Translations under genes and position numbers: made by a program
Shown: positions 1-64,000 of the stretch, one piece after another
How the letters are laid out: each line of letters opens with the position of its first letter
Numbering within the stretch: position 1 is the first letter of the stretch
Source: Bacteroidia bacterium
GTDB taxonomy: Bacteria; Bacteroidota; Bacteroidia; B-17B0; Aurantibacillaceae
Assembly: GCA_022841465.1 (NCBI GenBank)
Contig: JALHRL010000005.1
Location: 62,001-126,000, forward strand
DNA: 64,000 bases
Direction of reading: 5' to 3'
The notes under the pieces: model-generated
The model's input: only the letters and a program-made list of their open reading frames with translations
What the model was told of the DNA's origin: nothing
Database searches by the model: none

Positions 1-1113
1 AGTTTTTATTTCATCCAGCAGTACTTCGGTACATTGTTTTCTTTGTTTAATATGAATAAAACTACCGTTTCCTTTTTTTGAAATAGCTTTTAAATTATTT
101 AAGGCAGTTTTATCTGAACCAAAGGCTACAGTGCTTAAAACAATTGGTTTGCCAATTTGTTTTTCTTTAAAGGTTTTTTCATCCTCTTCATAAAAATTAA
201 ATTTTCCGTCGGTAGCCATTAAAATTTCGTTATTGCCTCCATTTATGTAATGTTTAAGAGCAATATCGGTGCTTTTTAAAATGGCTTGCCTGCCTTTGGT
301 TAAACCCCTGGCTTTAATTTTATCTACTATTTGGTGCAGTTCCTCTTTTCTGCTGCCATCTATATTTTCTGCCAAAACAACTACACTATCTGCATAAGTT
401 AAAAAAGTAATTTTATCAATTTCTCTAATGGCATTTATCAAATGATGAAGAGAAAGTTTCATTAAGGGAAGTTTTAACGAGTCTTTCATTGAATTACTTA
501 CATCTACCAAAAACACAATATTGTTGGGTTTGTATAATAATTCAGGCAATGCGCTATTATCTTCTTCCGGTTGTTTAACAGGTTTGTTGGGTGTAATTTC
601 AACAGATTTTGTAACAATGGGTTCAGTTGAATTATCCGGAATTTTGTTGGTGTTATCTTTTGGCTTTGTTTCAGTTTTTACCACAATAGGTTCAGAGGTA
701 ATTGCGTGCGAATTTTTAGGTTTTTTAAAGTAAAAACAAGCCGTTTTATCATCCTGTTTTAAATCAATAATTTCTCCTTTAATAGATAATTTATGCGCTT
801 CGTTTTTGTCACTGGTAAAAAGGTTTATTTCCTTTTTAAATTTTCCGTTTTGTTCAGGAATAAATGAAATTACAAGCAGGCAGGTATCATTTGCATTTAA
901 AGTTTTTTTACTTGTAAATACTTTCACCTCTTTATCTGTATCTGCTTTTAGTAAAAATGCCTTTTTTATTCCATTGTTAGAAATAACAATATCGGCTTTT
1001 ACTTCGTAAGCACCTTTTATTTCTCCTAAATCTATGTTTAAATCAGAGAATGAAATTTGTGTAAAACCACATTTAAACAGTAGCAGAAAAAAGCTGAGAA
1101 ATATATTTTTCAT
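1..1113 (-). CDS. von Willebrand factor A domain protein, exported (3' end outside window)
   Basis: Reading frame open from an ATG at 1113 leftwards to base 1 with no stop, so 371 codons are visible and the C-terminus lies outside. The N-terminus MKNIFLSFFLLLFKCGF is a signal peptide, possibly lipoprotein-like (Cys15). Residues about 20-110 form a beta-rich domain resembling DUF1573/Ig-like folds. Residues about 130-195 are a Thr/Pro/Lys-rich linker. A vWA domain follows, with the metal-ion site motif DVSNSM at residues 204-209 and downstream ATDGKFN. vWA domains of this kind bind protein partners through a divalent metal. The partner cannot be told from the sequence. It is divergently transcribed from sucC. 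The family call is firm; the DUF1573-like assignment is tentative. Confidence 0.75.
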   Translation of the reverse strand, partial: MKNIFLSFFLLLFKCGFTQISFSDLNIDLGEIKGAYEVKADIVISNNGIKKAFLLKADTDKEVKVFTSKKTLNANDTCLLVISFIPEQNGKFKKEINLFTSDKNEAHKLSIKGEIIDLKQDDKTACFYFKKPKNSHAITSEPIVVKTETKPKDNTNKIPDNSTEPIVTKSVEITPNKPVKQPEEDNSALPELLYKPNNIVFLVDVSNSMKDSLKLPLMKLSLHHLINAIREIDKITFLTYADSVVVLAENIDGSRKEELHQIVDKIKARGLTKGRQAILKSTDIALKHYINGGNNEILMATDGKFNFYEEDEKTFKEKQIGKPIVLSTVAFGSDKTALNNLKAISKKGNGSFIHIKQRKQCTEVLLDEIKT

Positions 1114-1261
1114 GTTTGTGTAATAATTTAGATATACCGTAACATTTTTTTATGTTATAAGGTTTTTAAGGTATATATGTAACAAAAAGCAGGCTAAAAG
1201 TGTTAGCAAATAGTGAATAGTTCATTTTTCAATAAATTTAACTATTTAATGCAAAAAATCT

Positions 1262-1269
1262 TATATTTG
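1262..1269 (+). promoter_or_regulatory. putative -7 promoter element for sucC
   Basis: TATATTTG fits the TAnnTTTG -7 element used by the Bacteroidota primary sigma factor and lies 22 bp before the sucC ATG. No clear TTG -33 element is seen at the expected distance, so this is a single-motif prediction. Confidence 0.4.
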
Positions 1270-1291
1270 AGCAGTATATATATAAGGAAAC

Positions 1292-2482
1292 ATGAACATT
1301 CACGAGTATCAAGGTAAAAGCATTCTTAAAAGCTACGGTGTAGCAATTCAAGAAGGAGTTGTAGCAGAAACAGTTGAACAAGCAGTAGCTGCCGCTAAAG
1401 AAATGAAGGAAAAATACAACAGCGATTGGGTTGTTATAAAAGCTCAAATACATGCCGGTGGCCGTGGTAAAGGTGGTGGGGTAAAACTTGCCAAAAACCT
1501 TGATGAAGTTAAAGAAAAGGCGTCTCAAATTATAGGAATGCAGTTAATTACACCTCAAACAAGTGCAGAGGGTAAAAAGGTGAATAAGGTGTTAGTAGCT
1601 CAAGATGTTTATTATCCGGGCGCAACACCAACAAAGGAGTTTTATATAAGTGTTTTGTTAGATCGTGCAAAGGGAAGAAACACCATTGTTTATAGTACTG
1701 AAGGCGGTATGGATATTGAGGCAGTGGCTGAACATACACCGGATAAAATTTGGAAAGAAGAAATTGACCCGCGCGTAGGTTTACAGGCTTTTCAGGCACG
1801 TAAAATTGCCTTTAATTTGGGTTTAAGCGGAAATGCTTTTAAAGAAATGGTAAAGTTTGTTACTGCACTTTATAAAGCTTACGATAGCATTGATGCATCT
1901 TTATTTGAAATTAACCCGGTTTTAAAAACCAGCGACGATAAAATTATTGCAGTAGATAGTAAGGTGACTTTTGATGATAACGGTCTTTTCCGCCACCCCG
2001 ATTATGAAAAAATGCGTGATGTAACGGAGGAAAACCCGGTAGATGTTGAGGCGAGAGAGGCAGAATTAAATTATGTACAATTAGATGGTAATGTGGGTTG
2101 TATGGTAAACGGTGCCGGTTTGGCAATGGCTACCATGGATTTAATTAAATTAAGCGGTGGGGAGCCGGCTAACTTTTTAGATGTGGGCGGAACAGCCAAT
2201 GCAGAGCGCGTTGAAAAAGCCTTTAAAATTATCTTAAAAGACAAAAAAGTAAAGGCCATTTTAGTGAATATTTTTGGTGGAATTGTGCGTTGCGACAGGG
2301 TTGCACAAGGGGTGGTAGATGCCTATAAAAACATGGGAAATATTACAGTACCAATTATTGTTCGTTTGCAAGGAACAAATGCCGAGGCTGCCAAAAAGTT
2401 AATTGACGATAGCGGATTAAAAGTTTATTCTGCTATTGAATTTCATGAAGCTGCGGCGCTTGTAAATAAACTAATTAAGTAA
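1292..2482 (+). CDS. sucC: succinate--CoA ligase [ADP-forming] subunit beta
   Basis: Beta subunit of succinyl-CoA synthetase, which with SucD interconverts succinyl-CoA and succinate with nucleotide phosphorylation in the TCA cycle. The protein has 396 residues, near the usual length of about 390. It begins with the typical MNIHEYQGK. It has the ATP-grasp segment HAGGRGKGGGVKLAK (about residues 53-67), the metal-binding FEINPV block (about 206-211), and a C-terminal ligase-CoA domain with GGIVRCD and a conserved NVGCMVNGAGLAM stretch. An AAGG purine run precedes the ATG. sucD is not adjacent, so the two subunits are encoded apart here, which is common in Bacteroidota. It is divergent from the vWA gene. 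Confidence 0.97.
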   Translation: MNIHEYQGKSILKSYGVAIQEGVVAETVEQAVAAAKEMKEKYNSDWVVIKAQIHAGGRGKGGGVKLAKNLDEVKEKASQIIGMQLITPQTSAEGKKVNKVLVAQDVYYPGATPTKEFYISVLLDRAKGRNTIVYSTEGGMDIEAVAEHTPDKIWKEEIDPRVGLQAFQARKIAFNLGLSGNAFKEMVKFVTALYKAYDSIDASLFEINPVLKTSDDKIIAVDSKVTFDDNGLFRHPDYEKMRDVTEENPVDVEAREAELNYVQLDGNVGCMVNGAGLAMATMDLIKLSGGEPANFLDVGGTANAERVEKAFKIILKDKKVKAILVNIFGGIVRCDRVAQGVVDAYKNMGNITVPIIVRLQGTNAEAAKKLIDDSGLKVYSAIEFHEAAALVNKLIK

Positions 2483-2581
2483 GCAAAACCTCAAAATCTG
2501 CTATTAATTTCAAAAAAAAGCTTAATTTTATTCGAGTTTTGAAACTTGTTAAAAAAGCTCACGTTAAACACACAAATTAAA

Positions 2582-2646
2582 CATATGAAATAGCCATGTT
2601 GCTATTAGCGCAAACACAAATGAATACAACGTGGCTATACCATATG
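2582..2646. repeat. long imperfect inverted repeat (20-bp arms) upstream of lipoprotein gene
   Basis: Arms 2582-2601 and 2627-2646 are complementary at 17 of 20 positions. Each arm starts or ends with CATATG and contains ATAGCCATGTTG or CAACGTGGCTAT. The loop is 25 nt. A third CATATG overlaps the start codon at 2670-2675. The structure lies 27 bp before the ATG of the next gene. No T-run follows the right arm, so it does not look like a simple terminator of sucC. It may be an operator or a 5'-UTR hairpin. Confidence 0.7.
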
Positions 2647-2672
2647 GCAATTAAAACAATTAATAACTACAT

Positions 2673-3569
2673 ATGAAAAAAGTAAATTATGTTGCTGCCT
2701 TCGCTATAACGGGTCTATTATTTACCGGTTGCGGAGATAAAGATGCAAAATCGGATGATGTTGAAACCCCTGATTCTGCAAAAGTTGAAACCAATATTGA
2801 ATCACCTGTTTCAGAAACTTTCTTTCAAGTTCCTTCACCGGGAGAAATGCTAACCTTTATTAAAATGGTTGGCGGAAAATCTTCTAAAAACATTTCGTTT
2901 TTAAATCCAGCTGATAATCAAAAAAACTATAACGATTCTAAATCTAAAGCACTAAACTTTGGTATTTATAGCTGTGATTTAAGTTATTGCAGCATTTTTG
3001 AAATTGGATCTGAAGCATTAAAATATTTTAAATCTGTTAAAGTAATGGGCGATCAAATTGGCGTTTCTACTGCCATTAAGCCTGAAATTTTAAAACGTTT
3101 AGAAGCAAATATTGGAACACCCGATTCATTAGCTGTAATTACAGATGATATTTATTTCTCTTCTTTTGAAACTTTAGAAGACAGTAAACAAGGCCCAACA
3201 TTGGCATTAGTAGTTGCAGGTGGTTGGATTGAGAGTTTGTTTATTGCCACTCAGCTTTCTAAATACGAAGCAAATAGTCCGGTAATTGAAAGATTAGCCG
3301 ATCAAAAATACACCTTAGAGAACTTAATTGAGTTTTTGAAAAAACACGAAAGTGATCCCAATGTGGCGGCTGTTAAAGCAGATTTTGAAGGCTTATTAGG
3401 TGTTTACAATAAAATTACCGAGCAAGATGCAGGTGCCGGAAAAGAAGATAAAAACTCAAAAACCAAAGTTATGTCTGGCGGAACTCAGCTTGTAATGTCT
3501 GAAGAAGTTTACAAAGCAATTGTTGAAAAAGTAAAAACAATTAGAAACTCTTATACTTTAACTAAATAA
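2673..3569 (+). CDS. conserved Bacteroidota lipoprotein of unknown function
   Basis: 298 residues. The N-terminus MKKVNYVAAFAITGLLFTGC ends in a lipobox (LFTGC), so the mature protein should be lipid-anchored at Cys20. An acidic, low-complexity spacer follows (about 21-45), then a mostly helical domain of about 250 residues with a conserved-looking LNFGIYSCDLSYCSIF segment. No enzymatic motif was recognised. The stop codon overlaps a possible start of the next gene (TAATG at 3567-3571), so the two genes are probably co-transcribed and translationally coupled. A large inverted repeat lies just upstream. Similar lipoproteins are common in Bacteroidota as uncharacterised proteins; I cannot name a function. 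Confidence 0.85.
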   Translation: MKKVNYVAAFAITGLLFTGCGDKDAKSDDVETPDSAKVETNIESPVSETFFQVPSPGEMLTFIKMVGGKSSKNISFLNPADNQKNYNDSKSKALNFGIYSCDLSYCSIFEIGSEALKYFKSVKVMGDQIGVSTAIKPEILKRLEANIGTPDSLAVITDDIYFSSFETLEDSKQGPTLALVVAGGWIESLFIATQLSKYEANSPVIERLADQKYTLENLIEFLKKHESDPNVAAVKADFEGLLGVYNKITEQDAGAGKEDKNSKTKVMSGGTQLVMSEEVYKAIVEKVKTIRNSYTLTK

Positions 3570-4063
3570 TGCACATCAATATGAAAAATATATTTTTATC
3601 AATTTTATTTATTGGTTTAAGCCTTGGGGCTTACTCTCAATCTAGTGTTTGCAATAACTTTCATAAAAAGTATTGCGTTCTAGAAAAGTCAAAAGACAAG
3701 TGGACATACAACGCACAAAGTAAAAGCGGTTTGTTTAACCAAGGGATGGTAAGTAAATTACGTTGCGTAATTTATAAAGGCATGGATTACCGTATTTCTG
3801 TATGTTGCGAAACGGTTTTAGGTGATAAGGTTAATTACAAAATTTTTGATGGACGTACAAATGAGTTATTGTTTGATAACACTGCTGCCGATAATACTCA
3901 AATTTTTGAATTTCAAAGTGTAAGTACTCGTCAGCTTATTATTGAAGTTGTTGTACCACAGGGTGCCACAGAAAAAGATAAGCACAAAGCAACGGATGCT
4001 GCTTGCGTAGGTTTGTTAATTGAAAATAAGGTTACTGCAAAAGAAGGATTTTCAGCGTATTAA
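3569..4063 (+). CDS. small secreted protein of unknown function
   Basis: 164 residues from an ATG that overlaps the preceding stop by one base. An equally good ATG at 3581 gives a protein starting MKNIFLSILFIGLSLGAYSQ, a clean signal peptide ending at AYSQ. The mature part is about 140 residues with several Cys (CNNFHKKYC, VCCETV, DAACVG), suggesting disulfides in the periplasm or at the surface. It is predicted mostly beta. It pairs with the upstream lipoprotein and is followed by a strong terminator, so the two form a closed transcription unit. No family recognised. Confidence 0.8.
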   Translation: MHINMKNIFLSILFIGLSLGAYSQSSVCNNFHKKYCVLEKSKDKWTYNAQSKSGLFNQGMVSKLRCVIYKGMDYRISVCCETVLGDKVNYKIFDGRTNELLFDNTAADNTQIFEFQSVSTRQLIIEVVVPQGATEKDKHKATDAACVGLLIENKVTAKEGFSAY

Positions 4064-4083
4064 TTCAGTTTTATAATTCTGTT

Positions 4084-4116
4084 AAAACCTCACTTGTTTA
4101 CAAGTGGGGTTTTTTA
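4084..4116 (+). terminator. rho-independent terminator
   Basis: Stem CCTCACTTG / CAAGTGGGG with a TTTA loop, followed by a T-run (TTTTTTATTT). It ends the lipoprotein/secreted-protein unit. Confidence 0.85.
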
Positions 4117-4134
4117 TTTGATTATATTTAGAGT

Positions 4135-5463
4135 ATGAAAAAATTAATTGCTTTCAATTTTATATTATTAGTTTGCATATTAAACTTTAAATTAAAAGCA
4201 CAACTATTACCCTCAATAGGATTAGTTTCTTTACCGTCAAATACCACTCCAATTTGCAATCCTCCGTATTATTTAGGTAGTTTTTATAATTCAGGATTTA
4301 TGATAGGCGATACTGTTCCTGATTTTAAACTTTATAATTTACAAGGCGATTCTTTAATTTTATCAGATGAGTTAAGTGACGGCAAACCAATATTATTAAT
4401 AGCAGGTAGTTTAACGTGCCCTGTTTTTAGAAACAAAGTTCAAACAATAAACCAAGTAGTTAGTACTTATGGAAGTGCAATTAAAGTTTTTATTATTTAT
4501 ACTATTGAAGCACATCCTACAGATACCTCTGTTTATTTTGGAACTATTAATATTACAAATCAAAATAATACAGAAGGTGTGCTTTTTGCAAGTCCAACTA
4601 ATTATGGAGAAAGAAAAATATTGGTTGATACAATGTCAAACTGGGTGAATGTGAACGCACCAATTTTTATTGACGGTCCATGTAATCCTTGGTGGAATAA
4701 TTTTGGCCCGGCGCCTAATAATTCATATTTAATAGACACCAATGGAGTGGTAGTGAGTAAACATGGGTGGTTTCATAAGCAACCAACCGACAATATTTTT
4801 TGTGATATTGATAATTACTTAAGTGTTACTAGTAGTTCATGTAATATTTCAACTTCTCCCGGGCATTTTACAGTTAATGTAATAAATTCTACTTCATTTG
4901 GAAGCCCCGGTGAAACCTTGTACGATTTTGCTCAATTAATAAATACACAATCCGTTACAACTACCGTTGAAATAAGAAAATTGCAATGGAGTTTACCAGC
5001 AAATTGGCAAACTGCTTTTTGTGCAGATATTTGTTATTCTGCTCAGGATGATAGTATTTCTTTGGTTTTAAACCCTTACGATACGCTTTTGTTTAGCTTA
5101 GATTTTTTTACTTCTGCAACTGCAGATAGTGGAAAAGTTAGAGTGGGTTTTAGAAATGTAAATAATTTTAATAATAGCTATTCTTATTGGCTTAAGGCCA
5201 GCACTTATCCTGCTACCGGTGTTGAGGATAATTTTAATGGTAATTCTGATGTTTTATTTTATCCTAATCCGTGTGAAAATTATTTCAATATAAATACACC
5301 AGATAAATTATTTGATATTTTTATTTATAATTCAGTTGGGCAATTAATAGATAAAAAAGAAAACACCAAAAGAGTTGATACTTCATTATGGCCTTCGGGT
5401 TATTATATCATTCATTATAGGTCTAATGATTTAAATTTTACTAAGAGGTTAATACATAAATAG
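4135..5463 (+). CDS. T9SS-sorted secreted protein with iodothyronine-deiodinase/redoxin-like domain
   Basis: 442 residues. There is a signal peptide ending near KAQ (residue 22). Residues about 55-220 form a thioredoxin-fold domain. It has GDTVPDFKLYNLQGDS, then GSLTCPVFRNK with Cys95, then IIYTIEAHPTD (EAHP at 125-128). The TCPxFR plus EAHPxD pair is characteristic of the iodothyronine deiodinase family; Cys sits where the vertebrate enzymes have selenocysteine. The middle (about 230-355) is an Ig-like beta domain. The last 75 residues (VLFYPNPCENYFNI to FTKRLIHK) are a type-A T9SS sorting domain. The protein is thus predicted to be exported across the outer membrane. Substrate is unknown; deiodination is not implied. 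Confidence 0.85.
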   Translation: MKKLIAFNFILLVCILNFKLKAQLLPSIGLVSLPSNTTPICNPPYYLGSFYNSGFMIGDTVPDFKLYNLQGDSLILSDELSDGKPILLIAGSLTCPVFRNKVQTINQVVSTYGSAIKVFIIYTIEAHPTDTSVYFGTINITNQNNTEGVLFASPTNYGERKILVDTMSNWVNVNAPIFIDGPCNPWWNNFGPAPNNSYLIDTNGVVVSKHGWFHKQPTDNIFCDIDNYLSVTSSSCNISTSPGHFTVNVINSTSFGSPGETLYDFAQLINTQSVTTTVEIRKLQWSLPANWQTAFCADICYSAQDDSISLVLNPYDTLLFSLDFFTSATADSGKVRVGFRNVNNFNNSYSYWLKASTYPATGVEDNFNGNSDVLFYPNPCENYFNINTPDKLFDIFIYNSVGQLIDKKENTKRVDTSLWPSGYYIIHYRSNDLNFTKRLIHK

Positions 5464-5506
5464 CTTAGTATTCTCTGTAATTAACTAAGTACTCATTTCT
5501 TTTGTT

Positions 5507-5514
5507 TATTTTTG
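5507..5514 (+). promoter_or_regulatory. putative -7 promoter element for panB
   Basis: TATTTTTG matches TAnnTTTG, 13 bp before the panB ATG. No convincing -33 partner was seen. Confidence 0.35.
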
Positions 5515-5527
5515 CTTTTAATTTTTC

Positions 5528-6343
5528 ATGTCAGTACACAAAGAATATAAAAAAGTAACCACTCATACGCTTCAGGAAATGAAGCACAAAGGTGAAAAAA
5601 TTGCAATGCTTACTGCTTACGATTATACCATGGCCAAGATTATTGACCATTCGGGTATTGATGTAATATTGGTGGGCGATAGCGCCAGTAATGTAATGGC
5701 AGGACACGAAACAACCTTGCCCATCACATTAGATCAAATGATATACCACGCCAGCAGTGTTATTAGAGCAATTGATAGAGCTTTGGTGGTAGTTGATTTA
5801 CCATTTGGTGCCTATCAAGCAAACTCAAAAGAAGCTTTAAATTCTGCCATTAGAATAATGAAAGAAAGCGGAGCGCATGGGGTAAAGTTAGAGGGTGGAA
5901 GAGAAATAAAAGAATCTATTGAAAGAATTTTAACTGCCGGTATTCCAGTAATGGGGCATTTGGGTTTAACGCCACAAAGTATTTATAAATTCGGAACTTA
6001 CACAGTGCGCGCAAAAGAGGAGGAGGAAGCAGACAGATTAATTGAAGATGCACAATTATTAGAGCAATACGGCTGCTTTGCCTTGGTACTCGAAAAAATT
6101 CCTGCGGCATTGGCAGAAAAAGTTGCAAAAAAATTAAGTATACCTGTTATTGGTATTGGAGCCGGTGGAGGAGTAGACGGCCAGGTTTTAGTAACACACG
6201 ATATGTTAGGTATGACACATGAGTTTAGCCCACGTTTTTTAAGAAGGTATTTAAATTTATACGAAAGCATGGGTAATGCTTTTAAGCAATACATTACCGA
6301 TGTAAAAAGCAAAGACTTCCCGAACGAGAAGGAGCAGTATTAA
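5528..6343 (+). CDS. panB: 3-methyl-2-oxobutanoate hydroxymethyltransferase
   Basis: First committed enzyme of pantothenate (CoA) synthesis: transfers a hydroxymethyl group from methylene-tetrahydrofolate to ketoisovalerate to form ketopantoate. 271 residues, about the family length. Motifs: [28 protein letters not shown] with the Mg-binding Asp, [20 protein letters not shown], the [12 protein letters not shown] loop with the catalytic region, and [15 protein letters not shown]. These span the whole TIM barrel. It stands alone (panC/panD are not adjacent) and is followed by the higBA cassette on the other strand. Confidence 0.97.
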
Positions 6344-6369
6344 ATTAACGTATTAAGAGTTGAAGAACG

Positions 6370-6392
6370 GAACTTGTTTGCTTAAGCAATGA
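6370..6392. repeat. left copy of 23-bp imperfect direct repeat flanking higBA
   Basis: Matches 7074-7096 at 18 of 23 positions in the same orientation; both contain TAAGCAATG. It lies just 3' of the higA stop codon. Confidence 0.6.
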
Positions 6393-6399
6393 ACGTTTG

Positions 6400-6699
6400 T
6401 TATGCGGCATTGCGGGTGTACTGCTTGATGGAATTAAGTTCGGTCTTTTTATGATTCTTTTCTTCTTCTATGTCAAAGTCGTCTTGAAGACCAAGCCAAA
6501 ACTTAGCAGAATTACCAAAAAATTTAGAAAATCTTAAGGCTGTGTCTGCTGTGATACGTCTATTGCCTTTGATGATTTCAGAAATACGAGTCTGCGGTAT
6601 AGATATTTCTTTTGAAAGTCTGTAAGCAGTTATGTCGAGTGGAATTAAAAATTCTTTTAATAAGATTTCACCGGGATGAATGTTTTTTATTCTTTTCAT
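6400..6699 (-). CDS. higA: HigA-family antitoxin (XRE helix-turn-helix)
   Basis: Antitoxin of a type II toxin-antitoxin pair; it neutralises HigB and binds its own promoter. 99 residues from the ATG at 6699 (MKRIKNIHPGEILLKEFLIP). The open frame extends to a TTG at 6723, but that would overlap the toxin and lacks support. The motif HPGEIL..EFL is the HigA/VapI signature. The helix-turn-helix covers about residues 20-60 (YRLSKEISIPQTRISEIIKG), followed by FGNSAKFWLGLQ. It sits 10 bp downstream of higB in the usual toxin-first order. The stop codon lies inside one arm of an inverted repeat (6399-6412 with 7091-7104). Confidence 0.93.
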   Translation of the reverse strand: MKRIKNIHPGEILLKEFLIPLDITAYRLSKEISIPQTRISEIIKGNRRITADTALRFSKFFGNSAKFWLGLQDDFDIEEEKNHKKTELNSIKQYTRNAA

Positions 6700-6709
6700 T
6701 GTCTTTTTT

Positions 6710-6991
6710 TTAATGATAATCAATTAATTCAACGTTAAAGGCGTTACCGTTTTCCCATTTGAAAATTAAGCGCCATTGGTCATTTACCCGAATTGAATAA
6801 AAGTCCTTAAGATTACCCCTGAGTTTTTCAAGTCTGTTAGATGGCGGAATCATAAGGTCTTTAATGTCAAATGAGTTGTTAAGCATTCTTAATTTTCTAC
6901 GAGCAGTTTCCTGTATGTCTGTCGAAAACCCTTTTGCCCTTTCACCTTCCCAAATTTTTTGAGTGGTCTTGTCGCCAAACGAAACAATCAT
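6710..6991 (-). CDS. higB: HigB-family toxin (RelE/ParE superfamily mRNA interferase)
   Basis: Toxin of the HigBA pair, a ribosome-dependent mRNA endonuclease in characterised members. 93 residues, the usual length. Features are MIVSFGDKTTQKIWEGE, the central PPSNRLEKLRGNLKDFYSIRVN block and QWRLIFKW near the C-terminus, all typical of the plasmid-maintenance killer family. It precedes higA in one short operon. A cassette-like setting (flanking direct repeats) suggests horizontal acquisition. Confidence 0.93.
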   Translation of the reverse strand: MIVSFGDKTTQKIWEGERAKGFSTDIQETARRKLRMLNNSFDIKDLMIPPSNRLEKLRGNLKDFYSIRVNDQWRLIFKWENGNAFNVELIDYH

Positions 6992-7073
6992 ACTGTCTTT
7001 TCACGTTACTAACGTCAAAGATAAGTAATTGTTTGGATGTCTGCAAATTTATTTTGAAGGAAAAATTTCGGCT

Positions 7074-7096
7074 GAATTTGTCTGTCTAAGCAATGC
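7074..7096. repeat. right copy of 23-bp imperfect direct repeat flanking higBA
   Basis: Partner of 6370-6392 (18/23 identical). Together they bracket higBA. The adjoining 7091-7104 is the inverse, with one mismatch, of 6399-6412. Confidence 0.6.
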
Positions 7097-7175
7097 GGCA
7101 TAACTATCAGCTAATATCAATTCTAATTTATTTTGAATTCATTTTCCTCACCATTCAAAAATAATCTTTACGTTC

Positions 7176-7206
7176 AAAAAGCCGATGCGAATGCACCGGC
7201 TTTTTT
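7176..7206 (-). terminator. terminator of recA
   Basis: Stem AAAGCCGATGC / GCACCGGCTTT with a GAAT loop, flanked by A-run and T-run on the two sides, so it can act in either direction. It lies about 50 bp beyond the recA stop. Confidence 0.8.
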
Positions 7207-7254
7207 ATTTCTCAATTAAACCAAAAATTGGTAACCAAACCAATGGCCTTAAGC

Positions 7255-8319
7255 TTACTCAGCTGTTGTTCCTGCAGCTTCTGCTAATAAAGCTTGCTTA
7301 ATTTTGTATTCTATTTCCCCTGCTAAGTCAGGGTTTTCGTTAAACAAAGCTTTTACGGCTTCTCTGCCTTGCCCTAGTTTTGTATCTTCGTAAGCAAACC
7401 ACGAACCACTTTTCTTAATTACGTTTTTCTCAACGCCAATATCAATTATTTCTCCCACCTTGCTAATTCCTTCTCCAAAAATAATATCAAATTCAGCCTG
7501 ACGAAAAGGAGGTGCTACTTTGTTTTTAATAACTTTTACTCTTACGCGGTTACCCATTACGGTATCACCATCTTTTAACTGGCTAATACGTCTGATATCT
7601 AAACGAACCGAAGCATAAAACTTTAATGCGTTACCACCGGTTGTAGTTTCAGGGTTACCAAACATAATTCCAATTTTTTCGCGTAACTGGTTAATAAAAA
7701 TACAGCAGCATCCTGTTTTATTAATGGTTCCTGTTAGTTTTCTTAACGCCTGGCTCATTAAACGCGCTTGTAAACCCATTCTGCTATCGCCCATTTCACC
7801 CTCTATTTCCGCTTTTGGGGTAAGGGCAGCAACAGAATCAATAACAACAATATCTACCGCGCCGCTTCTAATTAAATTATCTGCAATTTCCAATGCTTGC
7901 TCACCATTATCCGGTTGTGATATTAATAAGCTTTGTGTATCAACTCCTAATTTTTCTGCATAAAAACGATCAAATGCATGCTCAGCATCTATTATTGCAG
8001 CAATACCTCCGTTTTTTTGAACATTTGCAATTGCATGAATAGCTAAGGTAGTTTTACCTGACGATTCAGGACCGTATATTTCTACTACGCGCCCCTTTGG
8101 TAAGCCGCCAATACCTAAGGCAATATCTAAACCAAGCGAACCTGTAGAAATGGCTTCTACCTGTTCTACTTTGCTATCGCCAAGTTTCATAATACTACCC
8201 TTACCATAGGTTTTTTCCAACTTATCTAATGTAAGTTGCAGGGCTTTTAATTTTTCCGTGTTTACTGTTTTTTTTGAGTCGGTCATTTCCAATACCTCCT
8301 CGTTGTTTTTTCTTGCCAT
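7255..8319 (-). CDS. recA: recombinase RecA
   Basis: DNA-dependent ATPase that forms filaments on single-stranded DNA, catalyses strand exchange and drives the SOS response where present. 354 residues. Walker [12 protein letters not shown], the [21 protein letters not shown] block (Walker B and L1), [22 protein letters not shown] (L2) and [10 protein letters not shown]-type flanks are all intact. The N-terminus carries a 15-20 residue polar extension before the conserved [14 protein letters not shown]. Transcribed alone, with a terminator downstream and tandem palindromes near the promoter. Confidence 0.99.
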
Positions 8320-8417
8320 GATATATATTTATTTATTATTAACACGTTCTACTAAAGTTACCCATTCAACTCTCTTTTGTTTTTTCATTTTATCCACCAC
8401 TTCTTGTAACTTTTAAA

Positions 8418-8425
8418 CAAAGGTA
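8418..8425 (-). promoter_or_regulatory. putative -7 promoter element for recA
   Basis: Minus strand reads TACCTTTG (TAnnTTTG), about 100 bp before the recA ATG. Two inverted repeats lie 12-37 bp upstream of it, over the expected -33 region. Confidence 0.45.
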
Positions 8426-8436
8426 TGCCCATTTTA

Positions 8437-8462
8437 TAGCAGTTGATTGCTACAATTTGTAG
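8437..8462. promoter_or_regulatory. tandem palindromes upstream of recA (candidate operator)
   Basis: TAGCA-N6-TGCTA at 8437-8452, overlapped by the perfect palindrome CTACAATTTGTAG at 8450-8462. Both are centred in the -33 region of the predicted recA promoter, where a repressor would block RNA polymerase. Neither resembles the well-known LexA boxes of Proteobacteria or Firmicutes. Confidence 0.4.
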
Positions 8463-8612
8463 AATGTGGTTAAATTGCCCTAAAATAAAGGCTTCCGGAG
8501 GGTTAAAAATGTAGAAATTAGGCAAATTTGGCTCGTGTTTTAACCAAATTGACCGGCCTTTTTTTAAAATATGGAACTATATAATCCTTATTCAAAACCT
8601 TATTTAAAATAG

Positions 8613-8788
8613 TTGGGCGCCTTTTCGTGCCTGCCTACCGGACAGGCAGGCTTTCGCTCCAAGCTCCGCAGTCTTTTGCTAATGCGCTAAATCTGTGGTG
8701 GCTTCCTTCGGTCGCCTCCTCGCTTAAGCGCATTTACGCAAAATCCTTGCGGAGGCTTTCCGCTCAATCACGGGCGCAGCATTACGGT
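8613..8788. repeat. GC-rich structured intergenic element
   Basis: A GC-rich island inside an otherwise AT-rich 578-bp gap between recA and the next gene (8320-8897). It begins TTGGGCGCC. It holds a short hairpin GCCTGCCT / AGGCAGGC (8629-8651) and a long imperfect hairpin from 8661 to 8758 built of nested arms: AAGCTCCGCA, TTTTGC and AATGCGC pair with GCGCATT, GCAAAA and TGCGGA(G)GCTT. It has no open frame of note. A second element starting with the same nine bases lies at 16424-16532 in opposite orientation. I recall similar TTGGGCG-type intergenic repeats in other Bacteroidota; copy number cannot be judged here. The rest of the gap holds the recA promoter region and a short AT-rich lead to the next gene. 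Confidence 0.65.
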
Positions 8789-8897
8789 TAAATTCAAAAT
8801 AAGATTAATGCTTTATTTCCATCTATTGAACTCAAATAGGAATTTATTATTCTTTAATTAATAATTTAAAAATGTACCTTGTAGAAATTACTTATAT

Positions 8898-9557
8898 ATG
8901 TGTTTTTCTGCCACCGCAAGTTTTGTTTCTGCCACTATTGTTGGGGCTGTGGGTATACTTTCCCTAAATAAAGTTGAATCTCCAAACCAAAAGTATTTTG
9001 CGGCTATTCCATTGGTTTTTGCGGCTCAGCAACTAGCAGAAGGTTTTGTATGGATTTCGTTTAATAGTGTTGCAACACCACTTTGGCAAAGTATTGCCAT
9101 TAAAGTATTTTTATTTTTTGCCATTGTTGTTTGGCCAATTTTAGTTCCGTATTCTGTTTGGAAATTTGAGGAAAATAAAAAACGAAAGCGATTACAGTTT
9201 ATTCTGTTAACAATGGGTACTTTATTTTCTGCGATTGGAGCTTGGTATTTGTTTAATTATACTTCCACTGCCACTATTACTGGGCATCATGTTTATTACG
9301 AGCTTAATTTTCCTTTGTATAATTCCCTTTTTGTTGCAGTATTTTATTTAGGAGCAACGGTTATTTCGTTACTGGTATCATCACGAAAATGGATTCCTGT
9401 ATTAGGAATATTAATTTTAACTTCTTACTTAGTAACTAATTTTTATTATAAAGATTATTTAATTTCCGTATGGTGTTTTTTTGCGGCGGTTTTAAGCGGA
9501 TTAATCTATTTAATGATAACACATAAAATAAAAGTATTTGAACCAAAAACAACTTAA
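8898..9557 (+). CDS. DUF6629-like integral membrane protein
   Basis: 219 residues, highly hydrophobic with about six or seven membrane segments. It opens MCFSATASFVSATIVGAVGI, the typical start of the DUF6629 family, and has QQLAEGFVWISF followed by the WPILVPYSVW segment. Function of the family is unknown. The gene follows the GC-rich element and is convergent with the next gene, overlapping it by 4 bp at the stop codons. A TACCTTG sequence about 15-20 bp before the ATG may be a -7 element. Confidence 0.85.
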   Translation: MCFSATASFVSATIVGAVGILSLNKVESPNQKYFAAIPLVFAAQQLAEGFVWISFNSVATPLWQSIAIKVFLFFAIVVWPILVPYSVWKFEENKKRKRLQFILLTMGTLFSAIGAWYLFNYTSTATITGHHVYYELNFPLYNSLFVAVFYLGATVISLLVSSRKWIPVLGILILTSYLVTNFYYKDYLISVWCFFAAVLSGLIYLMITHKIKVFEPKTT

Positions 9558-12019
9558 TTCAATTTTTTATCTATTCTGCTTTTTTCAGAATCATTTCCTT
9601 CAACCTGACGTTTTTGAACTTTTATTTTCCCAAATTTATATCTTAAAAACACCCAAACTCTTCTAGTGTCAAAGGGATTTCTAAAATCCAAATTCATGTT
9701 TTGAAAATTTGCAGTAAGGTGCTCCACATTTTTATAAAACACATCAAACATGGTAACATTAAGACTTAATTTATCTTTAAAGAAATTTTTTCTTAATCCA
9801 ATATCTAAGGCCCATTTACTTTTGTTTTGAAATACACCATAAGCGGTTGGTCCGGCATAAAACATTGTTACTTGCAATTTTATATCTTTTGGTAAAGAAA
9901 AATCGTTATTTGTCCAGATGTTATAGTCGTGAACTGGTCTTTCAAAGTTTGAGCCATTTAAAATCCCTTGAAAGTGCATAAATCCTGTATAGGCATTCAT
10001 GCTTAAATTCCACCATTTTTTAATTTGTTTTTGAATGTAAACACTTCCCCAAATGTGATAATTATTTCCATCCATATTAGTGGCAGTAGTAACTGTTTCT
10101 TTGGTACTATCAATTTGGTAATCGTAGTGTAACATAAAATCTTTTGCTCTTACATAGGTTAGGCTAGTGTAAATAGTATGTTTAAAACCGTGGGTAAATG
10201 AAAAGTTTAAATTTTTCTGAGGAATTAAATAAGGATTTCCTGTAGAAATGGAATAATTATCCTGGTAAGAGCGGTAAGGATTTAAATCTTGATAGCCAGG
10301 TCTGAATATTCTTCTTGAAATTTTAAATTGATAGCTGTTGTTTTTTTCGTTGTGATCTATTGAAAAATTAGGAAACAAATTGGTGTAATTTCTTTTTAAT
10401 TTAAAATCAGATTCTAAATCTGCCGCATCAACAACGGTATTTTCGGCTCTTAAGCCTAATCTTATTCCAGTTTTTTTAAATTGTTTATTAATACTCAGGT
10501 AACCTGCATAAATGGTTTCGGCATATTTATAGTTGTTAGATGCAAGCGTATCTAACACATAATTACTTGTTGCAGGATTTTGTTTTTCAAACTGAAAACG
10601 ATTTTTGTTATTTACAAAAGTGGCTTTGGCACCGGTTTCAATATTAAAAGTTTTGCTAAAGTATTTTTTATAATCTATGTTTTGGGTTAAAATATTTATG
10701 TCGGTAACGTGTTCGCTTTTAAAACGGTTGTTTGGTAAAACAAGGTTGTTGTTTACATCATAAAATCCGTTATCGCTAAACGAACTTTTGGTCCCTTTAA
10801 AATTAGAATAATCGGTAGCGGCGTTTAATACTGAGCCGAGCGAATCGAATTTATGTTCAAAATTTAAATTGTAATTGGGGTTACTCCATTTATCTGTAAC
10901 ATTTACATCAAATAAGGTGTAATTAAAACCAACATCGTTGTAGCCGCTTACTCTGTTAATTCCTCTGTCCCACATGGGTGTAGAGCCCGGGCCTCCTGTT
11001 GCAAAAAACCCAATGGTTGTTTTATCGGTAACAAACCAATCGGCTCCTAAACGGTAGTAAAAAGAGCGTTGGTAATTGGTTTGTTCGCCATCTTCATTCA
11101 GGTAGGTTTTATTGCCATTAAATGTTACAATTTTATTAAAGTAGTAACTGCGGTAAAAATCTCTGTGTCCGTATCCGGCACTGCTAAACAGGGTAAACTT
11201 TTTTCCTTTGTAGTTTAATGAGCCATCTGTACCGCCTCTGTATACAACACCTTTACTTACTCCTGCACTAATATCTCCGCTAAAGCCTGTAATTTTTATT
11301 TTTTTTGTAAGGATGTTTATCATTCCTCCGGTTCCTTCGGCATCATATTTTACCGATGGGTCGTTCATAATTTCTATTTTAGAAATATTCTCTGCGCTCA
11401 TGCTCATTAGTATAGAGGTGAGCTGTGCACTTGAAAGACGCTGAATTCTACCGTCAATTAAAATTCTTACATTTTGTTTACCGTTTAAAAAAATATTATT
11501 TTGATTATCTACAAACACACCGGGCAATCTTTTTAATAAATCAAAAACGGTATTACCGGCACTAAGCGGACTATCTTCTACATTCATTACAATATTTCCA
11601 TCTTTAAATTCTATGGTTTGTTTTACTGCATTTACCGAAACCTCGTTTAAATTTATGGCACTGTTATTTAAAACAATTTTATCGAGTCTTATTTTAGAAG
11701 AAGAATCAACAGAAAAAGGAGTTGTACAATAAACAGAATAGCCAACAGATGTAGCTTTAATAAAATAATTGCCCGATGGAATTTTTTCGAAAATAAATTC
11801 CCCGTTTTCTGAGCTAACGTTTCCTTTTACAATAGAACTATCTTTTGCATTTAACAAACCTAAGACACAAAACGGAACGGCTTCTCCCTTTGGGTTTTCA
11901 ATTTTACCCTCAATACTATTTTGCGAAAATAAAAAGGCAGGAATTAAAAGAAGGAAAACAAACAAATACAATTTTTGAATGTAGTACGGAAGAAAATAAA
12001 GGAGCTTGCTTATGTACAT
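9554..12019 (-). CDS. TonB-receptor-like outer membrane beta-barrel protein
   Basis: 821 residues. Signal segment to about residue 33 (ending FLFSQ). Residues about 34-120 are a CarboxypepD_reg-like beta-sandwich (IEGKIENPKGEAVPFCVLG). Residues about 125-240 are a plug domain (VFDLLKRLPGVFVDNQ, VRILIDGRIQRLSS, GGMINILTKK). The remainder is an outer-membrane barrel of the OMP_b-brl_3 type with many alternating aromatic strands. Such proteins resemble TonB-dependent receptors and probably take up a ligand, but no TonB box or SusD partner is visible next door, so the substrate is unknown. Monocistronic, between a convergent DUF6629 gene and rpoD. Confidence 0.9.
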   Translation of the reverse strand: MYISKLLYFLPYYIQKLYLFVFLLLIPAFLFSQNSIEGKIENPKGEAVPFCVLGLLNAKDSSIVKGNVSSENGEFIFEKIPSGNYFIKATSVGYSVYCTTPFSVDSSSKIRLDKIVLNNSAINLNEVSVNAVKQTIEFKDGNIVMNVEDSPLSAGNTVFDLLKRLPGVFVDNQNNIFLNGKQNVRILIDGRIQRLSSAQLTSILMSMSAENISKIEIMNDPSVKYDAEGTGGMINILTKKIKITGFSGDISAGVSKGVVYRGGTDGSLNYKGKKFTLFSSAGYGHRDFYRSYYFNKIVTFNGNKTYLNEDGEQTNYQRSFYYRLGADWFVTDKTTIGFFATGGPGSTPMWDRGINRVSGYNDVGFNYTLFDVNVTDKWSNPNYNLNFEHKFDSLGSVLNAATDYSNFKGTKSSFSDNGFYDVNNNLVLPNNRFKSEHVTDINILTQNIDYKKYFSKTFNIETGAKATFVNNKNRFQFEKQNPATSNYVLDTLASNNYKYAETIYAGYLSINKQFKKTGIRLGLRAENTVVDAADLESDFKLKRNYTNLFPNFSIDHNEKNNSYQFKISRRIFRPGYQDLNPYRSYQDNYSISTGNPYLIPQKNLNFSFTHGFKHTIYTSLTYVRAKDFMLHYDYQIDSTKETVTTATNMDGNNYHIWGSVYIQKQIKKWWNLSMNAYTGFMHFQGILNGSNFERPVHDYNIWTNNDFSLPKDIKLQVTMFYAGPTAYGVFQNKSKWALDIGLRKNFFKDKLSLNVTMFDVFYKNVEHLTANFQNMNLDFRNPFDTRRVWVFLRYKFGKIKVQKRQVEGNDSEKSRIDKKLN

Positions 12020-12116
12020 TAAATTAAACTACATATTTACATAAAAATAAATGCTGAATTAGCGTGTAAACGATTACCGGGAATAAAATATTGTATTATT
12101 TAACGTTTATTAAACA

Positions 12117-12145
12117 AAAACCCCCGACGTTTGCCGGGGGTTTAA
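12117..12145 (-). terminator. terminator of rpoD
   Basis: ACCCCCGACG / CGGGGGT-type GC stem around TTTG, reading into TTTTTG on the minus strand. It lies immediately after the rpoD stop codon. Confidence 0.85.
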
Positions 12146-12148
12146 TAA

Positions 12149-13012
12149 TTAACCTAAGTATTGTTGAAGCAATTTGCTTCTGCTACTGTGCCTTAATCTT
12201 CTAATGGCTTTTTCTTTAATTTGACGAACGCGTTCGCGGGTTAAATCAAATTTATCACCAATTTCTTCAAGCGTTAATCCGTGGTTTAAACCAATTCCGA
12301 AGAATAATTTAACTACATCTCTCTCTCTTTCAGTTAAAGTACTTAAAGCGCGATCTATTTCTTTGCTTAAAGATTCGTTCATTAATCCGATATCTGCTTT
12401 TGGCGAATCGTGATTAATTAATACATCTAATAAACTGCTTTCTTCACCATTTGCAAAAGGGGCATCCATACTTACATGGCGTCCGCTTACCTTCATGGTA
12501 TCGCTCACTTTATCAATTGGTAAATCAAGAATTTCAGCTAATTCTTCTGCACTTGGTTCACGTTCAAATTCTTGTTCTAGCTTACTATAAGCTTTATTAA
12601 TTTTATTTAATGAACCTACCTGGTTTAAAGGTAAACGTACAATACGGCTTTGTTCTGCTAAAGCTTGTAAAATACTTTGACGAATCCACCAAACGGCATA
12701 TGAAATAAATTTAAAACCACGTGTTTCATCAAAACGTTTTGCCGCTTTAATTAAACCTAAATTTCCTTCGTTAATCAAATCGGGAAGGCTTAAACCCTGA
12801 TTTTGATATTGTTTTGCAACCGATACCACGAAACGAAGGTTGGCACGGGTAAGTTTTTCTAACGCGCGCTGGTCGCCATCTTTAATCTTTTTTGCTAAAA
12901 TTACTTCTTCTTCGGCGGTGATTAATTCTTCACGGCCTATTTCTTGAAGATATTTATCTAAAGAGGCACTTTCACGGTTAGTGATTGATTTGGTAATTTT
13001 GAGTTGTCTCAT
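12149..13012 (-). CDS. rpoD: primary RNA polymerase sigma factor (sigma-70 family)
   Basis: 287 residues, the short form typical of the Bacteroidota housekeeping sigma, lacking region 1.1. Region 1.2 ([10 protein letters not shown]), region 2 ([38 protein letters not shown] split over residues about 63-102, then [13 protein letters not shown]), region 3 ([12 protein letters not shown]) and region 4 with the helix-turn-helix ([29 protein letters not shown]) are all present. It directs polymerase to promoters with the TAnnTTTG -7 element, many of which are seen in this window. Monocistronic with its own terminator. Confidence 0.97.
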
Positions 13013-13043
13013 TCTTACGTTAGTTGTGTTGTTGTGTGAATAA

Positions 13044-13051
13044 CAAAATTA
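13044..13051 (-). promoter_or_regulatory. putative -7 promoter element for rpoD
   Basis: Minus strand reads TAATTTTG (TAnnTTTG), 31 bp before the rpoD ATG. Confidence 0.4.
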
Positions 13052-13161
13052 ATTAAAAAAATTGAATTTTTTGGCCATTAATAGACCAAAACCTAATTTA
13101 TAACGAGAAACAAAGGAAAAGGTTTCAGGAAATTATTAAAAGTAATGAGAATTAGCTTGAT

Positions 13162-14250
13162 TTACACGTATTTTTCGCCTTTTTTAACCTTCACATCGTT
13201 TACAAAGTTGCGAATTTGCTGCTCATCTTCTTTTTTACAAACCAGTAAAATATTATCGCTCTCTACCACAATGTAATTTTCTAAACCTTGCAATACCACT
13301 AATTTATCACTTGGCACATGAACGATGCAATTTTTGCTGTCGTATAACATTACATTTTTACCTACTAAAGCATTTTGTTCTTCGTCTTTTGCAATATGGC
13401 CATAAAGGCTGCCCCAGGTGCCTAAATCGCTCCAGCCGATAATGCTTGAACGCACATACACATTTGTGGCTTTTTCCATTATACTGTAATCAATAGAAAT
13501 ATTTTTACAAATGTTATAAGCTTTATTTATAAAGGCCTCTTCACTTGGTGTATTGTAATCAGGTACGCCTTCTTTAAATACATTTGCCAATTCAGGGTCG
13601 TGTTTTTCGGCCGCTTTTAAAATGCTTTTAGTGCTCCAAATAAAAATACCGGAGTTCCATAAAAAGTCGCCGCTATCTACAAAAAACTTAGCCATGTCTT
13701 GGTCGGGCTTTTCGGTAAATGTTTTTACTTTAAAAATTCGTTTGTCTTCTTCTTTTTTATCACTTTCCTTAAACTGAATATAACCGTATCCTGTATCGGG
13801 GCGTGTAGGTTTAATACCAAGTGTAACTAAACAATCTTGTTTTTCTGCTTTTTCAATGCACGATTTAATTGCCTTTACAAATGTTTGACCTTTTTTAATT
13901 AAGTGGTCGCTTGGTGCAACAACGGTAATAGCATTGGGATTTAATTTGTGAATTTTATAAGAGGCGTAAACAATACAAGGTGCTGTATTTTTACGTGAGG
14001 GCTCTTTTATAATGTTTTTTTTAGGAAGTTTAGGAAGTTGTTGAATAACCAAATCTTCATAAATGTTGCTGGTTACAACATAAATATTAGAAGCGGGGCA
14101 AACTTTTAACAATCGCTTAAAGGTTTGTTGGATAAGTGTTTCACCGGTACCTAAAACATCTAAAAATTGTTTAGGATGTTGGGTTGTACTCATTGGCCAA
14201 AAACGCGTACCAACTCCTCCTGCCATGATTATAGCGTAATGGTTGCTCAT
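13162..14250 (-). CDS. manC: mannose-1-phosphate guanylyltransferase
   Basis: Makes GDP-mannose from mannose-1-phosphate and GTP for polysaccharide and GDP-fucose-type sugar synthesis. 362 residues from the ATG at 14250 (MSNHYAIIMAGGVGTRFWP). The frame stays open to a TTG at 14340, but the extra 30 residues have no family match and contain the likely promoter. Motifs: MAGGVGTRFWPMS nucleotide-binding loop, KQFLDVLG, VVAPSDHLI, DTGYGYIQF, TFTEKPD and GWSDLGTWGSL. This is the single-domain type without the phosphomannose isomerase domain of AlgA. It is convergent with nothing nearby and stands as a single gene. Confidence 0.94.
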   Translation of the reverse strand: MSNHYAIIMAGGVGTRFWPMSTTQHPKQFLDVLGTGETLIQQTFKRLLKVCPASNIYVVTSNIYEDLVIQQLPKLPKKNIIKEPSRKNTAPCIVYASYKIHKLNPNAITVVAPSDHLIKKGQTFVKAIKSCIEKAEKQDCLVTLGIKPTRPDTGYGYIQFKESDKKEEDKRIFKVKTFTEKPDQDMAKFFVDSGDFLWNSGIFIWSTKSILKAAEKHDPELANVFKEGVPDYNTPSEEAFINKAYNICKNISIDYSIMEKATNVYVRSSIIGWSDLGTWGSLYGHIAKDEEQNALVGKNVMLYDSKNCIVHVPSDKLVVLQGLENYIVVESDNILLVCKKEDEQQIRNFVNDVKVKKGEKYV

Positions 14251-14261
14251 AATTTCTGTTG

Positions 14262-14269
14262 CAAAAGTA
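14262..14269 (-). promoter_or_regulatory. putative -7 promoter element for manC
   Basis: Minus strand reads TACTTTTG (TAnnTTTG), 11 bp before the ATG at 14250. It supports that start over the upstream TTG. Confidence 0.45.
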
Positions 14270-14431
14270 TGAAATTTGTTGATAAGTGATAATAAATTAT
14301 TGTTATTAAAATAAAAAGCGTACATTTGTGCCCTGTTCAATAAAAGTTTGTTCGCGTTTTTTGTCGGCCATTGTGCATTAACTGCGGAGAATTTTTTGGT
14401 AAGCAGTTAATAATAAACTAAAATCAGTAAA

Positions 14432-16276
14432 ATGACATTTAAAGAGCTTGGGCTTAATGATGCCCTAATGAAAGCTATTGAAGATTTAGGGTTTGAAAAT
14501 CCAACACCTATTCAACAGCAAACAATTCCATTATTAAAATCAAAAGATACCGACCTTGTTGCTTTGGCACAAACCGGTACCGGTAAAACCGCAGCATTTG
14601 GTTTGCCTATTTTAAATAAATTGGATACCAACACAAAAGATACACAAGCATTAATACTATCGCCAACGCGCGAATTGTGTGTGCAAATTACGAACGACTT
14701 AAAAAAATACGCCAAGTATTACAAAGGTTTAATGGTTACATCTGTTTACGGAGGTGCAAGTATTGTAAATCAAATGCGTGATATTAAGCAAGGGTCGCAA
14801 ATAATTGTTGCAACACCGGGCCGTTTGGTTGATTTAATTGAACGCAGAGCTGTTAAATTAAGTACAATTAAAACAATTGTATTAGATGAAGCAGACGAAA
14901 TGTTAAACATGGGTTTTAAAGATAGTTTAGATGCTATTTTAGAACAAACTCCCGAAGGAAAAAATACCTGGTTATTTAGTGCTACTATGCCTCGTGAGGT
15001 AGAGCGTATTGCTAAAAATTACATGAATAATCCGGTAGATATTAGTGCCGGTAAAAAGAATGAAGGTGCTGCAAACATTACACACGTTTATTATTCGGTA
15101 AACTCGCGCGATAGATATTCGGCATTAAAGCGTATTGTAGATTTTTATCCTGAAATTTTTGGTGTTGTGTTTTGTAGAACCAAAGCAGAAACACAAGAAG
15201 TAGCGGATGCTTTAATAAAAGATGGTTACAGTGCAGATGCTTTACACGGAGATTTATCGCAAGGCCAACGTGATTTTGTAATGAAGCGTTTCCGTAATAA
15301 AACATTACAAATGTTGGTTGCTACCGATGTTGCAGCGCGTGGAATTGACGTAAAAGATATTACACATGTTATTAATTATAATTTACCGGAAGATATTGAA
15401 AGTTATACCCACAGAAGCGGTAGAACTGCGCGTGCCGGAAAATCAGGTTTAGCTATTAGTATTATTACAGGAAGAGACAGTGGTAAAATTAAAGACATAG
15501 AGCGCATAATAAACAAAAAATTTGAACGCGGTGTTGTACCTAATGGATTTGATGTTACTGAAAAACAATTGTTCCATTTGGTGAAAAAATTACACGATGT
15601 TTCTGTAAATGATGAGGAAATTGAAAAGTACTTACCTAAAATTTACGAAGAGTTAAAAGATTTATCGAAAGAAGAAATTATTAAACGTTTTATTAGTGAA
15701 GAATTTAATAGATTTTTTGCTTATTACGAAAATGCATCTGATTTAAATTCAGGATCAGAAGGCGGATCGGGTAATAACAAAACTTCACGTTTCTTTATTA
15801 ATTTAGGCCAGTTAGACGGCTTTAACAGAAACAGTTTAAAAGATTTCTTAGCCGAAATTTCAAAAGTACATCCACGTATGATATTTAATGTGGATGTAAA
15901 AGGAAGCTTCTCATTTTTTGAAACAGAAAGCAAATTTGTAGATACCTTTTTAGGTGTAAATAAAGATGATGTGGAATTTAACAACAGAAAAGTTTCTATT
16001 GAAGCAAGTGCTAAACGCATGCGTGATGGAGGAGGAGAAGAAAGAAGAAGCGGTGGAGGCGGATTTAATAAAGGCGGCCGTGGCGGATTTGAAAAAGGAA
16101 GAAGAGAAGGCGGTTCATCAGACAGAAGCGGTAACAGAGGAAAATTTGGTGCTCACAGAGAACGTAAAAGTTCTGGAGGCGACAGATCGGATTCAGGCAG
16201 ACGTTCATTTGATCGTAAAGATTCCGGTGAAAAAAAACAATTCGGTAAAAGTGAATTTAGAAAGAACAAATATTAA
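14432..16276 (+). CDS. deaD: DEAD-box ATP-dependent RNA helicase (DeaD/CsdA type)
   Basis: 614 residues. RNA unwinding in ribosome assembly and cold adaptation is the usual role. Q motif GFENPTPIQQQTIP, motif I AQTGTGKTAAF, Ia PTREL, II DEAD, III SAT, and VI HRSGRTARAGK are intact. After a helical linker with a Ser/Gly patch (about 435-450), residues about 450-530 form a DbpA-like RNA-binding domain (RFFINLGQLDGF). The last 80 residues are an Arg/Gly/Ser/Lys-rich tail with RGG-like clusters (GGGGFNKGGRGGFEKGRR), expected to be disordered and bind RNA. Single gene with its own terminator. Confidence 0.96.
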   Translation: MTFKELGLNDALMKAIEDLGFENPTPIQQQTIPLLKSKDTDLVALAQTGTGKTAAFGLPILNKLDTNTKDTQALILSPTRELCVQITNDLKKYAKYYKGLMVTSVYGGASIVNQMRDIKQGSQIIVATPGRLVDLIERRAVKLSTIKTIVLDEADEMLNMGFKDSLDAILEQTPEGKNTWLFSATMPREVERIAKNYMNNPVDISAGKKNEGAANITHVYYSVNSRDRYSALKRIVDFYPEIFGVVFCRTKAETQEVADALIKDGYSADALHGDLSQGQRDFVMKRFRNKTLQMLVATDVAARGIDVKDITHVINYNLPEDIESYTHRSGRTARAGKSGLAISIITGRDSGKIKDIERIINKKFERGVVPNGFDVTEKQLFHLVKKLHDVSVNDEEIEKYLPKIYEELKDLSKEEIIKRFISEEFNRFFAYYENASDLNSGSEGGSGNNKTSRFFINLGQLDGFNRNSLKDFLAEISKVHPRMIFNVDVKGSFSFFETESKFVDTFLGVNKDDVEFNNRKVSIEASAKRMRDGGGEERRSGGGGFNKGGRGGFEKGRREGGSSDRSGNRGKFGAHRERKSSGGDRSDSGRRSFDRKDSGEKKQFGKSEFRKNKY

Positions 16277-16296
16277 TTAAACTACAATACCAATTA

Positions 16297-16326
16297 AAAA
16301 GCCATTGCATTTGCAATGGCTTTTTT
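16297..16326 (+). terminator. terminator of the DEAD-box helicase gene
   Basis: AAAAGCCATTGCA / TGCAATGGCTTTT stem with T-run; near-perfect and reads in both directions. Confidence 0.9.
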
Positions 16327-16423
16327 GTTTAAAATATTTTTTATAGCATTTAAAGTTTGCATACAAAATGCATTAAGACAAACATTTAGTAAAAGAAGTA
16401 GTTAAAATTGCCTACAAATTAAA

Positions 16424-16532
16424 TCGGAATCCTGCGCCAGGGATGCGAAAGGTTTAGCTCTTTTTTGTGAAGCGGTAGCGTAGCAAAAAAAGCCGAAGCG
16501 AAGCCTGCAGCAGCCCGCCCGGGCGCCCAAAA
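16424..16532. repeat. GC-rich intergenic element, second copy type
   Basis: A GC-rich stretch in AT-rich flanks. Read on the minus strand it begins TTGGGCGCC, identical to the first nine bases of the 8613-8788 element, followed by CGGGCGGGC. It contains a stem made from CTTTTTTG / CAAAAAAG-type arms around a GC loop. No coding frame. Lies between the helicase terminator and the end of the four-gene envelope operon. Confidence 0.55.
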
Positions 16533-16561
16533 AAAACGTAAAAAGATAGTTTAAATTTTCA

Positions 16562-18550
16562 CTATTTAAAAATTCCCATCTTCACTAATTCTTCCAAGTA
16601 AACTTTTTTACCTTGATACACTGCAATTACAAAGGCATCTTTTTGGCCTGCGGTAATTGCTTTCTTATTTAAGTCCCAAGCCTCTTGAAGTGTTTTAAAT
16701 TTACCGCCCACTGTAATGTGCGTAATTTTATTGTTTTCAAAAGTTTTATCAATTTTACCCAATCCCTTTAAATGTTTATAGGTATAGTTTTTTGGGTATT
16801 TGTATGCAGCAACCTGAACCATAAAATCTAATCCATCAACACTAATGCTTCCGTATTTGCCGGCAAAGTTTTTAGTATTGGTGTGTTTTGGGTTTTTAGT
16901 AACAAAATCATCTTTTACAATACCTGCAGAATCATTTTTAACAACCGGGGTAGTATCTTTCGGTATTTCAAAGCGTACATCTAAAATTTTCTCGGTATAA
17001 TCTTCCATAACTGTTGCATCTATTTCGTACACTTTAGCAGGGAATGAATCGTGAGAAAAAGTTAAACGATATTTGTAACCCGGTGGTAATGCACTTAAAA
17101 AATTTCCGGTTACAGAATTTGATTTATTTACATTAAACACTAAAGTATCTTTAGCTATTCGTTCAATTTTTATTTTTGATTCGTAAGGATTTCCTTTTGA
17201 AGTAACTTTACCTTTTACCAAATAAGTAATTGCTTTTGGAGCACCAAAATATCCTTCTAATAAATAAAGATCTTTTAAACCTTGGCCACCCATTTTTCCG
17301 CTGCTGTAGTAGCCGCGTTTACCATTAGCAGCCAATACAAAGTAAATATCGTTATCGGGGGTGTTAATGGGGTAACCTAAATTACTTACAGATTTATAAC
17401 TTGAATCTGTTTCCATTCTGGTTCTAAAAACATCGTAGCCGCCCATACTTTTTTCTCCATTGTGGCTAAAAAACAAGGTAACACCATCTGCATGAATAAA
17501 TGGTGAGTCTTCATCGTATTTGGTGTTAATAGAATCTCCCAAATTTACAACATTTCCCCAGGTAGAATCGGCCAATAATGTAGCTCTGTAAATATCTCTA
17601 CCTCCAAAACCTCCGGGTCTTTCACTTGAAAAATATAAAGTTTTTCCATCGGGTGTAAGAGAACAATGCCCATCCCAATGGTAAGAATTTACCTGACCTG
17701 TAAGTTTAACAGGTATACTAAATTCTTCTCCAATTAAATCACTTTTATAAATATCTCCTTTATCATCACCACCATCGCGGTATATAAATAAGGTGTGACC
17801 GTCAGGACTTAAAGAAATGGCCGCATCATTAGCATTGGTGTTAATATTGTCGGCAGCTTTAGGTTCTCTAATGGTATCATTAAGTTTTACAGAATAGTAA
17901 ACATCCTCGGTGAAAATTCCACCATCACTTGCTTCGCCAAAGGCATTCATTCTACCGCCCTTACTTTTATTTCCTTTGTAGGTATACACAAACATCGATT
18001 CATCTATGGTAATAACCGGTGAATACTCTTCTTCATTTGTGTTTATTGGGCTTCCCACGTTTGTAACCTTTGTTTCAACAGGTGTTGAATAAAGGGCTTT
18101 TGCATTTAGAATGTGTTTTTTCAATAATTCACCTTGTGTTTTTTCTTCAGGAGTATTTTTTTTCTGTTTAAAAAATGCGTCTATTTTTACCAATGCTTCA
18201 TCAAACTTATAATTTAAATGAAGTGCTTTTGCTAAATCGTATTCTATTAAAATAATTTTTTTGTTTCCATCATAGGCTTCTTGTAAATATTCTAAAGCCT
18301 CTAAATGCTTATCACTTCTTGACAGTGCTGTTTTTCCGTACATGTATCTTATAAAAGGTTGGTTGGGATGGTTTTTGTTACAGGCTTCATAAATAGGGAA
18401 AGCCAATTCATGATTCCCTTCTTCGTATAGTAAAAACGCATTTTCAAACGAATCTCTTTCGGTTTTACGCCACTTAGAAGTGTTTGTAGTTTGAGCGCTT
18501 AGTTCAATAGCAAAAAACGTAAGCAATAAAAGGATAATTATTTTTTTCAT
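16562..18550 (-). CDS. PorE-like envelope protein: TPR, PD40 beta-propeller, CarboxypepD_reg-like, SPOR-like
   Basis: 662 residues, last gene of a four-gene operon. Signal peptide MKKIIILLLLTFFAIELSAQ. Residues about 30-150 are TPR-like helices. Residues about 165-430 are WD40-like (PD40) propeller repeats with SPDGHTLFIYRDG, TPDGKTLYFSSERPGGFGGRDIY and HADGVTLFFSHNGEKSMGGYDVF. About 435-530 is a carboxypeptidase-regulatory-like sandwich. The last about 90 residues (FMVQVAAYKYPKNYTY to DAFVIAVYQGKKV) look like a SPOR domain. T9SS protein PorE has TPR, propeller and CRD but an OmpA peptidoglycan-binding end; here SPOR takes that place. Likely a periplasmic anchor linking an outer-membrane complex to cell wall. 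One base separates it from the gene before. Confidence 0.85.
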   Translation of the reverse strand: MKKIIILLLLTFFAIELSAQTTNTSKWRKTERDSFENAFLLYEEGNHELAFPIYEACNKNHPNQPFIRYMYGKTALSRSDKHLEALEYLQEAYDGNKKIILIEYDLAKALHLNYKFDEALVKIDAFFKQKKNTPEEKTQGELLKKHILNAKALYSTPVETKVTNVGSPINTNEEEYSPVITIDESMFVYTYKGNKSKGGRMNAFGEASDGGIFTEDVYYSVKLNDTIREPKAADNINTNANDAAISLSPDGHTLFIYRDGGDDKGDIYKSDLIGEEFSIPVKLTGQVNSYHWDGHCSLTPDGKTLYFSSERPGGFGGRDIYRATLLADSTWGNVVNLGDSINTKYDEDSPFIHADGVTLFFSHNGEKSMGGYDVFRTRMETDSSYKSVSNLGYPINTPDNDIYFVLAANGKRGYYSSGKMGGQGLKDLYLLEGYFGAPKAITYLVKGKVTSKGNPYESKIKIERIAKDTLVFNVNKSNSVTGNFLSALPPGYKYRLTFSHDSFPAKVYEIDATVMEDYTEKILDVRFEIPKDTTPVVKNDSAGIVKDDFVTKNPKHTNTKNFAGKYGSISVDGLDFMVQVAAYKYPKNYTYKHLKGLGKIDKTFENNKITHITVGGKFKTLQEAWDLNKKAITAGQKDAFVIAVYQGKKVYLEELVKMGIFK

Positions 18551-18551
18551 A

Positions 18552-20012
18552 TTATTTTTTAATAATCTTAAATCTTTCTGACTTAAACGCTCCTTCTAAA
18601 ATAATAAAATAAACACCTTTCGAAAGATGGCTTAAATCTATGTTATAATTTTTTTTATCGCCACTTAATTCAGTTCTATAAACAGACTTACCATAGATGT
18701 CGATAGCTTCAAATATAATATTTTTATTTTCACTTCCTAATGTTAAATTAATTATTTCATCAACCAGAGTAGGGTAAATAAAAAAGTTGTTTTCGCGATT
18801 GTTTTTCTTTAATCCTATCACTTCGTTAGTAATTCCTATTAATGTAGAGTCCATTTTAATTAAAAAAACATCCTTATCCTTAGCATTTAAACTAGTAGTA
18901 AAACCAATAGAAACAAAGCCTTTGTCTGAAGTTTCTGTAATATCGAAAGATTCCTCATCCTCCAAAAAACCAATACTTCCGCCACCTTGATAGAAGCCGA
19001 GGTCACCAAAAAGGAAATTTTTACAATCTGTTTTAAAACCTACTTGTTCTCTTGTACTATGAATAAAAACAAATTTCCCAAAATTATAATTACTTCCTGC
19101 TGTAGCTAGCCTATGCCCTTCCTCATCTTCTGTTGCAATACCATAGTTTTGTCTCCATATAAAGTTGAAGGAGTCATCTGTTCTATATAAATAAGCATCT
19201 TTTTTTCCAACAGAATATGACTCAGAAGAACCGGTAAAAATTAGATCATTTGTGGTAGTTTGTTGGATTACATCATTAAAATAATCTAACAAATTCCCTC
19301 CCTCAAATTTTGCCCAAATGGAATCTCCATTAAGAGTTGTTTTAAATGCATAACAATCTCCATTAATATCGTTATAGCTATTTGTTTTACCAACAAAAAG
19401 CAGGTTACCATCATTCAGTATTTCTAAACCATTAAATTCATCATCTTCATTTCCACCAATTTTCTTTTCCCAAACCAAGTTACCGTTAATTAGGTTTAAT
19501 CTTAATGCGTACCCATCTGTTTTTCCATATTTACTGTTATATGTTGTTCCACATACATAGATATCATTGTTGGTACCAATTTCAATGTCATTTCCAAAAT
19601 CCCAATCTAATCCGCCAAATGTTTTTTGCCATAATAGCATGCCATTCTTATCAGTTCTGACTACCCATAAATCATAGCCTCCGTTACCATACGAGTTGGT
19701 GTATCCTACAAAAACAAAACCACTATCTTGCTGATTAAGTACAATTTTTTTACCAACATCTGCTAATGTACCACCAAATGTTTTCTGCCAAACTAAATTT
19801 CCCATACTGTCAATCAACATTAAAATCGCGTCTGTTGTCCCTGCACCATAACTTGTAGTTGAACCAATAACGATATATTGCCTATCAAACGTTTCTTTAA
19901 TTCCATAACCAATATCAATTCCGGCTCCTCCATATTTTGCATAGTATTTCGATGGAGGTTGTGCTTTGCAAACAAAAGCACAAAAAAGGAGTATTATAAA
20001 ACACCTAATCAT
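18552..20012 (-). CDS. T9SS-sorted secreted beta-propeller-like protein
   Basis: 486 residues. Signal peptide MIRCFIILLFCAFVCKAQ. Residues about 25-390 hold repeats of about 50-55 residues with the pattern GG...D.G..I....D..FVFVGYTNSYGNGGYDLWVVRTDKNG then LLWQKTFGG, typical of delta-60/SBBP-like propellers common in Bacteroidota surface proteins. The last 75 residues (FFIYPTLVDEIINLTLG to FKIIKK) are a type-A T9SS sorting domain, with the usual GVYFIIL element. Third gene of the operon, 3 bp after the barrel gene and 1 bp before the PorE-like gene. Probably displayed on or released from the surface; ligand unknown. Confidence 0.88.
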   Translation of the reverse strand: MIRCFIILLFCAFVCKAQPPSKYYAKYGGAGIDIGYGIKETFDRQYIVIGSTTSYGAGTTDAILMLIDSMGNLVWQKTFGGTLADVGKKIVLNQQDSGFVFVGYTNSYGNGGYDLWVVRTDKNGMLLWQKTFGGLDWDFGNDIEIGTNNDIYVCGTTYNSKYGKTDGYALRLNLINGNLVWEKKIGGNEDDEFNGLEILNDGNLLFVGKTNSYNDINGDCYAFKTTLNGDSIWAKFEGGNLLDYFNDVIQQTTTNDLIFTGSSESYSVGKKDAYLYRTDDSFNFIWRQNYGIATEDEEGHRLATAGSNYNFGKFVFIHSTREQVGFKTDCKNFLFGDLGFYQGGGSIGFLEDEESFDITETSDKGFVSIGFTTSLNAKDKDVFLIKMDSTLIGITNEVIGLKKNNRENNFFIYPTLVDEIINLTLGSENKNIIFEAIDIYGKSVYRTELSGDKKNYNIDLSHLSKGVYFIILEGAFKSERFKIIKK

Positions 20013-20015
20013 AAT

Positions 20016-21275
20016 TTATTTAAATTTTTTTGCAATACTAAAAAACACTCCTTGTCCGTAGGCTGATTTAGGTGCTACAAAACCTTGCAGGCTGTTACTC
20101 CCCAATCTAAAAAAGAAATTTTTGTTGGTATAGGTAACAGCTAAGCCAACATTTAATCTGCTATAACCTCCATAACCGGTGTGTAACGAGAAATTAAATT
20201 TGTTTACTTTATATTCGGGTTCTATAAAAAAGTAGGGACGATAATTAGCGTTAAAAATGTAACGGAAACCGGTGTTTAAAACAAAACGTAAATCATTAAA
20301 GTAGGTTTTATTAATAATTACCAAATTGGTTGGAATGTTTACGTTAAAGTTTTCTTTTCGTCCGTTTACAATGTTTTGCAGAATGGTATCTTGATTAATT
20401 TTATTGAGGGTTGAATCTTGTAAATCTAAAATATTATCAATTTTATAACCTTGAAATGTAATAATAGAATCGCTGCTGTATTGTACACTGTTTTTTCTCC
20501 AGTGTATAAAACCAATGTTATTGGCATTTACAACTAAAACACTTTTTTTACCGATTTTACTTTTGTAGGGTGTTTCAAAAAATATATCGGCATTAGCTCC
20601 AATGCCATTAAAGCCAAAAAGATTTCTGTTGTTGGTATCGCTTAATGCTAAATTAAAATTAGAATTTAATTGAATCATTGAAGCATCGGGTGAAGTGTAC
20701 AAAGAAGCATCTTTACCTGTTTTTAAGAAAAAAAGTTGCTCGCCTTTTAAAAAGGAAACCGAGATTCCAATTTTTGCAATAGAATCAACATGGTGTATAA
20801 TGGCACCAAACTTTACTTCTTGAAACCGTAAGGTGTTAACACTTATTTGCGATAAATTTGCTGTTTGCCCTAAAAAACGTTTGTTGCCATAAAACATTAA
20901 ACGGTAAAAATCAGAATTAAAAGAAGCATTTAATACTTCGTGGTTTTTAAACCCAATTAAAAAATCATACTTAGCAGAGCCTTTAACAAAAGCAGTTAAT
21001 CCGTAATTTAAGGTAATTCCAAAATTATTATTCTCTCTCAGCTTTGCCTCAGAGGCGTCTTTCATTTCGTTGTTTATATAACCGCCCCAAATTAATTTAT
21101 TTACCATATCGTTTTTTATGGCGTTGCTTCCGGCTTCGTAATCAACATTTAAAGAAATAGATCTGCCGGTTTGGCTGTAGTTAATAAATTCTGTATTGTA
21201 TTGTGAGAATAAAAAGCTGCTATTTGCAATAAAAACAAAAAACAGGAAATAAAAATATTTAAAATTTATTTTCAA
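20016..21275 (-). CDS. DUF5723-like outer membrane barrel protein
   Basis: 419 residues. The only start that fits the signal peptide (MKINFKYFYFLFFVFIANSS, ending FLFSQ) is a TTG at 21275, one base after the stop of the preceding gene; coupling would explain the weak start. The mature protein is rich in alternating aromatic strands and ends in a C-terminal Phe/Lys strand, like PorV/PorQ-type and DUF5723 barrels. DUF5723 proteins are often encoded next to PD40/OmpA-type proteins. Function is not established. Second gene of the operon. Confidence 0.8.
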   Translation of the reverse strand: MKINFKYFYFLFFVFIANSSFLFSQYNTEFINYSQTGRSISLNVDYEAGSNAIKNDMVNKLIWGGYINNEMKDASEAKLRENNNFGITLNYGLTAFVKGSAKYDFLIGFKNHEVLNASFNSDFYRLMFYGNKRFLGQTANLSQISVNTLRFQEVKFGAIIHHVDSIAKIGISVSFLKGEQLFFLKTGKDASLYTSPDASMIQLNSNFNLALSDTNNRNLFGFNGIGANADIFFETPYKSKIGKKSVLVVNANNIGFIHWRKNSVQYSSDSIITFQGYKIDNILDLQDSTLNKINQDTILQNIVNGRKENFNVNIPTNLVIINKTYFNDLRFVLNTGFRYIFNANYRPYFFIEPEYKVNKFNFSLHTGYGGYSRLNVGLAVTYTNKNFFFRLGSNSLQGFVAPKSAYGQGVFFSIAKKFK

Positions 21276-21276
21276 T

Positions 21277-22863
21277 TTATTTTCTTTTAACTCTGTAGTT
21301 TACATCTATAATCATATCCACATCAATTTCGTATGTGTCTAAAATTTTAATATCAGGAGGATTAGGCGGCATGTTTAGTTTTGCCTTTAATAGTAAACTT
21401 TTGCTCTTTTTAAAATTGGCTAATTTTTGAGTATCAAAAGGAATGTATAATTTTTGGAAAGTAGATTGTGTTACTACATTTTGCGCATTTGTTATACCTT
21501 TTGGAATAGTATTATTTCCAATTTGAAATAAAGAATCAACTACTAATTTGTTTTCATCTAATAAATAAGCTTGCAAAACAGCTTCAAAAGGGTAACTATT
21601 TCGTGCGTTAATTATAATATTTCCATAGTTAACATTGTTTAATTGGTTTAAGTTAGAAAAATCTATTGGAGCCCCTGATTGAAGATAAAAAGCATCGGCA
21701 TTAAATTGCAGCGGAATATTTATGTCTGCCAGTACTTTAATTCCGGTGTTGTAATAGGCAAAATCTGTGTAACCCGACATGTTGCCTAAAGGATTTAATT
21801 TTATTAAGCCACCATACGTTATTTTGTTGGGTAGGTTAGAAAGGTAGTTTAAAATGTTACTGTTGTTTTTATTTAAAGAAATAAATTTTACGGTAGAGTT
21901 TATGTTTCCGTTTACCTCTAATGCACGGTTTATATTTATTGAATTGAGTTGTTGTGCATTTAAACTTACAGTGGAGTTATTTATTGAATTAATAGAATTT
22001 ATTGAATTTAAGTTAGCATTAAATTCAGCTCCAAATTCATTTACAATACTAAAATCAAAAGTAGCGTCACTCAGCATAAAATTCGTAGCCTTAAAATTTT
22101 TAAAAACATCAAAAGTGGCGGTATCAACATCTAAAACAATATCCTGCTGCCCAAAATAACCTTTTGCATATTGCGGAATAATTTGACTATACGATAGCTC
22201 TGCAATTGCACCTTTACCAAATGAAATTTCGGCAGGATTAGCACTGTTGCTAACACTAACGGTGTAATTTTGCATTAATGTATTAAACTGGGCATTACCT
22301 CCCGCAGTTAAATCAACAGCATAACCATTTAATGAATAGGTTTTAATTAAGGAATTGTTACCCGGAGGAATGGTTTCTGAAATTAAAAACGGTTGGTTGT
22401 TTTTAATTACACCGGGTAGTAAATATTTAAAATCTATCGGTTCTAACAATGTATTACTAAATTTTACAGATAAAATCCCTGATCTAATTACACTGTATTT
22501 TAAAGCTACACCATTAGCAACATTAAAAACAAGCGGACTAGGGGGCAGCAAATTAATAGTTTGTCCCGGATTTAATGTGGTGGTAGAAAACGAGGGCCAT
22601 AAAAATTGATTGGTAATGGTAGTATCAGGTAATTTTAATAAAGAATCAATTTTTATGTAAGCCAATTGCCTGTTAACGCGCAGTGTTAATAAACCCGTAG
22701 AACCCGATTGAAATAAACTATCGTCTAAAAAATTTTTAATATTTAGTTTACTGCTTACTATTGGGCCTGTAATATCCACATCCCAACTGGTAACCGTTTC
22801 TTTGCGGCAAGATGTAAAGGCTAAAAAGGCAGCTGAAAATATGATAATTATCAGAAATCGCAT
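21277..22863 (-). CDS. outer-membrane-associated lipoprotein of unknown function
   Basis: First gene of the four-gene operon. I use the ATG at 22863 (MRFLIIIIFSAAFLAFTSC, lipobox AFTSC at residue 19), giving 528 residues; a GTG at 22869 is possible but lies within the predicted -7 element. The mature part is nearly all beta, with many Asn/Ser/Leu and a tandem run NSINSINSINNS near residue 280-300. No enzymatic motif. It starts with RKETVTSWDVDITGPIV, the kind of start seen in Bacteroidota lipoproteins paired with DUF5723 barrels. It could be the lipoprotein partner of the downstream barrel. Identity beyond lipoprotein is unknown. Confidence 0.85.
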   Translation of the reverse strand: MRFLIIIIFSAAFLAFTSCRKETVTSWDVDITGPIVSSKLNIKNFLDDSLFQSGSTGLLTLRVNRQLAYIKIDSLLKLPDTTITNQFLWPSFSTTTLNPGQTINLLPPSPLVFNVANGVALKYSVIRSGILSVKFSNTLLEPIDFKYLLPGVIKNNQPFLISETIPPGNNSLIKTYSLNGYAVDLTAGGNAQFNTLMQNYTVSVSNSANPAEISFGKGAIAELSYSQIIPQYAKGYFGQQDIVLDVDTATFDVFKNFKATNFMLSDATFDFSIVNEFGAEFNANLNSINSINSINNSTVSLNAQQLNSININRALEVNGNINSTVKFISLNKNNSNILNYLSNLPNKITYGGLIKLNPLGNMSGYTDFAYYNTGIKVLADINIPLQFNADAFYLQSGAPIDFSNLNQLNNVNYGNIIINARNSYPFEAVLQAYLLDENKLVVDSLFQIGNNTIPKGITNAQNVVTQSTFQKLYIPFDTQKLANFKKSKSLLLKAKLNMPPNPPDIKILDTYEIDVDMIIDVNYRVKRK

Positions 22864-22868
22864 CTTCA

Positions 22869-22897
22869 CAAATATACTTAATTTAGTAGCTAAACAA
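22869..22897 (-). promoter_or_regulatory. promoter of the four-gene envelope operon
   Basis: Minus strand carries TTG (22897-22895), an 18-bp spacer, and TATATTTG (22876-22869), the best -33/-7 pair in the window. The ATG follows five bases after the -7 element, so the transcript would have almost no 5' leader. Confidence 0.6.
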
Positions 22898-22942
22898 CTA
22901 AAATTTAGATAATTAATAAGATTTAAATAATGTTTTTTTGAT

Positions 22943-22960
22943 TATATTTACCGCGGTAAA
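22943..22960 (+). promoter_or_regulatory. -7-like element overlapped by perfect 14-bp palindrome
   Basis: TATATTTA (22943-22950) overlaps the perfect palindrome TTTACCGCGGTAAA (22947-22960), which ends three bases before the ATG of the next gene. A protein bound here would cover the promoter and start site. CCGCGG is a GC island in very AT-rich DNA. Confidence 0.5.
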
Positions 22961-22963
22961 ATT

Positions 22964-23389
22964 ATGCGCTTAAACACACGCTTTTATATTTCTTGGTTAC
23001 TTGGTTCTATTTGTATGTACCTGTTATTTTATTTTTGGCATGGCGTTTTTTTAAATGATTTTAAAAAAATTAATTTTCCGTTTGAGTGGCTAATTATTTT
23101 TACGGTTATTACCTATTTTGCAATCTCTTTTATTCTTTATGCTGTTTATGAATCTAAACCTATGAAAAACATCTATAACTTTTTTGTTAGAGGTGTAGTT
23201 TCTGGTGCATTGGTTGGATTTGTAATTTTTATTGTTTCCATTGTTGTTACTATTTCAATTTCTCGTCATTTAACCATTAAACATTTAATGTTAGATTGTA
23301 TATGGCAAATATGCGAGCAAATAATTGGTGGTTTAATTATGGCAACTGTTAAAGTTTTTGTTACTGACCTGCGTCACGAAGAAGTTTAA
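22964..23389 (+). CDS. small integral membrane protein of unknown function
   Basis: 141 residues with four predicted membrane helices: about 8-27, 41-62, 74-98 and 112-132. It ends in a charged tail (DLRHEEV). Hydrophobic throughout, no recognised motif; the overall look is close to the DUF4199-like four-helix membrane proteins but I would not assign it. Divergent from the four-gene envelope operon with only 100 bp between, and preceded by a palindrome over its promoter. The ATG is the first in frame after that promoter. Confidence 0.75.
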   Translation: MRLNTRFYISWLLGSICMYLLFYFWHGVFLNDFKKINFPFEWLIIFTVITYFAISFILYAVYESKPMKNIYNFFVRGVVSGALVGFVIFIVSIVVTISISRHLTIKHLMLDCIWQICEQIIGGLIMATVKVFVTDLRHEEV

Positions 23390-23494
23390 TTCATTTCTTC
23401 TTCTCTTTTAATCGCCCAATTCCCGAATAATAAGTACTAATTTATTTGTTTTTTAAAAAAAAATGTTTTTATTTGTTGTATAAGTTAATTTATT

Positions 23495-24562
23495 ATGACC
23501 GGTACTTTTGATATTTCAATCCAGAAAATTGCCAAGAGCAAAGTAAGCGAATACGACGTAAACAATGTTCCTTTTGGTAAATGCTTTAGCGACCACATGT
23601 TTGTTGCTGAATATTCAGATGGTAAGTGGCAAAAAGCATACATTATGCCTTACCAAAATGTTCCTATGAGTTACGCTATTTCTTCTTTACACTATGGCCA
23701 AGCAATTTTTGAAGGAATGAAAGCCTACAAAAACGAAAAAGGAGAAGTTTCTTTATTCAGACCAACAGAAAATTTTAAACGATTAAATAAAAGCGCCATA
23801 CGTATGGCTATGCCCGAAGTTCCTGAAGAAATTTTTATGGGCGGTCTATTTGAATTGTTGAGATTAGATTCTGCCTGGGTGCCTACCAGTGAAACAGGAA
23901 GTTTATATATACGTCCGTTTTTAATTTCAACAGATGAAGCTATTGGTGTAAAAGCAAGTGATACCTATAAGTTTATTATTATTACATGTCCTGCGGGTAA
24001 ATATTACAGCGAACCAATAAAAGTTTTAGTAGAAACAAATTATATACGTGCCGTTAAAGGTGGAATTGGATTTGTAAAAGCAGCAGGTAACTATGGTCGC
24101 AGTTTATACCCAACAAAATTAGCTCAACAAAAAGGATATCAACAAGTAATTTGGACGGATAGTGAAACACACCAATACGTTGAAGAAAGCGGAACAATGA
24201 ACCTAATGTTTGTTATTGGAGATACAGTTGTTACACCCGGATTGGGCGATACTATTTTAGCAGGTATAACACGAGACAGTGTTTTAACTTTAGCTAGAGA
24301 TTGGGGAATGAGAGTGGAAGAACGAAAAATAAGTATAATAGAATTAATAGAAGCTCACGAAAAAGGTTTATTAAGAGAGGCTTTTGGATGTGGCACAGCG
24401 GCTACAATTGCACAAATAGTGGGTATTGGTTATAACGGAAAAGATTACCCTTTACCACCGGTAGAAGAAAGAAAATTTTCTACAAAGGTAGATGAGGTTT
24501 TACGCAACATAAGAAAAGGTAAGGCAGAAGATAAATTTAAATGGATGATGAAAGTAGATTAA
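23495..24562 (+). CDS. ilvE: branched-chain amino acid aminotransferase
   Basis: PLP enzyme (fold type IV) that interconverts Leu, Ile and Val with their 2-oxo acids. 355 residues, the long form usual in Bacteroidota. Motifs: SSLHYGQAIFEGMKAY with the substrate-binding region, RPFLISTDEAIGV, GFVKAAGNYGRSL with the PLP-binding Lys, YVEESGTMNLMFV and GITRDSVL. Phosphate-binding GCGTAATI lies near the C-terminus. It is a single gene followed by a good terminator. Confidence 0.96.
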   Translation: MTGTFDISIQKIAKSKVSEYDVNNVPFGKCFSDHMFVAEYSDGKWQKAYIMPYQNVPMSYAISSLHYGQAIFEGMKAYKNEKGEVSLFRPTENFKRLNKSAIRMAMPEVPEEIFMGGLFELLRLDSAWVPTSETGSLYIRPFLISTDEAIGVKASDTYKFIIITCPAGKYYSEPIKVLVETNYIRAVKGGIGFVKAAGNYGRSLYPTKLAQQKGYQQVIWTDSETHQYVEESGTMNLMFVIGDTVVTPGLGDTILAGITRDSVLTLARDWGMRVEERKISIIELIEAHEKGLLREAFGCGTAATIAQIVGIGYNGKDYPLPPVEERKFSTKVDEVLRNIRKGKAEDKFKWMMKVD

Positions 24563-24581
24563 TTAGTTTATTAAATAAAAC

Positions 24582-24614
24582 AAAAAGCCCCGCAAAATTT
24601 GCAGGGCTTTTTTA
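24582..24614 (+). terminator. terminator of ilvE
   Basis: AAAAAGCCCCGCAAA / TTTGCAGGGCTTTTTT stem-loop with T-run; its symmetry may also serve the convergent gene ending at 24647. Confidence 0.9.
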
Positions 24615-24646
24615 TTTCAAATAATTGTATGGTGTTTAATGTTTTT

Positions 24647-26383
24647 TTAAAAAGGCACAAAAGTTAAACCAAGTGTAAAATTAAATCGTTGGGTTGGGTA
24701 GTTTTCCCACCGGAAATAACGTTGGTTAGCAATATTATTAAATCGTCCGAAAAAGCTTAGCATCTTACTGTATCTGTATTCGGCTTCTAGGTTGGCATCT
24801 ACCAAACCTTGTATTTGTTTGTTTACTAAGGTTTTTACACCTAAGTCATTTATACTTTGTGTTCTTACCCATTGCTGACCAATAACAAAAATGTCTCCGC
24901 GTAAAATAATTTTACTTTTTAAATTATAAATTCCTGAAAAGGTTAAATCAAAATCGGGTTTGTGAAACGCTCTTTCAAAATCTTTTACCTGATAAATGTA
25001 GTAGCTTCCTTTACCAATAAAATGAATTTTTTCGTTTAATTGATATTTTATTTGGCTGCTTATGTTAATTACACTTGCATTGCTGTACAACACTCCAAAT
25101 CTGTTATACAATTGCATTTGTGCCATGTAATTGGGCGCATAAAAATGCATACTGTCAAACTGGCTATATGTTCCTTTTAAATCGTAACTGGTATTGCTGC
25201 TTAAATTTCCTTTTAAACCAACATAAAAATTGTATTTGTTATTGGTGTTGGTGTATTTAAATGTGGAGTCAACAAACGGGTTTTCGTTACTGTAACTTCT
25301 TAAACTATTTTTTTGCAAGCCCCCTGAAGCTCCAGCATAAGGGATAATGAGATTTTCATAAATATTGTATTCTACATTTAAATTCGGATAAAAATAAAAC
25401 CTTGTCTTATCATCTAAATGATCAAGGGTGGCTTTTAAACCCATAACTGCTTTCCATTTTTTTCCGCCGGCTTCAAACGATGGTGCCAGCGAAACAATTA
25501 AGTTGTTAATGGTATCGTTACTTAATTGATGGTTATAAAAATCAGTATACAAACCAACATTTAATTTTTCTTTATTAATAAAGAGGCTTACATCTGCAGC
25601 TGCATTTACGTTGGTTTCTGAGTTTCTGGGCAAGCCTTGTAAATTATAAAACCCTGCTCTTATAATGTGATTAATTTTTGAACTGTCGGTAAAATGACTT
25701 TGCAACACAATTTTAGGCTCTATTAGTTGATACACTTGTTTGATGAAACTTCTTTCTGCCGTTATTTTTGTAGCATCAAACCCATAATAATGTACAGTGT
25801 TTCGTGCATAATCAAAACTACCCAAAAGAGTATGCTTTTTATAAAACTTTTTACCGTAAACGGTTCCAGTGTTATCACTAAATCCGCTGTATCCTGTGTT
25901 TTCTAGAGTTGCACTGCTTGAAAAATGTTTTAAATGTGCACCGTAGGCCATATTACGAGAACGGGTATTACTTATAAAAAATTCACCGTAAGGCATATTG
26001 TAAAGCGGACTGTAACCTGCTTTAATTAAAGCGTGATATAATTTATTAATGGGCTCGTTTTTCATTTTAGCCGCATCAATTTTTTGAACCTGATATTTTG
26101 GGAACAAAGGATTACTTACAATGCTATACTTAATGTCCTTTATTCTTTGCACACTGTCTTTAATTTCAGGAATTTCAGCAAATTTGATAGACTCTTTAAC
26201 AACAGGAACAAAATCGCTTTTAGCAGTGTAAGTGTTCTCTACCGTATTTTGAGAAAAACATACCACAGCATGCCCAATTACTAAAAGAAGTATTAAGATA
26301 AATTGAAGAATGTTTTTTTGCCTTTTAGTTAAGCCTAAAATCGATTCTTTTTCTACTACATTATAATTTATTTCTGAACTCAT
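24647..26383 (-). CDS. outer membrane beta-barrel protein paired with TPR protein
   Basis: 578 residues. A membrane/signal segment lies at about 27-45 (FILILLLVIGHAVVCFSQ) after an unusual 25-residue charged N-terminal region. A short periplasmic part (about 46-120) is followed by a barrel with strands such as YGAHLKHFSSSATL and WKAVMGLKATLDHL. It ends RFNFTLGLTFVPF, a typical terminal barrel strand. It looks like a TonB-receptor barrel without a plug. It lies 30 bp after a 1024-residue TPR gene and is probably co-transcribed. Substrate unknown. Confidence 0.8.
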   Translation of the reverse strand: MSSEINYNVVEKESILGLTKRQKNILQFILILLLVIGHAVVCFSQNTVENTYTAKSDFVPVVKESIKFAEIPEIKDSVQRIKDIKYSIVSNPLFPKYQVQKIDAAKMKNEPINKLYHALIKAGYSPLYNMPYGEFFISNTRSRNMAYGAHLKHFSSSATLENTGYSGFSDNTGTVYGKKFYKKHTLLGSFDYARNTVHYYGFDATKITAERSFIKQVYQLIEPKIVLQSHFTDSSKINHIIRAGFYNLQGLPRNSETNVNAAADVSLFINKEKLNVGLYTDFYNHQLSNDTINNLIVSLAPSFEAGGKKWKAVMGLKATLDHLDDKTRFYFYPNLNVEYNIYENLIIPYAGASGGLQKNSLRSYSNENPFVDSTFKYTNTNNKYNFYVGLKGNLSSNTSYDLKGTYSQFDSMHFYAPNYMAQMQLYNRFGVLYSNASVINISSQIKYQLNEKIHFIGKGSYYIYQVKDFERAFHKPDFDLTFSGIYNLKSKIILRGDIFVIGQQWVRTQSINDLGVKTLVNKQIQGLVDANLEAEYRYSKMLSFFGRFNNIANQRYFRWENYPTQRFNFTLGLTFVPF

Positions 26384-26413
26384 GTTGTACTGTTTATTTA
26401 ATTAGTACAGGTA

Positions 26414-29400
26414 TTATTTCTCTTTAAATTCTATATTTAATTCTTCAGAAGGCTTGCTTTCTTCTTCATTTTTCTTTGCTTCTTCTGCTTTAAGGGTATT
26501 TAATTTTGCAATGGCTTCATCTAGGTACTCTTGCTTTGGTTTGCTATCTATAATAGTTTCTAAAATTACGGTTGCATCTGCCTTATCACCTTTGGCAATG
26601 TACATGTCTGCCAACAATAACATACCTTTGTTATTCCAATCATCATTGCTGTATTCGTATCCAATTAGTTTGTTTATTCCTTTTTCAACCTCTTTGTAAT
26701 CTTGTTTTTTAAAGTTTATTAAAGCAATGTAATACAACGCTTCAGCACCTGAAATGTTTTTTGCAGTTTTACTCATGGCTGTAAATTCAATCAAGGCATC
26801 GTTTAAGCTATTGGTTTCGTATAAACACTTGGCTTTAATATATTTTACTTCACTGGTTTGTTGAGGGAATAGTTTTTCATTGTTTAAAATATCGTTACAA
26901 GCACTTAATGCAGTGTCGTACTTGTTTAAGTTAAACGCGCAACGCATGGTTCCAAACCGGGAGTTTGTTCTATTTACTGCACTTTCGGCTAATTCTTTTA
27001 ATAAAATAAATTGTGGAAGAGCATCTGAATAATTTTTGTTTTTATAGTTAATGTAAGAGGCTTTAGCTAAGGAGGTTTCTGTATATAAACTTCTGCTTTT
27101 TCTTAAAACGAAATTGTAGCCGGGTAAAGCTTTGTCATATAAATTTTTGCTGTAAGCACATTCGGCATAATTAAATTGTGCTTCTAAAATAAATTTGCCA
27201 TCCGGAAATTTGCTAATATAGGTAGCCCACTTTTCTATTGCAACATCGTAATTTTTTTGATTGTAGTAAGCATCTTTCGCAGTTTCATAAGTTGCTGCTT
27301 CAATTTGATTTACATCTAAAGGATTTCCTAAATCAGCAAAATACTTTTCCATTTCATCTATCTGTCCTTTTTCTTTAAAAACTGTTTTCACTTGTTCCAT
27401 TACATTTTTTGCTTCCTCACTTTTTGAATCGTTTTTTAAATATTTTGTAAAGTATTCTAAAGCTTTATCATCTTGTTTTCTGCCATAATAAATGTTACCT
27501 AGTTTAGCTAAGCAATTTTGGGTAGAGCGAGAGTTAGCGTAGTTGGTTAAAATTTTATTGTAATAAATAATGGCGTTTTCTTCTTCCTTTAGATTTTCAT
27601 AGTAGGTGTCCGCAATTTCATTAATAACCTGACTTAAATAAATAGATCCCGGATATTTTGATTCTATTAATTTTAAATCAGAAATTTTTTCTTTGTATTT
27701 TTTTAAAACACCATAACAAATAGATCGTTGGAAAATGGCATAATCTACATCTACTTTATTTACATTTATTCCTTCGGTATATAATTCAATAGCCTGACTG
27801 AAACTTGTATTCATAAAATAGCAATCGGCTGCTCTTATGTTGGCATCTGCTTTTTTGTTGAGGTCAGGAAAGTTTTTAGAAAGCAAGTATTTTCTAAAGG
27901 CAATATTAGCATTGGTGTAATCTTCTTTTTCTTTACGTTGAAAGTAAGCATAACCAATATTGTAATTAACAGTTTCGTATTCCGCTAAAGATGGCGCACC
28001 TTCCATCACTAAAAACTTTTTCCAAATATCAATAGCAGTAGTATAATCTTTACGGATATAAGAAATTTCACCTAACCAATATTGGTTTAAACAGTTAAGA
28101 ATTAAATCAGAATTTTGCTCTTGCGATTTTTTAAATGTTTTTTCAGCATCATTGTATTTTCCGTTATTAAATAAATCAACCCCCTTAAAATAAATTAGTT
28201 TTTGGTAAGTTACTTTTAAAATAGGATCAATGGTGCCCATGTTTTCAATGCTTTTAATTGCCTGATCATAATTGCGTGTGGTAGAGTAAACGTTAATTAA
28301 AAATTTGTAAACCTCTTCTTTGCGCGGCGCTGTTGGGTATTCTTTTAAATACTTGGTAAAGGCTTTAACGGCTTCGTTATACGGACTAAAATCTAACTCA
28401 TAACTTATTTTAGCGAAACTAAACAATGCATCTTCTGTAATTTTTTTATCGAAGTTAATGGTGTAGGCACTGTAAAAAGCATTTTTAGCTTTTAATTTAT
28501 CGTTTAATTTTAAGTAAGAATCTGCCATGTGGTACCATGCGTTCTGTGCCAATGAATCTTTTATGTCAGTTACATTTTCTAATTGTTTTATTGCATTTGG
28601 GTAATCACCGGTTTTATAATAGCAGTAACCTAAAGCATAATTTCCGCTGTGGTTATAATTTGTTGCTAAATCTGTTTTCTTTAAATAAACAATGGCATTA
28701 CTAAAATCTTTTAAGTGATAGTAACTCTCGCCAATCATTCGGTTTATTTCATTTTCTTTTTGAATGTTGGCGCTATCATTTAACAGCTGTGGTGCACTTG
28801 TTGTTACGGTTTCGTACTTGCCCTGAATAAAATAAATTTGTGTTATATAATAAGGAACAACAGATTGAAAGGTTTCGTTTCCAACCAATTTATTAAAACC
28901 TGCTAAAGCTATCTCGTAATTTTTTTCAGTATAAGAAATGTGCGAGTAATAATAAATGGCAGGATACATGTATTTGTTATCCTTGTCTTTTATTTCAAAA
29001 AAATCTGCCTTTGCCTTTTCCAATTGGTTTAATGTAAAATAACTGTACCCGCGTTTAAAATAATACTCTTCTAATTCCGTTTTTGTTAGTTTAAAATGAT
29101 CTATTTTATTTAAATATTCTAGTGTTTCTTCATACTTCTTTTTTCGGAATGCCGATTTCCCTAAATAAAAGTTTGCTTTGTTAACTTTAATGCTTTCCGG
29201 ATATTTTTCTATAAAATCTTTCATACGCCATTCCCCATCTTTATGAAAAAGTTCAATGGCGCAGGCTGCTGCGTAAAACGTAGCATCGGTTTTTAAAGTA
29301 GATTTAGCTTTGGAGTTGATGTAGTCATCAAAGGCCTTTTGTGCACTTACAAATTGGTTTTTATCAAACAGCTCTAATCCGCTTTTGTATAAAGCATCAA

Positions 29401-29488
29401 CATCTAATTGTATCGCGGTTTTTTGTGCTTGCGAAAACAAAACAGATAAAAGTATCGAAATAGCAAAAACTACTTTTCTGGTAAACAT
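26414..29488 (-). CDS. large periplasmic tetratricopeptide repeat protein
   Basis: 1024 residues from the ATG at 29488 (MFTRKVVFAISILLSVLFSQAQ, a signal peptide). A TTG at 29506 is also in frame but adds nothing. Nearly the whole mature chain is TPR: repeats of about 34-37 residues with the pattern W/Y..G..Y....Y..A, for example YYHLKDFSNAIVYLKKTDLA and AIYYYSHISYTEKNYEIALAG. Such scaffolds bring envelope proteins together. A charged tail (AEEAKKNEEESKPSEELN) ends it. It is the first gene of a two-gene unit with the barrel at 24647-26383. Confidence 0.9.
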   Translation of the reverse strand: MFTRKVVFAISILLSVLFSQAQKTAIQLDVDALYKSGLELFDKNQFVSAQKAFDDYINSKAKSTLKTDATFYAAACAIELFHKDGEWRMKDFIEKYPESIKVNKANFYLGKSAFRKKKYEETLEYLNKIDHFKLTKTELEEYYFKRGYSYFTLNQLEKAKADFFEIKDKDNKYMYPAIYYYSHISYTEKNYEIALAGFNKLVGNETFQSVVPYYITQIYFIQGKYETVTTSAPQLLNDSANIQKENEINRMIGESYYHLKDFSNAIVYLKKTDLATNYNHSGNYALGYCYYKTGDYPNAIKQLENVTDIKDSLAQNAWYHMADSYLKLNDKLKAKNAFYSAYTINFDKKITEDALFSFAKISYELDFSPYNEAVKAFTKYLKEYPTAPRKEEVYKFLINVYSTTRNYDQAIKSIENMGTIDPILKVTYQKLIYFKGVDLFNNGKYNDAEKTFKKSQEQNSDLILNCLNQYWLGEISYIRKDYTTAIDIWKKFLVMEGAPSLAEYETVNYNIGYAYFQRKEKEDYTNANIAFRKYLLSKNFPDLNKKADANIRAADCYFMNTSFSQAIELYTEGINVNKVDVDYAIFQRSICYGVLKKYKEKISDLKLIESKYPGSIYLSQVINEIADTYYENLKEEENAIIYYNKILTNYANSRSTQNCLAKLGNIYYGRKQDDKALEYFTKYLKNDSKSEEAKNVMEQVKTVFKEKGQIDEMEKYFADLGNPLDVNQIEAATYETAKDAYYNQKNYDVAIEKWATYISKFPDGKFILEAQFNYAECAYSKNLYDKALPGYNFVLRKSRSLYTETSLAKASYINYKNKNYSDALPQFILLKELAESAVNRTNSRFGTMRCAFNLNKYDTALSACNDILNNEKLFPQQTSEVKYIKAKCLYETNSLNDALIEFTAMSKTAKNISGAEALYYIALINFKKQDYKEVEKGINKLIGYEYSNDDWNNKGMLLLADMYIAKGDKADATVILETIIDSKPKQEYLDEAIAKLNTLKAEEAKKNEEESKPSEELNIEFKEK

Positions 29489-29661
29489 GTATGGTAAATT
29501 AATCAAGGTAGAATTTATCTCAATAAATGTACTTTGGTTTAGATTACAACATTCGCTACTTTAACTGCAATTATTAACGCGCTAATGTTGATATTGTTAC
29601 AGCACTATTATTTTGGAAGGGAACATTTAAGTTAACTTAGTGTTTTGATACCGTAAATTAC

Positions 29662-30330
29662 ATGCAAGATTTAATAAATTTTGAGAATATTACCTTAATG
29701 CAAGAGGAACGACCTGTTGTTACGGGGCTTAGTGTTAAAATTGGTAAAGGAGAGTTTGTTTATTTATTAGGTAAAACCGGAAGCGGAAAATCTAGTTTTT
29801 TAAAAACGGTTTATGCCGATTTACCCTTAGGTACGGGTTCGGCTATGGTGGCGGGTTACGATTTAGCTACTATTAAAGCCAAAGAAATACCTTATTTAAG
29901 GAGAAAGTTAGGAATTGTGTTTCAAGATTTTCAGTTGCTTTCCGATAGAACAGTAGGCGATAACCTAAAGTTTGTAATGAAAGCCACCGGTTGGAAAGAA
30001 GAAGCAAAAATTAATTTACGCGTAAAAGAGGTTTTGCAAAAAGTAGGTTTAGAAAGCAAAGAAAAAAACATGCCCCACGAACTTTCCGGCGGAGAGCAAC
30101 AGCGCGTTAGTGTTGCCAGAGCTTTGGTAAACGACCCTGAAATTATTTTGGCCGATGAGCCAACCGGTAACCTCGATCCCGAAACATCTGAAGAAATTGT
30201 GAAACTGCTGAAATCATTGGCAGAAAGCGGACGAACAGTGCTTTTTGCCACACACGATATGATGGTGTACAATAAGTACAAAAGCCGTACCCTTAATTTT
30301 GAAGGCGGAAAGGTTACGGAGTTAAATTGA
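29662..30330 (+). CDS. ftsE: cell division ATP-binding protein FtsE
   Basis: 222 residues. ABC ATPase that with FtsX controls peptidoglycan hydrolases at the division site. Walker A GKTGSGKS, Q-loop VFQDFQLL, signature LSGGEQQR, Walker B IILADEPTGNLDP and H-loop ATHD are all present. The spacing and the opening FENITLMQEERPVVTGLSVKIGKGEFVYL match the Bacteroidota FtsE. ftsX is not adjacent; instead a small lipoprotein gene overlaps its stop (TGATG). LolD-type ABC proteins are the main alternative. Confidence 0.88.
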   Translation: MQDLINFENITLMQEERPVVTGLSVKIGKGEFVYLLGKTGSGKSSFLKTVYADLPLGTGSAMVAGYDLATIKAKEIPYLRRKLGIVFQDFQLLSDRTVGDNLKFVMKATGWKEEAKINLRVKEVLQKVGLESKEKNMPHELSGGEQQRVSVARALVNDPEIILADEPTGNLDPETSEEIVKLLKSLAESGRTVLFATHDMMVYNKYKSRTLNFEGGKVTELN

Positions 30331-30755
30331 TGACACGTTTATTTTTACTTATACTTTCTGCACTTATTATTTCCTGCACCTCCAACAACCGCCAAAAGGA
30401 AAACGAAGAATATTTTAAAGCAGAAATTGAACAACGAATAATTGCTATAAAAAACATTAAAGCAACCAACGATTCTCTTTTGATTAACACCGATGAGGTA
30501 GAGGCAGAAATTAATCGCCTTATTTTACTATCAAAAGATGTAGAAAATTCACAAGCAGCCATTAACAGTGCAAAAATGTATTTTGATAAGGTTGCAAAAG
30601 AATATAATTTAAACCGAGCCGATTTTATTGATATTGGCCCCGGAATGAATAGGGAAGAAATTGAAGTTTCTTTAAAAAGTAACCAAATTAACCTTTTTAA
30701 CCAGATAATTTTTAAATACAGCAAGCAAAAACCCGCTGTTTATACCGCTCATTAA
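30330..30755 (+). CDS. small lipoprotein translationally coupled to ftsE
   Basis: 141 residues from the ATG at 30330, overlapping the ftsE stop by one base. Signal and lipobox MTRLFLLILSALIISC (Cys16). The mature chain is mostly helical and charged (about 25-110), likely a short coiled coil, ending in a basic tail KYSKQKPAVYTAH. Not recognised. The coupling to ftsE suggests an envelope role linked to division, which is inference from position only. Confidence 0.8.
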   Translation: MTRLFLLILSALIISCTSNNRQKENEEYFKAEIEQRIIAIKNIKATNDSLLINTDEVEAEINRLILLSKDVENSQAAINSAKMYFDKVAKEYNLNRADFIDIGPGMNREEIEVSLKSNQINLFNQIIFKYSKQKPAVYTAH

Positions 30756-30799
30756 AATTTCATTAAACCTATTATTGAATTCACTAACTTTATGTAATA

Positions 30800-32341
30800 A
30801 TGAAAGTTTATTGTTTCATATTCGCGGTTTTTTTCTTTTTTAATATAAGTTCTCAAAACCCATATAATAACGAGGATTTTGAAAGCTCAACTTCTACACC
30901 ACTTACAAACTCATTGCAAGTGTCAGGATGGGTATTAACGAATGCTTCTAATAATAATCAGCAAGACACGCTTTGTAATAAGTTTTGCGACAGTTTATTG
31001 ATTCCCATCAAATCGTATGTAATTAATCATTCACCCAGTGCTGGTTATATTGACACCATTATTGGCGCGCAATATCCTATTTTTTCTGTTTTTGGTTCCG
31101 GAACACCTAATGCTGGAGGAAGTGTAAATCCGCATCTTTCAAATTTAAAAGGCACGTCATTTTTGCGAATTAGTTCCTCCTTCAATAATGAAAACTCTGG
31201 TATTCAACAAGCTTCAAAAAAAATATTTATAACACCGGCAAATTGTGTTTTTAAATATGCTTATATATTTGTTGGTAATGATCTAACTCCATGTTGTTTT
31301 CTTCAGAATTTATTTAAGATTAGGGCTAAGAATTTAAGTAACAATTTAGTAATTAGTAATTTTAATCGTTTAATAAAACCTCATTTATCAGGATCAAATA
31401 GTTGTGGTCAAGGAAATACAGGTTTATATTATGATTGTGGCACAAGTATCCCATTTTCTAGTATAACTAATAAAGCATACAACAGATGGGAAGTAACGCA
31501 ACTTGATTTAACCAATTTTATTGGAGATACTTTAAGGTTTGATTTTTGTGTTAATGACCGTGTTCAAATAAATTTTTGGGGCTCCGGTGGCTATGCATAC
31601 CTTGATACAGAAACAAAACCAGGTATGATTTATGCAAATGGGAACATTTCTACATCTGCAACTTTTTCAGCATGTGCATCGGCAACTTTATCAGCTCTTC
31701 CAAATTACACTTACAGTTGGAATGGGCCAGCCGGTTCAAACATTAATAATAATTCCAATCAAACTATAGTTGTAAGTACAAGTGGGGTATATAACTTAAC
31801 TTTAATGCAAGGTGCAAGCATTGTTGGTACCCAATCAATAAATGTTAATATTGTAACACCATTGCCTGTTAATTTTACCTCTACCAAAGACACCCTATGT
31901 AAAGGTCAAACAACTACGTTAACTATTAATTATTCTCACATTGGTCATTTAACATCATATACTTGGAGCACCGGCTCTTTTCTCCCGTATTTTGCTGTTT
32001 CTCCAAGTATTTCTACATCTTATTATATAAATGCTCATGATACAAATGGATGTTTGACTTCTTTTATGAAAACCATTCATGTAACATTATGTTCGGGAAT
32101 TGAAGAATTACCTTTAATAAAGAACGAAGTTTTTGTTTTCCCAAATCCAAATCCCGGAGAATTTACCATTAAAACTATTGAAGACGATGTGGCAACTTTA
32201 TATGATAATATTGGAAGAATTGTTGATGTTGTAATTTTAAATAAGGAAAATAATTACAGCTATCATTTTGAAGCTTTTAAGCCAGGAATGTATTTAATTA
32301 AGACTAAGTGGAAGTGTTTTAAGCTTGCAGTGTCAGATTAA
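30800..32341 (+). CDS. T9SS secreted protein with jelly-roll-like domain and Ig-like repeats
   Basis: 513 residues. Signal peptide ends at NISSQ (residue 19). Residues about 20-275 resemble the N-terminal domain of the 2029-residue protein at 53922-60011: NEDFES, CVFKYAYIFVGNDLTPCC, W..TQLDLTNFIGDTLRF and GGYAYLD.E. Two Ig/PKD-like repeats follow with YSWNGPAGSNINNNSNQT and SYTWSTGSF. The last 80 residues (EVFVFPNPNPGEFTI to FKLAVSD) form a type-A T9SS sorting domain. It is likely surface-exposed or released. Function, probably ligand or carbohydrate binding, is inference. Confidence 0.87.
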   Translation: MKVYCFIFAVFFFFNISSQNPYNNEDFESSTSTPLTNSLQVSGWVLTNASNNNQQDTLCNKFCDSLLIPIKSYVINHSPSAGYIDTIIGAQYPIFSVFGSGTPNAGGSVNPHLSNLKGTSFLRISSSFNNENSGIQQASKKIFITPANCVFKYAYIFVGNDLTPCCFLQNLFKIRAKNLSNNLVISNFNRLIKPHLSGSNSCGQGNTGLYYDCGTSIPFSSITNKAYNRWEVTQLDLTNFIGDTLRFDFCVNDRVQINFWGSGGYAYLDTETKPGMIYANGNISTSATFSACASATLSALPNYTYSWNGPAGSNINNNSNQTIVVSTSGVYNLTLMQGASIVGTQSINVNIVTPLPVNFTSTKDTLCKGQTTTLTINYSHIGHLTSYTWSTGSFLPYFAVSPSISTSYYINAHDTNGCLTSFMKTIHVTLCSGIEELPLIKNEVFVFPNPNPGEFTIKTIEDDVATLYDNIGRIVDVVILNKENNYSYHFEAFKPGMYLIKTKWKCFKLAVSD

Positions 32342-32429
32342 TGGGTTAAATATCTCTAATAAATTTATTATTTAAACTAATAATAATTACCACCTATTTT
32401 CTTATTTTTACCTGCTTAATTTAAATACC

Positions 32430-33842
32430 TTGGTTTTTGCCAGCATAACCTTTTTAGTTTACGTATTGCCACTGTTTTTATTGGCTTATCATTTATTTCC
32501 GCACAAACTAAAAAACGCATTTATTTTATTATTCAGTATCTTTTTTTATTCGTGGGGCGGACCAAAATTTATCCTTGCCATTTTAGTAACAACGTTTATT
32601 GATTTTCATTTGGTGAACGCAATGCATAAAAGCAAAAACAAGGGCAATAAATTAAAATTGCTAGTTTTTTCATTGGCTATAAATTTGGGTTTGCTGTTTT
32701 ATTTTAAATACTGTAATTTTTTTATAGATAATTTTAATGCTTTACTAGGCATGGATTTAAGTCTTGCAAAAATTATTTTACCCATTGGAATTTCTTTTTA
32801 CACTTTTGAAAGTATTACTTATGTTGTGGATGTTTACAGAGGAATTCACAAGCCCCTTAAAAATTTCTGGCATTACCAAACCTATATTTTACTTTTCCCA
32901 AAATTAATTGCAGGCCCTATTGTTCGTTATCACGATATAGCTGACCAAATTACTAATCGCGAAAAAAACTATACACCCGATGTTAAACTTAGCGGCTTTC
33001 TTATTTTTTGTTTTGGTTTGGCAAAAAAAGCAATTATTGCTAATACCTTGGGAATGCAAGCCGATGCCGTTTTTAGTTTACCTGCCGATCAAATAGATAC
33101 CGCAGCTGCATGGGTTGGTGCAATTGCTTACACCTTTCAAATTTATTTTGATTTTAGCGGCTATAGCGATATGGCCATTGGTTTGTGTAAAATTATGGGT
33201 TTTAGAATTCCTGAAAATTTTAATAACCCGTATATATCTACCAGCATCACCGATTTTTGGCGCAGCTGGCACATTACCCTAGGTACCTGGATGAAAAATT
33301 ACTTGTACATACCATTGGGTGGTAATAAAGTTTCATCCGGAAAATTGTATCGCAATTTGTTTGTGGTGTTTTTACTTTCGGGTTTTTGGCACGGTGCCAG
33401 TTGGAATTTTATTTTATGGGGCGCATACCATGGTGTGTTTTTGGTAATGGAGCGTTTGTTTCTAGGGAATATCTTAGCCAAAGTGGGCAAATTTGTTTCT
33501 ATTCCTTTTACATTTATAGTGGTAATTACCGGATGGGTTTTGTTTAGAAACGAAAACATTTCGTTTGGCTTAAATGTAATTAAGCAAATGTATTCGTTTA
33601 ATTTCTTTGACGGTAAGTTTGCTATCAACAACGATTTTATGTTTATGGCAACATTGGCTTTAATTATTTCTATGTTTGCCATTTTTCCAAAAACACTTTC
33701 CATTCAACAAAAATTGTATGGCGAAAATTTCGGTAGTACCGGCAAATGGGCACTGGTATTGGCAAGTGTAAGTTTGTTCTACATCTCATTAAGTTATATT
33801 TCTGCTTTAAATTTTAATCCATTTATTTACTTCAGGTTTTAG
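32430..33842 (+). CDS. MBOAT family membrane O-acyltransferase (AlgI-like)
   Basis: 470 residues with about ten or more membrane helices. It moves an acyl group, usually acetyl, across the membrane for transfer to a surface polysaccharide. Motifs: FYFKYCNFF, LPIGISFYTFESITYVVDVYRG, DFSGYSDMAIGLC, ITDFWRSWHITLGTWMKNYLYIPLGG and LSGFWHGASWNFILWGAYHG with the catalytic His. The start is a TTG: the opening MVFASITFLVYVLPLFLL matches the usual family start and no in-frame ATG lies nearby. Its stop overlaps the GTG start of the AlgJ/AlgX-like gene. Confidence 0.93.
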   Translation: MVFASITFLVYVLPLFLLAYHLFPHKLKNAFILLFSIFFYSWGGPKFILAILVTTFIDFHLVNAMHKSKNKGNKLKLLVFSLAINLGLLFYFKYCNFFIDNFNALLGMDLSLAKIILPIGISFYTFESITYVVDVYRGIHKPLKNFWHYQTYILLFPKLIAGPIVRYHDIADQITNREKNYTPDVKLSGFLIFCFGLAKKAIIANTLGMQADAVFSLPADQIDTAAAWVGAIAYTFQIYFDFSGYSDMAIGLCKIMGFRIPENFNNPYISTSITDFWRSWHITLGTWMKNYLYIPLGGNKVSSGKLYRNLFVVFLLSGFWHGASWNFILWGAYHGVFLVMERLFLGNILAKVGKFVSIPFTFIVVITGWVLFRNENISFGLNVIKQMYSFNFFDGKFAINNDFMFMATLALIISMFAIFPKTLSIQQKLYGENFGSTGKWALVLASVSLFYISLSYISALNFNPFIYFRF

Positions 33843-35149
33843 TGAGCGGTAAAAAAACATATTCAATTCATGCTTTGGTTATTTGGGTAGCCATTTCAAT
33901 ACCGCTGTTTGTTTCTTTGGGCAAAAAAGATAACAAACCAGATTTGGTTGGCCTTGTAATTTCTGATACAAAACCAAAATTAAATTCTGAGAATTGGTTC
34001 AGCGGAAATTATCAAACTGAAATGGATGATTACAACAGCGATCATTGGGCGTATAAAGAAAAAATGGTTCGTATAAACAATCAGTTTTATTACGATTTTT
34101 TTAATCAAATACGCGTTAATGGATTTGTAATAGGTAAAGAAGATTATGTGTTTAGCGAGAGTTATATTTTTTCTGCATACGGTGATGATGATATTAATGA
34201 GAAGAATATTATTACCTTAATGCAAAAGGCAAAAGTAGTACAAGATACTTTAGCTAAAAAAGGAATTGATTTACTGTTTGTTTATGCGCCGGGTAAAGGA
34301 AAATATTGCGATGAGTATATAGAAGATAAATATAAGCATCCGATTAAACAAACTAATCACTCCTTGTTTCTTAAACATGGAACCGAAAAAGGAATTAATC
34401 AGTTAGATTTATACACTTACTTTTTAAAACTAAAAGCAACCACCAAATATCCTTTGTTTCCTAAATTTGGTCACCATTGGAGTTATTACGGAGAATGTAT
34501 TGCAGTAGATACAATCATTAAACACATAGAGAAATTACACAAGGTGCAAATGCCGCATTTGGTTTGGAATGAAGTGGAAGTGGTGGATACGGCAAGGAAC
34601 AGAGATGCCGATGTATTAAAGAGTATGAACTTATTAAACAACCCTGATCAAAATATGAAATTGGCTTATCCTAAAATTGGATTTATTAATGATACTTTAA
34701 ACTACACACGCGTGCTCACTATTTCCGACAGTTATTGGTGGGGCCCGGTATACATGGGTGTTCCAAGTTATTGTTTCGCAGGCGGGCAATTTTGGTATTA
34801 TTATAACAGAGTTGTTCCTTCGCCGGTGCAAGGTCAAAAAGTAGAGGTGTGGCAATTAGATTTAAAAGAAGGAATAGAATCGAACGATGTGATAATGCTG
34901 TTGTATTCTGATGGAAATTTATCGGGCTTTGGAAATGAATTTATTAATGATGCTTACGAAATGTACACTTCACCGGCAACTTTTAATGCGCGAATGGAAA
35001 AGAAAAGAACCATTCAAACATACGCCAAAGAAATTAGAGAAACGCCTGTTTTATTAAAAAAAGCAACACAAAAAAGTAACGATTTAAGAATTCCATTAGA
35101 CAGTGCAATAAAAATTGACGCTATGAAAATGGCCGGAATCAATCAATAA
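33842..35149 (+). CDS. AlgJ/AlgX-like polysaccharide O-acetylation protein
   Basis: 435 residues with one N-terminal membrane segment (about 8-25), the rest periplasmic. It is the expected partner of the MBOAT protein: it takes the acetyl group and places it on the polymer. Signs of the SGNH-like fold are YAPGKGKYC, the FGHHWSYYG block (His of the catalytic pair) and LTISDSYWW (Ser nucleophile region). Asp-X-His is replaced by Gly-His-His, so the exact catalytic pair should be checked. The start is GTG at 33842, overlapping the MBOAT stop by one base (TAG/GTG); no upstream ATG is available. Confidence 0.82.
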   Translation: MSGKKTYSIHALVIWVAISIPLFVSLGKKDNKPDLVGLVISDTKPKLNSENWFSGNYQTEMDDYNSDHWAYKEKMVRINNQFYYDFFNQIRVNGFVIGKEDYVFSESYIFSAYGDDDINEKNIITLMQKAKVVQDTLAKKGIDLLFVYAPGKGKYCDEYIEDKYKHPIKQTNHSLFLKHGTEKGINQLDLYTYFLKLKATTKYPLFPKFGHHWSYYGECIAVDTIIKHIEKLHKVQMPHLVWNEVEVVDTARNRDADVLKSMNLLNNPDQNMKLAYPKIGFINDTLNYTRVLTISDSYWWGPVYMGVPSYCFAGGQFWYYYNRVVPSPVQGQKVEVWQLDLKEGIESNDVIMLLYSDGNLSGFGNEFINDAYEMYTSPATFNARMEKKRTIQTYAKEIRETPVLLKKATQKSNDLRIPLDSAIKIDAMKMAGINQ

Positions 35150-35160
35150 AAAAATAAACC

Positions 35161-37308
35161 ATGAGAAAAATTTTAATAGCAATATTATTTAGCAGTTTAA
35201 TTGCAAAAGCAGATGAAGGAATGTGGATGCCTCAATTAATTGAAGCATTAAATTTTGCAGATATGAAGAAGAACGGTTTTAAATTAACCGCAGCACAAAT
35301 TTATAGTATTAATAAAGCCAGCATGAAAGATGCTGTTGCAATATTTGGTGGAGGTTGCACCGGCGAAATGATTTCTAATAAGGGTTTACTGTTAACCAAT
35401 CATCATTGCGGATACAGTTCTATTGCGGGTTTAAGCTCTGTTGAAAAAGATTATTTAAAAAATGGATATTGGGCAAAAAACAATGCAGAAGAGCTTTATG
35501 TAAAGGGATTAACTGTAACCTTCATAAAAAAGATTGAAGATGTTACGAAAGAAGTTTTGGCGGCAATTAAACCTTCTTACTCTGAAATTCAAAAAGATTC
35601 TGCTGTAAAAACAACCATGAGTAAAATAGAGAAACGTGCAATTGAAGGAACCGGTTTTACTTCTTTTGTTCGTCCGTTTTATTACGGTAACGAATATTAT
35701 TTATTTGTAACCGAAGTTTTTAAAGATGTTCGCTTAGTTGGTGCACCACCTGAAAATATTGGAAAGTTTGGCGGCGAAACAGATAATTGGGTGTGGCCAC
35801 GCCATAATCCCGATTTCAGTATGTTTAGGGTTTATGCATCAAAAGAAAATAAACCGGCTGAATTCAATCCCGATAATGTTCCTTACAAACCGGCTTACTC
35901 TTTTCCAATTTCTTTAAAAGGTTATGAGAAAGGTGATTTTACAATGGTGTATGGTTTTCCCGGTAGAACACAAGAATATTTAACTTCTTACGCAGTAGAT
36001 TTATTAATGAATGAGCAAAATCCTCGTCGTGTTTCCTTACGCGGTAAAAGATTAGCCATTTACGAAACATCCATGAAAAAGAATGATACTCTTCGGTTGA
36101 TGTATGCAGATAGATATGCCGGAATTGCCAATGCATATAAAAAATGGTCGGGTGAAACAATTGGTTTAAAAGTAAACGATGCAGTAAATAAAAAGAAAGC
36201 ATTGGAAAATAATTTTTTAGAGCAGTTATCATCAGATCCTTCAAAAAAGGAAAAGTACACTCAGTTATTGGCGCAAATGAAAAAATTGTATCAAGAATAC
36301 GCGCCATTAAGCAAACAAGTTGATTATTATGCAGAGTGTTTAATGGGGATAGATGCATTGCGATATATTAATAATTATCAAGGTTTATTTGCTGAATTAA
36401 AGAAGAAGAAAACCGGGAAAGAAAATAAATTTGATCAACAGCTAAGCGACTTAAGAAAAACCATTCCGTTCAGAAATTTTAAAAAAGAAACCGATATTAA
36501 TTTATGTGTTTCTATGTTAAAAGAATATGCAGAAAATATAGAAAAAGATTTACGACCGGTTTATTTAGACTCCTTACTTACCGTTTATAACAACGACACA
36601 AAAAAAATAGCGGAATTTTTGTACGCAAACTCACCGTTTGTAGATAATGCAAAGGCAAAGGCCATGTTTGATGACATTGAGAAAAACAGTCAGGTTTACG
36701 AAAACGACCCGTTTTATAAATTAGCTGTAGCTATTACTTCTTATTATTCAAAAGTAGTTTTTCCTCAGTACAATTATGATGAAATACAAATTTTGGAAAT
36801 GCAAAAAGAGTACATGCAAGCATTAAAGGAAAATTTAAAAGGAAAGAAATTTTATCCGGATGCAAACGGTACATTACGTGTAGCCTATGGAAAAGTAGAC
36901 GATTATAAACCTAAAGATGGGATAGAGTACCAACATTTTACCACCATTGATGGGATGGTTGAAAAAAACGCAACCGGAAATCCGGATTACGACGTGATGC
37001 CACGATTAATAGAGTTGTATAATAAAAAAGATTTTGGTCAGTACGCCGATAAAAAGGGAAAATTAAGAGTATCGTTTATTGCAAGTAATCACACCACCGG
37101 AGGAAACAGTGGCAGCCCTGTGTTAAATGGTAAAGGAGAATTAATTGGTACTAATTACGATCGCAATTGGGAAGGAACCATGAGTGATGTGATGTATGAT
37201 GTAAATCGCTGCAGAAATATTGTGTTAGATGTGCGTTTTACTTTGTGGGTTGTAGATAAATATGCGGGTGCCGGATATTTGTTAAATGAAATGAAATTGG
37301 TGAAGTAA
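35161..37308 (+). CDS. S46 family dipeptidyl-peptidase (DPP11-type)
   Basis: 715 residues. Signal peptide ends at LIAKA (residue 18). Exopeptidase that removes dipeptides from peptides in the periplasm. Trypsin-like motifs: FGGGCTGEMIS with GLLLTNHHCGY (His81/82), GKFGGETDNWVWPRHNPDF, and GNSGSPVLN with Ser650. The residue 18 positions after the Ser is Arg668. In characterised members Arg at this place gives Asp/Glu specificity (DPP11) and Gly gives hydrophobic specificity (DPP7), so this is predicted to be acidic-residue-specific. It follows the acetylation genes by 12 bp. Confidence 0.94.
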   Translation: MRKILIAILFSSLIAKADEGMWMPQLIEALNFADMKKNGFKLTAAQIYSINKASMKDAVAIFGGGCTGEMISNKGLLLTNHHCGYSSIAGLSSVEKDYLKNGYWAKNNAEELYVKGLTVTFIKKIEDVTKEVLAAIKPSYSEIQKDSAVKTTMSKIEKRAIEGTGFTSFVRPFYYGNEYYLFVTEVFKDVRLVGAPPENIGKFGGETDNWVWPRHNPDFSMFRVYASKENKPAEFNPDNVPYKPAYSFPISLKGYEKGDFTMVYGFPGRTQEYLTSYAVDLLMNEQNPRRVSLRGKRLAIYETSMKKNDTLRLMYADRYAGIANAYKKWSGETIGLKVNDAVNKKKALENNFLEQLSSDPSKKEKYTQLLAQMKKLYQEYAPLSKQVDYYAECLMGIDALRYINNYQGLFAELKKKKTGKENKFDQQLSDLRKTIPFRNFKKETDINLCVSMLKEYAENIEKDLRPVYLDSLLTVYNNDTKKIAEFLYANSPFVDNAKAKAMFDDIEKNSQVYENDPFYKLAVAITSYYSKVVFPQYNYDEIQILEMQKEYMQALKENLKGKKFYPDANGTLRVAYGKVDDYKPKDGIEYQHFTTIDGMVEKNATGNPDYDVMPRLIELYNKKDFGQYADKKGKLRVSFIASNHTTGGNSGSPVLNGKGELIGTNYDRNWEGTMSDVMYDVNRCRNIVLDVRFTLWVVDKYAGAGYLLNEMKLVK

Positions 37309-38268
37309 TTAAAACTTCCAACCATACGAAATATAAGGCAATGGAATAATTTGCGAATTGGTATTTAATTGGGTTATTTTACCTAAATACATTCCGTAGC
37401 ATCCAAAGTTCCAGTCAGCTTTTCCTCTAATCCATTTAAAACTTAAACCGGTAATGTTTAAGAATATTTGTGGAAAAATTCTTGTTTCAAAATTTATACT
37501 AAAACTTTTTGAAAATTGATTGGTAAAGGCAAATAGTGCCGTGTAAACCGGTATGTATTTATGTGTTCTCATGGTATAAACACCTCCGTTATCCGGTTCT
37601 TTAACACCATTAACACTTCCTCCTAATGTAAAATTTCTAAACTTATTTCCTTTTGTAATTCGTACCATATTTCCCATAAATGGTAAAATAAATTCATTAG
37701 CGCCGTTTAATGTATCTCTTCTGGGAAATCCATAAACAAAGGCATTAGCACTTATGTATAAATTATTTCCAATTTTATACGAACATTTTACACCAATAGA
37801 AACAGGAAGAATAATAATAACGTTGGTTGAAATTGACCAGTTTTCTGTAAAGGCATAGCTAAAATTGTTTAACAAAAAATAATGTGAATTATAGCTAAGT
37901 TTTCTTTTTTCATAAGGCAATGCATTTTCAGAAATTAAATAAGTATTTGTGCTTGGTTCTCTGTAGTTGGTGTTACCGGTTAGGTTATTCTTATCAAAAA
38001 CGGGTTTAGCAGTTTTAATGTCGTTTTTATTTACTTCATACCACTGCTGTTTTGTTTTATCTTCTAAGGTTAATAGTTCACTTGTTTCTTCCGTAACAAA
38101 TCCGGTAACCTTAGAGCCGTTGTTTAAAGTTATTTCATATTGTTTACCAATTATAAATTTAATTCCGTAAGCGGGCGGAGGACTGTAATCTTGAGAAAAA
38201 ACAGTTAGATGTAATAACACTATAAATACAACAGGTAAACTATATTTTATGTTTTTTAGCAGCAGCAT
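37309..38268 (-). CDS. exported protein of unknown function, predicted beta-rich
   Basis: 319 residues from the ATG at 38268 (MLLLKNIKYSLPVVFIVLLHLTVFSQ, a signal peptide). A TTG at 38298 is in frame but outside any likely signal. Residues about 40-85 (KQYEITLNNGSKVTGFVTEE, SELLTLED) look like a small SH3/Hfq-like beta barrel. The rest has alternating strands and ends WKF, suggesting an outer-membrane barrel. No name can be given. It is convergent and abutting with the S46 gene (zero spacing) and lies 35 bp after the flavoprotein gene's stop, so it may share a transcript with it. Confidence 0.75.
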   Translation of the reverse strand: MLLLKNIKYSLPVVFIVLLHLTVFSQDYSPPPAYGIKFIIGKQYEITLNNGSKVTGFVTEETSELLTLEDKTKQQWYEVNKNDIKTAKPVFDKNNLTGNTNYREPSTNTYLISENALPYEKRKLSYNSHYFLLNNFSYAFTENWSISTNVIIILPVSIGVKCSYKIGNNLYISANAFVYGFPRRDTLNGANEFILPFMGNMVRITKGNKFRNFTLGGSVNGVKEPDNGGVYTMRTHKYIPVYTALFAFTNQFSKSFSINFETRIFPQIFLNITGLSFKWIRGKADWNFGCYGMYLGKITQLNTNSQIIPLPYISYGWKF

Positions 38269-38303
38269 TTTACCTTTTAAAGGTACATAAAAAAGCAATT
38301 AAA

Positions 38304-39518
38304 TTAAATAGAGCTTGCGGCAACAAAGGCCGTACTCCAGGCCGCTTGAAAATTAAATCCTCCGGTAATGCCATCAACATTAATTACTTCGCCACAAAAG
38401 TATAATCCGTTTATTATTTTGCTTTCCATGGTTTTAAAATTAATTTCGTTTAAGTTAATTCCCCCTGCTGTAACAAACTCTTCTTTAAAAGTGGTTTTGC
38501 CTTCCATTTTGTAAATATCGTTTTGTAATAATTCACATAATTTATTTACCCATTTATCAGGTACGTTGGCCCAGTTAACATCTTTGTTAAAGTGGGCTTT
38601 TTGTAATAAATACTCCCATAGCCTTTTAGGAAATTTAAATTGTGGTGAACTGTAAGGAAATGCTTTTGAATTGTTTTGTTTTTGTTGTAATAATAGTTCT
38701 TGTAATTCTTGTTGTTTAAAATGAGGCAACCAATTTATAATTATGTTGTTTTTATAATCGGTATTGTAAAAGAATTCTGCAGCAAATGCCGAAAGTTTTA
38801 AAACAGCCGGCCCGCTTAAACCCCAATGGGTAATTAGTAAAGGACCCGTATAATTTAATTTACTGTTTTCAACTGAAACTTTTGCGTTTTCAACTGAAAT
38901 TCCCTGCAATTCTTTTTTAATATTTTCAGATGGAAGATTGATGGTGAACAAACTTGGAATTGGTTTAACAATGGTATGCCCAAGTTCTTTTATAAATTGG
39001 TAGGCGTTTTCTTTTGGATGCCCGCCAATACTGCATATTATATTTTTACAAATAAAACTATCGGTTGTAGTTTTTACTTCAAAAGTATTGCCCGGTAAAA
39101 TTTGTAGCACTTCGCAATGGGTAATAATTTTAATTTCTAATTCATTGCACAAGTTTAAAAAACAATTTATAATAGTATTGCTGCTATTGCTTACCGGAAA
39201 CATACGGCCATCAGCCTCTGTGTGAAGTAAAACACCATGATTTTTAAACCAGTTAATGGTATCCTCAACCGAAAATCGACTAAACACTTGCTGCAATTGT
39301 TTTTCTCCGCGCGGATAATTTTTAATGAGTACTTTATTGTCAAAACAACTGTTGGTTACATTGCATCTTCCGCCACCTGAAACGAATACTTTAGATAATA
39401 ATTTACTTGTTTTCTCAAGAATAATTACATTTTTATCCGGGTGAAACAATTTGTAATTAATAGCTGAAAAAAAGCCGGCTGCCCCACCTCCAATTACTAT
39501 TACATCAACCGTTTTCAT
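38304..39518 (-). CDS. HI0933/YhiN-family FAD-dependent flavoprotein
   Basis: 404 residues. It starts with an FAD-binding Rossmann motif, VIVIGGGAAGFFSAI. The family signature KVFVSGGGRCNVTN lies at about residues 43-56. Typical middle segment LLITHWGLSGPAVLKLS and the C-terminal KTFKEEFVTAGGINL plus NGLYFCGEVINVDGITGGFNFQ complete the fold. The family is widespread but its reaction is not settled. Divergent from the unknown secreted protein at 39592. Confidence 0.93.
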   Translation of the reverse strand: MKTVDVIVIGGGAAGFFSAINYKLFHPDKNVIILEKTSKLLSKVFVSGGGRCNVTNSCFDNKVLIKNYPRGEKQLQQVFSRFSVEDTINWFKNHGVLLHTEADGRMFPVSNSSNTIINCFLNLCNELEIKIITHCEVLQILPGNTFEVKTTTDSFICKNIICSIGGHPKENAYQFIKELGHTIVKPIPSLFTINLPSENIKKELQGISVENAKVSVENSKLNYTGPLLITHWGLSGPAVLKLSAFAAEFFYNTDYKNNIIINWLPHFKQQELQELLLQQKQNNSKAFPYSSPQFKFPKRLWEYLLQKAHFNKDVNWANVPDKWVNKLCELLQNDIYKMEGKTTFKEEFVTAGGINLNEINFKTMESKIINGLYFCGEVINVDGITGGFNFQAAWSTAFVAASSI

Positions 39519-39591
39519 TTATATAATTTTAGGTTTTAGAAATGGGCAAATTGCAAAAAAATATGCAACTTAGCATGTAAAATTACAAATA

Positions 39592-40353
39592 ATGAAGCTT
39601 GTTTTATTTTTTATTATTACTTCTTGTTCTCTTTTTTCTCAAAACCGAAAAGATTTAAATGATTTTTCTTTCACTTTGCACGAAGAAACGGTTAACAAAG
39701 TGCTTGCGGCTATTGGTGAAATTAGTGGTTCAAGCGATTATGAAGTAATGTTTATAAAGGGAAAGTATCATTGGAAAGTTGTAAATCCGGTTATACATAT
39801 CAGGCCCGATAGCTCTCAGTTTGATTGTGATGCTTTAGTGAATGTTGGGCCAATAAATTACAAAACAAAAGTAGTAGGCGATGTAAAAATTACCTATAAT
39901 GAGATAAGTGATAAAATAAACATAAAAATTACACGAGCAATTTTTGAATTATATACAGTTATTCTTGATAAAAAATTTCATATTAAAAATATTCATTTAG
40001 AAGAGCATTTTAAAGAACCTTTTTTATTTGATGGGCCTAAATCTTACGAAACTTCTATGGACGTTCCAATAAATGATTCAGCAACAAAGAAATTGTATAT
40101 TATTCCTTCTGAATGTGATTTTAAAGTTAAGTATAAGGAGGTATGCGCCACTTGTGAAATTAAAGTAAGCGAGAAACCTTTTAAATCTATTTTAGCGGTA
40201 CCAACTACCAATTCTAAGTCAACACCGGCGGCTATTAAACAGGCAAGTCCTGCTAAAACAAACGGTTCAGTTACCACTAAAACAATTCAAGCTGCCACCT
40301 CAAAAACTACTCAGGCTAGCCCAACAAAAACAACCGCAGCTCAGAAAAAATAG
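39592..40353 (+). CDS. exported protein of unknown function with Ala/Thr/Lys-rich tail
   Basis: 253 residues. Signal peptide MKLVLFFIITSCSLFSQ. Residues about 20-195 form a beta-rich domain with repeated strands (HWKVVNPVIHIRPDSSQF, VNVGPINYKTKVVG), recalling lipid-binding or LEA-type folds without a clear match. The last 50 residues are low-complexity Thr/Ala/Lys/Ser (AATSKTTQASPTKTTAAQKK), probably disordered. It stands 15 bp before the CapD-like gene and may head that operon. Unknown function. Confidence 0.75.
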   Translation: MKLVLFFIITSCSLFSQNRKDLNDFSFTLHEETVNKVLAAIGEISGSSDYEVMFIKGKYHWKVVNPVIHIRPDSSQFDCDALVNVGPINYKTKVVGDVKITYNEISDKINIKITRAIFELYTVILDKKFHIKNIHLEEHFKEPFLFDGPKSYETSMDVPINDSATKKLYIIPSECDFKVKYKEVCATCEIKVSEKPFKSILAVPTTNSKSTPAAIKQASPAKTNGSVTTKTIQAATSKTTQASPTKTTAAQKK

Positions 40354-40368
40354 TTACTTTTACTTTGC

Positions 40369-42261
40369 ATGTTTAATGTATTTAAATTATTCTGGTCGTA
40401 TAATTTACCTCGCTGGTCAATTTTGGTTATTGACTGTATAATTTGTGCTTTTTCTTTAACCATTGCTGTTTTTTTACGTTTTAATTTTGATGATATCCCT
40501 GAAGCAGATAAGAAAAATTTGCCAATTGATTATGCTGTTGTATTATCCGTTCGATTTATTTCGTTTTTCTTTTCTAAAACTTACAAGGGAGTAGTTCGTT
40601 ATACCAGTTCAAGAGATGCTGCCAGAATTTTTTCTATAGTATTACTGGGAAGTTTGGTGGTGTTTGTAGCAAACATTGTAAATTACTATTTTATATCTAA
40701 AACTTACTTTATTCCTAATTCCATCATTATTATTGATGCGCTGTGTACTTTATTTTTTATGATTAGTTCTCGCCTGGCAATAAAAGCAATTTATCTAGAA
40801 ACTAAAAACCCGGCAAACCAACGCATGAATGTAATTATATACGGTGCCGGCGAATCGGGTTTAATTACAAAGCGTACACTTGATAGAGATGCAGCAATAA
40901 AATATAAAGTTGTTGCTTTTGTAGATGATGACGAAAAGAAAAAGGGGCGCAGTGTTGAGGGAGTTTTTATTTATAAAACAGATGAGCTTCCTCAACTAAT
41001 AAAAGAGAATAATATTGAAATTGTTATTATTAGCATACAGGATATTTCCGGTGCCAAGAAAAATGAAATTACAGATGTATGCTTAAATAATAATGTACGT
41101 GTTTTAAATGTTCCTCCTCCTACCAAGTGGATAAACGGCGAGTTAAGTTTTAATCAATTAAAAACAATAAATATTGAAGACTTATTGGAAAGAGAAGCTA
41201 TAAAATTAAATACGGAGTTAATTAATAATCAAATTAAAGATAAGGTAATTTTAATTACGGGTGCCGCAGGTTCAATTGGTAGTGAATTAGCAAGACAATG
41301 CGTAAAGTTTAATCCAAAGAAAATTTATTTGCTAGATCAGGCCGAATCGCCTTTACACGATTTAGAATTAGAATTTTTAGATAAATACAAGAAGGGTTCT
41401 TACGAAGTGGTAATGGCCGATGTACGCAATAGCGAAAGAATGCGCAATGTGTTTAACACATTTAAACCAACGATTATTTTTCACGCCGCTGCATATAAGC
41501 ATGTGCCCATGATGGAAAACAATCCTTCAGAATCTGTTTTTACTAACGTGCTTGGTACAAAGGTGTGTGCCGATTTAGCAGTAGAATTTAACGTAGAAAA
41601 ATTTGTTTTAATTAGTACCGATAAAGCGGTAAACCCAACCAATGTTATGGGGGCAAGCAAGCGTATTGCGGAAATTTATATACAAAGTTTAGGAAAACAA
41701 AGTAAAACACGTTTTATAACCACACGATTTGGTAATGTATTAGGATCTAGTGGTTCTGTTATTCCACGATTTAAAAAACAAATTGAATCGGGTGGGCCTA
41801 TAACCATTACTCATCCTGATATTACCCGTTATTTTATGACCATTCCGGAAGCCTGTCAGCTTGTTATTGAAGCAGGTTGTATGGGAAAGGGAGGAGAAAT
41901 TTTTGTATTTGACATGGGGAAATCAGTTAAAATAATTGATTTGGCTCGAAAAATGATAAAGCTTTCCGGTTTGCAAGAAGGAAAAGATATTCAAATTACG
42001 TATACCGGATTAAGACCCGGAGAAAAATTATTCGAAGAACTTTTGGCAGATTCTGAAAATACATTACCAACTCATCATCCTCAAATATTAATTGGAAAGG
42101 TTAGAGAGTATTCTTATGCTGAGGTTAATAAAACTATAGAGGAAATGATTACCTTGTTTAATACACAAAACAATTTGTTAATTGTTCAGCATATGAAAAA
42201 CATAGTGCCGGAATTTAAAAGCAGCAATTCCGTATTTGAAAAATTAGATGCAACAAAATGA
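40369..42261 (+). CDS. nucleoside-diphosphate sugar dehydratase/epimerase (CapD/WbpM family)
   Basis: 630 residues. Four membrane helices at about 15-125, a Rossmann-like CoA-binding/NAD domain at about 145-265 (VIIYGAGESGLITKR), then the catalytic short-chain dehydrogenase domain with GAAGSIGSELARQ (about 300-312). Further motifs: DVRNSERM, AAYKHVPMMENNP, STDKAVNPTNVMGASKR with the catalytic Thr/Asp and Lys, and RFGNVLGSSGSVIP. UDP-GlcNAc 4,6-dehydratases of the WbpM/PglF type have this layout and supply sugars for surface glycans. Overlaps the next gene by four bases (ATGA). Confidence 0.93.
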   Translation: MFNVFKLFWSYNLPRWSILVIDCIICAFSLTIAVFLRFNFDDIPEADKKNLPIDYAVVLSVRFISFFFSKTYKGVVRYTSSRDAARIFSIVLLGSLVVFVANIVNYYFISKTYFIPNSIIIIDALCTLFFMISSRLAIKAIYLETKNPANQRMNVIIYGAGESGLITKRTLDRDAAIKYKVVAFVDDDEKKKGRSVEGVFIYKTDELPQLIKENNIEIVIISIQDISGAKKNEITDVCLNNNVRVLNVPPPTKWINGELSFNQLKTINIEDLLEREAIKLNTELINNQIKDKVILITGAAGSIGSELARQCVKFNPKKIYLLDQAESPLHDLELEFLDKYKKGSYEVVMADVRNSERMRNVFNTFKPTIIFHAAAYKHVPMMENNPSESVFTNVLGTKVCADLAVEFNVEKFVLISTDKAVNPTNVMGASKRIAEIYIQSLGKQSKTRFITTRFGNVLGSSGSVIPRFKKQIESGGPITITHPDITRYFMTIPEACQLVIEAGCMGKGGEIFVFDMGKSVKIIDLARKMIKLSGLQEGKDIQITYTGLRPGEKLFEELLADSENTLPTHHPQILIGKVREYSYAEVNKTIEEMITLFNTQNNLLIVQHMKNIVPEFKSSNSVFEKLDATK

Positions 42262-43907
42262 TAAAGCTTTTTAAAATACTTTTATTTATTCCTTTAATAT
42301 ACATCGCTCAAGGTACAAAACCTGCTGCCGCTAAAGCACCCACAAAACCAAAATTAATTGTAGGTGTGGTGGTAGATCAAATGCGAAATGATTATATATA
42401 CCGTTATTGGGACAGATATGGTAATGGTGGGTTTAAAAAACTGGTTAATAACGGTTATTATTTACGGAACGCTCATTTTAATTATGTTCCTACTTATACC
42501 GGCCCGGGACATAGCAGTATTTATACAGGAACCACACCTCGTTATCATGGTATTATTGCGAATGAATGGTACGATAAAAACACCAAACAAATGCAATATT
42601 GTGCAGATGACGATAAGGTAGAATCTGTTGGAACAAATTCACGCGACGGTAAAAAATCTCCCTTGCATCAATTAAGCAGTACCATAGGCGATGAATTAAA
42701 AATGAGTTCTAATGGCAAATCAAAAGTGTTTGGTATTGCACTGAAAGATAGAAGTGCTGTTTTGCCTGCGGGGCATGCCGCCGATGCTGCATTTTGGTTT
42801 GATGATTCAACCGGAAATTTTGTCTCATCAACTTGGTACGTAAAACAATTACCGGAGTGGTTAAATACCTTTAATGCGTTAAATTTACCATCAAATTATC
42901 TTGATAAAGGTTGGAATACTTTATATCCTATATCTACTTACACCAACTCTATAAGTGATGATAATAAATTTGAAAAGGCTTCTAACAAAAAAGAAAATCC
43001 TATTTTCCCTTATGAGTACAATAATTACATTAAAAATAAAAAGTATGCTGTGCTTAAATCAACACCTTACGGCAATACCATTACAAAAGATTTGGCAATT
43101 GCTTGCTTAAAAAATGAAAATTTGGGAAAAGATGAGTTTACAGATATTTTAGCAATAAGCTTTTCTAGTCCTGATATTATTGCACACAGCTACGGGCCGC
43201 GTTCTGTTGAAATGGAAGATGTTTATTTACGATTAGATAAGGAATTAGAAGAGCTTATAAATACTTTAGATAAAGAAGTTGGCGCCAATAATTACGTTTT
43301 ATTTTTAACTGCCGATCATGGTGGTGCAGATGTGCCCGCACATTTAACAGAAGAGCAAATTCCTGCCGGGTATTTAACAGAAAAAGAAATTATAAAAAGT
43401 ATATCCAAGTATTTTCAGAAAACATATAACGATTCATCGGTATATATAAATTATAGCAACGACCAAATTTTTATTGATGAAGACAAGTTATCCCGTATGG
43501 GAAAAGATGTGGTGGAGCAGGCATTATGCAATTATTTGGTTACTGTTCCCGGAATTATGGAAGCCTATTCTTCATCCACAATTAAAAATGGCAGCTTTGC
43601 AAAAAGAGATATCAGAACACTTATTCAAAATGGCTACAATCATAAAATTTCGGGCAATGTTGCATTTGTAATGAATCCTGCTTGGATGGATTATGGTAAA
43701 AAAGGCACCACACATGGAGCAAGTTATAGTTACGACACACACGTGCCTATTATTTTTTACGGCGCCAGCATAAAAGAAGGCAACTCGTTAAATTATACTA
43801 CTATTACCCAAATTGTACCAACACTTTGTGAGATTATAAATTTAAACTATCCTAATGCATGTATGGACGATGCAATTGATAAAGCAATAAAAAAAGAGAA
43901 AAAATAA
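42258..43907 (+). CDS. PafA-like alkaline phosphatase
   Basis: 549 residues with a signal-like start MIKLFKILLFIPLIYIAQG. It belongs to the alkaline phosphatase superfamily, phosphodiesterase/phosphatase branch. Zn-site motifs are GVVVDQMRNDYIYRYWDRYG (first Asp), YVPTYTGPGHSSIYTG with Thr81 as predicted nucleophile, SSPDIIAHSYGP, FLTADHGGADVPAH, and HGASYSYDTHVPIIFYG. Thr nucleophile plus this spacing matches the phosphate-insensitive PafA enzymes of Bacteroidota, which release phosphate in the periplasm. It starts by ATGA overlap and ends by TAATG overlap. Confidence 0.93.
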   Translation: MIKLFKILLFIPLIYIAQGTKPAAAKAPTKPKLIVGVVVDQMRNDYIYRYWDRYGNGGFKKLVNNGYYLRNAHFNYVPTYTGPGHSSIYTGTTPRYHGIIANEWYDKNTKQMQYCADDDKVESVGTNSRDGKKSPLHQLSSTIGDELKMSSNGKSKVFGIALKDRSAVLPAGHAADAAFWFDDSTGNFVSSTWYVKQLPEWLNTFNALNLPSNYLDKGWNTLYPISTYTNSISDDNKFEKASNKKENPIFPYEYNNYIKNKKYAVLKSTPYGNTITKDLAIACLKNENLGKDEFTDILAISFSSPDIIAHSYGPRSVEMEDVYLRLDKELEELINTLDKEVGANNYVLFLTADHGGADVPAHLTEEQIPAGYLTEKEIIKSISKYFQKTYNDSSVYINYSNDQIFIDEDKLSRMGKDVVEQALCNYLVTVPGIMEAYSSSTIKNGSFAKRDIRTLIQNGYNHKISGNVAFVMNPAWMDYGKKGTTHGASYSYDTHVPIIFYGASIKEGNSLNYTTITQIVPTLCEIINLNYPNACMDDAIDKAIKKEKK

Positions 43908-45160
43908 TGATGCTTACTAGTTTTAAGAATTCATTTAATAAAATTGTAATTGTTGCAGCATTGGGTTATTTTGTTGACATCTATGATTTGGTTTTATTTG
44001 GTATGGAGCGCGTTGCCAGCTTAACCGATATATTAAAACCAATTTATGGCGAATCAGACGAATTAAAAAAACAAGTTGCAAGTGTTGGGGCCGATTTATT
44101 GAGCTACCAAATGATTGGGATGATTGTGGGCGGATTGTTTTGGGGAATTTTGGGCGATAAAAAAGGACGACTTTCTGTTTTATTTGGAAGTATTATAACA
44201 TATTCTATTGCCAATATTGCAAATGGTTTTGTTAACGATACAATGTGGTACGGAATACTTCGTTTTGTTTCCGGCTTTGGTTTAGCAGGTGAATTAGGCG
44301 CAGGAATTACTTTGGTAAGCGAAACCATGAAGAAAGAAGACAGGGGAATTGGAACTACCATTGTTGCATCTATTGGTTTATTTGGCGCGGTAGTGGCAGG
44401 TTTAACAACCATTGCCATAAATAATTGGCGCGTTAGTTATTTTATAGGCGGCGGCATGGGGCTTTTACTTTTGTTTATGCGTATTGGTGTTTTTGAAAGT
44501 GGAATGTTTAGCGAAGTAAAAGAAGATAAAAATGTAAAAAAGGGAAACTTCTTTTATTTGTTTTCTCACCCAAAACTTTTGCTGAAATATTTAAACATCA
44601 TTTTAATTGCAATACCTGTTTGGTTTGTAATGTATTTTTTAGTTCAGTTTGCTCCGGAAATGACAACGGCCTTGGGTTTGCAAAACGGACCAACGGAAGG
44701 AAAAATCCCTATAATGGTTGCGTATATAGGCATAACCATTGGCGATGTAATTAGCGGTATTATGAGTCAGAAAATGCAATCACGAAAAAAAGTATTGTTT
44801 ATTTTTATCTCACTCACATTAATTTTTAGTGTTCTTTATTATTTGTTTGCAGATGTTTCGGTTGTAGTTTTTTACACCATTGTATTTTGTATTGGTTTTG
44901 GAACCGGTTATTGGGCGGTATTTATGAGTAGCGCCTCAGAATTATTTGGTACAAACATTAGAGCCACCGTTACAACCACAGCACCCAATTTTGTTAGAGG
45001 TTCTGTAACATTAATGACGTTAGCCAATGTTTATTTAAAGCCTACGCACGGCTTGGTAACATCTTCATTAATTATAGGAGCAATTGTATTTGTATTGGCA
45101 TACTACGCTTGTTATAAGTTAGAAGAAACATTTGCAAAAGATTTAAATTATACCGAATAA
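43907..45160 (+). CDS. major facilitator superfamily transporter
   Basis: 417 residues and 11-12 membrane helices. Opening ALGYFVDIYDLVLFGMERV is like the sugar/aromatic-acid MFS branch, and the loop 2-3 signature is LFWGILGDKKGRLSVLFGS. Other marks: RFVSGFGLAGELGAGITLVSE (helix 4-5) and SQKMQSRKKVLF between helices 8-9. Substrate unknown; the branch transports sugars, organic or aromatic acids. An ATG lies at 43907 and another at 43910; either gives the same protein apart from one Met. Coupled to the phosphatase and abutting the CoA-binding gene. Confidence 0.92.
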   Translation: MMLTSFKNSFNKIVIVAALGYFVDIYDLVLFGMERVASLTDILKPIYGESDELKKQVASVGADLLSYQMIGMIVGGLFWGILGDKKGRLSVLFGSIITYSIANIANGFVNDTMWYGILRFVSGFGLAGELGAGITLVSETMKKEDRGIGTTIVASIGLFGAVVAGLTTIAINNWRVSYFIGGGMGLLLLFMRIGVFESGMFSEVKEDKNVKKGNFFYLFSHPKLLLKYLNIILIAIPVWFVMYFLVQFAPEMTTALGLQNGPTEGKIPIMVAYIGITIGDVISGIMSQKMQSRKKVLFIFISLTLIFSVLYYLFADVSVVVFYTIVFCIGFGTGYWAVFMSSASELFGTNIRATVTTTAPNFVRGSVTLMTLANVYLKPTHGLVTSSLIIGAIVFVLAYYACYKLEETFAKDLNYTE

Positions 45161-45520
45161 ATGAAACCAACGGTTATATTAGGCGCTTCTCCAAATGCTG
45201 ATAGATATAGTTTTATGGCTACAGAAAAATTAAGCGCATACGGACATAAAGTTTATCCTGTAGGTATAAGAAAAGGAGATATTAACGGGCATGAAATTTA
45301 TTTGGGTAAACCAATGTTTAATGATGTAGACACTGTAACCCTTTATTTATCTGCATTAAATCAAAAAGAGTGGTACGAATACATTTATAGCTTAAAGCCG
45401 AAACGAATTATTTTTAATCCGGGGGCAGAGAATCCGGAACTATATAAATTAGCATCGGAAAAAGGAATTGAATGTATTAATGCTTGTACTTTGGTAATGT
45501 TATCTATTGGAAATTATTAA
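45161..45520 (+). CDS. CoA-binding domain protein (YccU-like)
   Basis: 119 residues, one CoA_binding_2 Rossmann domain: VILGASPNADRYSFMATEKL, VYPVGIRKGDINGHEI, DTVTLYLSALNQKE, and RIIFNPGAENPEL..LASEKGIECINACTLVML. This is the size of stand-alone YccU-type proteins, whose role is not known. No separate promoter; it begins immediately after the MFS stop (TAAATG). Confidence 0.92.
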   Translation: MKPTVILGASPNADRYSFMATEKLSAYGHKVYPVGIRKGDINGHEIYLGKPMFNDVDTVTLYLSALNQKEWYEYIYSLKPKRIIFNPGAENPELYKLASEKGIECINACTLVMLSIGNY

Positions 45521-45972
45521 TGAAGTGGTATTTAAAAAAATTTGATGAATTAAGTAATCACGAATTGTATTCTATTTTGCAATTACGTGCGCAGGTGTTT
45601 GTAGTGGAACAACTATGCACCTATCAAGATATGGATAATATTGATGAAAATGCCTGGCATTTATTTTCTGTTGAAGATGGAAAAACAATTGCTTATGCAC
45701 GATTAATTCCTCCGGGACTTTCTTACCCTACAGCAAGTATAGGAAGAGTGATAGTGGAAATAAATAAAAGAAAAAACAAACTTGGAAAAGAATTAATGCT
45801 TAAAGCTGTAGAAAACACCCAACTGCTTTTTAATACCAATGAAATAACAATTTCAGCTCAGGTTTATTTACTAAAGTTTTACAACGAGTTAAATTTTAAG
45901 GAAGAAGGAGAAGAATATTTAGAAGATAATATACCACACATAAAAATGAAATTAAAACTAAATCATGTTTAA
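45520..45972 (+). CDS. ElaA-family GNAT acetyltransferase
   Basis: 150 residues from the ATG at 45520, which overlaps the previous stop (TAATG); an in-frame ATG at 45484 lies inside the CoA-binding gene and is unlikely. Motifs match ElaA: FDELSNHELYSILQLRAQVFVVEQLCTYQDMD and AWHLFSV, then GRVIVEINKRKNKLGKELM as the acetyl-CoA loop (R..RxxxxG variant). Substrate of ElaA is not established. Overlaps proC by eight bases. Confidence 0.92.
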   Translation: MKWYLKKFDELSNHELYSILQLRAQVFVVEQLCTYQDMDNIDENAWHLFSVEDGKTIAYARLIPPGLSYPTASIGRVIVEINKRKNKLGKELMLKAVENTQLLFNTNEITISAQVYLLKFYNELNFKEEGEEYLEDNIPHIKMKLKLNHV

Positions 45973-46765
45973 AATTGCTATTATTGGCTGCGGTAGCATG
46001 GGAATAACCTATGCAAAAGCCTTTTTAAAAAATAATATTGTAACCCAAAAGGATATTTTATTGATTGAAAAAAATGCAGAAGCAAAAGAAAGATTAAAGC
46101 CTTTTGGAAATGTAAGCAATGTCATTGATGAAAAAATTAAGGGCTTTGATACTATTATTCTTTCAACAAAACCTCAAGATGCGAAAGTTGTATTGTTGGA
46201 GTTAAGAAAATTTATTCAAGCTCATCAAACAGTTATTTCTATTATGGCGGGTGTAACCATTAAGGCATTACAGCAAGAATTAAATCATACCTCAATCATT
46301 CGCGCAATGCCTAACACCCCGGCACAATTAGGAATGGGTATAACAGGATTTTGTGCGGCAAAAGAAACAAAAATTCAGGATATACTAAAAGCCGACAATT
46401 TATTAAACACAACAGGTAAAACTGTTTTTTTTGAAAACGAAGAAAAACTTGATGCTGTAACAGCCTTGAGCGGAAGTGGTCCTGCTTACTTTTATATAAT
46501 TGTAAATGCAATGATAGAGGCCGGTAAAAAAATGGGAATTGAAGAATCGGTTTCGGCAATGCTTGTTAAGCAAACCATGAATGGTGCTTTTCATTTAATG
46601 AACAATGCCGAAAGCAGTATAGATGATCTCATTAAAGCTGTAGCTTCAAAAGGAGGAACCACTGAAGCTGCCATGCAAAAATTCAGTGAATTAAATCTGA
46701 ATGAAGCCATTATGGAAGGAATATTGGCTGCAGAAAAAAGAGCAAAAGAATTATCTAAAATATAA
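45965..46765 (+). CDS. proC: pyrroline-5-carboxylate reductase
   Basis: Last step of proline synthesis, NAD(P)H-dependent reduction of pyrroline-5-carboxylate. 266 residues. It opens with the Rossmann motif KIAIIGCGSMGITYAKAF. Family signatures: ILSTKPQDAKVVL, ISIMAGVTIKALQQEL, RAMPNTPAQLGMGITGF, and the C-terminal VTALSGSGPAYFYIIVNAMIEAG plus AVASKGGTTEAAM. It is the last gene of the coupled plus-strand operon and convergent with the nucleoid-associated protein gene. Confidence 0.97.
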   Translation: MFKIAIIGCGSMGITYAKAFLKNNIVTQKDILLIEKNAEAKERLKPFGNVSNVIDEKIKGFDTIILSTKPQDAKVVLLELRKFIQAHQTVISIMAGVTIKALQQELNHTSIIRAMPNTPAQLGMGITGFCAAKETKIQDILKADNLLNTTGKTVFFENEEKLDAVTALSGSGPAYFYIIVNAMIEAGKKMGIEESVSAMLVKQTMNGAFHLMNNAESSIDDLIKAVASKGGTTEAAMQKFSELNLNEAIMEGILAAEKRAKELSKI

Positions 46766-47815
46766 TTACTGCTCGTTTACAAAGTAAAGCTTGTAGTACT
46801 TCAGCCCTTTATCTTCGTCGTAACCTCTTTCTACATAATCATGCCTGCCGTGTATGTAGATATGAAAGTTTTTATCCAATTTTACTACACTTTTCATGTA
46901 CTTTTGGTTTTTCTTAACAGCAGTGGTTGAAACATCAAATTCATCTATAGATTGTAGGTCAAATTTATCATTAAAATTATGACGGTATTCGCTAAAGGCA
47001 CTTATTAAATCAGGCTCAACTAAAACATTTTTTTCAAATTCTTTTATGTTGAATTTATCTTTTTCTTTAAAAAAACCGGTGCTTTTATTAAGCATCATCA
47101 TTTGATCTTGTTTGCTTACATTATTGTTTTCGGTTAAAATTTCCTCGCAAAATCCTCTGGAAGCGTCCATAAAGTTTTTAGTAAAGTAATAAGCGTTTTC
47201 TTTAAGTATTGCACCTAAAAAATCTTCTTCCCAATACAATGCACACTCTGCATTTTTGTTGTTAGTATCAATAATACTTATTTTATAACCCTTGTCACTT
47301 TCAGTATTAAAAACAATAGCTCCTTTATCTAATTTATGAATATCAATTCCGGTTTCATAATCTAAATCAAAAGTATTTACATGCTGGTACACTTTTAAAA
47401 ATGTTTCTTTGTTTTCTGTTTTAAAATATCCAATTGCATCGCATAATTCACCATCTACAACAGCATCTTTAAAATAGCAAACATAAAATTCTCCTCCTTT
47501 TATTTTTGGATGAACACTTTGGTTGTATAAATGCTCGGCTGCTTTTTTACTTTGCTCAATAAATTTTTTTTGAGAAGAAAAAATATTTTTACTTACATCA
47601 CCAACTAAGTTTGAACTTACCTCCGATTTACTTCTGAATTTGTGGTAAATATCAGTTTTAAATGGTGTTAAAAAGTAACGCAGCAAGGTTTCTTTAATAA
47701 AATCATCTTTAAAGGTAACAGGCTCTTCGCCTACGGTAAGTTCTTCACCTAGGCCTTTGTTTCCAACATAGTGAATAGTAAAATGGGTAAGTTCTGCTCT
47801 CGAAAAATCTATCAT
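46766..47815 (-). CDS. nucleoid-associated protein (NdpA/YejK family)
   Basis: 349 residues. Opening DFSRAELTHFTIHYVGNKGLGEEL and the EFYVCYFKDAVVDGELCDAIGYFKTENKETFLKVYQ segment match the 37-kDa nucleoid-associated family, in the form found in Bacteroidota. The family binds DNA-rich nucleoid fractions in E. coli (YejK); the molecular role is not settled. It is convergent with proC and abuts it directly. No partner gene on its strand. The ATG at 47815 starts the first conserved residues. Confidence 0.88.
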   Translation of the reverse strand: MIDFSRAELTHFTIHYVGNKGLGEELTVGEEPVTFKDDFIKETLLRYFLTPFKTDIYHKFRSKSEVSSNLVGDVSKNIFSSQKKFIEQSKKAAEHLYNQSVHPKIKGGEFYVCYFKDAVVDGELCDAIGYFKTENKETFLKVYQHVNTFDLDYETGIDIHKLDKGAIVFNTESDKGYKISIIDTNNKNAECALYWEEDFLGAILKENAYYFTKNFMDASRGFCEEILTENNNVSKQDQMMMLNKSTGFFKEKDKFNIKEFEKNVLVEPDLISAFSEYRHNFNDKFDLQSIDEFDVSTTAVKKNQKYMKSVVKLDKNFHIYIHGRHDYVERGYDEDKGLKYYKLYFVNEQ

Positions 47816-47953
47816 ATCTTAATTGTTTGCTGCTAAAGTAACTTTATTCTTTAATATTCATTTAACAAAATTTAAACAGGCAAAAGGGTTCAGCGGTAAA
47901 TTATTTGTGCAGAAAAATTGGGTTTAGTGTATCTAAAGGTTAAATTTGTAATT

Positions 47954-50050
47954 ATGCTGAAGACTATGGTAAAGAAACACGGTTTAAAGGTTCTGGTTAT
48001 TCCAATTGTCCTTTTATTTTCATCTTTTGTTGGTGTTAGTTATTTATTTGACAAGAATATTGTTATAATGGAATTGCTATTGGGCGGATTAAATCAAAAT
48101 CATTATAGTCCGGTTAAATTAGATGACACATTTAGCGAAAAAGTTTACGATTTGTATTTAAAACGTATCGACGGAAGTAAAAAGTTTTTATTGCAATCGG
48201 ATGTAGAGGAGTTATCTAAACATCGTAAAAATATTGATGATCAGTTAAAAGCAATGAGCACCGATTTTTATACAAGCTCTGTAAACATCATTACTAAAAG
48301 AATTAAAGAACGAGAAACATGGTATAAAGAGTATTTATCAAAACCATTAGATTATTCTGCGGATGATATTTATGAAACAGATGGTGAAAAATCTGAGTTT
48401 GCAAAAACAATAGAAGAATCTAAAAAAGATTGGGAAAAAATGTTGAAATATCAGGTTTTAATTAGATTAGATGATGCATTATATCGTCAGGAGTCTGCAA
48501 TTGAAAAAAAGGATACTGCTTATAAAATTCAAAGTTTTGATTCTCTTGAAGTAAATGCACGAAGATTAACTATAAAAGCAAATGATAACTTGTTTAAGTA
48601 TTACAATAAGTTAGGATCTAAAGATAGATTTGCAATTTATGCTAATTCAATTTCTGGAACCTTTGATCCACATACAGAGTACTTTGTTCCTAAAGAGAAA
48701 AAGAAATTTGACCAAGCAATGAGCGGACAGTTTGAAGGAATTGGAGCAGTGTTGCAGCAAAGAGACGGTCTTTTAAAAATAAGTGAAATTATTGTTGGAA
48801 GCCCTAGTTACAAACAAGGTGAATTAAAAGCGGGTGATGAAATTATGAAGGTAGGCCAGGGTAGCGCAGAGCCGGTTGATATTGCAAACCTTGAAATGGA
48901 TGAAGCCGTAGAATTAATTAAAGGAAAAAAAGGAACTGAAGTTCGTTTAACAGTAAAAAAACCTGATGGGAGAATTAAAGTAATTTCAATTATTAGGGGC
49001 GTTGTTGAATTAAAAGAAACGTTTGCTAAATCGGCACTATTAAATAACAAGAAAAAAATAGGATATATATATCTGCCTACTTTTTATACAGATTTTACCA
49101 GAACCGGCGCACATAAATGCGCAACCGACGTTCGTAAAGAAATTGAAAAACTTAAAAAGGAAAACATTAAATCTTTAATTCTTGATTTACGCGATAATGG
49201 AGGAGGTTCTTTACAAGAAGTTATTGAAATGGCAGGTTTGTTTTTCCCTAAAGGGCCTGTAGTGCAGGTTAAAGATAGAAACGGATTTATAAAAGTAATG
49301 GAAGATTATAACCCGGATGTTGTTTGGGATGGTCCGTTAGCAATAATGGTTAACCACAACAGCGCCAGCGCCAGCGAAATATTAGCAGCAGCTATCCAAG
49401 ATTACAAAAGAGGTGTTGTTATAGGCACACCTACATTTGGTAAAGGAACAGTGCAATCTTTTGTTGATTTGGATTATTATTTAATGCCTCAATTTGATAC
49501 TATAAAACCAATAGGGCAGGTTAAAATTACCCAGCAAAAATTTTATAGAATCAACGGTGGATCTACACAATTAAGAGGTGTAACGCCAGATGTAAAGTTA
49601 CCCGATCCTTATGCATTAATAGATTTAGGTGAAAGAGAATTAGAATATCCAATGCCATGGGATGAAGAAAAGAAAGCAAATTACAGTGAGTTTTCTGTTA
49701 TTGACTACGATAAGATTAAGAAAAACAGCAACCTGCGTGTGAAGAAAAATGAGCAATTTGTTTTGTTAGAGCAAAGATCTAAAGAAGTAAAAGCTCGTAG
49801 AGATGATACCAAAGTAAGTTTAAAACTAGAAAAATTTAGAGCAGAGCAAAAATCGTATCGCGATCAAAATAAAAAGTACGAAGATTATCGCAAAGAAATT
49901 AAAGGTTTTGAAGCGTCTTTATTAGAAGTTGATCTTGCAGGGATGGACAACGATACATCGCGCACTGGAAGAGAAACCAGATGGGTTAAAAACTTAGCCA
50001 AAGATGTGTATGTTTACGAATCAAGCAATATTGTGGGAGAAATAAATTAA
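47954..50050 (+). CDS. prc: carboxy-terminal processing protease (tail-specific protease, S41A)
   Basis: 698 residues from the ATG at 47954 (MLKTMVKKHGLKVLVIPIVLL, one membrane/signal segment). A TTG at 47918 is in frame but adds 12 residues before the signal. The TSP N-terminal domain spans about 45-240, a PDZ domain about 245-340 (GIGAVLQQRDGLLKISEII, AGDEIMKVG), and the protease domain about 345-565 with LILDLRDNGGGSLQEVIEMAG, NHNSASASEILAAAIQDYKR (Ser) and GTPTFGKGTVQ (Lys), the Ser-Lys dyad. A DUF3340-like tail follows. It degrades or trims periplasmic proteins from their C-terminus. Overlaps birA by four bases at convergent stops. Confidence 0.95.
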   Translation: MLKTMVKKHGLKVLVIPIVLLFSSFVGVSYLFDKNIVIMELLLGGLNQNHYSPVKLDDTFSEKVYDLYLKRIDGSKKFLLQSDVEELSKHRKNIDDQLKAMSTDFYTSSVNIITKRIKERETWYKEYLSKPLDYSADDIYETDGEKSEFAKTIEESKKDWEKMLKYQVLIRLDDALYRQESAIEKKDTAYKIQSFDSLEVNARRLTIKANDNLFKYYNKLGSKDRFAIYANSISGTFDPHTEYFVPKEKKKFDQAMSGQFEGIGAVLQQRDGLLKISEIIVGSPSYKQGELKAGDEIMKVGQGSAEPVDIANLEMDEAVELIKGKKGTEVRLTVKKPDGRIKVISIIRGVVELKETFAKSALLNNKKKIGYIYLPTFYTDFTRTGAHKCATDVRKEIEKLKKENIKSLILDLRDNGGGSLQEVIEMAGLFFPKGPVVQVKDRNGFIKVMEDYNPDVVWDGPLAIMVNHNSASASEILAAAIQDYKRGVVIGTPTFGKGTVQSFVDLDYYLMPQFDTIKPIGQVKITQQKFYRINGGSTQLRGVTPDVKLPDPYALIDLGERELEYPMPWDEEKKANYSEFSVIDYDKIKKNSNLRVKKNEQFVLLEQRSKEVKARRDDTKVSLKLEKFRAEQKSYRDQNKKYEDYRKEIKGFEASLLEVDLAGMDNDTSRTGRETRWVKNLAKDVYVYESSNIVGEIN

Positions 50051-50826
50051 AAAACCCACTTTATTTCTTTTAAATCGAAACTTTTTTTATCTCCGTTTAA
50101 ATCTTTTAAAACCAATAAACCTTCATCGTTTATTCCCTCTACGGTAAGGTTTTGTTTAAGGCCATTTATTTCAAATGAGCATATTTTATTTAGTTTGTAA
50201 AAGCGGTTAAGGTATTCATCTAAAATCACATTAGAATGATTTTGTTTTTGTAGAGAAAATAAATTTTTCATTTTCATGTAATGTTTTTCTATTTTCTCAT
50301 TTAATTTCAATAAAACAAATTCTATGTCAAATTCTTGTTTTAGCTGCAATTTTAATGAAGTAGCATTAATTACACCTTTTAAGTTTGTTTGATTAATATT
50401 AATTCCAACACCAATTAAACAATATTGAACTATTCCGTCTTTAATTATGTTTTCATTTAATATTCCGGCAATTTTCTGGTCGTTTATTAAAATGTCATTG
50501 GGCCATTTTATCTTTATGTCATATTGGCTATTGTTTAGTAATTCCGACATTACGTCATAAACAGCCAATGCAGAAAATAAGTATAAATAAAAGATTTTTT
50601 TTAAAGGTAAAAAGCCGGGTTTTAAAATATAAGTAACCGCCAAATTAAGCCCTGGTTCGCTTTCCCAGGTGTTTCCACGTTGTCCTCTGCCTTGGGTTTG
50701 ATTTGTGGTGAATACAGTTGTTCCTTCTGCAAGGTTAACGTTCTTTAACAGCTGCATGGCATAAGAATTGGTGCTATCTACTTCAGGTAAAAAAATTGTA
50801 TTTTGCCCAATAAATAATGTTCCCAT
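50047..50826 (-). CDS. birA: biotin--[acetyl-CoA-carboxylase] ligase
   Basis: Attaches biotin to the carrier domain of acetyl-CoA carboxylase. About 259 residues from the ATG at 50826 (MGTLFIGQNTIFLPEVDSTN). An ATG at 50871 is also in frame, but a TAnnTTTG element lies between the two and the shorter start matches the family. It has no N-terminal DNA-binding domain, so it is not a regulator. Motifs: VDSTNSYA, TNQTQGRGQRGNTWES (biotinyl-AMP loop), KWPNDILINDQKIAGILNE and IGVGININQ. Divergent from rsfS. Confidence 0.93.
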   Translation of the reverse strand: MGTLFIGQNTIFLPEVDSTNSYAMQLLKNVNLAEGTTVFTTNQTQGRGQRGNTWESEPGLNLAVTYILKPGFLPLKKIFYLYLFSALAVYDVMSELLNNSQYDIKIKWPNDILINDQKIAGILNENIIKDGIVQYCLIGVGININQTNLKGVINATSLKLQLKQEFDIEFVLLKLNEKIEKHYMKMKNLFSLQKQNHSNVILDEYLNRFYKLNKICSFEINGLKQNLTVEGINDEGLLVLKDLNGDKKSFDLKEIKWVF

Positions 50827-50831
50827 TGAAT

Positions 50832-50839
50832 CAAAAATA
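50832..50839 (-). promoter_or_regulatory. putative -7 promoter element for birA
   Basis: Minus strand reads TATTTTTG (TAnnTTTG), followed after five bases by the ATG at 50826. It supports the short start and suggests a leaderless or nearly leaderless mRNA. Confidence 0.45.
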
Positions 50840-50904
50840 TTAAATTTGTTCTTTATTGTAAACCTAATCATTTAAATAATATCAAAGCTTCTCAGTAAAA
50901 ATTT

Positions 50905-51507
50905 ATGGCAAAAAAAATAACAGGTAAAAAACCTGTAAAAAAATCAAAAACAGCTACAGTTTCTAAAACGAAGAAAAAACCTGTTAAAAAAGTAAGAAGT
51001 ATATCGGCCGGAGGGATAAAAAAACCTTTGAAAAAGGCTGCGCCAAAAAAAGGAAAAAAGGTTAGTACTGAAAAGGAAATTCAACTTAGGCAAGCAAACG
51101 CTTTAGTTAATTCCGAAAAGAAGGGAAAAGGAAAGCGTCCGAAAAAAATTAGCGATACCAAGCAAACAAATAGTTTGTTAGATTCTATAGTGGAAGGAAT
51201 GCAGGAAAAGAAAGCAAAAAACATTACTGTTTTAAATCTTGGAAATATTGAAAACAGAATATGCGATTATTTTGTTATTTGTGATGCAGACAGTACAACT
51301 CACGTTGATGCAATTGCAAACAGTGTTGAAGATATGGTGATAAAAAAATGCAGCGAAAAACCATATCATTCAGAAGGATATCAGAATAGCGAATGGATTT
51401 TATTAGATTATATAAATATTGTTGTTCATGTTTTTTTAAGGGAAACAAGAGAATATTACAATATTGAGGGATTATGGGGAGATGCAGAAGTAACTACAAT
51501 TGATTAA
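50905..51507 (+). CDS. rsfS: ribosome silencing factor RsfS with basic N-terminal extension
   Basis: Binds ribosomal protein uL14 and blocks subunit joining in starvation. 200 residues; the RsfS domain is residues about 86-198 (NSLLDSIVEGMQEKKAKNI, CDYFVICDADSTTHVDAIA, SEWILLDYINIVVHVF, YYNIEGLWGDAEV). The family is usually about 105-125 residues. The first 81 residues are an extra tail, 28 of them Lys, with repeated KKP/KK units like histone H1 or AlgP-type tails. The start ATG at 50905 fits the spacing to birA and no internal ATG precedes the domain. rsfS-ftsH order is typical of Bacteroidota. Confidence 0.93.
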   Translation: MAKKITGKKPVKKSKTATVSKTKKKPVKKVRSISAGGIKKPLKKAAPKKGKKVSTEKEIQLRQANALVNSEKKGKGKRPKKISDTKQTNSLLDSIVEGMQEKKAKNITVLNLGNIENRICDYFVICDADSTTHVDAIANSVEDMVIKKCSEKPYHSEGYQNSEWILLDYINIVVHVFLRETREYYNIEGLWGDAEVTTID

Positions 51508-51519
51508 TTTTATTAAAAC

Positions 51520-53613
51520 ATGAGTAACGAAGAAAAAAATATCGAGAATAAAGAAAATACAAACAACCTTTCTAAAGAAGAGGAGCGTAAAAAACAGTTT
51601 GAAAGAATGAAAGAGAAATTTGGTAAGCAAAATAATTCTTTTGGAGGGCAAGGCAATAAAGGCGGCAATAATTTTTATTGGATTTATGGAATTGTAATCG
51701 TTGCCTTATTAGTTTTTACTTTTTATGGTAGTGGATTTTCACCACGGTTAATTGAAACCTCTATGTCTAATTTTGAACAACAAATGTTGGCAAAAGGCGA
51801 TGTAAAGGATATTAATATTGTAAACAAGTCAATGGCAAAAATCACTATCTATCCTGATACTATTATGCATAGTCAGCGTTATTTAGATGATAAAACAGGA
51901 CTTCCATTATTTCCTGATAAAAGTTATAGAGGACCACACTTTGTAGTTTCTATTCCTTCTGTAGATAATTTTTTACTGCGCTTAGAAAAGGTGCAAAACG
52001 ATGCTGGAATTCCAAAAGAAAATCACGTATTAGCAAGAAGTTCTGATGAGTCAAGTTGGACAGACAGTATTTCTTGGTTGTTACCAATTATAATTATGAT
52101 TGCTTTTTGGGTATTTATGATGCGTAGAATGGGTGGCGGATCAAGTGGTGGTCCCGGACAAATATTTAGCATTGGCAAATCAAGAGCCGTTTTGTTTGAT
52201 AAGGATACGAATGTAAACATAACCTTTAATGATGTTGCCGGATTAGATGGAGCAAAAATTGAAGTAATGGAAATTGTAGATTTTTTAAAGAATCCAAAGA
52301 AGTATACAGATTTAGGCGCAAAAATTCCTAAAGGGGCTTTGTTAGTTGGCCCTCCCGGAACCGGTAAAACATTACTTGCAAAGGCTGTTGCCGGTGAAGC
52401 AAAAGTTCCATTCTTTTCATTATCAGGCTCAGATTTTGTGGAAATGTTTGTTGGTGTTGGAGCTTCTCGTGTGAGAGATTTATTCAGAAATGCAAAGGAA
52501 AAAGCACCATGTATCATTTTCATTGATGAAATTGATGCCATTGGTAGAGCGCGTGGAAAAAGTATTTCAGCAGGTGCAAACGATGAAAGAGAAAACACAT
52601 TAAATCAGTTGTTAACTGAAATGGATGGCTTTGGAACAAACAGCGGTGTAATTATTTTAGCGGCCACCAACCGCGCAGATATTTTAGACAGAGCTTTAAT
52701 GCGTGCAGGTAGATTTGATCGTCAGATTTATGTTGATATGCCCGATTTAAATGAACGTAAAGAAATTTTTAAAGTTCATTTAAAGAAAATAAAAATTGAT
52801 GAAAGCGTTGATATAGAATTTTTAGCAAAACAAACTCCAGGTTTTAGCGGTGCCGATATTGCAAATATTTGTAATGAAGCGGCATTAATTGCAGCCAGAG
52901 GAAATAAAAAACAAGTTACAAAACAAGATTTCTTAGATGCGGTAGACAGAATTATAGCCGGCTTAGAAAAGAAAAATAAAATAATTACAAAACACGAGAA
53001 GCGCGTAATTGCTTATCACGAAGCCGGGCACGCCACTGTTAGCTGGATGTTAGAACATGCAAGCCCCCTTGTTAAAGTTACAATTGTTCCGCGAGGAAGA
53101 AGTTTAGGTGCAGCTTGGTATTTACCGGAAGAAAGACAAATAACTACTGTAGATCAAATTATGGATGAAATGTGCGCTGCCTTAGGCGGTAGGGTTGCAG
53201 AAGACATTATTTTTGGAAAGGTAAGCACAGGAGCCTTAAGCGATTTAGAGAAAATAACCAAACAAGCCTATGCGAGTATAATTTATTATGGTTTAAATGA
53301 TAAGGTGGGTAATGTAAGTTATTACGATAGTTCCGGACAAAGTGAATACAATTTTAATAAACCATACAGCGAGCAAACGGCTAAGGTTATTGATGAAGAA
53401 GTAAAAAAGATGATTGATATTGCTTATGCTAGAACCAAACAAATTCTTTTACTTAACAAAGAAAAACTAACTACTCTTGCGGAAAAGTTATTGGTAAAAG
53501 AAGTTATTTTTAAAGAAGACTTAGAAGAAATATTTGGCAAACGACCATTTGATAAAGAAGAAGATCAGCAGCAAAGTGATCCAACAAAAGAAAATCCGGA
53601 AATAACTGTGTAA
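51520..53613 (+). CDS. ftsH: ATP-dependent zinc metalloprotease FtsH
   Basis: Membrane-bound AAA+ protease that degrades misfolded membrane and regulatory proteins. 697 residues. A charged, Gly/Asn-rich cytosolic N-terminus (1-45), two membrane helices (about 48-68 and 185-203) around a periplasmic loop, then the AAA domain with GPPGTGKT (277-284), the FIDEIDAIGRARG Walker B and the R-finger region. The protease has HEAGH at 500-504 with DLEKITKQAY downstream. Twelve bases after rsfS, so one transcript is likely. The C-terminal tail is acidic and Gln-rich. Confidence 0.98.
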   Translation: MSNEEKNIENKENTNNLSKEEERKKQFERMKEKFGKQNNSFGGQGNKGGNNFYWIYGIVIVALLVFTFYGSGFSPRLIETSMSNFEQQMLAKGDVKDINIVNKSMAKITIYPDTIMHSQRYLDDKTGLPLFPDKSYRGPHFVVSIPSVDNFLLRLEKVQNDAGIPKENHVLARSSDESSWTDSISWLLPIIIMIAFWVFMMRRMGGGSSGGPGQIFSIGKSRAVLFDKDTNVNITFNDVAGLDGAKIEVMEIVDFLKNPKKYTDLGAKIPKGALLVGPPGTGKTLLAKAVAGEAKVPFFSLSGSDFVEMFVGVGASRVRDLFRNAKEKAPCIIFIDEIDAIGRARGKSISAGANDERENTLNQLLTEMDGFGTNSGVIILAATNRADILDRALMRAGRFDRQIYVDMPDLNERKEIFKVHLKKIKIDESVDIEFLAKQTPGFSGADIANICNEAALIAARGNKKQVTKQDFLDAVDRIIAGLEKKNKIITKHEKRVIAYHEAGHATVSWMLEHASPLVKVTIVPRGRSLGAAWYLPEERQITTVDQIMDEMCAALGGRVAEDIIFGKVSTGALSDLEKITKQAYASIIYYGLNDKVGNVSYYDSSGQSEYNFNKPYSEQTAKVIDEEVKKMIDIAYARTKQILLLNKEKLTTLAEKLLVKEVIFKEDLEEIFGKRPFDKEEDQQQSDPTKENPEITV

Positions 53614-53630
53614 TACTTCTAACTAAATTT

Positions 53631-53661
53631 TAAAACCTACTGAATTCAGTGGGTTTTTTTA
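53631..53661 (+). terminator. terminator of ftsH
   Basis: AAACCTACTGAA / TTCAGTGGGTTT stem with T-run, 18 bases after the ftsH stop. It is the first element in the 308-bp gap before the giant gene. Confidence 0.85.
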
Positions 53662-53773
53662 TTTTCAAACATTCTAGAAAAGGACTTTTTAGCTCTTTAA
53701 ACCCTTCATTTTAAACCATTAATTAACTAATAATAATGAGTAATTTAGAAATGGAAAAAACGGTAAAAACCTG

Positions 53774-53788
53774 TTAACAACTTGTTAA
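53774..53788. promoter_or_regulatory. perfect palindrome in long upstream region of the giant gene
   Basis: TTAACAACTTGTTAA: seven-base arms around a single C, about 130 bp before the start codon at 53922. Candidate site for a dimeric regulator. Lies in a stretch with no reading frame of note. Confidence 0.4.
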
Positions 53789-53864
53789 TTGGGCTAAATA
53801 TTCGTTTAAATGAGTGAATGATTCATATAGATTAGTTGTTTTTTAACATTTTTTGCTTTCTGAT

Positions 53865-53880
53865 ATTACCTTAGTAATAA
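53865..53880. promoter_or_regulatory. hairpin or operator near the start of the giant gene
   Basis: TATTAC-CTTA-GTAATA inverted repeat, about 40 bp before the ATG at 53922. It overlaps TACCTTAG (53868-53875), one base off the TAnnTTTG -7 element, so it may cover a promoter. Confidence 0.4.
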
Positions 53881-53921
53881 TAAAAGTGGATCTTATTTAA
53901 ACACAACATAAAAACAATACA

Positions 53922-56900
53922 ATGAAAAAATTAATTCTAAACAGCCTAATCGCCCTAATGTTCTTAGGGTCTGTAGTTGCTAATGCCCAAAGCAACAGAG
54001 GTTCAAGTTTACCGAGTTTAGGTGACAGTTATAGCATGTTCAATGATCAGAACAGATATCTGTCTTACGTATTCCCGAAAGACTCTTTAGCAGGTTTTGA
54101 CGAGAATGCAGCTAAACAAGGTGCCATGCAAACTATGGCTTTTGGAATTGAATACCATTATTATATGTATTGGGCAAAAAGAAATTACATTAATAATAAG
54201 TATGGTGTTAATTTGTACGATCCTAATTCATCGATCGGGTTTAAGCCAGTTATACCTACCGCTTCCATTAATGCAGCTCCTTGTGTTAACGAAGATTTTG
54301 AAGCCTCTCCTGCAACAACTTTATCAACGCCAGCGGCAGCTGTTGGTAATAACCTTGCTGGTTGGCAAGTTTCTACAGGGCAAAACTCCGGTGCAAATGG
54401 TTCATGTTTACAAACCGGATGTTGTCCAACAGCTGGAAGTAATCTAGTTTTTGTTCGTCAAACTCCATGGACTGATCCTGCTCCGGGACCAATGGGTGTA
54501 ATTGGTGCTTCTCCTTTTGGTGGAAATAAAGTATTACAAATGGGAACAGCTGCCGGAGGCGGGGATGTACATCGTATTCAACAAACTTTTCCTGTAACGC
54601 CAACAAATGCATTATTCCGTATAGCCTTTCGTGCAGCTTTACAAGCTGGTCATGCTTGTTGCGATCAACCTTATTTAAGAATCGAAATTTTAAATTGTAA
54701 TAACCAAATATTGGCTTGCCCTCAGGTTAGCGTAGTTCCTCCAGGAGCTTCATGTTCAACAGTAAATCCGGCTGGTTGGGTAACAAATAATTCAACTTGG
54801 GTTACCCATACTCCAAATTGGATGATTCGTTCCTTAGATTTAACACCTTATATTGGTTCATGTGTTACAATTCGTGTTACAGTAGGAGATTGTCCATATT
54901 CTGGTCACTACGGTTATGCTTATATTGATTGTGAATGTTTGCCAATGAATGTTAATGTAAACAATATCAATTTCCCAGCTGGTTCAAGTATAGTTCAGGT
55001 TGCTGCTTGTAGTATAAACACTGCAACGATGGTAGCTCCTCCGGGTCTTGGTCCTTATACTTGGAACGGGCCTGTTGGTAGCGGTATTAGCAATAATCCA
55101 AATCAAACAATTACTACTACTGTGGCAGGTATTTATACTTTAGTGATGAATCCGGTAGGTGTATGTGCGCCTATAACAAAAACAATTAACTTACAATTTG
55201 GCACTTTCCCAAATGCCGGGTTTACGGTACAGAATAACTGTACAACCTATTCCATAACAAATATTGGTACGCAGGCGCCCTCCGTCCAGACCTACACTAT
55301 AATTGGCCCTGGAGGACCGCCAAGTTTCACTACTACAAACGTAACAAGTGTTGTAAACTTAAATCCAAATACTACTTATACTATTTTTCAAACCGTAACA
55401 AATCCACAAAATTGTCCGGCTACGTTTTCCATGGTTTTAACAACTCCAAATGGTCCGTCACCTGCCTTTACTGCGGCGCCTTCTTTTACACAATGTATAA
55501 CACAAAACTTTACATTCAATGCAGCTGTAACAGCGGGCTCACATACTTATGTATTTACTCCAGCACTTAATGCACCGCCTCCTGGTTTTACTGCCAGTTA
55601 TGGTCCTGTTACCTTTAATGCGCCAGGAAATTATACAGTAACACATACTATTAATAATTCAGGATGTATTGCATCAACATCTTCTGTTGTTGTTGTAAAC
55701 GCGGTACCTAACGCTACTATTACTAGTGCCGTGCCACCTCCATGTATAGGAAGTTCTGCAACATTAACAGGTGTTGGAGGTCCGGGTGTAATAACTTGGG
55801 CTGGACCAAACAATTGGACAGGTGTTGGTCCTAATGCTCAGGTACCAAGTTTCTCGTCTGCTAGTGCAGGTATATATACTATGACTGTTAATAATTTTGG
55901 TTGTATAACCACTAGAACTGTTCAAATAAATGCTCCGGCTGGTCCAACGGTTACAGTTGGTAATAACGGCCCGGTTTGTGTAGGTTCACCGTTAACATTT
56001 ACCGCAAGTTATACCGGAAGTCCTTCTTATTTTTATTGGTATAAATATCAACCAACTCCATATTTTTACTATTATGGTGGTTATAATCAAGCTAATGTAA
56101 CTGTTACAACCGCTGCAACGGCTTCACATGCAACAACCTATACCTTTTATATTGCTTATCCAGGATGTCCGGTTGCTGTGTTCACAACAAGTGTGCAGGT
56201 AATTAATTTAGCAAATCCAATTGCAAGTAATACCGGCCCTTATTGTCCCGGTGCTACAATTCAATTAAACTCAAATATTCAAACGGCAACAACTTATACT
56301 TGGTCTGGGCCAAGTGCATATTCTTCTACGCAGCAAAATCCTACAATTCCTAATGCAACTCCTGCAATGGGTGGAGTATATACAATTACAACCGCAATTG
56401 GTAATTGTAAGAAAACAGCTACAACAACTGTTTCCATACATCCATTACCTAATCCAATTGCTGGAAGTAATAGTCCGGTTTGTGCAGGTCAAAATATAAA
56501 TTTAACTTCTAATGCTGCCGCGTCCTATACATGGTCGGGGCCTAACGGATTTACTTCTAACGCTCAAAATCCTGTTATACCGAACTCTGTTATGGCAATG
56601 GCTGGTACTTATAGTTTATCTATTACTAGCGCTCAAGGATGTGTTAATACAACCACATTAAATGTAGCTATCATAACATCTACTACTACCGCCTCTAATA
56701 CAGGACCATATTGTGCTGGAGCTAACATTCAATTAAACACGTTGGCTGCAAATAATTATGCATGGACAGGACCAAACGGGTTTACATCAACTCAACAAAA
56801 TCCATTAATTGGTTCATCTACGCCAATTATGTCTGGTACATATAGTTTAATTGCAACAGTAGGTACTTGTACAGCTGCAGCAACTACTTCGGTAACCGTT

Positions 56901-59900
56901 AATGCTTTACCAACGCCAACTGCTGCTAATACAGGTCCTTATTGTGCTGGTCAAAACATTCAGTTAACAGTAGGTGCATTTAATAATTATTCTTGGTCAG
57001 GACCCAATGCCTTTACTTCTGTTTTCCAAAACCCAACTATTAATAATTCACAGGTAGTTAATTCTGGAAATTATACTGTTACTGTAACAGATGGTAATAA
57101 CTGTACTAATACTTCGGTAACAAATGTGGTGGTTAATCCATTACCTGTTATTGCAGTTTCAAACCCTACTATTTGTGAGAATACTGATATATTCTTAACA
57201 TCAAATGGTGGTTCAACGTATGCTTGGACAGGTCCTTTAGGATTTAACTCAGCATTACAAAACCCAACTATAACTGCCGCTACACCAGCAATGTCTGGTA
57301 ACTACGTAGTTTTAGTTACAAGTGCAGCTGGTTGTACACAAACTGCCGTGTCTAACGTTTCTGTTATAGCCTTACCGGTAGTTTCAATTACTGGAGGTAA
57401 TAAAATGTGTTCTCAAAATTTAAATGGATCTATCAACACAGTTGTTTTGAATGGTAATGGAGCAGCTACATATATGTGGTCTTTAGCTCCAGGTTTCTTT
57501 GCAACACCAAATTTAAGTTCTCAATCATTTACGCTTACACCTCCTATAACCACCACATCAATGGTTGCAACTATGAGTGTAATTGGAACTTCAGGAACTT
57601 GTACCAGTTCGGCTGTGTTTGATGTAACAGTTACACCAAATCCAACTGTTATTCCGGCTCCTGCAACATCAAGTATATGTGAAGGAACAAGTATTAATTT
57701 AACGGTTAGTGGTGCTGATACATTTACTTGGTCGCCAAGCGCTACTTTAAGTACTAATACTGGTTCTTCCGTAATTGCAAATCCTTTAACAACCACAATA
57801 TATAGTATTATTGGTACTACAGATGGTTGTAACAGTGCAACTGAATCAGCAACACTTTTAGTTGTTCCAAACCCAACAATTACAATTGTTCCTGGAACAC
57901 CAACACTTTGTATTGGTGATAATATTAATTTAACTGCATTAGGTGCAACAACATATACTTGGATGCCAAATATTGCCATCAACACCACTAATGGTTCTGT
58001 TGTAAATGTTAATCCAAGTGTAACTATGACATATTCAGTATTTGGAACGCAAAATACATGTACAAATGTTGCCGCTGTAACTGTAACAGTAATGAGTTTG
58101 CCTTCTGTTAATGCTTCAGTAAGCAGTCCTACACTTTGTATGCAAAACTATAATGGCTCGCCTAATTCAATTACTGTAACAGCAATGGGTGCTACAAGTT
58201 ATACATGGGGTGGTTTTGTAGGCATGAGTGCAAATGCTACAACTGGATCTTCAATTATTGCAACATCTATATTATCTTCTGCAGCTCTTTCAGGTACCGT
58301 AATAGGATTTGACGGACAATGTTATAATACAGGTGTATTTAATGCACTTGCAATAGATAATCCAGTAATTTCTGTTAGTTCTGCAAGTGTTTGTTTTGGC
58401 AAGTCTGTTGACTTAGTTGCTGCAGGTGCAATTGATTATGTTTGGTCACCTTCAAATACATTAAATTCATCAACAGGTTCAACTGTATCTGCCAATCCAT
58501 CGCAAACAACTGTTTATAGTGTTATTGGTTCTAGTGTAGGATGTAATAGTCCAACTGAAACCGGAACAGTTATAGTTGTTCCTAATCCAATAATTTCAAT
58601 TGCTCCTTTAACACCAACTATTTGTGAGGGTAGCTCAGTTGGACTAAATGCAACAGGGGCAACCTTCTATACTTGGTATCCTTCAAGTTCTTTAAGTAGT
58701 TCTGTAGGTGCAAACGTTGTTGCATCGCCAACCATTACAACAAATTATACGTTAGTAGGTTCTGCTGCTACCTGTACTTCAGAAACTGTTCGTCAGGTTA
58801 GAGTATATCCTTTACCGATTATACAAGCTGCTTCTACAAAAACAGCAATATGTTTAGGTGAAAATACTACCATTAACTCAAATGGTTCTGGAACGTATAC
58901 GTGGACCCCTAGTTTTGGTGTGGATAATCCAAATTCTAATTTTGTTACGGTATCACCTACAGTGTCTACTACCTATACAATTTTAGGTCAAAATGGCCCA
59001 TGTTTTAACCAAATGGAATTCCCGATTACAGTACTAAAGTATCCAGTTATGGAAATTCAAACGAATCTTCAAAAAGTGTGTCAGGGAAGTAGTACTAGTA
59101 TTTTTGCCTCAGGTGCACAAAGCTATAATTGGTCACCTGCTGTTAGTAATATATTAGGAAACGGAAATGTTGCAGTTGTTACTCCTAGTATTTCAACTAA
59201 TTATACAATAACTGGTATTAACCAATCAGGAACAGTAACGTGTATGATGACAAAAGAAATATTAATTGATGTAGTTCCTACCATTACAGCTAATGGTGGA
59301 TATAGTATATCAGTTTGTAAAGGAGAGTCTGGTAAATTAGGTGCAAGTGGTGGTAATACTTATCGTTGGTCACCAGAAGATTATTTAAACAATCCTGCAA
59401 TAGCAACACCTTATGTTAAACCTTTAACAACTACAATATACACAGTTAGAGTTTCTGACGGTGGTTTCTGTACACAAACAGCTACAGTGTTGGTGCAAGT
59501 AAAACCAACTCCTACCGTTGATGCGGGTGTAGATATGACTTATAACAAAGATGAGGTGATGTATTTAAATGCTGTTGGTAATGGTTCGTTAAAGTGGATT
59601 GTTGGAGATGGTATTGTGTGTAGAGATTGCCCTAATTCACAGATAACCCCAGCAACTAGTGGATGTTATATTGTTGAAGCACGTTATCCTAACGGTTGTA
59701 AGGCAGAGGATGAGGTTTGTATTGAAATTACAAATGAATACAGTATCTATATCCCGAATATCTTTACACCTAATGATGATGGTAAAAATGACACCTTCTT
59801 AGTATACGGTGTTGGTATTAGTGATGTATCGGTTACAATCTTCGATCGTTGGGGAGAGCAATTGTACTATGAAGAAAACCAAACAAAAGGATGGGATGGA

Positions 59901-60011
59901 GTTCATAATGGTGTGTTAAGTAAGAATGATGTATATGTTTACAAAGTTTCTTACACCGCTCTTGATGGTAAAAAACACACAAAAACAGGACACGTTACAT
60001 TGTTAAAATAA
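53922..60011 (+). CDS. giant T9SS type-B (gliding motility-associated C-terminal domain) adhesin-like protein
   Basis: 2029 residues. Signal peptide MKKLILNSLIALMFLGSVVANA. Residues about 24-110 are a unique region with MYWAKRNYINNKYG. About 115-345 is a jelly-roll-like domain related to the protein at 30800-32341 (LDLTPYIGS, GYAYIDCECLP). About 350-1900 are Ig/PKD-like repeats of about 75-85 residues in two families: first with GPYC.G..IQL and Y.W.GP..F.S..QNP.I, then with W.PS..L...G and T.YSV.G. The last 95 residues (IPNIFTPNDDGKNDTF, IFDRWGEQLYY, GVYVYKVSY-like end) are a CHU_C type-B T9SS domain. A surface adhesin or matrix protein is likely. Confidence 0.93.
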   Translation: MKKLILNSLIALMFLGSVVANAQSNRGSSLPSLGDSYSMFNDQNRYLSYVFPKDSLAGFDENAAKQGAMQTMAFGIEYHYYMYWAKRNYINNKYGVNLYDPNSSIGFKPVIPTASINAAPCVNEDFEASPATTLSTPAAAVGNNLAGWQVSTGQNSGANGSCLQTGCCPTAGSNLVFVRQTPWTDPAPGPMGVIGASPFGGNKVLQMGTAAGGGDVHRIQQTFPVTPTNALFRIAFRAALQAGHACCDQPYLRIEILNCNNQILACPQVSVVPPGASCSTVNPAGWVTNNSTWVTHTPNWMIRSLDLTPYIGSCVTIRVTVGDCPYSGHYGYAYIDCECLPMNVNVNNINFPAGSSIVQVAACSINTATMVAPPGLGPYTWNGPVGSGISNNPNQTITTTVAGIYTLVMNPVGVCAPITKTINLQFGTFPNAGFTVQNNCTTYSITNIGTQAPSVQTYTIIGPGGPPSFTTTNVTSVVNLNPNTTYTIFQTVTNPQNCPATFSMVLTTPNGPSPAFTAAPSFTQCITQNFTFNAAVTAGSHTYVFTPALNAPPPGFTASYGPVTFNAPGNYTVTHTINNSGCIASTSSVVVVNAVPNATITSAVPPPCIGSSATLTGVGGPGVITWAGPNNWTGVGPNAQVPSFSSASAGIYTMTVNNFGCITTRTVQINAPAGPTVTVGNNGPVCVGSPLTFTASYTGSPSYFYWYKYQPTPYFYYYGGYNQANVTVTTAATASHATTYTFYIAYPGCPVAVFTTSVQVINLANPIASNTGPYCPGATIQLNSNIQTATTYTWSGPSAYSSTQQNPTIPNATPAMGGVYTITTAIGNCKKTATTTVSIHPLPNPIAGSNSPVCAGQNINLTSNAAASYTWSGPNGFTSNAQNPVIPNSVMAMAGTYSLSITSAQGCVNTTTLNVAIITSTTTASNTGPYCAGANIQLNTLAANNYAWTGPNGFTSTQQNPLIGSSTPIMSGTYSLIATVGTCTAAATTSVTVNALPTPTAANTGPYCAGQNIQLTVGAFNNYSWSGPNAFTSVFQNPTINNSQVVNSGNYTVTVTDGNNCTNTSVTNVVVNPLPVIAVSNPTICENTDIFLTSNGGSTYAWTGPLGFNSALQNPTITAATPAMSGNYVVLVTSAAGCTQTAVSNVSVIALPVVSITGGNKMCSQNLNGSINTVVLNGNGAATYMWSLAPGFFATPNLSSQSFTLTPPITTTSMVATMSVIGTSGTCTSSAVFDVTVTPNPTVIPAPATSSICEGTSINLTVSGADTFTWSPSATLSTNTGSSVIANPLTTTIYSIIGTTDGCNSATESATLLVVPNPTITIVPGTPTLCIGDNINLTALGATTYTWMPNIAINTTNGSVVNVNPSVTMTYSVFGTQNTCTNVAAVTVTVMSLPSVNASVSSPTLCMQNYNGSPNSITVTAMGATSYTWGGFVGMSANATTGSSIIATSILSSAALSGTVIGFDGQCYNTGVFNALAIDNPVISVSSASVCFGKSVDLVAAGAIDYVWSPSNTLNSSTGSTVSANPSQTTVYSVIGSSVGCNSPTETGTVIVVPNPIISIAPLTPTICEGSSVGLNATGATFYTWYPSSSLSSSVGANVVASPTITTNYTLVGSAATCTSETVRQVRVYPLPIIQAASTKTAICLGENTTINSNGSGTYTWTPSFGVDNPNSNFVTVSPTVSTTYTILGQNGPCFNQMEFPITVLKYPVMEIQTNLQKVCQGSSTSIFASGAQSYNWSPAVSNILGNGNVAVVTPSISTNYTITGINQSGTVTCMMTKEILIDVVPTITANGGYSISVCKGESGKLGASGGNTYRWSPEDYLNNPAIATPYVKPLTTTIYTVRVSDGGFCTQTATVLVQVKPTPTVDAGVDMTYNKDEVMYLNAVGNGSLKWIVGDGIVCRDCPNSQITPATSGCYIVEARYPNGCKAEDEVCIEITNEYSIYIPNIFTPNDDGKNDTFLVYGVGISDVSVTIFDRWGEQLYYEENQTKGWDGVHNGVLSKNDVYVYKVSYTALDGKKHTKTGHVTLLK
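56200..57140 (+). repeat. tandem repeats inside the giant gene (first repeat family)
   Basis: Four coding repeats of about 230 bp each within 56200-57140, each encoding NTGPYC/SNSPVC.G..I.L followed by Y.W.GP..F.S..QNP.I and a SGTY or GGVY strand. They have diverged at DNA level, so recent unequal exchange is not obvious. Further, less similar repeats extend to about 59500. Confidence 0.7.
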
Positions 60012-60024
60012 AAGATTCTTAAAT

Positions 60025-60058
60025 AAAAAAAACCGGCTCTCAAAAGGCCGGTTTTTTT
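60025..60058 (+). terminator. terminator of the giant gene
   Basis: AAAACCGGC / GCCGGTTTT stem with TTTTTTT tail; symmetric, so it may also end the convergent gldM transcript. Confidence 0.9.
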
Positions 60059-60121
60059 GTTGTGTTAAGCCACTATTAGATGCTTGAATCGGGCAAATGA
60101 GCAAACGATTTCTTTTAATAA

Positions 60122-61789
60122 TTAAGCTTTGCGTTTAATTATTACATCCGGAGCAGTTAAAATTTGTCCATTTACATTAACTTTTATTCCTTCAATAAAA
60201 ACTCTTTTTCCAACCCCAACTTTTTCAAGTACACTTTTTGCTTCCTTGGTTAAAACTCCTGTTTTTATTATAGCGGAACTAATAATTCCATTTTTGTCTA
60301 TGGTTAAAATAGAGGCTTCAATTACTTTGGCATTTATGGGGAATTCAAAACCCAAACAAATTGCCCCAATTGAATTAATGGACGAAATCTCAGATTTACT
60401 TAAATTTAATGTTGATAGTACAGGCTTCCCATTAATTTTTGCAATTGGAGGAGGTATTGCTTTTACTCGGAATAATTTGGGTTGACCTTGTTGTTTTAAA
60501 CCCTCTGGTGTTTTAGCAAAAATGTTTATACTACAAGTGCCGGTTGTTGTTGTTGTAATTATAAATTTCCCTGGTGTTATTTGTTTTAAATTTGCTCCAC
60601 AACCATTGGCCTTTAACAGTAATTCTGTAGGAGCAAATCCTGCAGCAGAAGCAGAAATAGGATTTTCTACCCCAACATACATTATATTCATGTTATCTGC
60701 GCTCACCGCATTAAAAGGTGCGGCAACCATATACGTGTAATCAAAAGGATAATAATCTAATTCTCCATGTGGGTTTCTGTATTCAATTAGTCCATCAAGT
60801 GTTTTAGGACCTTGACCAATTCCATTTACCTCATATTTGCCAACTCCATCTTCGATATTTATTGTTTGTCCGGGTTTGATGAGTTTTTTACTTACAGAAT
60901 CGTATTTGGCACCAATTAAAATTTTCATTCTTTCGTTGCTTAATGCATTACTGGAAGCAGAAAGTAAAATATCTGCTTTAAATTTTTCGCCACTTAAAAT
61001 ATACGCGTTGGGCGCCAAAACTTTTGCCTGTAGTTTAGTAATCTTAAAAAGATATTTGCTGGAAGAAGCGGCTAATACTCTGAATAATTCTGATTCAAGA
61101 TTTTTTAAGTCGGTTTGCATTTTGTCAAAATTTGTAATAACAGCTGCTGTGGGTATGTTGTAAAAATTATCCATATCCCAGTTCATTTTAATGCCATCTT
61201 CTAAAGTATTTCTATCAACCGGAATAATGGTTTTAATTTTTTCGCACAAACTTTTGCTGTCACTTCCATCTAGTTTTTTTCCTTTTTCTAATTCTAATAT
61301 CATATTTTTCAATTCAGTGCTTAACTGAACAAAGTTTTGTTTTAAGTCATATGCACTATGTTTGTTTTTTTTAGGATTTGTTTCGTCGCTACCAATAAAC
61401 ATACGGGTTGGGGTATCAAAATCTTCCAAGCGCTTCATGCTTCGCATTTGCATTGTATCAGGCCGAAGCGTGTTTTCTGTTTCGCTTATTAATTTATACT
61501 TCATGGTATCAATGTATGTAATCAATTTTTCAATTTTTTCTTTGGCCTGTAAACATTTTTGGTAGTATGGTTTAGCTTCTACATTACCTTGATTAATGTA
61601 TTCTGCAAATGCCATTTCAATTTGCTTATTATTGTTGGCGATAATTTTTTTTGACTTGTCAATACTTTCGTCTACCGTTACAAATCCTTTTAAAACCTGA
61701 TCTGATACGTTTAGTGCTAGCAGGGCGGTGAGCACTAAGTACATCATACTAATCATTTTTTGTCGAGGTGTTTCTTTGTTTGAAGCCAT
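60122..61789 (-). CDS. gldM: gliding motility / type IX secretion protein GldM
   Basis: Inner-membrane motor component of the T9SS; with GldL it converts proton-motive force to motion and spans the periplasm. 555 residues. The N-terminus MASNKETPRQKMISMMYLVLTALLALNVSD is the family hallmark, with one membrane helix at about 14-32. Periplasmic domains follow, including the C-terminal region (PPPIAKINGKPVLSTLNLSK). GldM is normally encoded as gldK-gldL-gldM-gldN; here none of the others is adjacent, so this is a detached or second copy. It is convergent with the giant T9SS substrate gene. Confidence 0.9.
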   Translation of the reverse strand: MASNKETPRQKMISMMYLVLTALLALNVSDQVLKGFVTVDESIDKSKKIIANNNKQIEMAFAEYINQGNVEAKPYYQKCLQAKEKIEKLITYIDTMKYKLISETENTLRPDTMQMRSMKRLEDFDTPTRMFIGSDETNPKKNKHSAYDLKQNFVQLSTELKNMILELEKGKKLDGSDSKSLCEKIKTIIPVDRNTLEDGIKMNWDMDNFYNIPTAAVITNFDKMQTDLKNLESELFRVLAASSSKYLFKITKLQAKVLAPNAYILSGEKFKADILLSASSNALSNERMKILIGAKYDSVSKKLIKPGQTINIEDGVGKYEVNGIGQGPKTLDGLIEYRNPHGELDYYPFDYTYMVAAPFNAVSADNMNIMYVGVENPISASAAGFAPTELLLKANGCGANLKQITPGKFIITTTTTGTCSINIFAKTPEGLKQQGQPKLFRVKAIPPPIAKINGKPVLSTLNLSKSEISSINSIGAICLGFEFPINAKVIEASILTIDKNGIISSAIIKTGVLTKEAKSVLEKVGVGKRVFIEGIKVNVNGQILTAPDVIIKRKA

Positions 61790-61917
61790 AATATTGTGTT
61801 TTGTATAATTTCATAATTATGGAAACAAAAATTGGTTACAAATTATTTTAAATAAGTTGTAAAAATTGGTTCAAAAAAATATTGGAGAGAAGAGTGTAAC
61901 TTAATTTGAAAACAGCG

Positions 61918-62688
61918 TTAAAGTTTCCATGTTTCTAATTCGGGATAATAGTATTCCTTTACTGCGTTAACAGTGTTACCGCTTGCATTTTTTCCTTTAA
62001 GTTTATTAACTGTAAATGCTTTTAATAAGGAGGCATCAAAAGGTTTAAAAAAACTCTGCGTTTCTTCTTTTGTGTTTCCTTGTAACCACTCCTCTTGTTT
62101 TTCTTTTGGGATAATGAGTGGCATACGTGGCTCTATTTGTTTTGGGTTGTTGTGTATTTTTTGAAGTAACGAATTTGCTTTGGTAGTGATAATTGAAACA
62201 GTATTTATTATTTCTGCTGTTTCAGAATCTACCCATTCTTCCCATATCCCTCCAATAGCAAGGGGTTCATCGTTTTTACTGGAAATATAAAACGGATAGG
62301 TTTTATTATTAAAATGGTGATATTCGTAAAAGGCATCTAAATATATCAAGCATTTTTTTGAAAAGGCAGCGTTTTTAAAAGTGGGTTTTTCAAAAATAGT
62401 TTCGCAACGTGCGTTTAATGTTTGGTTAGCAATTTTTAATGCATCTTCTTTTGCTTTCACCCATTTTGGTATTAGGCCCCAATAAAAAAGTTGAGGGTAG
62501 TAGGGCTTTTCATTTGTGAATACAAGTAGTTTTGGATGGGCGTATGCATCTGCGAAATAATTTTTGTTAGATGCGGTTATAATAATTTCAAGTTGTTTTT
62601 GCAGTTCTTGAATTATTTTTTCATCATCACTGCGATGTTTAGCGTACTTAATAAGTTGCCGGGTTAAACTAACGGCGCTGTAACACAT
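61918..62688 (-). CDS. SOS response-associated peptidase (SRAP/YedK/HMCES family)
   Basis: 256 residues. SRAP proteins form a covalent link to abasic sites in single-stranded DNA through Cys2. The start is MCYS, so Cys2 is in place after Met removal, and this fixes the start. The active-site Glu is in DAFYEYHHF (the usual GFYEW). ARCETIFEKPTF and PRMPLII are further family motifs. The usual His just before RMP is replaced: the sequence is IHNNPKQIEPRMP, so the His is six or more residues off or absent. Eight bases after the YciI-like gene; probably one unit. Confidence 0.9.
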   Translation of the reverse strand: MCYSAVSLTRQLIKYAKHRSDDEKIIQELQKQLEIIITASNKNYFADAYAHPKLLVFTNEKPYYPQLFYWGLIPKWVKAKEDALKIANQTLNARCETIFEKPTFKNAAFSKKCLIYLDAFYEYHHFNNKTYPFYISSKNDEPLAIGGIWEEWVDSETAEIINTVSIITTKANSLLQKIHNNPKQIEPRMPLIIPKEKQEEWLQGNTKEETQSFFKPFDASLLKAFTVNKLKGKNASGNTVNAVKEYYYPELETWKL

Positions 62689-62695
62689 TAAAAAT

Positions 62696-62995
62696 TTAAT
62701 TCAAATTTAACTCAGGTAAGCCTGTTGGGGCAGTATCATGAAAAGCCAACTCGTGTATGCGAATAGTAACGAATTTAATAATTGGGAATTTTTTAATTAT
62801 AGCGTTTACCTCGTTTAAATCTACTGCTTCAATAAATATCCATAAATTTCTGCGATCCATGTCTAAAGAATAATTTAGTATTATTCTTTCTTCCATTAAA
62901 GTATTCACCACATTTCTTTGTGCCGGAATAATATCCCACATTTCGCTGTTAAAATGCTCAGGTAAACATAAATGCACCAAAAATACGTCTTTCAT
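62696..62995 (-). CDS. YciI/muconolactone isomerase-like small protein
   Basis: 99 residues from the ATG at 62995 (MKDVFLVHLCLPEHF). A longer frame exists but the extra residues overlap the promoter. Features of the dimeric alpha-beta barrel family: WDIIPAQRNVVNTLMEERIILNYSLDMDRRNLWIF, then IRIHELAFHDTAP. Related proteins include muconolactone delta-isomerase and YciI; the function of this branch is not known. First gene of a likely two-gene unit with the SRAP gene. Confidence 0.88.
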   Translation of the reverse strand: MKDVFLVHLCLPEHFNSEMWDIIPAQRNVVNTLMEERIILNYSLDMDRRNLWIFIEAVDLNEVNAIIKKFPIIKFVTIRIHELAFHDTAPTGLPELNLN

Positions 62996-63013
62996 TAGCG
63001 TTGTACTTATATT

Positions 63014-63021
63014 CAAATATA
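63014..63021 (-). promoter_or_regulatory. putative -7 promoter element for the YciI-like/SRAP unit
   Basis: Minus strand reads TATATTTG, 18 bp before the ATG at 62995 and just after the stop of the upstream gene. Confidence 0.45.
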
Positions 63022-63036
63022 CAAAAAAAAACAATA

Positions 63037-64000
63037 TTATTCCCGAACATAAGCGCCGGCCCAAACCGTTGCTGTACGGGCAGTTCCTTTAATATCTAAA
63101 GGAAATTTAGACGCGTCGGAAAGTGCAGTTGTACCGGTAAAAGGTCCCGCTAAACTATTTGCGCCAATACTAAAATTATAATTCCGGTAATCTTTAAAAT
63201 CGCTATGCACATTGGTTTTATTATTATCAAATTTTGTAGCATCACCTGTATTTATATTTGTACGAAGCATGCAGCTACTAAAAAAATATCTTGGAGGTAA
63301 ACTTGCATTGGTGGTATTAACATCTAAAGCAATTTCATTAGGTAAATCACCTTCAATAATGCAGTTGCCAAAATAACAAGTGTCAAGCGGTAAAACTTGC
63401 CCGGGATAAAAATTATTAATTCTTAAGGTGCTTAATGTGCGCGTTTCTTTATTAAAATAGTTTGCAAAAGTACAATGTGTAAATTTATAATTGCCACCAA
63501 GTTCAAGATTTACGCAATGTTCGCCACAATTTCCAATAACATTATTACCGCCATTAATATTAAAAGCTAAACCGTACATTCCCCATTTACTCATGTTGTA
63601 AATTTGTGTATTGGTTATTTTTAATCGTTTGGGTTCGTTAAAATTACTTCCTAATAATTCTGCTTGTACTCCAATAAATCCATTTTTTATAATGGCGTAG
63701 TTAATTTCATTATTTAAACTTCCTTCGTTTATCCAAATTCTATCCCACTGTCCGGGTTCATCTAAATATTCCGACTCTCTTCTTGCTCCTGTAAACAAAA
63801 CTTCGTTACCCAGACTGCCGTTTACTTTTAGCTGTCCGTAACGATAAACCCATAAACCTGCTTTGTTGTTAAAATATAATCGGGTACCTGCATTTATTGT
63901 GAGTTTTTGTGCGCTGTCAACTACCAGCCAGCCATAAATAACGTGTGGCTTATCGTTGTTCCAGGTAGTATCAACATTTGGGTTGCTGCTTATTAAAGAG
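63037..64000 (-). CDS. right-handed parallel beta-helix surface protein (5' end outside window)
   Basis: 321 codons are visible; the frame is open to the right edge with no start, so only the C-terminal part is seen. Repeated short strands such as YGWLVVDSAQKLTINAG, RLYFNNKAGLWVYRYG, LKVNGSLGNEVLFTG and IKNGFIGVQAELLGS, with Asn/Gly turns and CTFANYFNKE, fit a beta-helix of the polymorphic or pectate-lyase-like kind. It ends GTARTATVWAGAYVRE with no T9SS sorting domain, so it may be a lipoprotein or otherwise anchored. An internal TTG at 63798 could be mistaken for a start. Confidence 0.8.
   Translation of the reverse strand, partial: SLISSNPNVDTTWNNDKPHVIYGWLVVDSAQKLTINAGTRLYFNNKAGLWVYRYGQLKVNGSLGNEVLFTGARRESEYLDEPGQWDRIWINEGSLNNEINYAIIKNGFIGVQAELLGSNFNEPKRLKITNTQIYNMSKWGMYGLAFNINGGNNVIGNCGEHCVNLELGGNYKFTHCTFANYFNKETRTLSTLRINNFYPGQVLPLDTCYFGNCIIEGDLPNEIALDVNTTNASLPPRYFFSSCMLRTNINTGDATKFDNNKTNVHSDFKDYRNYNFSIGANSLAGPFTGTTALSDASKFPLDIKGTARTATVWAGAYVRE

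Follow-up and report, generated by a model that had tools for sequence, protein, structure and literature searches.

The locus described here raises the question of whether four closely packed genes in one stretch of Bacteroidia DNA (the window, 64,000 nucleotides) encode a unit that keeps a secreted protein on the cell surface. FadL-type barrels such as PorV, PorP/SprF and BamG are recurrent sorting points of the Bacteroidota surface, and another conserved barrel that regularly neighbors a lipoprotein would give a new handle on the retention of secreted proteins. The first two genes of the operon code for a lipoprotein and a DUF5723 barrel, a pair that is widely conserved in Bacteroidota, is apparently undescribed and may contribute to keeping secreted proteins at the surface of the cell.

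Operon structure and encoded proteins

All four genes are located on the minus strand and are separated by gaps of 1, 3 and 1 bases, in agreement with the earlier note, which had described a tight four-gene operon with gaps of 1-3 bases behind one promoter. The promoter element TTG-N18-TATATTTG (22897-22869, minus strand, recognized by its sequence pattern), which we take to be the Bacteroidota-type promoter consensus, ends 5 bases 5' of the lipoprotein ATG and would give rise to a near-leaderless transcript. Elements of this type are not enriched in the window (14 found versus 16.25 expected under a first-order Markov model), and a sigma-70 scan found sites at chance level (39 versus 33.5 expected, sd 5.8). 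In 18 of 24 same-genus loci, the TATATTTG box begins 5-17 bases 5' of the longest-ORF start, in 12 of these 18 at 13-14 bases; it is absent from three loci, and in a further three it is found 29 or 58 bases within the longest lipoprotein ORF, which suggests that the true lipoprotein start lies later there. Translation of the operon genes is probably coupled, and a terminator-like hairpin with a T run (16325-16296, minus strand) follows approximately 240 bases past the last stop.

The first gene (22863-21277, minus strand, ATG start) encodes a lipoprotein of 528 amino acids with a lipobox at Cys19 in SCRKE (codon 22809-22807). The protein is all-beta in its AlphaFold model (pLDDT 85.5, pTM 0.66) and has no hit in Pfam or NCBIfam at E ≤ 1. 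The top fold match of the model is 4h3w (Z 17.4, rmsd 7.1, 290 residues aligned of a 313-residue chain), which is also the sole PDB sequence match of the lipoprotein profile at E ≤ 10 (E 1.1); it is BDI_1231 of Parabacteroides distasonis, an entry named 'putative secreted protein' without a function. Since the rmsd is large and the Foldseek TM-scores are low (just 0.26/0.40), the two proteins differ in domain arrangement. Other fold matches, namely PNGase F, virus capsids and BcsB, reach Z ≤ 8.7 and were set aside as common beta-sandwich likeness. Among open PMC papers, those found with BDI_1231, 4H3W or PF18990 are irrelevant to judge by title and abstract, an absence that is not proof. The export signal of Bacteroidota surface lipoproteins is either K-(D/E)2 or a run of acidic positions from +2 to +6 (PMC5080379). 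The N-terminus of the lipoprotein (C-R-K-E-T in the window; CRKE, CRKP) fails this signal, which counts against a role in retention; a pair of acidic residues within +2 to +6 is present in 2 of 25 long lipoproteins versus 10 of 16 short ones, counts in which the wrong cysteine was taken in about 7 of 41 rows. The membrane side that the lipoprotein faces in the model proposed below is one that we infer.

The second gene (21275-20016, minus strand, TTG start) encodes an outer-membrane barrel of 419 amino acids with a DUF5723 match (PF18990, E 2e-10). Its model (pLDDT 83.4, pTM 0.78) yields fold Z-scores of 18.5 with TodX, 18.3 with FadL, 16.4 with 9n2d_B (rmsd 7.0, 296 residues aligned), a chain of the F. 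johnsoniae BAM entry that we take to be BamG, and 15.8 with the T9SS chain 8gl6_F; the predicted fold is thus FadL-type. Such a fold is reported for PorV, PorP-like proteins and BamG (PMC9143113, PMC12611786). The PorP/SprF barrels are 14-stranded and FadL-type, and the DUF5723 model is classed as FadL-type by its alignment with TodX and FadL. The barrel profile has no PDB sequence match at E ≤ 10, and none of 25 barrels matches the T9SS models of NCBIfam at E ≤ 0.1. Pfam and NCBIfam thus assign no named function to either the lipoprotein or the barrel; the open PMC papers searched contain no mention of DUF5723 and, likewise, no description of the lipoprotein-DUF5723 pair, although absence from this set is not proof. 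In one paralogue (L217), DUF5723 and an OmpA domain are joined in a single protein, which counts in favor of a retention role.

The third gene (20012-18552, minus strand) encodes a secreted beta-propeller of 486 amino acids with delta-60/SBBP-type repeats, assigned by family profiles. Its residues 412-486 (18779-18555, minus strand) form a C-terminal sorting domain of T9SS type A (PF18962, E 1.1e-7; TIGR04183, E 3.7e-6, 26.8 bits versus a cut-off of 23), which matches the type A model alone and not type B. A type A sorting domain is also found in 18 of 20 propeller homologues (E ≤ 0.01). The genome itself encodes SprA (E 8.5e-161), and SprA together with the TIGR04183 score above cut-off qualifies the propeller as type A T9SS cargo. 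The propeller profile matches CylK (E 7.4e-37). The identities that the earlier note had given to the first three products were confirmed.

The fourth gene (18550-16562, minus strand) encodes a PorE-like protein of 662 amino acids with PD40 (E 1.2e-20) and weak TPR matches, in the order known from PorE, TPR followed by the PD40 propeller. PD40 is found in 17 of 17 homologues and TPR_Slam in 15 of 17 (E ≤ 0.5). The NCBIfam models CHU_0125_OmpA and T9SS_PorE score 193.3 and 166 bits, below their cut-offs of 620 and 600, respectively. Where PorE carries an OmpA domain, a SPOR-like domain is weakly indicated (residues 576-642; 16825-16625, minus strand): it is sub-threshold in the C-terminus alone (E 0.0045, 17.7 bits versus a cut-off of 21), has E 0.12 in the whole protein, is matched at E ≤ 1 by 6 of 17 homologous C-termini and aligns weakly with the PDB SPOR domain 1x60 (E 0.51). 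No OmpA match was found in the window protein or in any of the 17 C-termini (E ≤ 1), and the signal region contains no cysteine and hence no lipoprotein cysteine. Strict PorE membership was therefore rejected, given the lack of OmpA and lipobox and the score below the T9SS_PorE cut-off. Of the 'periplasmic anchor' proposed previously, the PorE-like PD40/TPR architecture stands, whereas an OmpA domain and a lipoprotein cysteine are missing and SPOR is sub-threshold; this suggests that PorE-type anchors can do without OmpA.

Conservation of gene order and co-occurrence with SprA

Conservation of gene order is layered, with the lipoprotein and the DUF5723 barrel as an ancient pair, the propeller next and the PorE-like gene mainly in this genus. 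The barrel gene directly follows the lipoprotein gene in 64 of 69 named loci, and the spacing of the two ORFs is -60 to +30 bases in 79 of 88 loci, with many overlaps of 1 or 4 bases, a count that mixes L047-L069 with L117-L185 and partly repeats the same genomes. Across the phylum, at least 61 of 77 genomes with a lipoprotein match carry a same-strand DUF5723 gene no more than 1.9 kb downstream of it; many of the 77 matches span one domain alone, and that of G151 comprises 38 N-terminal residues. In two of the 69 loci, L130 and L132, the lipoprotein gene is followed by another gene, a TonB-receptor-like ORF by eye. In family f27, a short lipoprotein-sized ORF precedes the DUF5723 gene in 22 of 22 fetched loci; no propeller was noticed within their 1.5 kb flanks, which speaks against retention of a propeller by the pair.

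Among the 53 of 64 paired loci with at least 3.6 kb downstream, a same-strand propeller gene follows in 46, so that a core of lipoprotein, barrel and propeller is kept far beyond the genus. Seven loci lack it, four of which have a propeller on the opposite strand, again to the detriment of a retention role. The gene kdsA separates the barrel from the propeller in 18 of the 53 loci. Of 44 named loci, 12 have a PorE-like gene in the same orientation no more than five ORFs away, and six have one on the opposite strand; the 'complete complex' of the earlier note was thus an overstatement. Within the genus, 21 of 24 fetched loci contain the full set of four genes as a cluster, and 19 of these 21 have the propeller gene in the same orientation. 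The 24 were chosen for downstream room from 34 genomes with a lipoprotein match, and the 10 unfetched include unfavorable ones: G005 lacks a barrel match, whereas G004 and G002 have the barrel and the propeller match, respectively, on a different contig. G005 and G004 re-enter the 69 named loci as L130 and L132, respectively. Gene order in relatives, on which the earlier note had staked its proposal, is therefore kept within the genus, but not for all four genes beyond it. Seven genes scanned from the interval that separates the propeller and PorE-like genes in six genus loci include five PMT_2 glycosyltransferases and one MBOAT acyltransferase. Genes resembling rarA, LpxL and pyrG are present near the cluster in single loci inspected.

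Across 26 loci, distances track those of rarA (r 0.97 for the lipoprotein, 0.94 for the barrel and 0.85 for the propeller), and a mobile or recently assembled cluster was rejected on this ground. Co-variation of distances among the three proteins is weak: the partial r, given here with no null, is 0.47 for lipoprotein-barrel, 0.31 for barrel-propeller and 0.19 for lipoprotein-propeller under rarA control, and 0.78, 0.66 and 0.62 under kdsA control.

SprA is found in 177 of 179 genomes with DUF5723 (counts that take in the OmpA-fused group) and in 77 of 77 with the lipoprotein, versus 228 of 296 overall, and 177 of the 228 sampled SprA-bearing genomes contain DUF5723. Genomes without SprA contain DUF5723 in 2 of 68 cases versus 29 of 68 for the control barrel family Toluene_X. 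Bacteroides ihuae has a DUF5723 match without a SprA match, as does the SprA-less G294, and both cases count against a link to retention. Because 16 of the 20 SprA-less genomes listed belong to one family, the association might reflect ancestry.

Comparison with known surface assemblies

PMC9143113 and PMC12618676 describe PorP-PorE-PG1035 of P. gingivalis, which unites a FadL-family barrel, a T9SS-exported surface protein and wall-bound PorE, and propose a like arrangement for F. johnsoniae operons of SprF-like, PorE-like and type B cargo genes; in PorP-PorE complexes, the barrel holds the cargo and is tied to the wall. The present operon shares with them a FadL-type barrel, a T9SS-exported surface protein and a PorE-type protein. 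Given these complexes, and the exported propeller protein PorZ that has also been described (PMC5121618), the former claim that no such assembly is known was too strong. Unlike the PorP/SprF-PorE complexes, however, the operon combines a DUF5723 barrel with type A instead of type B cargo, its PorE-like protein has neither OmpA domain nor lipobox, and the barrel is adjoined by a lipoprotein whose family has no name.

A second parallel is BamG-BamH of the Bacteroidota BAM, in which a FadL-type barrel is likewise paired with a lipoprotein of the outer membrane; BamG is able to bind the tail of a surface lipoprotein (PMC12611786). Here, the lipoprotein and barrel genes are adjacent and accompanied by T9SS cargo, whereas the locus numbers of bamG (Fjoh_1412) and bamH (Fjoh_0823) are distant. 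Identity with BamG/BamH was rejected, as neither profile matches BAM chains by sequence (PDB, E ≤ 10); BamH is not among the fold matches listed for the lipoprotein model, a listing that is no exclusion. The BamG of this genome was not located because its two PF03349 matches are both below cut-off.

The PorU-PorV-PorQ-PorZ attachment complex also contains an exported propeller with a retained sorting domain, PorZ, which acts in the T9SS, and a barrel, PorV (PMC5121618, PMC9143113). PorZ has two propellers, and none of the 14 PDB sequences matched by the gene 3 profile at E ≤ 0.01 is named PorZ, which was not necessarily in the set searched. Membership in PorP/SprF, PorV, PorQ or PorZ was rejected for want of a sequence or model match.

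Retention of the propeller and alternative readings

Gene order, spacing, conservation, the sorting domain and the predicted folds form the observed basis for an explanation. The best one, which we hold tentatively and at somewhat less than even confidence, is that the lipoprotein-barrel unit receives and retains the exported propeller and is tied to the wall via the PorE-like protein. By analogy, the unit would work like the PorP-PorE-cargo complexes, outside their families. An ancient pair of lipoprotein and FadL-type DUF5723 barrel would have gained T9SS cargo and an anchor here. After T9SS export, the barrel would receive the propeller by its C-terminal domain (or a propeller face) and keep it at the surface; the lipoprotein would serve as the barrel's fixed beta-rich partner. 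The PorE-like protein would reside in the periplasm and link the barrel to the cell wall, resulting in a static surface module. Contact among the four proteins, holding of the propeller by the barrel and wall binding are steps that we infer. The co-occurrence with SprA, with its caveat of ancestry, also speaks for this explanation. Against it count a report that PorV serves type A cargo (PMC12618676), the weak co-variation of distances and the sub-threshold SPOR match of the putative wall-binding domain.

It is also possible, albeit doubtful, that the pair serves the envelope in general and has no link to secretion, for example as a hydrophobe or lipid channel with a fixed lipoprotein or a BamG-BamH-like accessory of outer-membrane assembly, and that the propeller and PorE-like neighbors share transcription alone. 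The pair is spread wider than its neighbors, the lipopolysaccharide gene kdsA interrupts the cluster in a minority of the loci, the rarA-, LpxL- and pyrG-like genes lie nearby, the fold scores for FadL and TodX are at least as high as those for T9SS chains, and BamG sets a precedent for a FadL-type barrel that binds a surface lipoprotein tail. However, adjacency to the propeller is kept even past kdsA, SprA co-occurs with the pair, with the caveat of ancestry, and no BamG or BamH chain is matched by either profile.

For gene 4 alone, and compatible with the other readings, it is somewhat unlikely that one of many PorE-type paralogues came to lie downstream of the operon in this genus and has a different anchoring target. 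The genome contains 21 matches to the PorE-like protein (self included), and the protein is a same-strand neighbor in a minority of the named loci; its clustering in the genus, although the intervening genes vary, argues against this.

An extension of retention by the lipoprotein-barrel unit, which we regard as unlikely, would make the pair an undescribed, phylum-wide type IX accessory. It would be a second cargo-receiving station with a FadL-type barrel of its own and a dedicated lipoprotein, would take in certain type A cargo (the propeller in this case) by a path other than PorV/PorU and, in the genus, would fix it to the wall by a SPOR-ended PorE variant. An improbable alternative is a lipopolysaccharide-linked attachment module, in which the propeller binds surface lipopolysaccharide like PorZ, positioned by barrel and lipoprotein for the modification of T9SS cargo: kdsA in the cluster, the intervening PMT_2 and MBOAT genes and the precedent of PorZ, which delivers anionic lipopolysaccharide to PorU according to the title of PMC8545088, favor it, but PorZ is not named among the propeller profile's PDB matches, and kdsA is a housekeeping gene whose position may be incidental. 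In one sampled family, a one-domain lipoprotein stands in the place of the lipoprotein beside DUF5723, an arrangement that would suit genetics.

Operon layout and conservation within the genus

The four genes placed in one operon by the earlier note were all found on the minus strand: a lipoprotein gene (gene 1, 22863-21277), a DUF5723 barrel gene (gene 2, 21275-20016), a T9SS propeller gene (gene 3, 20012-18552) and a PorE-like gene (gene 4, 18550-16562), separated by 1, 3 and 1 bases. The start codon of the barrel gene is TTG, one base past the lipoprotein stop. Of 36 genomes of the genus, 34 contain the lipoprotein; loci with room downstream were chosen and 24 fetched, and among the ten left out, those of genomes G002, G004 and G005 look unfavourable. 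Each fetched locus has the barrel gene downstream of the lipoprotein gene on the same strand; it is the next ORF in 22 of them and is short and weak in locus L070. The propeller gene shares this strand in 22 loci, being inverted in L049 and L055, and the PorE-like gene follows further downstream on the same strand in 21, one being a contig-edge fragment. By these counts, the genes stay together within the genus, whereas their separation in relatives would have spoken against the system proposed in the earlier note; the operon is real and conserved.

The PorE-like gene directly follows the propeller gene in six of the 24 loci, and other genes intervene elsewhere. Eight inserted genes from seven loci were scanned. 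Seven lie between the propeller and PorE-like genes and comprise five PMT_2 glycosyltransferases, one MBOAT acyltransferase and one unmatched protein of 338 aa; the eighth (408 aa, between barrel and propeller in L055) gave no match. The PMT_2 and MBOAT genes vary by locus (L048, L052, L056, L060, L061 and L063), some being on the opposite strand, and surface-glycan genes may have a hot spot in this interval.

A promoter box, TTG-N18-TATATTTG, is located at 22869-22897 on the minus strand and ends 5 bases ahead of the lipoprotein ATG; matches of this type show no excess in the window (14 observed, 16.25 by chance). Among the 24 same-genus loci, the TATATTTG box lies 5-17 bases ahead of the longest-ORF lipoprotein start in 18 (13-14 bases in 12) and 29 or 58 bases inside this ORF in three (L052, L055 and L067), whose true start we infer to be later; it is absent in three. 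Its position is thus kept in most fetched congeners, although the lipoprotein is only ~30-68% identical, and because the box is close to the start there and in the window, the operon messenger is probably near-leaderless. A terminator-like hairpin follows about 240 bases past gene 4. The spacer after this gene, with an overall G+C content of only 36%, holds a short GC-rich stretch just past the gene (16504-16520), which is single-copy within the window. On the other side, a divergent gene for a membrane-like protein of 141 aa (22964-23389), without Pfam match, adjoins the lipoprotein gene, and many loci have an ORF of about 141-167 aa at the same place.

The lipoprotein-barrel pair

The lipobox cysteine of gene 1 is Cys19, and no family in Pfam or NCBIfam matches the protein at E <= 1; a scan of 26 aligned homologues gave only weak matches, isolated and unrelated. 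The lipoprotein model built from 26 sequences (pLDDT 85.5, pTM 0.66) is predicted to be nearly all beta. Among known structures its fold comes closest to 4h3w, a functionally uncharacterised protein from Parabacteroides (Z 17.4, rmsd 7.1, 290 aligned; Foldseek TM 0.26/0.40); the matches that follow have Z of 8.7 or less. 4h3w is also the sole match of the lipoprotein profile among PDB sequences (E 1.1). In 25 homologues, some with mis-picked cysteines, the mature protein carries a basic residue at +2 or +3 in 21 and, within positions +2 to +6, a pair of acidic ones in only two; these N-termini do not match the published surface-export signal (PMC5080379).

The DUF5723 barrel is predicted to be FadL-type (pLDDT 83.4, pTM 0.78), with fold scores of 18.5 for TodX, 18.3 for FadL, 16.4 for chain 9n2d_B of the F. 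johnsoniae BAM and 15.8 for the T9SS chain 8gl6_F; from the entry titles, we take these chains to be BamG and PorV. Since the scores are close, the fold fits a lipid channel, a T9SS shuttle and a BAM subunit alike.

Among 296 Bacteroidota genomes, the lipoprotein profile matches 77, often across one domain only, and DUF5723 matches 179; in at least 61 of the 77, the lipoprotein match has a DUF5723 gene no more than 1.9 kb downstream in the same orientation. A single scan of genome contigs, reaching beyond the genus, yielded 69 named loci, all from metagenome-assembled genomes by title. In 64 of them the barrel gene comes next after the lipoprotein gene; the exceptions are two contig edges, one broken lipoprotein ORF and two loci with another gene. 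In a partly duplicated set, both ORFs overlap or almost touch in 79 of 88 loci. In f27, a sampled family which, judging by neighbouring genes, is Flavobacteriaceae, an ORF of 178-199 aa precedes the DUF5723 gene in all 22 fetched loci (L188-L209). The 16 short ORFs that were aligned resemble lipoproteins, and hhalign matches the profile built from them to the long lipoprotein's C-terminal domain (probability 89.7%, E 1.8e-6; reversed and column-shuffled controls at most 0.2%, unrelated barrel profiles 0.8, 2.4 and 10.3%). The barrel profiles of both forms also match each other (98%, E 1.9e-13). The pair therefore appears to be of ancient origin, with a lipoprotein of modular build that ranges upward from a single domain.

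Propeller, PorE-like protein and possible function

The sorting domain of gene 3 is of T9SS type A and scores above the curated cut-off, and the gene 3 profile matches CylK, a propeller protein. Of the 53 of 64 barrel-bearing loci with at least 3.6 kb downstream, 46 have a propeller gene further along the same strand (next in line in 25, after kdsA in 18, within three ORFs in three); in four of the other seven, it is inverted. The kdsA gene of L151 (L151:4473-5288) scores above the cut-off of the NCBIfam model for 3-deoxy-8-phosphooctulonate synthase, and in this locus and the 17 further ones the propeller is still next. Where 7 kb were available (44 loci), 12 loci have a PorE-like gene within five ORFs on the same strand, four of them immediately behind the propeller gene, and six have one on the opposite strand.

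Gene 4 combines TPR-like with PD40 parts. It reaches 166 bits against T9SS_PorE (cut-off 600; match ending at residue 537) and 193 bits against CHU_0125_OmpA (cut-off 620; ending at residue 503), far short in both cases. Its final 100 residues are conserved within the genus and are at best SPOR-like: SPOR matches the whole protein at E 0.12 and the C-terminus alone at E 0.0045 (17.7 bits, below the cut-off of 21) and appears at E <= 1 in six of 17 homologous C-termini, and the SPOR domain 1x60 gives a weak PDB match (E 0.51). OmpA was found in none of the 17. Paralogues are numerous in the own genome: counting themselves, the PorE-like protein and the propeller each have at least 21 matches there at E <= 0.001.

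Several described systems are precedents for how the operon may work: the PorE-PorP-PG1035 complex, in which PorE binds the wall and is joined by a FadL-type barrel and type B cargo, and the six porP-like genes adjoining porE-like genes in F. johnsoniae (PMC9143113); F. johnsoniae operons in which a PorE homologue is encoded together with cargo and shuttle, the products being proposed to assemble into static complexes anchored to the wall (PMC12618676); PorZ, exported with two propellers and a retained sorting domain (PMC5121618); and the FadL-type barrel BamG, which anchors the lipoprotein BamH (PMC12611786). The operon is a member of none of these systems, differing from each in sequence family, in the type of cargo or in the anchor domain. 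The open-access PMC literature searched yielded no mention of DUF5723. Of the candidate undescribed system put forward in the earlier note, the core lipoprotein-DUF5723 pair stands as undescribed as far as our searches show, but the assembly has close known analogues.

Our leading, still tentative reading is that the lipoprotein and barrel form a unit that would receive the exported propeller and that, in this genus, the PorE-like protein would link to the wall. The analysis shows the gene order and spacing, the sorting domain and the predicted folds, whereas we infer that the proteins touch, which way they face, that cargo is retained and that the wall is bound. Somewhat less probable is a general envelope pair, whose neighbours would be conserved but functionally separate.

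Co-occurrence with the T9SS and DUF5723 groups

The own genome encodes SprA. Among the 296 genomes, DUF5723, counted with its OmpA-fused group, occurs in 177 of 228 SprA-bearing and 2 of 68 SprA-less genomes, and the lipoprotein in 77 and none, respectively, compared with 193 and 29 for the control FadL family Toluene_X. As a T9SS link, this is suggestive only: a single family accounts for 16 of the 20 SprA-less genomes listed, genome G294 carries DUF5723 without SprA, and the control genome Bacteroides ihuae matches DUF5723 but not SprA. The match in SprA-less G119 is marginal (E 9.3e-4).

DUF5723 comprises at least two groups, one of which carries a wall-binding domain as a fusion. The own genome has a further DUF5723 gene (L186, G000:C4:410-1684), which adjoins a release-factor-like gene and has, judged by eye, thrombospondin-3-like repeats; its relative L217:1384-3441 contains TSP_3 and ends with an OmpA domain.
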